DNA from: Candidatus Woesearchaeota archaeon
Lineage (GTDB): Archaea; Nanobdellota; Nanobdellia; Woesearchaeales; GW2011-AR4
Assembly (NCBI GenBank): GCA_016185955.1
Contig: JACPMQ010000006.1
Span: 1-32,055, forward strand
Length of the DNA: 32,055 nucleotides
Direction: 5' to 3'
Shown one piece after another: positions 1 through 32,055 of the stretch (position 1 is its first letter; each line of letters starts with the position of its first letter). The notes beneath the pieces are model-generated. The model saw only the letters and a list, made by a program, of their open reading frames with translations, ran no database searches and was not told the DNA's origin. Both the position numbers and the translations under genes were made by a program.

Positions 1-172
1 AAATATAGGAACGGAACATCTATTACGATTATTGACTTCCGTTCCTATACTTTGTGTTCTCTAGCATAGTGGCGCAATAATTATTGTTCCATTATTTAGT
101 TGCGCCACTATACGCACAAGCACTTACTTTCGCAAAAACCCCACTTACCGAAAAAATTCTGTTAGCAGTCAC
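1..172 (+). repeat. TIR element copy A, truncated by the window start (right half with hairpin insert)
   Basis: Bases 51-126 are identical to 22559-22634 in copy C. Contains CGCACAAGCACTTA..TTCGCAAAAACCCC and the terminal TGTTAGCAGTCAC at 160-172. Confidence 0.8.
4..49. other. Perfect 13-bp inverted repeat (hairpin)
   Basis: TATAGGAACGGAA (4-16) and TTCCGTTCCTATA (37-49). Confidence 0.8.
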
Positions 173-185
173 TGTGCAAAGAAAA

Positions 186-196
186 ATTTATAAACA
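186..196 (+). promoter_or_regulatory. Putative archaeal TATA box for the dehydrogenase operon
   Basis: A-rich AATTTATAAACA about 50 bp upstream of the E1alpha start at 245. Confidence 0.4.
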
Positions 197-244
197 TACT
201 AAAAAACCGAAATCTTGATTTTATTTGATTTTATGGAGCTGTAA

Positions 245-1312
245 ATGGTAAAAAAAGTAGTAGCTGATTTTAAGGTGGAGTATTTGCAGGTAATGGATGA
301 AGAAGGCAAAATTGACAGGAAGCTTATGCCGGATTTGCCTGACAAGCAGATAAAGGAAATGTATGAGCTGATGGTTTTAATGCGTACTTTTGATGACAAG
401 GCTTTTTCTCTGCAAAGGCAAGGCAGGATAGGAACTTACATACAGTTTAAAGGGCAGGAAGCGTCTCAATTAGGAACTGCTTACGCTCTTAAAGATATGG
501 ACTGGATATTCCCAATGTACAGAAGCGGAGGAGCTTTAATTGCAAGAAAGCATCCAATGCACATGATTTTGCAATATTATGGCGGAGATGAAAGAGGGCT
601 AAAAAGCCCGGAAAATGTAAATAATTTTCCAATTTCAATTCCGGTAGGAACACAGACACCGCACGCTGTAGGATGTGCATGGGCATCAAAGCTGAAAAAT
701 GAGAAAACTGTTTCATTGGTTTACACTGGCGACGGAGGAACTTCAAAAGGGGACTTTCATGAAGGCTTGAATTTTGCCGGAGTTTTTAAGGTTCCATGCA
801 TTATTGTATGCGAAAATAACCAATATGCAATTTCTGTTTCAAGAAAACAGCAGACAGCTTCGGAAACAATTGCCCAAAAGGCAATTTCTTACGGCATAAA
901 TGGCACACAAGTAGATGGAAATGATATTTTTGCAGTTTACAAAGCCGCTAAAGAGGCTGTGGACAATGCAAGAAATGGGAAAGGAGCCACATTAATTGAA
1001 TGTATTACTTATCGGCTTGCAGACCACTCTACATCAGATGATGCAAAAAGATACAGAAATGATAAAGAAGTTGAGTCATGGACAAAAAAAGATCCGATAA
1101 TAAGACTGGAAAAATATATGAGAAGCAAAAAACTGCTTGATGACAAATATAAGGAAGAGGTTGCAAAAAAAGCAAAAGAGCAGGTTGAAAAAGAAGTTAT
1201 GATTTATGAAAACACAAAAGACCCTGATGCTGAAGATATGTTTAGATACACTTATGCTGAAATGACAGGTAATCTTAAGGAGCAGCTAAATCAGCTTAAC
1301 GAGCTAATATGA
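245..1312 (+). CDS. pdhA: Pyruvate/2-oxoacid dehydrogenase E1 component, alpha subunit
   Basis: 355-aa ORF with a ThDP-binding motif (YTGDGGTSKGDFHEGLNFAGVFKVPCIIVCENNQYAIS) and E1alpha-like YRLADHSTSDD. Overlaps the E1beta start. Confidence 0.9.
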   Translation: MVKKVVADFKVEYLQVMDEEGKIDRKLMPDLPDKQIKEMYELMVLMRTFDDKAFSLQRQGRIGTYIQFKGQEASQLGTAYALKDMDWIFPMYRSGGALIARKHPMHMILQYYGGDERGLKSPENVNNFPISIPVGTQTPHAVGCAWASKLKNEKTVSLVYTGDGGTSKGDFHEGLNFAGVFKVPCIIVCENNQYAISVSRKQQTASETIAQKAISYGINGTQVDGNDIFAVYKAAKEAVDNARNGKGATLIECITYRLADHSTSDDAKRYRNDKEVESWTKKDPIIRLEKYMRSKKLLDDKYKEEVAKKAKEQVEKEVMIYENTKDPDAEDMFRYTYAEMTGNLKEQLNQLNELI

Positions 1313-2277
1313 GCAAAATGAATATAGTGCAGGCTGTAAACTCAGCGTTAAGAAACGAGCTTCAGAGAGACAAAAGAGTCATGATTTTAGGAGAAGATGT
1401 TGGAAAAAACGGAGGAGTTTTTAGATGCACGGATGGATTGCAGCAGGATTTTGGTGATAATAGAGTTGTTGACACTCCATTGTCAGAAGTCGGAATTATC
1501 TCAACATCAATTGGGCTTGCGGTAAATGGAATGCTGCCTGTAGCAGAAATACAGTTCTCAGGATTTATTTATGCTCCTTTAGACCAATTAGTTACTCATG
1601 CTGCGCGAATACGGTCAAGAAGCAGGGGCAGATTTTCAGTTCCCCTTGTTGTAAGAGCACCTTTTGGCGGCGGCATAAGGGCTTTGGAATTGCATTGCGA
1701 ATCTGTTGAGACAATATTTTCGCATATTGCCGGCTTGAAGGTGGTTATTCCCTCTCATCCTTACGATGCAAAGGGCCTTTTAATCTCTGCTATAAGAGAT
1801 CCTAATCCAGTTATTTTTCTCGAGCCGATGCGCGTTTACAGGGCAATAAAAGAAGAAGTTCCTGATGAGCCATATACCATACCATTAGGCAAAGCTGAAG
1901 TAGAGCAGGAAGGCTCTGACTTAACTGTTATTTCTTATGGCGCTATGATGAAATACACAAAAGAGGCTCTTGAAAAATCAAATTATTCTGCAGAGATTAT
2001 TGATGTCAGAACAATATCTCCATTGGATACAGATACCATAATAAATTCTGTAAAAAAAACAGGAAGATGCGTAATAGTCCATGAAGCCCAAAAAACATGC
2101 GGCTTTGCAGCAGAGATAATAGCAAGAATAAATGAAAAATGTTTTTTTAATTTAGAGGCTCCAATAGAAAGAGTGACAGGTTTTGATGTTCCATTTCCCT
2201 TTGCAAAGCTTGAAAATTATTATCTTCCTGATGAAAAAAGAATTTTGAAAGCAGTGGATAAAGTGATGAGCCAATAA
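1309..2277 (+). CDS. pdhB: Pyruvate/2-oxoacid dehydrogenase E1 component, beta subunit
   Basis: 322-aa ORF; GEDVGKNGGVFRCTDGLQQDFGDNRVVDTPLSE and transketolase C-terminal features. Overlaps E1alpha by 4 bp. Confidence 0.9.
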   Translation: MSKMNIVQAVNSALRNELQRDKRVMILGEDVGKNGGVFRCTDGLQQDFGDNRVVDTPLSEVGIISTSIGLAVNGMLPVAEIQFSGFIYAPLDQLVTHAARIRSRSRGRFSVPLVVRAPFGGGIRALELHCESVETIFSHIAGLKVVIPSHPYDAKGLLISAIRDPNPVIFLEPMRVYRAIKEEVPDEPYTIPLGKAEVEQEGSDLTVISYGAMMKYTKEALEKSNYSAEIIDVRTISPLDTDTIINSVKKTGRCVIVHEAQKTCGFAAEIIARINEKCFFNLEAPIERVTGFDVPFPFAKLENYYLPDEKRILKAVDKVMSQ

Positions 2278-2289
2278 TAAACCAATAAA

Positions 2290-3552
2290 ATGCCATACGA
2301 ATTCAAATTTCCGGATGTTGGAGAAGGTATTACTGAAGGAATAATAGTGAAGTGGAAAGTAAAGGAGCGCGATAATGTAAAAATAGACCAAATTATAGCA
2401 GATATAGAGACAGACAAAGCTGTTGTAGAAATACCAAGCCCTAAAGAAGGCATTATCTTAAAACTCTACCATAAGGAAGGAGAAACAATTAATGTGGGAG
2501 ATGTTCTTGCTGTAATAGGAGAAGAAAATGAATCCATAGGCATAAAGCAGGAAGCTAAAATAGAAGGAAAAAAAGAAGACAAAAAGCCTTATACTGGCAG
2601 CGTTGTGGGATTTCTTGAGGAAGCGTCTGACGAAGCAGAAAAGAAAGAGATAAAAAAAGGGATAAAAACAGATTCAGCAACAAAAAAAATTCTTGCAGCT
2701 CCTGTTGTAAGAAAGCTTGCAAAGGAATTAAATGTCAATCTTGAAAATGTTGCTGGAACCTGCGATGATGGAAAAATAAGTGAAGAGGACGTTAAAAAAT
2801 TTGCCGCTAAAACTGCGGAAAAAAAGCCAGCAATTAAAGTGACAAAAAAATATGATTTCTTCGGCTATGTTGAAAGAGTGCCTCTAAAGGGCATAAGAAA
2901 AATTACTGCGCAAAAAATGAGGGAAGCGGTTATGAATGCAGCATTAGTCACACATCATGACCATATTGACGTAACAAAGCTTTCAGATTTAAGAACAAAA
3001 GAAAAAGAAAATGCAGCGAAAAAAGGAGTTAAATTAACTTATCTTCCGTTTATAATAAAAGCCGCAATAGAAGCTTTAAAAAAGCATCCTTATGTGGCAT
3101 CAAGCATTGAAAACGATGAGGTAATAATAAAAAAATATTATAATATTGGAGTTGCTATTGACACTCCAGACGGCTTGATAGTTCCTGTCATCAAGGGCGC
3201 TGATCAAAAAAGTTTAGCTGATTTATCTGTTGAAGTCAGCAATTTTGTTGAAAAGGCAAAAACAAGAAAAATTGATTTAATGGAGCTTAAAGGCGGAGTT
3301 TTTACAATAACAAATATAGGAGTCATAGGAAGCACTTATTTTACCCCAATAATAAATTATCCTGAAAGCTGTATTCTTGGAACTGGAAGAATAGAAGACA
3401 GGGCGTCAGTTGTTAATGGCAAAATTGAGATAAGAAAAATAATGCCGATTTCATTTACTTATGACCATAGAGTAATTGATGGCGCGGAAGCAGCAAGATT
3501 CATGAATGACTTAAGAATATTGCTGGAAAGTCCTGATTCTTTGTTTTCGTAA
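2290..3552 (+). CDS. pdhC: Dihydrolipoamide acyltransferase (E2)
   Basis: Lipoyl domain (IETDKAVVEIPSP), peripheral subunit-binding domain (AAPVVRKLAKELNVNLENVAGT) and catalytic DHRVIDG. Confidence 0.9.
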   Translation: MPYEFKFPDVGEGITEGIIVKWKVKERDNVKIDQIIADIETDKAVVEIPSPKEGIILKLYHKEGETINVGDVLAVIGEENESIGIKQEAKIEGKKEDKKPYTGSVVGFLEEASDEAEKKEIKKGIKTDSATKKILAAPVVRKLAKELNVNLENVAGTCDDGKISEEDVKKFAAKTAEKKPAIKVTKKYDFFGYVERVPLKGIRKITAQKMREAVMNAALVTHHDHIDVTKLSDLRTKEKENAAKKGVKLTYLPFIIKAAIEALKKHPYVASSIENDEVIIKKYYNIGVAIDTPDGLIVPVIKGADQKSLADLSVEVSNFVEKAKTRKIDLMELKGGVFTITNIGVIGSTYFTPIINYPESCILGTGRIEDRASVVNGKIEIRKIMPISFTYDHRVIDGAEAARFMNDLRILLESPDSLFS

Positions 3553-3837
3553 AATTCCACCGTTCATAGAACGGTGGTTTTTTAGCAGCATTGCTTTTTT
3601 CTTAAGCCCGTGCGCAAATCCATGCAAATTGCCATTGCTTGCAACAACCCTATGGCACGGCACCATATTTTTTGTTTTGCACTCTAAAATGCCATAAGGA
3701 TTTTTGTTTAAGGCATTTCCCACTGCGCGATATGCCTTGCTTCCAATTTTTTTAGCTATTTCCTTGTACGTCGAAACTTTGCCTTTGGGAATTTTTCTGC
3801 ACGCTTCCCAGACTTTTTTATTGAAATTTTCGCTCAT
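3511..3837 (-). CDS. Methylated-DNA-[protein]-cysteine S-methyltransferase-like protein (MGMT C-terminal domain)
   Basis: 108 aa; KGKVSTYKEIAKKIGSKAYRAVGNALNKNP and active site VPCHRVV. The 3' end overlaps E2 tail-to-tail. Confidence 0.85.
   Translation of the reverse strand: MSENFNKKVWEACRKIPKGKVSTYKEIAKKIGSKAYRAVGNALNKNPYGILECKTKNMVPCHRVVASNGNLHGFAHGLKKKAMLLKNHRSMNGGILRKQRIRTFQQYS
3557..3583 (+). terminator. Hairpin plus T-tract downstream of E2
   Basis: CCACCGTTC-ATA-GAACGGTGG followed by TTTTTT, 4 bp after the E2 stop. Confidence 0.65.
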
Positions 3838-3839
3838 TC

Positions 3840-5096
3840 TTAATGCTCATTATCCAACGCCACTATATTTTCAAAATTTCTTTTATTTTGCTTTCCCTTA
3901 TACTTCCTTGCAGCATTGATAATTTTTTCACGGCTTAATATTATGCCTTTTTCTTTTAACAATTTTGATATATTTTCTGAAATTAGAAAATCACAAAATT
4001 GCGTTACATTGCTCGGCTTAAAGGCGTAATGCGCCCTTTCAAAATCTATTAATATCGGAATAGTTTTTTTATTAATTAAAATATGCTTTACTGGATGCGA
4101 CATTTCTTCCTTATTTATTTTTAGCTTGTCCATCACAAAAAGCTGGGAAAGGATGCTTTTTAATGCCTTTAAAACGGTTTTTTTGTTTTTATTTGAGGCT
4201 AAGAAATCAATAATATTAATGCCGTCAATGAATTCATAAACAAAAAACTCATGGTGCATTAAAAGCAATTTTGGCCCAATTTTGTGCTTGTTCAGCAATT
4301 TTAGATTCTTAATTTCATTGTCGATTCTTAAAATTGCCTCACTTTCAGGATTTTTTATTTTTATTGCAATTTTTTTGTTTTTATAAATTCCAGTAAAAAC
4401 AAGCCCTCTTTTTCCTTTTGCAAAAAACCTTATCTTTTTTATTTTACTTTGCTCCAGTTCCTTTAAAGTTTTGGATTTTTTTATTAGGCAAACATAAATA
4501 TCTTCAAAAAAATAATGTTGCTTTTCCAGAATTTCATATTCAAGCAGATTGTTTCTTATAAACTCATTGACCTTTTCCATTTTTGTCAGAGAAGAAAAAG
4601 CAAGAAGGATTATACCATTTAAACTCAAAAAATTGTTAGCTTCATTAAGAAATTTTTCTATAACTTCATAGCCTTTTTTGCCTCCTTCAATTGTCAAATC
4701 CTTAACTTTAAGCTCGCTTGGAAGATAAGGCGCATTAAATATAATTGTGTCAAATTTCTTATTTTTAAGGTTTCTTTTCTTTAAAGCTTCAAATAAGTCA
4801 GAAACCATAAATTTTATTTTGCAAGAAAATAGTTTGGATTTTTTGTGTCCTGAAAATCTTCGATTCTCATGGATTTCATTTTTTATATTTTTTTTGCAAT
4901 ATTTAATTACATCCTCTTGAATGTCAACTGCTAAAACTGATTTTACTTTAGGGCAATTTACAGCAGCAATTGCCTGTATTCCGGAGCCTGTCCCCATATC
5001 CAAAACATTTCCTTCAGCATATTGCACCACATATTTTTTAAGCAAAACGCTGTCTTCTTTCGGTTCATAAATTGAGCAGTTTTTGGTTTCTGTCAT
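3840..5096 (-). CDS. Fusion of HemK/PrmC-like methyltransferase and COG2112-like atypical Ser/Thr kinase
   Basis: 418 aa. N-terminal SAM motif VLDMGTGSGIQAIAA plus NAPYLPSE; C-terminal KRGLVFTGIYKNKKIAIKIK..E..KIGPKLL..FVYEFIDG..HPVKHILI..ILIDFERA. Confidence 0.75.
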   Translation of the reverse strand: MTETKNCSIYEPKEDSVLLKKYVVQYAEGNVLDMGTGSGIQAIAAVNCPKVKSVLAVDIQEDVIKYCKKNIKNEIHENRRFSGHKKSKLFSCKIKFMVSDLFEALKKRNLKNKKFDTIIFNAPYLPSELKVKDLTIEGGKKGYEVIEKFLNEANNFLSLNGIILLAFSSLTKMEKVNEFIRNNLLEYEILEKQHYFFEDIYVCLIKKSKTLKELEQSKIKKIRFFAKGKRGLVFTGIYKNKKIAIKIKNPESEAILRIDNEIKNLKLLNKHKIGPKLLLMHHEFFVYEFIDGINIIDFLASNKNKKTVLKALKSILSQLFVMDKLKINKEEMSHPVKHILINKKTIPILIDFERAHYAFKPSNVTQFCDFLISENISKLLKEKGIILSREKIINAARKYKGKQNKRNFENIVALDNEH

Positions 5097-5109
5097 TTTT
5101 TAGTTCTAA

Positions 5110-5193
5110 TGGACTTGGGGGGATTCGAACCCCCAGCCTTCACCCTTTTCTAAAAGATGCGAAGGTGACGTCATGCCGTTAGACCACAAGCCC
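5110..5193 (-). tRNA. tRNA-Ala(CGC) with about 12-nt intron at 37/38 (5146-5157)
   Basis: Acceptor GGGCTTG/CAAGTCC with G3-U70 and A73; anticodon stem TCACC/GGTGA; T-arm GGGGGTTCGAATCCCCC; anticodon CGC. Confidence 0.8.
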
Positions 5194-5237
5194 ATAGCAA
5201 TGAGAAATTGAATTTGATTTTTTAACATTGCTTTTTT

Positions 5238-5522
5238 GTAACTGCTAACATCACTTTGTCCGAAAAGATGGGTTTTTGCAAATTATTATTCGTTGCTTGT
5301 GCGGAGCCGTAAAAATCCCGCCGTTTGCGAACAGCAAAGTTTTTACAAGTTACGTTGGTAATCTTGCAATTCGGCATTGTTTTGCTTTGGCCGTTGCTCG
5401 TCATTGACAAAACCGATAAACCACGCATTTGGCATCATTTTGCCTTGGCCACGGCTTGTCACTATCAAATTACGCACAAGCACTTAATTCGCAAAAACCC
5501 TTTATGTTGTGTTAGCAGTTAC
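5238..5522 (+). repeat. TIR element copy B, with a divergent core
   Basis: GTAACTGCTAACA (5238-5250) and TGTTAGCAGTTAC (5510-5522), subterminal GGGTTTTTGC.. / ..TTCGCAAAAACCC, flanked by CTTTTTT direct repeats (5231-5237, 5523-5529). Confidence 0.85.
5373..5466. repeat. Two imperfect 36-bp direct repeats (period 58) inside copy B
   Basis: GGCATTGTTTTGCTTTGGCCGTTGCTCGTCATTGAC (5373) and GGCATCATTTTGCCTTGGCCACGGCTTGTCACTATC (5431). Confidence 0.65.
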
Positions 5523-6047
5523 CTTTTTTAACCCCTCTAAAACCAGCCTTACTAATTCATTTGGATTTTCAGAATAAACAACATTCTCTTTTTCATTTTC
5601 TTTGTTGCATATTTCTGCAATTTTTTTTATGATGCTGGTTATGCCTCCCGACTCTTCTAAAACTCCTATAACCTTTTTGTAATGGAAAGCTATTGTAAAC
5701 TCGTTTAATGTTCCAGTTTGCCCAGAAATCAGTATTATTGCATCAGCTTCCTTAACCAATGGGAAATTTCTGGCTGGTATTCCTAATCCTGTGTATTCAA
5801 TCTCTGTAAAATTTTCTTTAGGGAACAAATATTTTTTTGTATGCTCTTCCTCATTCTGGGCAGGGCTTATGCCAAGGACTTTTCCCCCTATGGAAAAAGC
5901 GCCTTTTGCAGCTTCGTAAGGATACCCATTTCCAGCTCCTGTAAGCAGCAAAATATTATTTTTAGCAAGCTGTTTGCCAATTTCAAATGCCTTTTTTGCT
6001 ATATCTTTATCCACCGCAAAGCTAGAGCCACATACTGCAATTTTCAT
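5502..6047 (-). CDS. LOG-family / TIGR00725-like Rossmann-fold protein
   Basis: MKIAVCGSSFAVDKDIAKKAFEIGKQLAKNNILLLTGAGNGYPYEAAKGAFSIGGKVLGISP. Start placed at the MKIAVC methionine (the ORF track begins at 6059). Confidence 0.75.
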   Translation of the reverse strand: MKIAVCGSSFAVDKDIAKKAFEIGKQLAKNNILLLTGAGNGYPYEAAKGAFSIGGKVLGISPAQNEEEHTKKYLFPKENFTEIEYTGLGIPARNFPLVKEADAIILISGQTGTLNEFTIAFHYKKVIGVLEESGGITSIIKKIAEICNKENEKENVVYSENPNELVRLVLEGLKKVTANTT

Positions 6048-6092
6048 TAATTGAAACAAGATAGAATACTATTTAAAGTTTTAGGAAGTAAA

Positions 6093-6219
6093 AGCGAGGG
6101 CTGGGACTCGAACCCAGGAATAAGAGGGCACTGCAAACAAGGTTTGTACGTGTTGAATTGCAGCCTCTCGCCTTAGCCGCTTGGCTTTAAGGTAGTTATA
6201 AATTGTCACTAACCCTCGC
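6093..6219 (-). tRNA. tRNA-Cys(GCA) with two putative introns (6129-6157 at 37/38; about 25 nt within 6186-6212 near position 8/9)
   Basis: Acceptor GCGAGGG/CCCTCGC with U73 discriminator, D-arm GCC..GGC, anticodon stem AGAGG/CCTCT, T-arm CTGGGTTCGAGTCCCAG. Removing 54 nt leaves a 73-nt tRNA. Confidence 0.75.
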
Positions 6220-6323
6220 ATAGCGGACTAACCTCTCGCATTGCTAAAAGCAATTTTTGTTGCTTTTCAACATGGTCAAAGCCCATATACTTATAAAAAT
6301 TTCCAAAACTCGGCTCTTCAATG

Positions 6324-6866
6324 TCAAACTTTTACCTTCCTGACAACAGCTATCCACAATGTTTCAAGGTATCTTGAAGCAGCCCCTAAGGGAGTAATTC
6401 TGCTTAAATTCTTAAATGCTGTTTTAAAATAGATTACGCCCCAATCTTCTACTTCATTTAAAAGCTTATCACTATAACCATTTAATTTATCTAGCTCTTT
6501 ATAGCTTATAATGCCATTAAAGGCATTATTTATGCCGTCTTGTATGCGGCTAAATAATTTGCTTGTAGCGTTATATACTCCATTATAGGCTGAATATACT
6601 GAACTGTAAAAGCTTTCAAAAATTGCATAAAGATTGCTAAAGCCTTTTTCATTACTTTTTGCCTTTTTTGAATAATTTCTGTCATTAAGCTCTTTGTCAA
6701 TTACCTGAGCCATACTTGCCAGCTTTATTTGCTCTGAAATATCTTTAGCATCCTCTGAAGAAAGCTTATTGCCTTGCATAGTTATTTTGCTTTTTTTTGG
6801 TTTTACAAGTTCTGGTTTTTCTCTCTCTAAAAACCTAGTGTCTATAATAGTTTCAAGGCTTATCAT
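6324..6866 (-). CDS. Hypothetical protein (180 aa)
   Basis: Open frame of plausible length in a gap between annotated genes; no family recognised. Confidence 0.5.
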   Translation of the reverse strand: MISLETIIDTRFLEREKPELVKPKKSKITMQGNKLSSEDAKDISEQIKLASMAQVIDKELNDRNYSKKAKSNEKGFSNLYAIFESFYSSVYSAYNGVYNATSKLFSRIQDGINNAFNGIISYKELDKLNGYSDKLLNEVEDWGVIYFKTAFKNLSRITPLGAASRYLETLWIAVVRKVKV

Positions 6867-6915
6867 AGTGGGAGTTTTAACTATAAAAATTGCGAAGTTT
6901 AAAAATTTATTTGCT

Positions 6916-7710
6916 TCAGCTAACAGAATACAATGGCTGATTGGAAATTTTAACTGTAACTTTATTGCCTGCCTTAAAGGGATATTCTTCGCTTAATGAG
7001 TCTGCAATGATAATGCCTTTTTTTGATTCAAACACAATCTCTATTTTTTCATTTTTGGGCAAAATATCATTAATCAACGCGCATTTTGCAGTAATTTTGC
7101 CGCAATAAGGCTCCCTTACAAGATATTCAAATTTGTCGGATTCTAAAGGCAATGGTATGCCCCCAGCGCTTTTAATCCATGCATTGCTGCCTGCAGCAGT
7201 CGAAATTAAAATGCCGCTGCTCTTCTGCCTCTCAATCTTATCTTTTACATAAATTATGTAGCGTGCAGTATGGTAATCTTTTTCAGATGAAACATAAAAC
7301 TCATTAAGCGCAAGCTCAGGAATTTTTTTATTGCCTATATAGGCTTCTAATCGATAAAGCTTTTTTATTTCATGCTCGTTGCTCAAAATTTTTTTAAGTT
7401 TTTCCTTAAAATCATTTTTAGTGGCAGCTAGAAAAAACCCTTCTTTGCTTTCTGGCTCTGAATTAACTCCTATGATTTGTGTTCTGCCAAAAACAAAATG
7501 AGAAGCCCTTAAAAATGTTCCATCGCCGCCAACTGCAACAACCAAATCTTTATTTTGGAAAAGTTTTTTGCTTAATTTACTCCTTTCGTATGCAACATAC
7601 TTAACACTGCCTTTTACGCCTTTTAGTGCCTTTATAACTGCGTTTAACGCAGACTTTTGCTCATTATTTGTTGGTTTTGCATAAACTAAAATGACATTTT
7701 TTAGTTTCAT
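6916..7710 (-). CDS. nadK: NAD kinase
   Basis: DLVVAVGGDGTFLRASHF, NEFYVSSEKDYHTARYIIYV, SGILISTAAGSNAW. Start placed at MKLKNVILVYAKP (the ORF track begins at 7791). Confidence 0.85.
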   Translation of the reverse strand: MKLKNVILVYAKPTNNEQKSALNAVIKALKGVKGSVKYVAYERSKLSKKLFQNKDLVVAVGGDGTFLRASHFVFGRTQIIGVNSEPESKEGFFLAATKNDFKEKLKKILSNEHEIKKLYRLEAYIGNKKIPELALNEFYVSSEKDYHTARYIIYVKDKIERQKSSGILISTAAGSNAWIKSAGGIPLPLESDKFEYLVREPYCGKITAKCALINDILPKNEKIEIVFESKKGIIIADSLSEEYPFKAGNKVTVKISNQPLYSVS

Positions 7711-7791
7711 GATATAAATATAAAAGTATAGATAGTTATATAAATTTTGTTTTAATACATCGATACAAACTGCATTTAGGGGGTAAAACAA

Positions 7792-8634
7792 ATGTCTAAT
7801 AATCTAGTCCACATAGTGAATAATGAATTTTTTAAACAACCGCGCAATATAAGGGCTATTGGATTTGACCTTGATGGCAGCCTTACCAACCTCTATAATC
7901 GTGAGATTCATGGTTTAATATGGGAAAAAATTCTAAATTTTATTCCTGAAGAGCTAAGAAAAAAGCTGAGCAAACATGATTTTGAGCTATTAAATTTTAA
8001 TTCTGATGTAAGTTTGGGATGGTTTCTTGATATGGATTTGGGCTATTTGGTGCTGCCTTCAAGTGACAAGCATATTATTGCTGCAAGAGAAGGAAACGTT
8101 CCATTGGATAGAAGCAAAATACTAAAGGCTTATGGAAATTTAGCCAGTGTTGATATTTCTTTTGGCCCTAACCCAGACCATGACAAGCCAAGATTTTTGC
8201 CGCTTTGCGACGGATTTGCTCTTAAAATTTCAGACTGCTTTGATGTAACAATAACAGAAGCCACAAAGCCTGCATGTTTTTATGCTGGAACTCCCGAAAA
8301 TAAAAATTTATTTGACTGTCTTGCAAATATGGGAGTATCCCAAAAAGAAGTGCTTTACGTAGGAGACAGCTTATACAAAGATAGTGTGCAGGCGCAAGGC
8401 TTCGGATTTTCCACAGTCTTGAAAATGAAGCCGGATCATATAGCTGAAGTAGAGCGCAAGCTTGGAAAATACGCTTCTGTGAAATTTGAAGTAAATGGAG
8501 CGTTCAAAAAGCCTGTAAGCGAAAGAAAAGAAGAAACACCTTTAAAATTAAGCCTTTTCCTATCAGAAATTTATTACCGCGTTCATGCTATTGTTGCTGA
8601 TGTGCAGCATCTAAAGCCTTTAGTTTTATATTAA
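7792..8634 (+). CDS. HAD-superfamily hydrolase
   Basis: Motif I GFDLDGSLT and C-terminal VLYVGDSLYKDSVQAQGFGFSTV. Confidence 0.7.
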   Translation: MSNNLVHIVNNEFFKQPRNIRAIGFDLDGSLTNLYNREIHGLIWEKILNFIPEELRKKLSKHDFELLNFNSDVSLGWFLDMDLGYLVLPSSDKHIIAAREGNVPLDRSKILKAYGNLASVDISFGPNPDHDKPRFLPLCDGFALKISDCFDVTITEATKPACFYAGTPENKNLFDCLANMGVSQKEVLYVGDSLYKDSVQAQGFGFSTVLKMKPDHIAEVERKLGKYASVKFEVNGAFKKPVSERKEETPLKLSLFLSEIYYRVHAIVADVQHLKPLVLY

Positions 8635-8637
8635 CTA

Positions 8638-9525
8638 TCAGCTTTCCAAAAACTTTATCATATTGACAAGAGCTTCATTTACTTTGCATTCTATGCCGTA
8701 TTTTTTTCCTAAGCTTACAACAGCGCCATTTAAGTAATCAATTTCAGTGTGCTTGCCTTTTAATATATCCTGCTGCATTGAAGAAATATTTTTTGAGTCT
8801 TTAAGCGCTTCATTAATGCTTTTGACAAAATCAATGTCAAAGTTTATGTTATCTTTTTCGGCAACCTTTAAGCATTCTTCTATAATGAGTTTTTTTAACG
8901 TGTCAAGCTTTTTGTCTGCAATAACCCTGTTTTCCACTTTCAATATCGCGCTAACGGGATTAAGAACGCAATTTAATATTAATTTTTTCCATGAATCTTT
9001 TTTTATATCTTCAGAGACATAGCCGTTTAAGCCGCACTTTTTGAACATAGAAGCTAACTCATCGCTTACAGCGCTTTTTTCGCTTTTCTCAATTGCCGTA
9101 TAGCTTACGCTGTTGTATTGCACTGTTCCAGGCTTAAGGAAAGATGCGCCTACATTTGTTATGCCCCTTAATACAATACATTTTTTTCCAACAATCTTCT
9201 TTACAATATTTTCGCTGTCAAGCCCATTTTGCAGGCATAAGATTATAGTATCTTTTTTTATTAGGTTTTTTATATGCATTATAGCATTCTCACTGTCATA
9301 AACTTTTGTTGTTAGCAATATTAAAGTATTCTCTTCTATCTTTTCAACTTTTGTTATGGCTTTTATTTTATAGGTATTTTCTTCCAAGCCTATGATTTTC
9401 AATCCTTGCTTATTTATTTCATCGGCATGCTGCTGCCTTCCAACCAATGTAATATCATTTAATTCAGAAAGCTTTGCGCCATAAAGGCTTCCAATCGCTC
9501 CAGCGCCTAAAACTATTATTTTCAT
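8638..9525 (-). CDS. panE: 2-dehydropantoate 2-reductase (ketopantoate reductase)
   Basis: [64 protein letters not shown]. Confidence 0.88.
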
Positions 9526-12233
9526 AAAACTAAAATAGCAACTTTTGCAGGCATTGCCTGCTTTGCCTTTTCCTCATTAGCGTCTTCTTCCTTAACTATC
9601 TCAATGCTGCAATTGAATTCCTGCTTTAACTCGTCTGAAAAATTTTTCAGGAAACTCATTTCTTTTTGCCTATCAACAATTATTTCTGGCATTTTTGTAA
9701 CATGGTTTATAATTTTTGGAACAAGCCTTGAAATTTCCTTCATATAAATTTTTAATTCGGTATTTGCAAATCTCTTTGATAGGTCTGATGCATTCCTTGT
9801 TTTCTCCATTTCTTCCTTTAATTGCTTAACAAAATCGTATTTCCACGCATTCGCGACAAAAATCCTTATTTTTTTCGGGCTGCTTATTTTTGCAAGCTCA
9901 ATTATAGAGTAAATGTCTTTTTTTGTAGCCTCTAAAAACTCCTTAAGCGCTTCAGCTTCCTTGTCTATTTTGCTTTCATCATAGCTTGGCCATTTTTCTA
10001 GTGAAACAAAGCCTTTACAATTAATTTTTTCCCATAACTCCTCTGCAATATGGGGAGTAAAGGGGCTTATAAGCAATATAAGGTTTTTAACGCATTCAGT
10101 AAAAACCTCATTATTTACATCATTATTTTTTCCTTTGTATTTATTGTATTTATACATCTCATTTGTAAATTCCATTATTGAGCCAATTGCAAGATTATAT
10201 CTAAAGCTCTCAATGTTTTCTGTCACATTTTTTATGGTAGCGTGCATCCTGCTTATCACATATCTGTCTTTCTCATTTATCTTAACAGCATGCTTAAAGG
10301 AAATATTGCTTAAATTATCATTTACTAGATTGTAAAATCTATTAAGGAACTTAAATGACGCATGCACTCCCTTGTCGCTCCAATCAAGCTCTTTTTCCGG
10401 AAGCGCTGCAAATAAAATGAAAAATCTTGCTGTATCAGCCCCATATTTATTGGTTATCTCTTCTGGATCAACTACATTTCCTAAGCTTTTGCTCATTTTT
10501 GCGCCATCCTTAATAACCATGCCTTGCGTAAGAAGGCTTGAGAATGGCTCATCAACATCCGTTAAGCCCAAATCCCTTAATGCTTTTGTAAAGAACCTTG
10601 CGTAAAGCAAATGCAAAATTGCATGCTCTATTCCCCCAATATACTGGTCAACTGGCATCCAATATGATGATATTTTCTTGTCAAAAGGAGCCTTTTCATA
10701 CTTTGGAGAGCAATATCTTAAAAAATACCAAGAGCTGTCAACAAATGTATCCATTGTGTCTGTCTCTCTTCTCGCTTTGCCATTGCATTTTGGGCATTTT
10801 GCCTCAACAAATTCCTTGCAAGTTTCTAATGGATTTCCCATTCCTGTGAATTTGCATTTTTCTGGCTTGGGAAGCTTGATTGGAAGCTCTTCATATTTTA
10901 CAGGAACAATATTGCATTTGCTGCAATAAATAATTGGGATAGGAGTGCCCCAATATCTTTGACGAGAAATTAGCCAGTCTCTTATTTTGTAGTTTACCGC
11001 CCTTTTGCCGATTTTTTCTTTTTCCATCCACTCGGCAATTGCCTCAATTGCTCCTTTATTATTTATCCTATTAAATTTGCCGGAATTAACAAGAGTGCCT
11101 TCGTCTACATAAGCTCTTGTCATTTTTTCAGCTTTCAATTCAAATTCGCTTGGAGAAATAACAACTTTTATCTGTATTTTATATTTTTTTGCGAACTCAA
11201 AATCACGCTGGTCATGCGCAGGAACAACCATAACAGCACCTGTACCATACTCCATTAAAACATAATCTGCAACATAAATTGGAATTTCCTCATTATTCGC
11301 AGGATTTATGCAGAGCTTTCCTATGAAAATTCCATTTTTTTCTGTTTCTTCAGAAACCCTTTCTTTCATAGATTTTTTCTTAGTCTCTGCAATAAATTCC
11401 ATGACAGCCTTTTCATATTTTGTGCCTTTAACCAATTCAAAAACCATTGGATGCTCAACTGCAAAAACAAGGGCTGTAACTCCAAAAATAGTGTCGGCTC
11501 TTGTTGTGAATGTGGCAATAGTCTTTTTTGTATCCTTAATTTTGAATTGGATTTCAACGCCATAGCTTTTTCCAATCCAATTATGCTGCATTATTTTAAC
11601 TCTTTCAGGCCAATTTTTAAGCTTGTCAGATTCAAGAAGCTCATCAGCATATTTTGTTATTTTGAAAAACCATTGCTCCAATTCTTTCTCGGCAACTTCA
11701 TTATGGCAGCGCCAGCATTTTCCGTCTTCTACCTGCTCGTTTGCCAAAACAGTGTTGCATGAGCCGCACCAGTTTACTACAGCGTTTTTCCTGTATGCAA
11801 GCCCCTTTTCATAAAATTTGAGAAAAATCCATTGGTTCCATTTATAATAATCCTCTGTGCAGCTTTGTATCTGCCTGCTCCAGTCATAGCTGAAGCCTAT
11901 CTCTTTTTGCTGCTTTTTTATATGGTTGATATTGGTCCAAGTCCATTTTTCAGGATCAATATTATTTTTTATTGCGGCATTTTCTGCTGGAAGCCCAAAA
12001 GCGTCATATCCCATCGGATAAAGAACATTAAAGCCTTTCATCCTTTTGAATCTTGCTAATGCATCCCCTAAAGAATAGTTCCTTAAATGGCCAATATGCA
12101 AGGCAGAGCTTGGATATGGGTACATTTCAAGGCAGTAAAATTTCTTTTTTTTGGCATTTTCTGTGGAATTAAATATGTTTTTTTCTTCCCATTTTTTCTG
12201 CCATTTTTCAGCTATTTTTCTTAAATCTAGCAT
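9522..12233 (-). CDS. leuS: Leucyl-tRNA synthetase (bacterial-type catalytic body, archaeal-like C-terminus)
   Basis: [52 protein letters not shown], and editing-domain [16 protein letters not shown]. Start at [11 protein letters not shown] (ORF track 12254). Confidence 0.93.
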
Positions 12234-12290
12234 TTTGTTCAAGAAAAACAGCACCTTTTTTATAATTTATTGTTTTAAGAGATAAAAAAA

Positions 12291-12488
12291 TCAGAATTTT
12301 TTGAATTGGGCTACAGTATCTATTAAGTCTACATGCCCTAAGAACATGGCTCTGCAGCAATATCTTTCAAGTCCCAGCTCATCTAAAGCTTTTTTCCTGT
12401 CTTCGCCTTTTTGAAGCTTTTCATTATATTCTTCCCACAAGTGGGCTATTGGCTTTCCACAGCTCCAGCAACGGATTGGTATGATCAT
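12291..12488 (-). CDS. rpoN: DNA-directed RNA polymerase subunit N (Rpo10)
   Basis: 65 aa; MIIPIRCWSCGKPIAHLWEEY..LGLERYCCRAMFLGHVDLID. Confidence 0.95.
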   Translation of the reverse strand: MIIPIRCWSCGKPIAHLWEEYNEKLQKGEDRKKALDELGLERYCCRAMFLGHVDLIDTVAQFKKF

Positions 12489-12533
12489 TTTGTTTTCACC
12501 TTGTTATATTCTCACCTTGTTATATTTAACCTT

Positions 12534-12935
12534 TTAACGGTATGACTTCTGAACTTTTGACCTCGCCTGCCCATGCCTATTTGGCTTTGCAGATTCCTTT
12601 CTCCTTACATCCGCAACCAATAGTCCCCTGTCATAATTCAAAAATTCCTCTTTAAGCTTGTCATCTTTTGAAAATTCAACAAGACCTTTTGCAATCGCAA
12701 GCCTGCACGCATCCGTCTGGCTTGAAACGCCTCCGCCAATTACATTTAAGCTTATGTCAACCTTATTTGAGATATCCCCTGCAATAATTAAAGGCTCTCT
12801 TAGCTTCAATCTGTAAAGCTTGGGCTCATAAAAATCCAACAGCTTATTATTAATCTTAACAATGCCCTTTCCTGCTTTTACAGCTGCTCTTGCTATTGCC
12901 TTTTTTCTTTTTCCTGAAGTTAGTATGACTTTCAT
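12534..12935 (-). CDS. rps9: 30S ribosomal protein S9 (uS9)
   Basis: SGKRKKAIARAAVKAGKG..GGGVSSQTDACRLAIAKGLVEF..KPNRHGQARSKVQKSYR. Confidence 0.95.
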   Translation of the reverse strand: MKVILTSGKRKKAIARAAVKAGKGIVKINNKLLDFYEPKLYRLKLREPLIIAGDISNKVDISLNVIGGGVSSQTDACRLAIAKGLVEFSKDDKLKEEFLNYDRGLLVADVRRKESAKPNRHGQARSKVQKSYR

Positions 12936-13351
12936 CTTATTTTAGCTCCTATGCGTATGCAGATGTCCTTCACCTTAGTATATTTTAAATTAGGCAGTTT
13001 GCTTACATCAGCGCTTTTTATTGTCTCTGCATTTTTATTTTTAAGAGTTTCCGGAATGCCGACATAGCATTTTATGCTTTTGAAGGCTGCTCTTCCCCTT
13101 TCAGTTTTGTATGGAAGCATCCCTCTTATAGCCCTCTTTACAAACCTATCGGGCATTCTATACACAAAAGGCCCTTTACTGTGAGTGCCTCTCTGCAAAT
13201 AGCCTTCATACACTCCGAAAATTTGGTGCCTGTTGCCAGTAATAACTGCACTTTCACAATTAATTATTTCTATTTTTTCCCCTAATAGCGCTTTTTTTGC
13301 AACAAAGCTGCCCATTCTTCCCAATATAAGGTTGCTTGCGTCTATAATCAT
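12932..13351 (-). CDS. rpl13: 50S ribosomal protein L13 (uL13)
   Basis: IIDASNLILGRMGSFVAKKALLGEKIEIINCESAVITGNR..RAIRGMLPYKTERGRAAF. Confidence 0.95.
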   Translation of the reverse strand: MIIDASNLILGRMGSFVAKKALLGEKIEIINCESAVITGNRHQIFGVYEGYLQRGTHSKGPFVYRMPDRFVKRAIRGMLPYKTERGRAAFKSIKCYVGIPETLKNKNAETIKSADVSKLPNLKYTKVKDICIRIGAKIR

Positions 13352-13386
13352 TTTAATGCTTTAACTTTTTTATGATTTAATTTATT

Positions 13387-13752
13387 TTACCCGATGGTTT
13401 TAATTCTTTTTCCATTCGGCTTTTCCTTGCTTAACTCAAGCAAATCAATTATTTTTGAGCCTGTGCTTTCTATCTTTTCTTTTGCCTGCTGTGAAAACTG
13501 GTAAGCGGAGATTGTAAGCTTATGGCTTAAGTTTCCAGAGCCTAAAACTTTTCCAGGCACTACCACAATATCATTTTCTTTTGTATAGCGGTTTATTCTC
13601 GATAAGTTTACAGATCTTCTCTGCCTTGTTGGCTTTTCTAAATCTATTGCGATGCTTTTCCATAAATTTACAGATTGCTCACTGCTCCTTTTTTTTAATT
13701 CTCCTATTAGCTCCTGAAGCAATGGGTTTGTTGGACCGGTTCTTTTTGTCAT
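13387..13752 (-). CDS. rpl18e: 50S ribosomal protein L18e (eL18)
   Basis: TGPTNPLLQELIGELKKRS..VNLSRINRYTKENDIVVVPGKVLGSGNL. Confidence 0.93.
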   Translation of the reverse strand: MTKRTGPTNPLLQELIGELKKRSSEQSVNLWKSIAIDLEKPTRQRRSVNLSRINRYTKENDIVVVPGKVLGSGNLSHKLTISAYQFSQQAKEKIESTGSKIIDLLELSKEKPNGKRIKTIG

Positions 13753-13804
13753 TTTAACCGTTTAATTTTATTAAATTTATTAACCGTTTTTAATGGATTT
13801 TTAA

Positions 13805-13909
13805 TGCGGAGGACGTGATTCGAACACGCGTACCCACTAAGGGACAAGGCCCTCAACCATACGCTCCATATTTGGATTTGCGCATTTGACCAGGCTCTGC
13901 CACCTCCGC
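13805..13909 (-). tRNA. tRNA-Leu(GAG) with 19-nt intron at 29/30 (13859-13877)
   Basis: Acceptor GCGGAGG/CCTCCGC, A73, class II variable arm, T-arm GCGTGTTCGAATCACGT. Anticodon stem CAAGG/CCTTG forms only after removing ATCCAAATATGGAGCGTAT. Confidence 0.82.
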
Positions 13910-13915
13910 GCTTGC

Positions 13916-14710
13916 TTATTTCAACTCTTTTATTTCCTCGTTAAATTCATCAAAGGTTTCATTGAAAATATCAATTGATTTGTTTAATATTTCCTTGCAG
14001 CTTAACTGCCCCCAAGATTCGATGTAAAAAATAATGTCATTGTCATATTTTATCTTTACTTCCCCCTTTGAAACTTCCTCAACTACTCCTGCAAGATCAT
14101 ACTTAAAGAGGTTGTCTTTAATTACCTCCAGCTTTCCGTTTTTTATTTCAAATATATTCCCGTGGGTTGCTTCCACAACCTCTTCAGGATTTTTAACATT
14201 GCCTATTTCAATAATCGGCTTATGCTTGTAATAAGCAAGGCATGGGCTCCACTTTGTATGCATTTTGCCCTTTCCCAAAACAGCAGTAGCTTCTAATTCC
14301 AAGGATTGCCCTTTAAGCAACTTCACTATTGGCGTTTTTGGATAAACGGGCTTTATTGCAGGATCAGAGCTTTTAAGCTCAGATGCGTAAACTGTCTCAG
14401 AGCCTTTTGTTGCCTTAAGCGTGATTTTTAGCTGGCATCTTGCGCAGCCAGCGCCTTCACACTTGCATTTTTCAGGAAGATTATATGACTTCAAATCTGT
14501 TTTCAATGAAATCATACCAAGCCTATGGGCAATCATTTCATCATAAAGTATCGAGTTATTTTTCCTGAATTCTACATCCTCAATTGCCATTGTAGGCACT
14601 TCTTCTATCATAATCCTTCTTAATGTATTTGCAAAAGTAGGTGTTGTATCTTTGATTATAAAAGAAAGCTTGCCTTCTTCCCTGCTGTTATTTAAAACCC
14701 TTATTTCCAT
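13916..14710 (-). CDS. rpoD: DNA-directed RNA polymerase subunit D (Rpo3)
   Basis: TTPTFANTLRRIMIEEVPTMAIEDVEF..MIAHRLGMISL; Cys cluster KCKCEGAGCARC. Confidence 0.95.
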   Translation of the reverse strand: MEIRVLNNSREEGKLSFIIKDTTPTFANTLRRIMIEEVPTMAIEDVEFRKNNSILYDEMIAHRLGMISLKTDLKSYNLPEKCKCEGAGCARCQLKITLKATKGSETVYASELKSSDPAIKPVYPKTPIVKLLKGQSLELEATAVLGKGKMHTKWSPCLAYYKHKPIIEIGNVKNPEEVVEATHGNIFEIKNGKLEVIKDNLFKYDLAGVVEEVSKGEVKIKYDNDIIFYIESWGQLSCKEILNKSIDIFNETFDEFNEEIKELK

Positions 14711-14724
14711 TTTGTGTTAAAGGA

Positions 14725-15120
14725 TTAAACTCTTCTTCCCCTTTTACCTCCTTTTTTCTTGCAACCGTCATGCGGCAATGGAGTCACATCTTCAATTAAG
14801 CCTATTCTCAAGCCCATTCTTGATAATGCCCTTACAGCTGCTTGCGCGCCCGGTCCAGGACCAGTGCTATCATTATGCCCTCCTTTAGCCCTTATCTTAA
14901 CATGAATTGCGTTTATGCCCTTTTCTATTGCAACTTCCGCAGCCTTTTTAGCTGCAATCATTGCTGCTGTTGGACTGCTTTCCATTCTATCGCTTTTTAC
15001 AACCATGCCGCCGGAAGCTTTGCTGATTGTCTCTGTGCCTGTTATGTCTGTTATATGGATTATTGTGTTATTGTAAGATGCGTAAATATGGGCAATGCCC
15101 CACCTTTCCTGTCTTTCCAT
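14725..15120 (-). CDS. rps11: 30S ribosomal protein S11 (uS11)
   Basis: [67 protein letters not shown]. Confidence 0.96.
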
Positions 15121-15131
15121 TTTTATCTCCT

Positions 15132-15809
15132 TTACTCCTTGCTTTTTTGTTTCTTGCTTTTTGCTTCTTTTCCTTTTGTTTTTCCCTTCTTAACAGGCTT
15201 TTTGCCAATATCAGCCTCTGCTTTATCTTTTTTATCTTCTTTATTGCCTTCTTTGTTACCTTCCTTACCTTGAGATTTTATGCCCTTTTCCTGTTTTACT
15301 ATGGCTCTTTCAGGATGATTTATATCCTTAATAGCAGAACTTTCAGCGAATTGTATAATGCCTTCTTCATCCAGCGGGACAAGATATGATGGCGAAGTTA
15401 TTTTTTTATCTCCCAGCGAAATGTGCCCATGCACAATAAACTGTCTTGCTTGTGATGTTGTTCTTGCCAAACCTTTCCGGAAAACCAATGTTTGCAGCCT
15501 TCTCTCCATAACATCCTTTAATGTCAAGGACAGCACTTCCTCTATCTTTGAATTATTGTTAATAAGCCCCAATGACAAAAGTTTTGTCAAAAGCTGATTT
15601 TTTTCTTTTTCCGATTGCAGCTTATTTCCAGAAACAATATTCTTTGCCTGCCTTGTAAAATTCTTTAGCACAGAATTCATTTTCCATATCTCATATTTTC
15701 TGCGCAAGCCATACGCATTTAACAGCTCTTTCTCTGCCAAAATTCTTTCTTTCTGCCATGGATGAGATGGCTTTGAAAATTTTTTTCTTAGTTTTCTTGG
15801 ACTTCCCAT
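15132..15809 (-). CDS. rps4: 30S ribosomal protein S4 (uS4) with lysine-rich C-terminal tail
   Basis: [63 protein letters not shown]. Confidence 0.95.
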
Positions 15810-15813
15810 GTCA

Positions 15814-16329
15814 TTACACTCTTCCTGCTTTTGAGTCTTCTCTTTTCTTAACGCCTAATGTAACTTTTCCTTTATTTTTTCTGAAATTGGATTTTGTGCG
15901 CTGGCCTCTCACCGGCAAGCCCATGCCATGCCTGATTCCGCGATACGATCTAATTTTCTTCATAATCTTGATATCATTATCCTGCGCAAAAGCCAAATCA
16001 CTTGTCACAAAATGCCTGTCTTTGCCGTCTTCATAGCCTTTTCTCCTGTTCAGCATCCATGAAGGCACTTTGTATTTTGTAGGATCACTTAGTATTTCAT
16101 CAAATTTTTTAATCTGCTCGTCGCTTAAATAACCAACTTTAGCCATTTTATCAATATTTGCAAGATTGCACAGCATATTTGCAAACATAAAACCTACTCC
16201 TTTAATGCTTGTGAGAGCATGAGATATTCTTTTATTTCCATCAAGATCTGTATTTGCGATTCTTACAAAATACCTGAAATTCTCTTTCTGTTCCTTGTCC
16301 TTAATTCCCTGTTCTTCCATCTTTACCAT
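15814..16329 (-). CDS. rps13: 30S ribosomal protein S13 (uS13)
   Basis: FRYFVRIANTDLDGNKRISHALTSIKGVGFMFANMLC..IRSYRGIRHGMGLPVRGQRTKSNFR. Confidence 0.95.
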   Translation of the reverse strand: MVKMEEQGIKDKEQKENFRYFVRIANTDLDGNKRISHALTSIKGVGFMFANMLCNLANIDKMAKVGYLSDEQIKKFDEILSDPTKYKVPSWMLNRRKGYEDGKDRHFVTSDLAFAQDNDIKIMKKIRSYRGIRHGMGLPVRGQRTKSNFRKNKGKVTLGVKKREDSKAGRV

Positions 16330-16352
16330 TTATGTTGATAAGTCTTGCACTG

Positions 16353-16395
16353 CAAAACACTAAAAAATCTGCTTTGCAGATTTTTTAGTGTTTTG
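16353..16395. other. Perfect 20-bp inverted repeat with 3-nt loop, upstream of rps13
   Basis: CAAAACACTAAAAAATCTGC (16353-16372) - TTT - GCAGATTTTTTAGTGTTTTG (16376-16395). Confidence 0.85.
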
Positions 16396-16495
16396 GAATA
16401 TCGCCGAGAATACAGCACTTATTAACCCTAAAAGCGCTCTTAATGAACTCGGGCTGTACCAAAAAGAAAATAAGTTTTATTTATAAAGCTTCCTA

Positions 16496-18361
16496 TCAAT
16501 AATTCATCAGAATTTCCACATCTTTGCCAAAAATATTTTTAAGGTTTTCAAAAACAGCTTCCTTAATAAATATCTTAGGAGGTATTTCAACTTTAATTAG
16601 GGCTTTTTCAAGCTCTTCAAGAGAGCTTTTTTCTATGTTTCCCAAGCTGCCATCCTCTTTTATTTTAGCCTTGCTTATTTCCTTTTCCTCGTGGTCTATG
16701 TCATGTATAATAAAAGCTGTTTCTCCCAATAGCATAACTTCTCCGTATCTGTTGCCATGCTTTACCCTTATTTTAGCCCTTTCAAGATCTCTGCCCCGCT
16801 TCCTTTGCAAATATTCCACTAAGAACTTAATGAATTCATTCGAATCCTTTTTTACTTTTTCAATTTCAAATTTAGTAAGCTTTTTTTCATCATAGTCTTT
16901 TTTTGCCTTTGTTATTTCATTTAAGATTCTTAGGAATTTTACAGGCATTTTTCCTTCGCTTACAAGCTTGTCTTCAAAAACATTTATTATTCCTTCATCG
17001 CTTGTTTTCTCTATGCCCTCTAATCTCAAAACATCCCTTATTATGGTAATAACTGTTTCATAGATTCTTACCATATCTTCCTCTTCCTTTATTTTTTCTA
17101 TTTGTGTAAACAGCCTTTTGATTCTCTTGAGGTATTTGTCGCTTTCATTCAGCAATTCATCAATTTCCTTTCCGGTCATCTCTTTTTTTTCTCCATGCTC
17201 AATTGCTTTTCTTACTTCCACTACCTTCTCAAGAGTGTCCACATATTTATCTTCCAACAGCTTTTCTTTTTGCACAAATACTTCCCTCATTAATGCAGCA
17301 GTTTCCTTTGGCGCAGGCGGTGGAATTCCATGCAGCATTAAGGCTGCCTGGCTTGGAGTTAAAATCGCATAGTAAATATCTTCCATGCCTATGTCCTTAA
17401 GCTTTAGCTCCACTCTTTTCAGCATTTGCTCGCCGGAACCCATAAACATGTCTATGGCTTCTGCGCTTGGCTTTATTTTTCCCATTTTCAAAAGCTGCTT
17501 CCAAGCCATAAAAATTCCCCTGTCATAGAATGGAACACCATCCCTAAGCAAAGTAAAAATTATCGGATTTGCTTCTCTGAGGCTGTCCCAAAAATCTGTA
17601 AGGATGTAAACTTGTATGTTAAGCTTGTTTTTTATTCCCGTTAATTCGCCAGCTTCTATGCCTATGCCTATTATTATGGCTCTTAGCTTATCCTTTAATT
17701 CTGCCCTTGTCATCTTTTTAACATCGGTATCATCAATTACTATCCACACATCAATATCAGAAGTTGGGGTTGCGCGTCCCTGCACTAAAGAACCTGCAAG
17801 AACATAGCTCACAATATACTTTTCAAATTTTTTAATAATCATGCTTTTGTGGACTTCTGCAATTTTTATTGCAGCAAGCATGCCCCTGTCAAAAATACTC
17901 GCGGATAAAGCTATCAATTGCAATAAATCATATTTGGAGTCATAACAGTTTTGCCAAAGCTCTGACAATATTATTATCTGGGGCGTTAAGTTCTTGTCAA
18001 TTTCCTGCGCAGAAGTGTTTATTATCGCTGTAAGCTTGTCCTTTAACTCCAGCTTTGACATCTTTCTGCTGTCAGAATCATCAACTAAAACAAGCACATT
18101 TATCTTTTCCTTGTCCTCCGGCTTTTGCTCTTCGGGCTTTTGCGGAGGCAACAATGCTATTCCAACGATATACTTATCAAACTTTTCAAGAATATTTTTT
18201 TGAAATTTCTCAAGCTTTGTTTTTATTGCTGCCAGCTTTTCCTGCACATCCTTGGGAAGCTTGCCCAAAACTGCCTTTTCATCTGCAGGAGCGTTATCTG
18301 CATTAGTTTTCTCTTCCGGCTTTTTATTGTTATCCTCATATTTCTTGGGTTTTTTGCTCAT
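16496..18361 (-). CDS. Nucleotidyltransferase protein with duplicated NT domain (first copy degenerate) and HEPN-like helical region
   Basis: 621 aa; active-type VLAGSLVQGRATPTSDIDVWIVIDDTD, degenerate INVLVLVDDSDSRKMSKLELKDKLTAII, and RKAIEH (RX4H-like). Confidence 0.7.
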   Translation of the reverse strand: MSKKPKKYEDNNKKPEEKTNADNAPADEKAVLGKLPKDVQEKLAAIKTKLEKFQKNILEKFDKYIVGIALLPPQKPEEQKPEDKEKINVLVLVDDSDSRKMSKLELKDKLTAIINTSAQEIDKNLTPQIIILSELWQNCYDSKYDLLQLIALSASIFDRGMLAAIKIAEVHKSMIIKKFEKYIVSYVLAGSLVQGRATPTSDIDVWIVIDDTDVKKMTRAELKDKLRAIIIGIGIEAGELTGIKNKLNIQVYILTDFWDSLREANPIIFTLLRDGVPFYDRGIFMAWKQLLKMGKIKPSAEAIDMFMGSGEQMLKRVELKLKDIGMEDIYYAILTPSQAALMLHGIPPPAPKETAALMREVFVQKEKLLEDKYVDTLEKVVEVRKAIEHGEKKEMTGKEIDELLNESDKYLKRIKRLFTQIEKIKEEEDMVRIYETVITIIRDVLRLEGIEKTSDEGIINVFEDKLVSEGKMPVKFLRILNEITKAKKDYDEKKLTKFEIEKVKKDSNEFIKFLVEYLQRKRGRDLERAKIRVKHGNRYGEVMLLGETAFIIHDIDHEEKEISKAKIKEDGSLGNIEKSSLEELEKALIKVEIPPKIFIKEAVFENLKNIFGKDVEILMNY

Positions 18362-18417
18362 CTCTAAAACTTTTCTTTGATTATTTATAAAGGTTTTGAT
18401 GGCTCAAAACAAAATTT

Positions 18418-19476
18418 CTAACCATACATATTATCAAATTCCTTGCTAAACTTTGAAGCTATAATCTTGTCGTAAATAATAAGAAAGTTCTCATCATTCT
18501 TATTAAACCCCGACAAAGTAAAATTTGGGCTTCCTGTTATCACAATTTTATCGTCTATGACAATAAACTTATGGTGCATGCTGTATTTGTTGCTGTCAGT
18601 TTTTATTTTTAGTCCAAAATCCTTTGCTCTTTGGTATTGGGAGCCCATGACATTTTTTTGCCTGTTTTCTGTCAAAATGGTTACATTAATCCCTCTTGAA
18701 TCCGCTTTGATTAGCTCGTCTGATATGGCTTCATGTGTAAAAGTAAAAGAAGCTACCCTTACAGATTCCTTGGCATTTCTTATTAAATCAAAAATCCTAT
18801 GCAAAGCCTCGGCATTTTTGTCTGGAGATGGCTCTGAACTGCAATCTTCCGGGCAAAAATAATTTTCCAGCGCAATTTTATCTGAGATTATTTTTTTGTA
18901 TTTTGTCTTTTTTCCGGAAGAGTATACTCCATTCCATAATTCTGTGAACTCATCTTCATAATTGCTCGCAATCAATCCGGATTTTACTGTTATAATGTTA
19001 TTATTGTTGAGATTGGCTTCCTTGATGGTTGGATTAAAACTTCCTGTCAATACTTTGCTGCTGTCAACAATGCAAAACTTATTGTGCATATACTGCTTTG
19101 AATTTGCAGTTTTTACGCCATTTCCCTTTATTTGCCCGTTATAGTTATTGCTGTCTATAACAATCTTGACGTCTAAAGTATGGCTCTTTTTCGCAAAAAT
19201 GCCTATTAAATTTTCCTGCTCAAGCTCAAAAAAAGCGCAATGCACAGAATAATTTGCATTGCTGATGAAATCCTCAATTATCTTGCTGCAATCCTCATTT
19301 GGACAAAAATATGCTCCTATGATTATTCCCTTTTCATAGTTTTTTTCATAGTTGTTTTCATAGTTTTCAACATGGTTGACATTAACAGCATTGCCGGTTA
19401 ATTTGCCGCAACCGCTAATTAAAAGGGCTAAAGTGCAGAAAATCATGATAAAATAACATAATTTAGCCATAATCAA
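18418..19476 (-). CDS. Phospholipase D-like (HKD) family protein, probable lipoprotein
   Basis: Two HKD-like motifs (MHNKFCIVDSSKVLTGSFN; MHHKFIVIDDKIVITGSPNFT) and signal/lipobox ALLISGC. Confidence 0.82.
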   Translation of the reverse strand: MIMAKLCYFIMIFCTLALLISGCGKLTGNAVNVNHVENYENNYEKNYEKGIIIGAYFCPNEDCSKIIEDFISNANYSVHCAFFELEQENLIGIFAKKSHTLDVKIVIDSNNYNGQIKGNGVKTANSKQYMHNKFCIVDSSKVLTGSFNPTIKEANLNNNNIITVKSGLIASNYEDEFTELWNGVYSSGKKTKYKKIISDKIALENYFCPEDCSSEPSPDKNAEALHRIFDLIRNAKESVRVASFTFTHEAISDELIKADSRGINVTILTENRQKNVMGSQYQRAKDFGLKIKTDSNKYSMHHKFIVIDDKIVITGSPNFTLSGFNKNDENFLIIYDKIIASKFSKEFDNMYG

Positions 19477-19521
19477 ACGAAAAATTTAAATATAAGTACT
19501 ATCTCTTAGTAATAATAGGAT

Positions 19522-19553
19522 TAGACTATCGTTAAGTAATTAACGATAATCTA
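19522..19553. other. Inverted repeat upstream of the PLD-like gene
   Basis: TAGACTATCGTTA (19522-19534) and TAACGATAATCTA (19541-19553), one mismatch. Confidence 0.55.
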
Positions 19554-19565
19554 TCACCTCTTTTT

Positions 19566-19598
19566 CCCTGGCGATGCCTAGTGCATTGCTAGGGTTTT
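19566..19598 (+). other. Hairpin that pairs better on the + strand
   Basis: CCCTGGCGATGC-CTAGT-GCATTGCTAGGG, 12-bp stem including two G-U pairs when read as + RNA, followed by TTTT. Confidence 0.5.
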
Positions 19599-19614
19599 AT
19601 AATACTAAGATAAA

Positions 19615-21399
19615 TTAAAGCCGTTTAGACCTCTTTTTACCGCGCTTTGAAATTTCTGCGGCAATAAAACCGATTGATATGCCGATAATAAACACTACCC
19701 ATAATTTAACATCAATTTTAGTAAAAATTTGTTTCTCATCCTTAAAGTATATATCCAAATTGCTTAATTCAAGGGCATATTCAGCGTATAACAACGCTGA
19801 AAATTGGTCTGAATCTTTAAGTGAAGTTGCATATTCAAAATAGCTGTACCCTAAAATAGGAAAAATTCCTTTTTCTATTTGCTCAACAAGGTTTCTCTCA
19901 ACAACATCAAGCTTTTGCTTTATCAAAATGTGGACATTTTCATTTTTAATGCCTAAAAGGCTTAATATAGCATCAACATTTGCCTTTGCCTTGCTCGCCC
20001 TAAAAAGGCAAAGCTCATAATTACTATCGTTTAAATCCTTATAAGCGTAATTCAGCTCTTTTCTTGTGCTTGCAAGATTTTGAGGCAAATAAAGCTGCAC
20101 ATACTGCAAGCGCTCTTCTACTTCAGAAAGCTTACTCTTGCACGCATTTCTTATTACCCCTCCATTAAAATCAAATTTTTTTCCCTCGCTGCCAAAAAAA
20201 GTGAACCATGAATATGCCGAGTTTAATCTTTCGATTGCATAAGCCAGATTACGCAGGCTTTCATTTTTATTATTCCAGTTATCATTTAAATTATTTAAAG
20301 GCACAATCACAATGTCAAGAAAGTCAGAAGCTTCTGTTAGCCTTTCCTTTACAATCATATAAGTTTCAATATCTGTTATTGTTTTTACATCAAGATTTTC
20401 AAGATTCTCAGTAAAATTTTTTATTTCCTCTCTTAAAGCATTAACTTTTTTTATTGCTTCTTCTTTTGTCAAATTTTGCTGCAATAACAGCAAGTAATTA
20501 AATTCCACATTGGCTCCGAAACAGTAGCTTGCAGACGAATAATACATATTATTGTTAAAGGAATCTTTGCCAATATTTGACAAGTTTATAGCATTTTCAA
20601 AAACTGATTTGGTTTTATTGTTTTTAGCAGCAGAAATCTCTTGCTTAAGTTTAGTGCTTCGTGAGCATAGCTGCACAGCAAGCATTTTCATCGTATCAAC
20701 ATAATCCTGGCTAATAGTAATGTTTGCCTTTTTTTCCCTGAATCTTTTTCCTGTAAACTCAAATATTGCGTCGTCAAGTGCAGGCACTTCTTTAACATCC
20801 AAATTGTATTTTGCCCTAAGCTCATTTAAGTCAGTGCTTTCATTTGTGCCTGTGTTTATGCTTGTATTCTTCCCATAGCTTTTGTTAATTGTTGTAAGCT
20901 CTCCAACCGGGATTAAAACTTTTTTTAATCCTGCTTTGCTGGCAGCCTCTATTTTTGCATTTAAAGCGCCTACAGGCCCTATTAAGCCGCCGGAGTTAAT
21001 GGTGCCTGTTATTGCTGTATTCTCGTCAAATTCCACATTTTTAATCAGTGAGAATGTAAGCACAGAAATTGCAGCTCCTGCAGAAGGTCCTGCTATAATT
21101 GAGGAATCAGCAGTGATTGTGTAAAAAAAATCATATTTATCACAATCTGCATCTGCAAAATCACATGCTATTTCCTTCGCAAACCTTGTAGAGACTTGTG
21201 TATCTACCTTGGTAAGAGGGAATGTCTCTAAAAAAACGCGGCCTGAGCCTTGCTTTACTTCAAGATAAAGCTCAGCAATTCCTCCTTTGTAGCCCTCTTC
21301 TGTTTCAGCAACTGCAAGAAGCTTCATATGCCCTTGTTTAGCATACACTATAGGGATTAATAGCAATAACCCAATAATCAAAAAAACAAATTTTTTCAT
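19615..21399 (-). CDS. Secreted/membrane-anchored Lon-like (S16) Ser-Lys protease
   Basis: Signal peptide, Ser site IAGPSAGAAISVLTFSLI, GTINSGGLIGPVGALNAKIEAASKAGLKKVLIP (catalytic Lys), C-terminal TM helix with basic tail. Confidence 0.82.
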   Translation of the reverse strand: MKKFVFLIIGLLLLIPIVYAKQGHMKLLAVAETEEGYKGGIAELYLEVKQGSGRVFLETFPLTKVDTQVSTRFAKEIACDFADADCDKYDFFYTITADSSIIAGPSAGAAISVLTFSLIKNVEFDENTAITGTINSGGLIGPVGALNAKIEAASKAGLKKVLIPVGELTTINKSYGKNTSINTGTNESTDLNELRAKYNLDVKEVPALDDAIFEFTGKRFREKKANITISQDYVDTMKMLAVQLCSRSTKLKQEISAAKNNKTKSVFENAINLSNIGKDSFNNNMYYSSASYCFGANVEFNYLLLLQQNLTKEEAIKKVNALREEIKNFTENLENLDVKTITDIETYMIVKERLTEASDFLDIVIVPLNNLNDNWNNKNESLRNLAYAIERLNSAYSWFTFFGSEGKKFDFNGGVIRNACKSKLSEVEERLQYVQLYLPQNLASTRKELNYAYKDLNDSNYELCLFRASKAKANVDAILSLLGIKNENVHILIKQKLDVVERNLVEQIEKGIFPILGYSYFEYATSLKDSDQFSALLYAEYALELSNLDIYFKDEKQIFTKIDVKLWVVFIIGISIGFIAAEISKRGKKRSKRL

Positions 21400-21448
21400 T
21401 TAACACCCCTATTAATAGAAAAAAGTGCAAGTTTAAAAAGGATTTTAT

Positions 21449-22069
21449 CTAAGCCTTGAGTCTTTTGTAGCCAAGCCATAGTAAAATAAATAAAACTATT
21501 CCTAAGATTATAAATCTTCCGTAGTCAGGCAAATCAGTCCAATATCTTATTGTCCCATAGATTATTGTTAAAATCGCGCCTCCCATTAATCCAGAGCTTA
21601 CGCTTGCTAATCTTAATGCAAACCCGATAATTAGAGCTATTATTCCAATTCCTGTCGCTACAATAAACACATTTCTGTTGTACTTTTCCCTTGCATTTTC
21701 AAATTCCTTCCTGCAATAAGAATACAAGTCACAGTAGCCTGCTTCTTCCATCTCCTTTTTTGTTTGGCATTTAAAAGTGATGTTTTGCCCGATTTCATTA
21801 ATTTTAACGCATAAATATTCGTTATTTATTGCCACTTTGTCTTCTACTAAAGCTGGCTTTTCAAATGGGTGTACTTTTTCAATATTGCTTGTCCACTTGC
21901 CCTTATTTGCTTCACAAACTTCTTTTGTTTTGATATTCACAAATCCCTTTTCCTCGCAGAAATTTTCATATTTAGGCTCTTTATAGAAAGATGCTATGCC
22001 AAATCCTACAAAAAATACAAATACTATTGAGATTGCAATTGCTAATAACACTTGCTTGAATCTTGACAT
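21449..22069 (-). CDS. Integral membrane protein (hypothetical)
   Basis: 206 aa with an N-terminal hydrophobic segment and at least three C-terminal hydrophobic segments; no family recognised. Confidence 0.6.
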   Translation of the reverse strand: MSRFKQVLLAIAISIVFVFFVGFGIASFYKEPKYENFCEEKGFVNIKTKEVCEANKGKWTSNIEKVHPFEKPALVEDKVAINNEYLCVKINEIGQNITFKCQTKKEMEEAGYCDLYSYCRKEFENAREKYNRNVFIVATGIGIIALIIGFALRLASVSSGLMGGAILTIIYGTIRYWTDLPDYGRFIILGIVLFILLWLGYKRLKA

Positions 22070-22197
22070 AAAAAAATAGATAGTGCAGTAATTTAAATAA
22101 TTATCTTTTTTCTATCGCTATTCGCGAGAATTTCGCAACAACCCTCTGTTCGTGGTAAATACTAACACCTCTTATTCTAAATATATATAGAACATTA

Positions 22198-22346
22198 AAG
22201 TGGCTGCTCCAAAATAAGGGGCGGTGGGCGGGCAGAAGAATGCTAATTGTGCTATCAAAATGGCGTGTATCTGTAAGATATTTTTATTATAAAAAAGAAT
22301 CAAGATGCGCCATTTTGCCTGTAGCGCGGCTCTGGAGCAGCCACTT
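22198..22346. repeat. Nested inverted-repeat element (14-bp outer arms, 10-bp inner arms)
   Basis: AAGTGGCTGCTCCA (22198-22211)/TGGAGCAGCCACTT (22333-22346); CAAAATGGCG (22256-22265)/CGCCATTTTG (22308-22317). Confidence 0.75.
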
Positions 22347-22371
22347 ATATTGTTAGCAGTTACAAAAAATC

Positions 22372-22670
22372 GTATCTGCTAACATAGATTTGTCCGAGAA
22401 GCAGGGTTTTTGCGAAAGTCTAATCCGTGCTTGTGCGGAGCCTTAACTTACCTCTCAGCTTCGCAACATTTCATGTTGCTCAGGTCGTTTATCACAATCT
22501 TAAGAAATTTTCTGAATTGGCAATTACAGCGGAGAACACAAATAATTTATTAAAATAGTTTGTGTTCTCTAGCATAGTGGCGCAATAATTATTGTTCCAT
22601 TATTTAGTTGCGCCACTATACGCACAAGCACTTAATTCGCAAAAACCCTTTATGTGGTGTTAGCAGTTAC
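22372..22670 (+). repeat. TIR element copy C, with 92-bp nested hairpin insert
   Basis: GTATCTGCTAACA (22372-22384) and TGTTAGCAGTTAC (22658-22670). Core matches copy E reverse complement except for an insert at about 22528-22619. Confidence 0.85.
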
Positions 22671-22680
22671 CATCAAACCA

Positions 22681-22724
22681 AAAATATAAATATCTCTTGT
22701 ATTAATGAGCAAAATATAAAGGAG
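22681..22724 (+). promoter_or_regulatory. Putative TATA box and ribosome-binding site for ppsA
   Basis: AAAATATAAATATC near 22681 and AAAGGAG near 22717, upstream of the ATG at 22733. Confidence 0.4.
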
Positions 22725-22732
22725 TTATTTCA

Positions 22733-25150
22733 ATGAACAACAAAAAAGAGTTTATTATTTGGTTTAAGGATTTAACAATAGAAGATGTGCCTCTTGTCGG
22801 AGGAAAAAACGCTTCTTTAGGCGAAATGTACCGCAATCTTACAAAAAAGGGCGTTAGTGTTCCGAATGGGTTTGCTGTTACTGCTTATGCTTATAGATAT
22901 TTGCTAAAACAAGCAAAGGTCGAGAAACAAATAAGAGAAATTCTTTCAGATTTGGATACGCATGATATGCATAATCTTTCTGAGAGGGGCAGAAAGGTAA
23001 GGGAAATTATTTTAGAAGCAGAAATCCCAAAAGAATTGAAAAATGCTATAATTGGCTCTTATCATAAATTGTGCAAAGAAGATGGGCACGACATAGATGT
23101 AGCTGTGAGAAGCAGCGCAACGGCAGAAGACTTGCCTGATGCAAGCTTTGCAGGGCAGCAGGAAACTTACCTTAATATAAAAGGAGAGCATGCCTTGCTT
23201 GAGGCATGCAAAAAATGCTTCGCTTCTTTATTTACAAACAGAGCTATTTCTTATAGGGTTGATAAGGGCTTTGACCACTTTCAGATTGCCTTAAGCATTG
23301 GAATCCAAAAAATGGTAAGAAGCGATCTTGCAAGCTCCGGCGTAATGTTTTCTATAGATACTGAAACAGGCTTTAAGGATGCAGTTCTTGTTACAGGAGC
23401 TTATGGCTTAGGGGAAAATATTGTAAGGGGAACAGTAAATCCCGACCAGTTTTATGTATTTAAGCCAACACTAAAAAAAGGATTTAAGCCGATAATAAGC
23501 AAAAAGCTCGGGGCAAAACAGATAAAGATGATTTATGACAATTCCGGGGAAAAGCATACAACAAGGAATGTGGAAGTCTCTGAAGCTTACAGGAATAAGT
23601 TCTGCATAAATGACTTGGAAATATTGAAATTAGCGGAATGGGCTGTCATAATTGAGGAGCATTATTCAAAAAAAGCAAATAAGTTCAAGCCAATGGACAT
23701 AGAATGGGCTAAAGACGGCAAAACAGGAAAGCTGTTTATTGTTCAAGCAAGGCCAGAGACAGTCCAAAGCCAGAAAGATGTAAATATACTTGAAGAGTAT
23801 GTGCTAAAGGAAAAAGGCAATGTACTTATTACAGGCTTAAGCATTGGAAGCAAAATTGGCCAGGGAAAAGCGCATGTAATCAGGAATGTTAAGGATATTA
23901 GCGAGTTTAAACAAAATGAAGTTTTAGTGACAGAAATGACTGATCCTGATTGGGAGCCTGTGATGAAATCTGCTTCTGCAATTGTTACTAATAGGGGTGG
24001 AAAAACCTGCCATGCAGCTATCATAGCAAGAGAGCTTGGCATACCATGCGTAGTTGGCACGGGCTTTGGAACTGAAAAGATAAAAAATAATGGGAATGTT
24101 ACTGTAAGCTGCGCTGAAGGAAGCCAAGGCTATGTGTATGAGGGATTATTGAAATATAATATCAAAAAAACTGATTTAAAGAAACTAAAAAAGCCAAAAA
24201 CAAAAATAATGATGAATGTAGGCAATCCTGAGCAGGCTTTTGAATTGAGCTTTATTCCAAATGAGGGCATAGGGCTTGCGAGGCAAGAATTTATTATAAG
24301 CTCCTACATCAAAGTGCATCCATTGGCATTGCTTCATTTTGACAGCATACATGAGCATAGCATAAAAAATGATATTTTACATGTGCTAAAGGGGTATAAA
24401 AATGACAAGGCAAAATTTTTCATAGATAAGCTAGCAGAAGGCGCTGCTACTATTGCAGCTGCTTTTTATCCGAAAGATGTTATTATAAGGCTTTCAGATT
24501 TTAAAAGCAATGAATATGCTAACTTAATAGGCGGAAAATTATTTGAGCCTGTTGAAGACAATCCAATGCTCGGATGGAGAGGCGCATCACGCTATTATTC
24601 TGAAAAATACAATGAAGCTTTTGCTTTGGAATGCAAGGCTTTGAAGAAAGTCAGAGACATTATGGGATTGACAAACATAAAGATAATGGTTCCTTTCTGC
24701 AGGACTGTTGAGGAAGGAAAAAAGGTAATAAATGAAATGGAAAAGCACGGCTTAAAGCAGGGAAAAAATAATCTTGAGGTATATGTTATGTGCGAAATAC
24801 CCTCAAATGTTGTTTTGGCAGACGAATTCGCAAAAATATTTGACGGGTTTAGCATAGGAACAAACGACTTAACGCAGCTTACCCTTGGCTTAGACAGGGA
24901 TTCTGAGTTAGTATCACATATTTATGATGAAAACAACGAGGCTGTGAGAAGATTAGTTGCACAAGTTATAAAAATAGCTAAGAAGAATAAGAGGAAGATA
25001 GGCATTTGCGGTGATGCTCCTTCTTCAAGCCACGAATTTGCGAGATTTCTGGTAGAATGCGGCATTGACTCTATGTCATTAACACCGGATGCAGTAATAA
25101 AAACAATACTCATAGTTAATGAAGAAGAAAAAAAACTTAGAGGCCATTGA
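22733..25150 (+). CDS. ppsA: Phosphoenolpyruvate synthase
   Basis: 805 aa; VPLVGGKNASLGEM, TNRGGKTCHAAIIARELGIPCVVG (phospho-His), GFSIGTNDLTQLTLGLDRDS. Confidence 0.95.
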   Translation: MNNKKEFIIWFKDLTIEDVPLVGGKNASLGEMYRNLTKKGVSVPNGFAVTAYAYRYLLKQAKVEKQIREILSDLDTHDMHNLSERGRKVREIILEAEIPKELKNAIIGSYHKLCKEDGHDIDVAVRSSATAEDLPDASFAGQQETYLNIKGEHALLEACKKCFASLFTNRAISYRVDKGFDHFQIALSIGIQKMVRSDLASSGVMFSIDTETGFKDAVLVTGAYGLGENIVRGTVNPDQFYVFKPTLKKGFKPIISKKLGAKQIKMIYDNSGEKHTTRNVEVSEAYRNKFCINDLEILKLAEWAVIIEEHYSKKANKFKPMDIEWAKDGKTGKLFIVQARPETVQSQKDVNILEEYVLKEKGNVLITGLSIGSKIGQGKAHVIRNVKDISEFKQNEVLVTEMTDPDWEPVMKSASAIVTNRGGKTCHAAIIARELGIPCVVGTGFGTEKIKNNGNVTVSCAEGSQGYVYEGLLKYNIKKTDLKKLKKPKTKIMMNVGNPEQAFELSFIPNEGIGLARQEFIISSYIKVHPLALLHFDSIHEHSIKNDILHVLKGYKNDKAKFFIDKLAEGAATIAAAFYPKDVIIRLSDFKSNEYANLIGGKLFEPVEDNPMLGWRGASRYYSEKYNEAFALECKALKKVRDIMGLTNIKIMVPFCRTVEEGKKVINEMEKHGLKQGKNNLEVYVMCEIPSNVVLADEFAKIFDGFSIGTNDLTQLTLGLDRDSELVSHIYDENNEAVRRLVAQVIKIAKKNKRKIGICGDAPSSSHEFARFLVECGIDSMSLTPDAVIKTILIVNEEEKKLRGH

Positions 25151-25163
25151 GAAGATATACCTA

Positions 25164-26099
25164 TTATTTCTCCAAAACCAAAATTTTTCTTGTCAAATTC
25201 CCGTGCACATAGCTTTCAAACTCGCTCTTTAATTTCAATTTTGATTTTTTTAGCAATTTTTTGTAGTTTACATAACTGGGAAATATTATCACTGCCCTTT
25301 TTATCAAAATCAATTCCAATTTTTTTATAACATCAAAATAAAATTTTTCAATATATTTTTTTAATAATTTTTTGTTTGATTTTGTAATCCTTACTTTGCC
25401 CATTATTGCAGCGTTTAAGCCATAGGGAAGATCAGAAACAATAAATTTGTATTTCCTGTCAATGCTGAAAAAATCCTTTACTTCCAATTCATAATTTTTT
25501 ATTTTGTAATGCCTTAAATTAACCATTGATTTCCAAATCATTTTTTTGTTTATGTCAAAGCCTATCGCCTTTAAGCTTATAAGCCCTGCTTCTATTAAAA
25601 TGCCTCCGGAGCCGCAGAAAGGGTCAAGTATAAGCTCGTTTTTTCCGGCTTTGGTTAAGTTAACCATTGCCCTTGCGAGCCTTGGATTGACTTTAGGCTT
25701 TTTTACATTTTTCCAGATATATGACGCAATATTGCTTTCTGAAAAAATTTCCTTGAATGCATTTTTGCCGTTGCTTTTTTTATTATTAAAATCTGAAAAT
25801 TCCGGAAATAATTTTTTAATCCTGACGCAAAAGCTGCCCTTGTAAACAGAATTCCAGTTAAAATTTTCCATGCATTTTAAAAAATTTTTATAGTCTGACT
25901 CAAAAAGCAGAAGAGATATGGAATTTGTGTATGCCAATCTTTTTGCAGCTTCATTGATGCTTATTCTTTCATTTTTTTTAGATGTGCATAAAACAAGCAC
26001 ATTTTCAATTAATTCACAGGATTTTGAATTTATGAGAGACAAAACTTCTTCCTTCGCAAGCGCAAGGTCATTTTTCAACAAGACAAAGATATATTTCAT
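25164..26099 (-). CDS. TrmG10-like tRNA (guanine-N2)-methyltransferase
   Basis: N-terminal THUMP-like region, then NPRLARAMVNLTKAGKNELILDPFCGSGGILIEAGLIS and SDLPYG. Start placed at MKYIFVLLKND (ORF track 26132 runs into the repeat). Confidence 0.8.
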   Translation of the reverse strand: MKYIFVLLKNDLALAKEEVLSLINSKSCELIENVLVLCTSKKNERISINEAAKRLAYTNSISLLLFESDYKNFLKCMENFNWNSVYKGSFCVRIKKLFPEFSDFNNKKSNGKNAFKEIFSESNIASYIWKNVKKPKVNPRLARAMVNLTKAGKNELILDPFCGSGGILIEAGLISLKAIGFDINKKMIWKSMVNLRHYKIKNYELEVKDFFSIDRKYKFIVSDLPYGLNAAIMGKVRITKSNKKLLKKYIEKFYFDVIKKLELILIKRAVIIFPSYVNYKKLLKKSKLKLKSEFESYVHGNLTRKILVLEK

Positions 26100-26118
26100 G
26101 TTTAATGGCTTTAACTCC

Positions 26119-26305
26119 GTAACTGCTAACACAACCTAAGGGGTTTTTGCGAATTCTTATTCGTGCCTGTGCGGAGCCTTATACTCCTCTCAACTTCGCA
26201 ATGCTGCGGCATTGCTCAGGTCGCTTATCACAATCCTGTGAAACTTTCAGAATTGGCAATGACGCACAAGCACTTAATTCGCAAAAACCCCCTGTTAGCA
26301 GTTAC
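26119..26305 (+). repeat. TIR element copy D (shortest complete copy), with 8-bp flanking direct repeats
   Basis: GTAACTGCTAACA (26119-26131) and TGTTAGCAGTTAC (26293-26305), flanked by TTAACTCC (26111-26118 and 26306-26313). Confidence 0.9.
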
Positions 26306-26364
26306 TTAACTCCGAAAGATTTAAATATTCTGCATTTAAGAGTTTTATTTCGGTTGCATTTTGC

Positions 26365-29300
26365 GTGAAAATGATTAAAAAAAGAGGGGTTTGTAGCTAT
26401 AACTTATTGAATTATCTAATTTTGTCTTCTATATTCTCTGTTTTTTTTGTTTCCCTTTCTGCTGTTTCATTTGGCGTTGTTATAGAGCGCAATGTTACCT
26501 TGCAGGACTTTAACTTTAACTCGTCATCAACCTTTAACTTTACAACCAACAGAACTGCGCCTTTTGGTTATTTGAAATTTTATAATCTTTCCAATCCTTA
26601 CAGCAATGCTTATATAGAAGCAACTCAAGGCGCAAAATTATTGCAATTGGGGCATGGGACAAATTATCAGGATTTTGTTGATACTTTTAAAAAAGTGCCC
26701 TTAGCCAATTTTACAGATTTTATGAGCACGAAGTATGGCTCTTTCTCTTCTATTATGGTGTGGTCTAACACTATTATCGGTTTTATTATCCCAAACTCAA
26801 CAGATGGTTCTGAAGGAGGCTATTATTATGCCGCTATTTATATTATTGAGTTTAATATTAGCAGATCTGATATTCCATTTGCTAATATTACTTTTTATTA
26901 TAAATTCAACAACCAGTCTGGAAATAACACATTCGGCGATTTGGGAACATGTGCTGCGCATAATGATTTCCAAAGCTGCTTAGCGGATGTGCAGAATGAC
27001 TGTGACTGGAATAACCAAAAAGGGGTATGTGAGCAGAGCACCTATAGCTTTTCACCAATGTTACCAGCAGCAGAATGCGGAATGCTTCCAAAATTTGCAT
27101 GTGACGCCATTAATAGCAGTTATTGCCTATGGAATCCAAGCAGCGGCAAGCAAGGCAAATGCGAGCCTCAAGGAAGCATTAATCCAATTTATGGGTTTAA
27201 TTGCACTGCTGTAACTAACCATACCGTATGCAATGACCAGCACTTTACAGAGAAAACCGGATTATGCACTTGGGACAGTACAATAGCTAAGTGCCAAATA
27301 AATAAAACGAAAACCAATAGGGATATACCTACTCCAGCAGTATATTCATGCGAGGCTCCTGGATATATAGATAATAGAACAAAGTGCCAAAATCTTTCAG
27401 ATACATATTTTATGCCATGCGGCTTTAACAACCAAACAAGCAGATGTGAAAATATGTTCTTTGACTTTGGCAAATTTGACAAATTTGAAGATATAGGAAG
27501 CTCATCAACATGCCAAAATGCAGGTGGCACATGGAGAACGGAAACTGCATTTGACCCATTAAATAATGGTGTTACTAGCGAAAGCTGGTGTGAGTTTGGT
27601 GTGGCTATCAAAACATTCTCTTCAGTTGGCTCTTCTGGCACAAAAATGTTTAGTGGTACAATTGGAACTCTAAATGATTGCAGCAGGGATTGCTTTGCAT
27701 GTGAATTTAATGGCACTGGAGGCAGATGGCAGAATGTATCAGTAGCGCAGTCACAGTGTGAAGCGTCTACTGTTGGATGCAAGTTTAGAGCAGACTCTAA
27801 CTCTTTTAATGGTTTTGGATGGTGTGATCCTGCAAGTGGCTTCGGTGGCTTTAATTGCAATTCTTTTTGTGGAGACTGCAACCTAATGCCTCAGCCAAAT
27901 GCGTCATGCGTAAATTCTGCTGCTAATTGCAAATGGGATAATGTCACTAATTTTTGTGTAGGTGCTGGAACAAAGGGCTGCGACCAAGATTGTATGCAGT
28001 GCTTTGGTCAAACAAGCTGCCAACATTCTACAAAAATGGGAGGCTGTCAATGGGACTCTTCAGGATTTTTCTGCAAGCCGCAAGGAGGAAGCTTTGAGAT
28101 ATGCTTTGATGGTGTGGATAATGACAATAATGGCAAAACTGATTGCGCAGATTTTAAATGTTCTACTGATTCTTTTTGCGCTGGCGCTGTTGGTGACTCT
28201 AAAGGATGCTTCCAGTTTGATGAATTTTCATATAAGCCTAGTGATGGAAAGAATCATGCCAGAGGCAATTGCACAGCTACAACAGGATGCACTTGGGTTA
28301 CTGAAGAATTTGGCTTTTCATACTGCGCTCCTTTATCAGAGCAGTGTTTCTTAAATGAAAGTTACCAAACAAGCGCTTCTTTATGTGAAAATGTAGGCGG
28401 CGGTAATATTTGTAAATTTAAGCCTGAGACTCATTGTGAGACTAACAAAACAATGGTTGCTGTATGCTCAACAATTACTGTTAAGGATACATGCAATGCT
28501 AATTCAAAATGCGCATGGAGCGGAGCCGATGTTGGTGGATTTTGTGATTTAAAGCCAATTGTGCTTTGCGAAGATAATCAAACATTACAAAGCGATCCTA
28601 CATTATGCAGAACCTCAGGATGCGCGTGGATTGGAAGCCAATTTGGAATGTTTGAAGGAGGCTTCCATCAGAGTTGCGTAAGCCCATGCGGAAACAGAAG
28701 CATAGCATCAGCACAGGATTGCGCAGATTCTCTTGGCACAACATTTGCTGCAGGCAGTTGCGTATGGAAAACAGGATTTTGTGAGCCTGCAGACTTTATG
28801 GGAGGCTGTATGCAGAAAGATGGAGACTATAATGCTTGCAAATCAAATGGAAATTGCAAATGGAATGAAGCAATCTATGCACCTTTAAAACATCTAAATG
28901 GCTCGTCAAGTTTCCAAGATTATATGAATCCGAATGCTACAACATGGCTGGCTATAGGATTAAACTTGCCTATTGGCGGAGCAAATGAATCTGTTTATAA
29001 TTTAACTAAGATAATAGGCGGAAGCTATCTGGCTTTAGTAATGGCAAATGGCTCAAATACACAACTAAATATCTCGAGGCTATACTGTAATAATGATGTT
29101 TTAATGGAATACAATTGGTCAAAAGGAGAGACAGGAGAGGGTAGATGCCAAAAAGGAAGCTGTGATCGTTATAATAATTCCTATTTATGTGATGGAGACA
29201 GAGTCCATTATTACCTCCAAAATGTTACAAGGCAGCTGGAAGTGCTGTGGGAAGTTTCTATTGGATTGTTAAGATTGGATTCTAATGAAAATGACACTAA

Positions 29301-31806
29301 CGTTACAACTACACTCAACATCTCAACTGTTGTTATAAATGGAAACTTATCTGAGCATGTAACTGAAAATGCAACTGCCAAAGATGGCACAAATGCCACA
29401 AGAGTAAGAATATCAACAGGATTCTGCAATGACGGGCTTATGAATACCTTTTTTGCCGGCATGGATCAAGAGCCACCAATACCTATAGCAGCAGATAGAA
29501 CTTCAGATTTAAGCAGCGATACACCAAGCGATCATAGTTATTTAGATATTACTGGATTGGGAGTTAAAAAAACTCCAGAAGCTTATGCTTATGGAATACC
29601 TACTGCAAGTATGACTGGCTCAGCAATCTGTAATGCTGTTCCGTTGCAAGGAGGCTCATTTGGCAGAGGCACAAACAGCTCGAAATATTATCTGCATTTA
29701 GATACTGATGGCGTTCGCAGCGGTGGCTGTTCTCCAGAAGATAATACTACACTTCAAGGCTTTGAATACAGGTTTAAGTATGTAGCTGAGATAGGAAATG
29801 ATGGAAGGTTAACAGAAACTGTCTTAAGCCAGAAATGCTCAAATCAGGCATGGGTTGCAACAAATGTGCCGTTTAAATCAGACAGAAATAAGGGGTGCGG
29901 GTTTGTTAGCGGCCCTATTTTTGCAATAGACAAAAATACTTTTACAGGCAAGAGTGATGTTAATACAAGCGTTGGATGGAGAGCTTATGCGACAAGTGCG
30001 CATTCAGCAGGCAACGCGTCAAATGTTTCTGATAGAATAGGACCGGGCAGCGCTGATTTCAAAGGAATAGATGTTACTCTTGTAGACTGCACAAGCACTG
30101 CTGATAAGGATAATTCACAATGCACTAAATTCAAGCAGTTTGGATTTTTCCCAGGAGAATTTGGACCGGCTTGCATAGACAGCATAGATAATGACGGTGA
30201 TACTTTAACTGACTGCAATGACTTTGACTGCAAATATGATCCTTTCTTCTGCTCCGGAAGCTTTACTGCTTTAGCAGATGACAGCACAGCGCCTACATTA
30301 GTCTGGACTAAAGTCAATGACAAGCTTACAAATATGATTTCATTTATTTTTGATACAGGTGAGCCTGCAAACGGAACTGTAAGATTTTATAACAATGATT
30401 CACAATGCTCAACTTTAAATAACACTTTAAAGGATAAGGCATTGGAAGATAATGATGTATTTACCAATTACAGGCCTCATCATGTAACAGAGCTTACAGG
30501 GCTAGCTGCTAATAAGACATACTACTACAAATATGAAGTATGTGATCCGAGCGGCAATTGCGCAATAAGCAAATGCAGCAATGTAACTACCTCTTCAGCA
30601 TATTCTAATATAACATTTAAGTTAGATATACCGACTAACTGGAGTGTGGAAATCCCAAGCATAAACTTAACTAACTATACTCTGCCATATGCGTTAAAAG
30701 CATCTTCGCAGTTTTTGAACAATATTAATATAACCATTAGAAAGCAAGACAATACAAGCGCTATAACCTTTGTAGGAGTTGATATTTTTGAGAAACAATC
30801 ACTTAATGTTTCACAATTTGTTACAGGAAGCGGTTATGTTGGAATTGATGCTAACCAGTATCAGAGCTTTAAGCAAAAAGCAGGCATGGAAGAAGCTTTT
30901 GTTAAAATACCTTCAACAGGAGATACTGTAAGCCATTGTGATGACAGTGGCGCTAATTGCAAGGAAGTTACAAGCAAATTGACATGCACGTTTAAGACTT
31001 CTTATAGTGATTGTAAAGTGCCAGATGCTGTTGGATTGGGATTTTCAACATACAAGGCATCAACATCAAGCAGCAGCAGTTCAAGCTCTTCTTCAAGCTC
31101 TTCTTCAAGCTCTGGCGGCGGTGGAGGAGGAACTGCACCATTAACAAGCGCAAAAGAAGGCTCTTCAAAGACACAGTTTTGGCAGACAATAACAGCAGGA
31201 CAATCTTTAAACATGAATGTTGATAAGACAGACATACCTATTAAAAAATTGATAGTTACTTCCAAAAACACGCTTTCTAATGTGGAATTAAAGGTGGCAG
31301 TGCTTAAAGAAGCTCCAACTACACAAACAAGCCTTACAAACTCCGTTTACAAGTACATTTCAGTTGAAAAGAAAAATATAAAAGATGAGGATACAGGCAA
31401 TGTAGAAATTGAATTTAAGGTGGAAAAATCTTGGCTAACACAAAATAATATTAATGAAGACGATGTATTGCTTGCAAGATACACTGCATCATGGGAGATG
31501 CTTCCAACAACAAAGCAAAGCTCAGATGCTGCTTATGTAAATTATAAGGCAACTACTCCCGGATTTAGTTATTTTGCTATAGTAAGCAAGGAATCTCCAG
31601 TTGTAAGCGCGCCATTAGAGACTGTAACTGAATCAAAAATAACAGAGCAGCCAATAATACCAACTGCAGAAGTGGCTGTGCAAATACCGGAAAAAGAAAA
31701 AGTTGTTGCAAAAACAAGCAAAACAAGATATTGGTTTGCTATTACTGCATTAATACTTGCAGTACTTTCAGCATTTATGTGGTATAAAAAAAGGTCTGAA
31801 GACTAA
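26365..31806 (+). CDS. Giant cysteine-rich surface protein with Ser/Gly linker, PGF-pre-PGF-like domain and C-terminal TM anchor
   Basis: 1813 aa; N-terminal hydrophobic signal, many CxW..C units, two DNDxDxxxDC motifs, Ser18Gly6 linker, TPGFSYFAIVSKE, TM helix YWFAITALILAVLSAFMWYKKRSED. Confidence 0.85.
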   Translation: MKMIKKRGVCSYNLLNYLILSSIFSVFFVSLSAVSFGVVIERNVTLQDFNFNSSSTFNFTTNRTAPFGYLKFYNLSNPYSNAYIEATQGAKLLQLGHGTNYQDFVDTFKKVPLANFTDFMSTKYGSFSSIMVWSNTIIGFIIPNSTDGSEGGYYYAAIYIIEFNISRSDIPFANITFYYKFNNQSGNNTFGDLGTCAAHNDFQSCLADVQNDCDWNNQKGVCEQSTYSFSPMLPAAECGMLPKFACDAINSSYCLWNPSSGKQGKCEPQGSINPIYGFNCTAVTNHTVCNDQHFTEKTGLCTWDSTIAKCQINKTKTNRDIPTPAVYSCEAPGYIDNRTKCQNLSDTYFMPCGFNNQTSRCENMFFDFGKFDKFEDIGSSSTCQNAGGTWRTETAFDPLNNGVTSESWCEFGVAIKTFSSVGSSGTKMFSGTIGTLNDCSRDCFACEFNGTGGRWQNVSVAQSQCEASTVGCKFRADSNSFNGFGWCDPASGFGGFNCNSFCGDCNLMPQPNASCVNSAANCKWDNVTNFCVGAGTKGCDQDCMQCFGQTSCQHSTKMGGCQWDSSGFFCKPQGGSFEICFDGVDNDNNGKTDCADFKCSTDSFCAGAVGDSKGCFQFDEFSYKPSDGKNHARGNCTATTGCTWVTEEFGFSYCAPLSEQCFLNESYQTSASLCENVGGGNICKFKPETHCETNKTMVAVCSTITVKDTCNANSKCAWSGADVGGFCDLKPIVLCEDNQTLQSDPTLCRTSGCAWIGSQFGMFEGGFHQSCVSPCGNRSIASAQDCADSLGTTFAAGSCVWKTGFCEPADFMGGCMQKDGDYNACKSNGNCKWNEAIYAPLKHLNGSSSFQDYMNPNATTWLAIGLNLPIGGANESVYNLTKIIGGSYLALVMANGSNTQLNISRLYCNNDVLMEYNWSKGETGEGRCQKGSCDRYNNSYLCDGDRVHYYLQNVTRQLEVLWEVSIGLLRLDSNENDTNVTTTLNISTVVINGNLSEHVTENATAKDGTNATRVRISTGFCNDGLMNTFFAGMDQEPPIPIAADRTSDLSSDTPSDHSYLDITGLGVKKTPEAYAYGIPTASMTGSAICNAVPLQGGSFGRGTNSSKYYLHLDTDGVRSGGCSPEDNTTLQGFEYRFKYVAEIGNDGRLTETVLSQKCSNQAWVATNVPFKSDRNKGCGFVSGPIFAIDKNTFTGKSDVNTSVGWRAYATSAHSAGNASNVSDRIGPGSADFKGIDVTLVDCTSTADKDNSQCTKFKQFGFFPGEFGPACIDSIDNDGDTLTDCNDFDCKYDPFFCSGSFTALADDSTAPTLVWTKVNDKLTNMISFIFDTGEPANGTVRFYNNDSQCSTLNNTLKDKALEDNDVFTNYRPHHVTELTGLAANKTYYYKYEVCDPSGNCAISKCSNVTTSSAYSNITFKLDIPTNWSVEIPSINLTNYTLPYALKASSQFLNNINITIRKQDNTSAITFVGVDIFEKQSLNVSQFVTGSGYVGIDANQYQSFKQKAGMEEAFVKIPSTGDTVSHCDDSGANCKEVTSKLTCTFKTSYSDCKVPDAVGLGFSTYKASTSSSSSSSSSSSSSSSSGGGGGGTAPLTSAKEGSSKTQFWQTITAGQSLNMNVDKTDIPIKKLIVTSKNTLSNVELKVAVLKEAPTTQTSLTNSVYKYISVEKKNIKDEDTGNVEIEFKVEKSWLTQNNINEDDVLLARYTASWEMLPTTKQSSDAAYVNYKATTPGFSYFAIVSKESPVVSAPLETVTESKITEQPIIPTAEVAVQIPEKEKVVAKTSKTRYWFAITALILAVLSAFMWYKKRSED
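31081..31116 (+). repeat. 12-bp tandem repeat (TCAAGCTCTTCT) encoding the Ser tract
   Basis: Two exact units (31081-31092, 31093-31104) and a third partial unit. Confidence 0.75.
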
Positions 31807-31820
31807 GTTCTTGATTTTGG

Positions 31821-32055
31821 GTAACCGCTAACACAGCATAAAGGGTTTTTGCGAAAGTAAGTGCTTGTGCGTAATTGCCAATTCAGAAAACTCCATAGGA
31901 TTGTGATAAGCGACCTGAGCAACATGAAATGTTGCGAAGCTGAGAGGTAAGTTAAGGCTCCGCACAAGCACTAAATTAAACTTTCGCAAAAACCCACCTT
32001 AAGGCTTTGTCATGGCACAGACGGACTTGTCGGACAAATCTATGTTAGCAGATAC
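31821..32055 (-). repeat. TIR element copy E, inverted relative to A-D, running to the window end
   Basis: GTAACCGCTAACA (31821-31833) and TGTTAGCAGATAC (32043-32055). Reverse complement matches copy C without its insert. Confidence 0.87.

Follow-up and report, generated by a model that had tools for sequence, protein, structure and literature searches.

Small non-autonomous DNA transposons (MITEs) are, in the textbook picture, elements whose ends need to be conserved and whose interior is passive. In the family analysed here this pattern is reversed: an interior fold persists in three archaeal families through compensatory change, while the ends are lost or replaced. Known prokaryotic MITEs whose transcripts are structured (ERIC, Correia/NEMIS, RUP, SPRITE and the archaeal elements SM1-SM4 of Sulfolobus) are, like our repeat, 100-300 bp long, intergenic, present in many copies, equipped with TIRs and TSDs and capable of forming stable stem-loops (PMC2229807, PMC10969869). 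In contrast to them, our repeat shows its deep conservation in the interior fold, its ends being exchanged or decayed, and the two TIR/TSD types of one genome share a core. With BOX of Streptococcus pneumoniae (PMC3049150) it has in common a modular architecture with variable internal hairpin modules and a terminal stem. It differs from BOX in being archaeal, in having another sequence without a tandem boxB-like array, and in the compensatory replacement of hairpins across families. Dispersed palindromic repeats with covarying arms are also known as REP/BIME (TnpA-REP, Y1/HUH), but no Y1 transposase is adjacent to our elements, and the fixed length of their TSDs indicates a transposase acting at the ends. 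The integron attC sites resemble them in presenting a variable terminal hairpin on conserved bases, and would work in a similar way if a single-stranded DNA fold is recognised here. They are nevertheless no attC sites: RYYYAAC...GTTRRRY boxes were found in none of 99 matches, no cassette array was seen, and TIRs and TSDs are present instead.

The window, i.e. the whole stretch of 32,055 nt that was analysed, is contig 53 of the 83 contigs of a 984-kb Woesearchaeota genome (G000), and encodes the archaeal RNA polymerase subunit D; the size and gene content of the genome suggest a DPANN lineage. Copy D is a complete element on the plus strand at 26119-26305 with the outer TIRs GTAACTGCTAACA and TGTTAGCAGTTAC, flanked on the left (26111-26118) and on the right (26306-26313) by the 8-bp TSD TTAACTCC. 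The part at 26140-26290 matches our covariance model R1, which comprises a TIR-derived inner stem H1, the closing stem H2 and the core. In copy D, the arms of H2 are GTGCCTGTGCG (26163-26173) and CGCACAAGCAC (26263-26273), and the central hairpin at 26198-26215 lies between two conserved strands, CTCAACTTC (26189-26197; GAAGTTGAG on the minus strand) and TCAGGTCG (26216-26223; CGACCTGA on the minus strand), which form the opposite sides of a tandem G.A internal loop. Copy C (22372-22670, plus strand) is also complete and carries inserted hairpins in its 3' part, while copy E (31821-32055, minus strand) runs to the contig end. A further copy at 79-141 on the plus strand is a 3' part truncated by the contig start, with nested inserted hairpins in 1-110, and a related element at 5238-5522 (plus strand) shares the TIR and the H2 stem, but its central core is replaced by different hairpin modules. 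The inserted hairpins (GAGAACACAAA..., AGTGGCGCAA...) are perfect and are nested or inserted at a fixed unpaired site of the element, so that the overall fold is kept (window 22530-22620 and 1-110; L034, L039, L043, L047, L056 and L060). In copies from relatives (L083, L087, L088 and L090 in G002, G005 and G001), loops or junctions contain an inserted palindromic repeat of the GTGAATTGCGAGYGA type.

The original prediction was based on the central hairpin, which reads GCAACAT-TTC-ATGTTGC in copy C (22463-22479, plus strand) and in copy E (31919-31935, minus strand), and GCAATGC-TGCG-GCATTGC in copy D (plus strand). These coordinates and sequences match the window exactly, and direct re-reading of the three copies confirmed that three consecutive pairs are changed and still complementary. 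Pairs 5-7 are C-G, A-T and T-A in C and E and T-A, G-C and C-G in D, all seven pairs are intact in both forms, and the loop has 3 nt in C and E and 4 nt in D. The hairpin flanks, described as conserved, indeed are: the 20-mer TCAGGTCGYTTATCACAATC has 40 exact matches in the genome, and its reversed control has none. The use of the C/E-versus-D difference as an argument for selection on a fold did not hold up. In this genome the difference is a single linked two-state block and not a series of many independent changes, and alone it is weak evidence. Among the fetched copies of this genome each of the two stems is present in about 30, far more than chance would give, with loop variants only and no broken intermediates. 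On the tree of the remaining element the block switches 18 times, and randomly dealt labels give 12-21 switches. Since the block reassorts between copies and represents a single allele, the difference proves little by itself. The block may have been produced by one template switch, the kind of single event named as an objection; across related species the evidence is strong.

The covariance model was built from 24 copies and used to scan this genome, its relatives and a sample of 281 genomes of the phylum. It gave 80 matches in this genome, corresponding to about 78 copies, about 34 distinct copies in another genome of the same taxonomic family (G012), and about 1-5 copies in each of five genomes of the same genus (G001, G002, G004, G005 and G009). 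That several congeneric genomes have so few copies speaks against a host function. The remaining genera sampled from the host family had no matches, except for two weak ones in G003. In the phylum sample the core also turned up in two further families of this order (G105, G130, G193 and G213; G315 and G317). The elements are mostly about 150-310 bp long, without coding capacity and dispersed over the whole genome, in which the end GTTAGCRGTTAC occurs 140 times. They are intergenic, usually no more than some tens of bp away from a predicted gene. Searches of plasmid, phage and viral contig collections gave no match to the element, and neither did Rfam, whether at its gathering threshold or with E values of up to 1. 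At the contig end on the right of L018 (G000 C64:23227-23458) a tRNA 3' end is repeated in inverted orientation across the element, which is probably an assembly fold-back.

Analysis of the ends revealed two types. The first, GAGGTTGGTGCGAAA...TTTCGCACCAACCTC, bounds the elements in relatives and part of the copies in this genome, and is associated with a 9-bp TSD (mean identity 0.62 against a background of about 0.3, in one register only). The second, with the outer ends GTAACTGCTAACA...TGTTAGCAGTTAC, was found in this genome only, plus a single match in G011, and has an 8-bp TSD (mean identity 0.59, again in one register only). Since both TIR/TSD types are found on the same core, two terminal systems carry one core, and each of them also carries other interiors (22155-22363 in the window for the GTAACTGCTAACA type, L099-L111 for the GAGGTTGGTGCGAAA type). 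With its TIRs, TSDs and dispersal, the repeat is a family of MITEs in an archaeal order. The element at 22155-22363, of about 209 bp, has GTAACTGC-type ends and a different interior and adjoins copy C; it is one of many units of this kind in the genome. The GAGGTTGGTGCGAAA ends also bound a second element family with another interior, a GGTTGCCATC...GATGGCAACC stem with inner GACAAGGGG...TGTC hairpins, and also shows paired changes between copies; it was seen at L099-L101 and L103-L111 in G003, G009, G011, G013 and G014.

An autonomous transposase with the ends of the element was not recovered. We presumed an IS6/IS240 partner because of a similarity of the TIRs, but none of the IS240-type genes, present in 14 of 36 genomes of the family, is flanked by the TIR. 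An IS1595 gene exists only in G130 and lacks flanking TIRs. Y1 genes, found in 10 of 25 genomes, are never adjacent to cores or flanked by TIRs, and they were not found in the core-bearing genomes G130, G193, G213, G315 and G317, several of which are at least 90% complete. In G004, eleven contigs break inside an identical sequence starting with GAGGTTGGTGCGAAAATAACAAAATAAG (L115-L118, L126-L132). This sequence, which shares its end with our element, is probably the missing autonomous insertion sequence, with its interior unassembled.

The comparison with G012 shows how differently the parts of the element have aged. In its copies the mean identity is 64% for the columns of the 5' TIR and 66% for the 5' linker, while the core strands reach 96% (CTCAACTTCGC), 97% (GCTCAGGTCG) and 98% (the strand preceding the 3' arm of H2). 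The arms of H2 are 93% identical, and those of the central hairpin are only 77% identical yet paired. The copies were located via the core, which means that decayed cores would escape detection; even so, abundant intact cores beside decayed ends are not expected under uniform decay. The other two families mostly have different ends and a different H2 sequence, with the core strands retained. For example, the end in G213 is GACACTGTCAACTT, and the ends in G317 are AGCTGTGGTGCA...TGCACCACAGCT, flanked by TTTGAAGAG, while G105 and G130 have a close variant of the first end type, GAGGTTGTTG.

The pairing itself was then evaluated in larger alignments. Among 98 distinct aligned copies 99.2% of the cells of the central helix are paired, with double-sided changes at all seven pairs, and for the whole structure none of 500 shuffles reached the observed values; sliding the partners destroyed the signal. 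The covariation anticipated from three copies is thus also present in a larger set. In 39 diverse copies from the three families, from which antisense matches had been removed beforehand, the central helix is paired in 97.1% of the cells and 43 cells are double-changed, where shuffles reached at most 79.5% and 18; for H2 the values are 95.2% and 47, where shuffles reached at most 84.3% and 17. The covariation of H2 equals that of the central hairpin in quality. Fitting the alignments to the model favours pairing; the hairpins can, however, be recognised without it too, as their flanks are nearly invariant. We excluded the covariation of the TIR arms as evidence for the fold, because it is expected from transposase recognition. 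Across related species about 15 different stems occupy the central site, and essentially all are complementary. They include GCAACAT, GCAATGC, GCATAC, GCAAAAC, GCAAAC, GCAACGC, GCATTGC, GCAATAC, GAAATAC, ACAAAC, GCAAAT, GCTGC, GCGAC and GCCAC, each accompanied by the complementary arm. The hairpin is reduced to GC-TTC-GC in G001, G005 and others; since 2 bp suffice in these relatives, the middle stem need not be long. Together, the paired stems across families and the core that outlasts the TIRs point to a constraint on the fold and not only on the ends, and such a constraint beyond the termini is well supported. In this respect the earlier proposal of selection on a structure stands.

Within genomes, the copies vary as if they recombined almost freely. 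For 51 copies of this genome the mean r-squared between sites is 0.40 at distances under 10 nt, falls to 0.02-0.05 for distances of 10-99 nt, and is 0.08 at larger ones, which include the TIR partners. In G012 (31 copies on long contigs) polymorphic sites are likewise unlinked beyond about 10 nt. The copies are probably mosaics of one another, formed through conversion or template switching; that the mosaic pattern is an assembly artefact is less likely, and the long contigs of G012 speak against it. The strongest associations persisting over distance are those between paired positions. TIR partners 140 nt apart have r-squared values of 0.67-0.77 in this genome, and in G012 the top value, 0.61, belongs to an H2 pair with a spacing of 97 nt, though this is near the permutation maximum. 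At equal spacing, linkage is 0.86 for hairpin sites and 0.12 for other sites. Since each genome offers dozens of natural replicates, the family allows a test of whether repeat hairpins are selected or only arise through replication slips.

Based on these observations we propose, with a probability of about 0.5, that the family is conserved in its internal fold and not in its ends, and that the constraint acts via a folded single DNA strand. The internal fold comprises about 110 nt, with up to three hairpins enclosed by the closing stem H2, and the middle hairpin is presented by the two conserved strands, which on the minus strand form the tandem G.A internal loop CTGAGC...GCGAAG. The minus strand could fold, for instance, while the element is replicated or transposed, and a putative structure-specific factor could bind it and thereby help the element to spread. 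Many of the paired changes probably come from template switching between the arms of a hairpin, and selection would keep those that fold. The strand assignment relies on motifs: the tandem G.A internal loop is conserved, and GNA triloops occur in 13 of 20 distinct stem-triloop types on the minus strand and in none on the plus strand, although loop types are partly inherited together and the 13 are not independent events. d(GNA) loops are known to form extraordinarily stable DNA mini-hairpins (PMC4686876), and the G.A motifs and the triloops suggest a folded single DNA strand. On inspection we rejected two other readings: a kink-turn in the internal loop, whose strands give no C-stem with a 3-nt bulge, and a hammerhead, to which CUGA...GAA has some resemblance but whose core bases are absent.

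We rank this folded DNA strand before a function as RNA, and the latter before a purely mutational origin by template switching. Selection of one RNA strand would be accompanied by tolerance of G.U on that strand, but not of A.C. Among the distinct helices there are 19 G.T and 21 A.C in H2 and three of each in the central stem, and the three-family set contains 6 G.T and 9 A.C against 389 Watson-Crick cells. Such rare and strand-symmetric wobble pairs do not favour RNA, and neither do the folding energies, which are without strand preference, or the lack of an Rfam match. Of the two options in the original wording, folded DNA or RNA, the second is thus not favoured, and the loop and internal-loop motifs indicate one strand. 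A role as RNA, less probable than a folded DNA strand, would mean that the element is co-transcribed with its neighbours and, in line with proposals for ERIC, NEMIS and BOX, influences how stable an mRNA is or how it is processed, or that it acts as a dispersed small RNA. This would fit an intergenic, MITE-like element near predicted genes with stable folds on both strands and conserved unpaired segments. In tandem-gene contexts, as judged by simple ORF calling, the minus strand is co-transcribed in 25 cases and the plus strand in 11, a mild bias which an RNA role would predict likewise, and the pair adjoining the hairpin shows the minus-strand wobble more often (C-A 13, T-G 4).

Template switching is able to create and maintain hairpins (PMC8794818). 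That it alone makes and repairs them by quasi-palindrome correction, while transposition and conversion spread them without any structural selection, would agree with the change of three pairs and the loop as one block without broken intermediates in this genome, and with the stem arms in G012, which appear to have been copied one from the other in either direction. We consider it unlikely, since it leaves unexplained why unpaired strands next to decayed TIRs are 96-98% conserved, why the same core is present in three families and why the loop motif is one-sided; in addition, point-mutation intermediates exist (ACAAAAC/GTTTTGC beside ACAAAC/GTTTGT). Less probable still is an ordinary, recently amplified MITE family, conserved by recent common origin and with pairing relevant at the TIRs only. 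The TIRs, TSDs and copy number are those of MITEs, and the TIR arms covary as transposase sites would, but the copies in G012 and in the other families are diverged with the core kept and hairpins differing by compensated changes, and the contrast between core and TIRs in G012 contradicts this explanation. It is tempting to go further than the folded-strand proposal and to view the core itself as a functional mobile or recombination module, a structure-recognised folded ssDNA that several transposon termini of unrelated origin have acquired in three archaeal families, with its variants shuffled between copies; this we regard as unlikely, if slightly less so than an origin by template switching alone. 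Rfam 15 lacks this new structured element, which can be looked for in archaeal RNA-seq and protein-binding data.

Two other features of the window should be mentioned. An ORF of 1813 aa without Pfam match occupies 26365-31806. At 5110-5193 lies a tRNA of 84 nt, which matches Rfam and was missed by ARAGORN, and which possibly contains an intron or a long variable arm.
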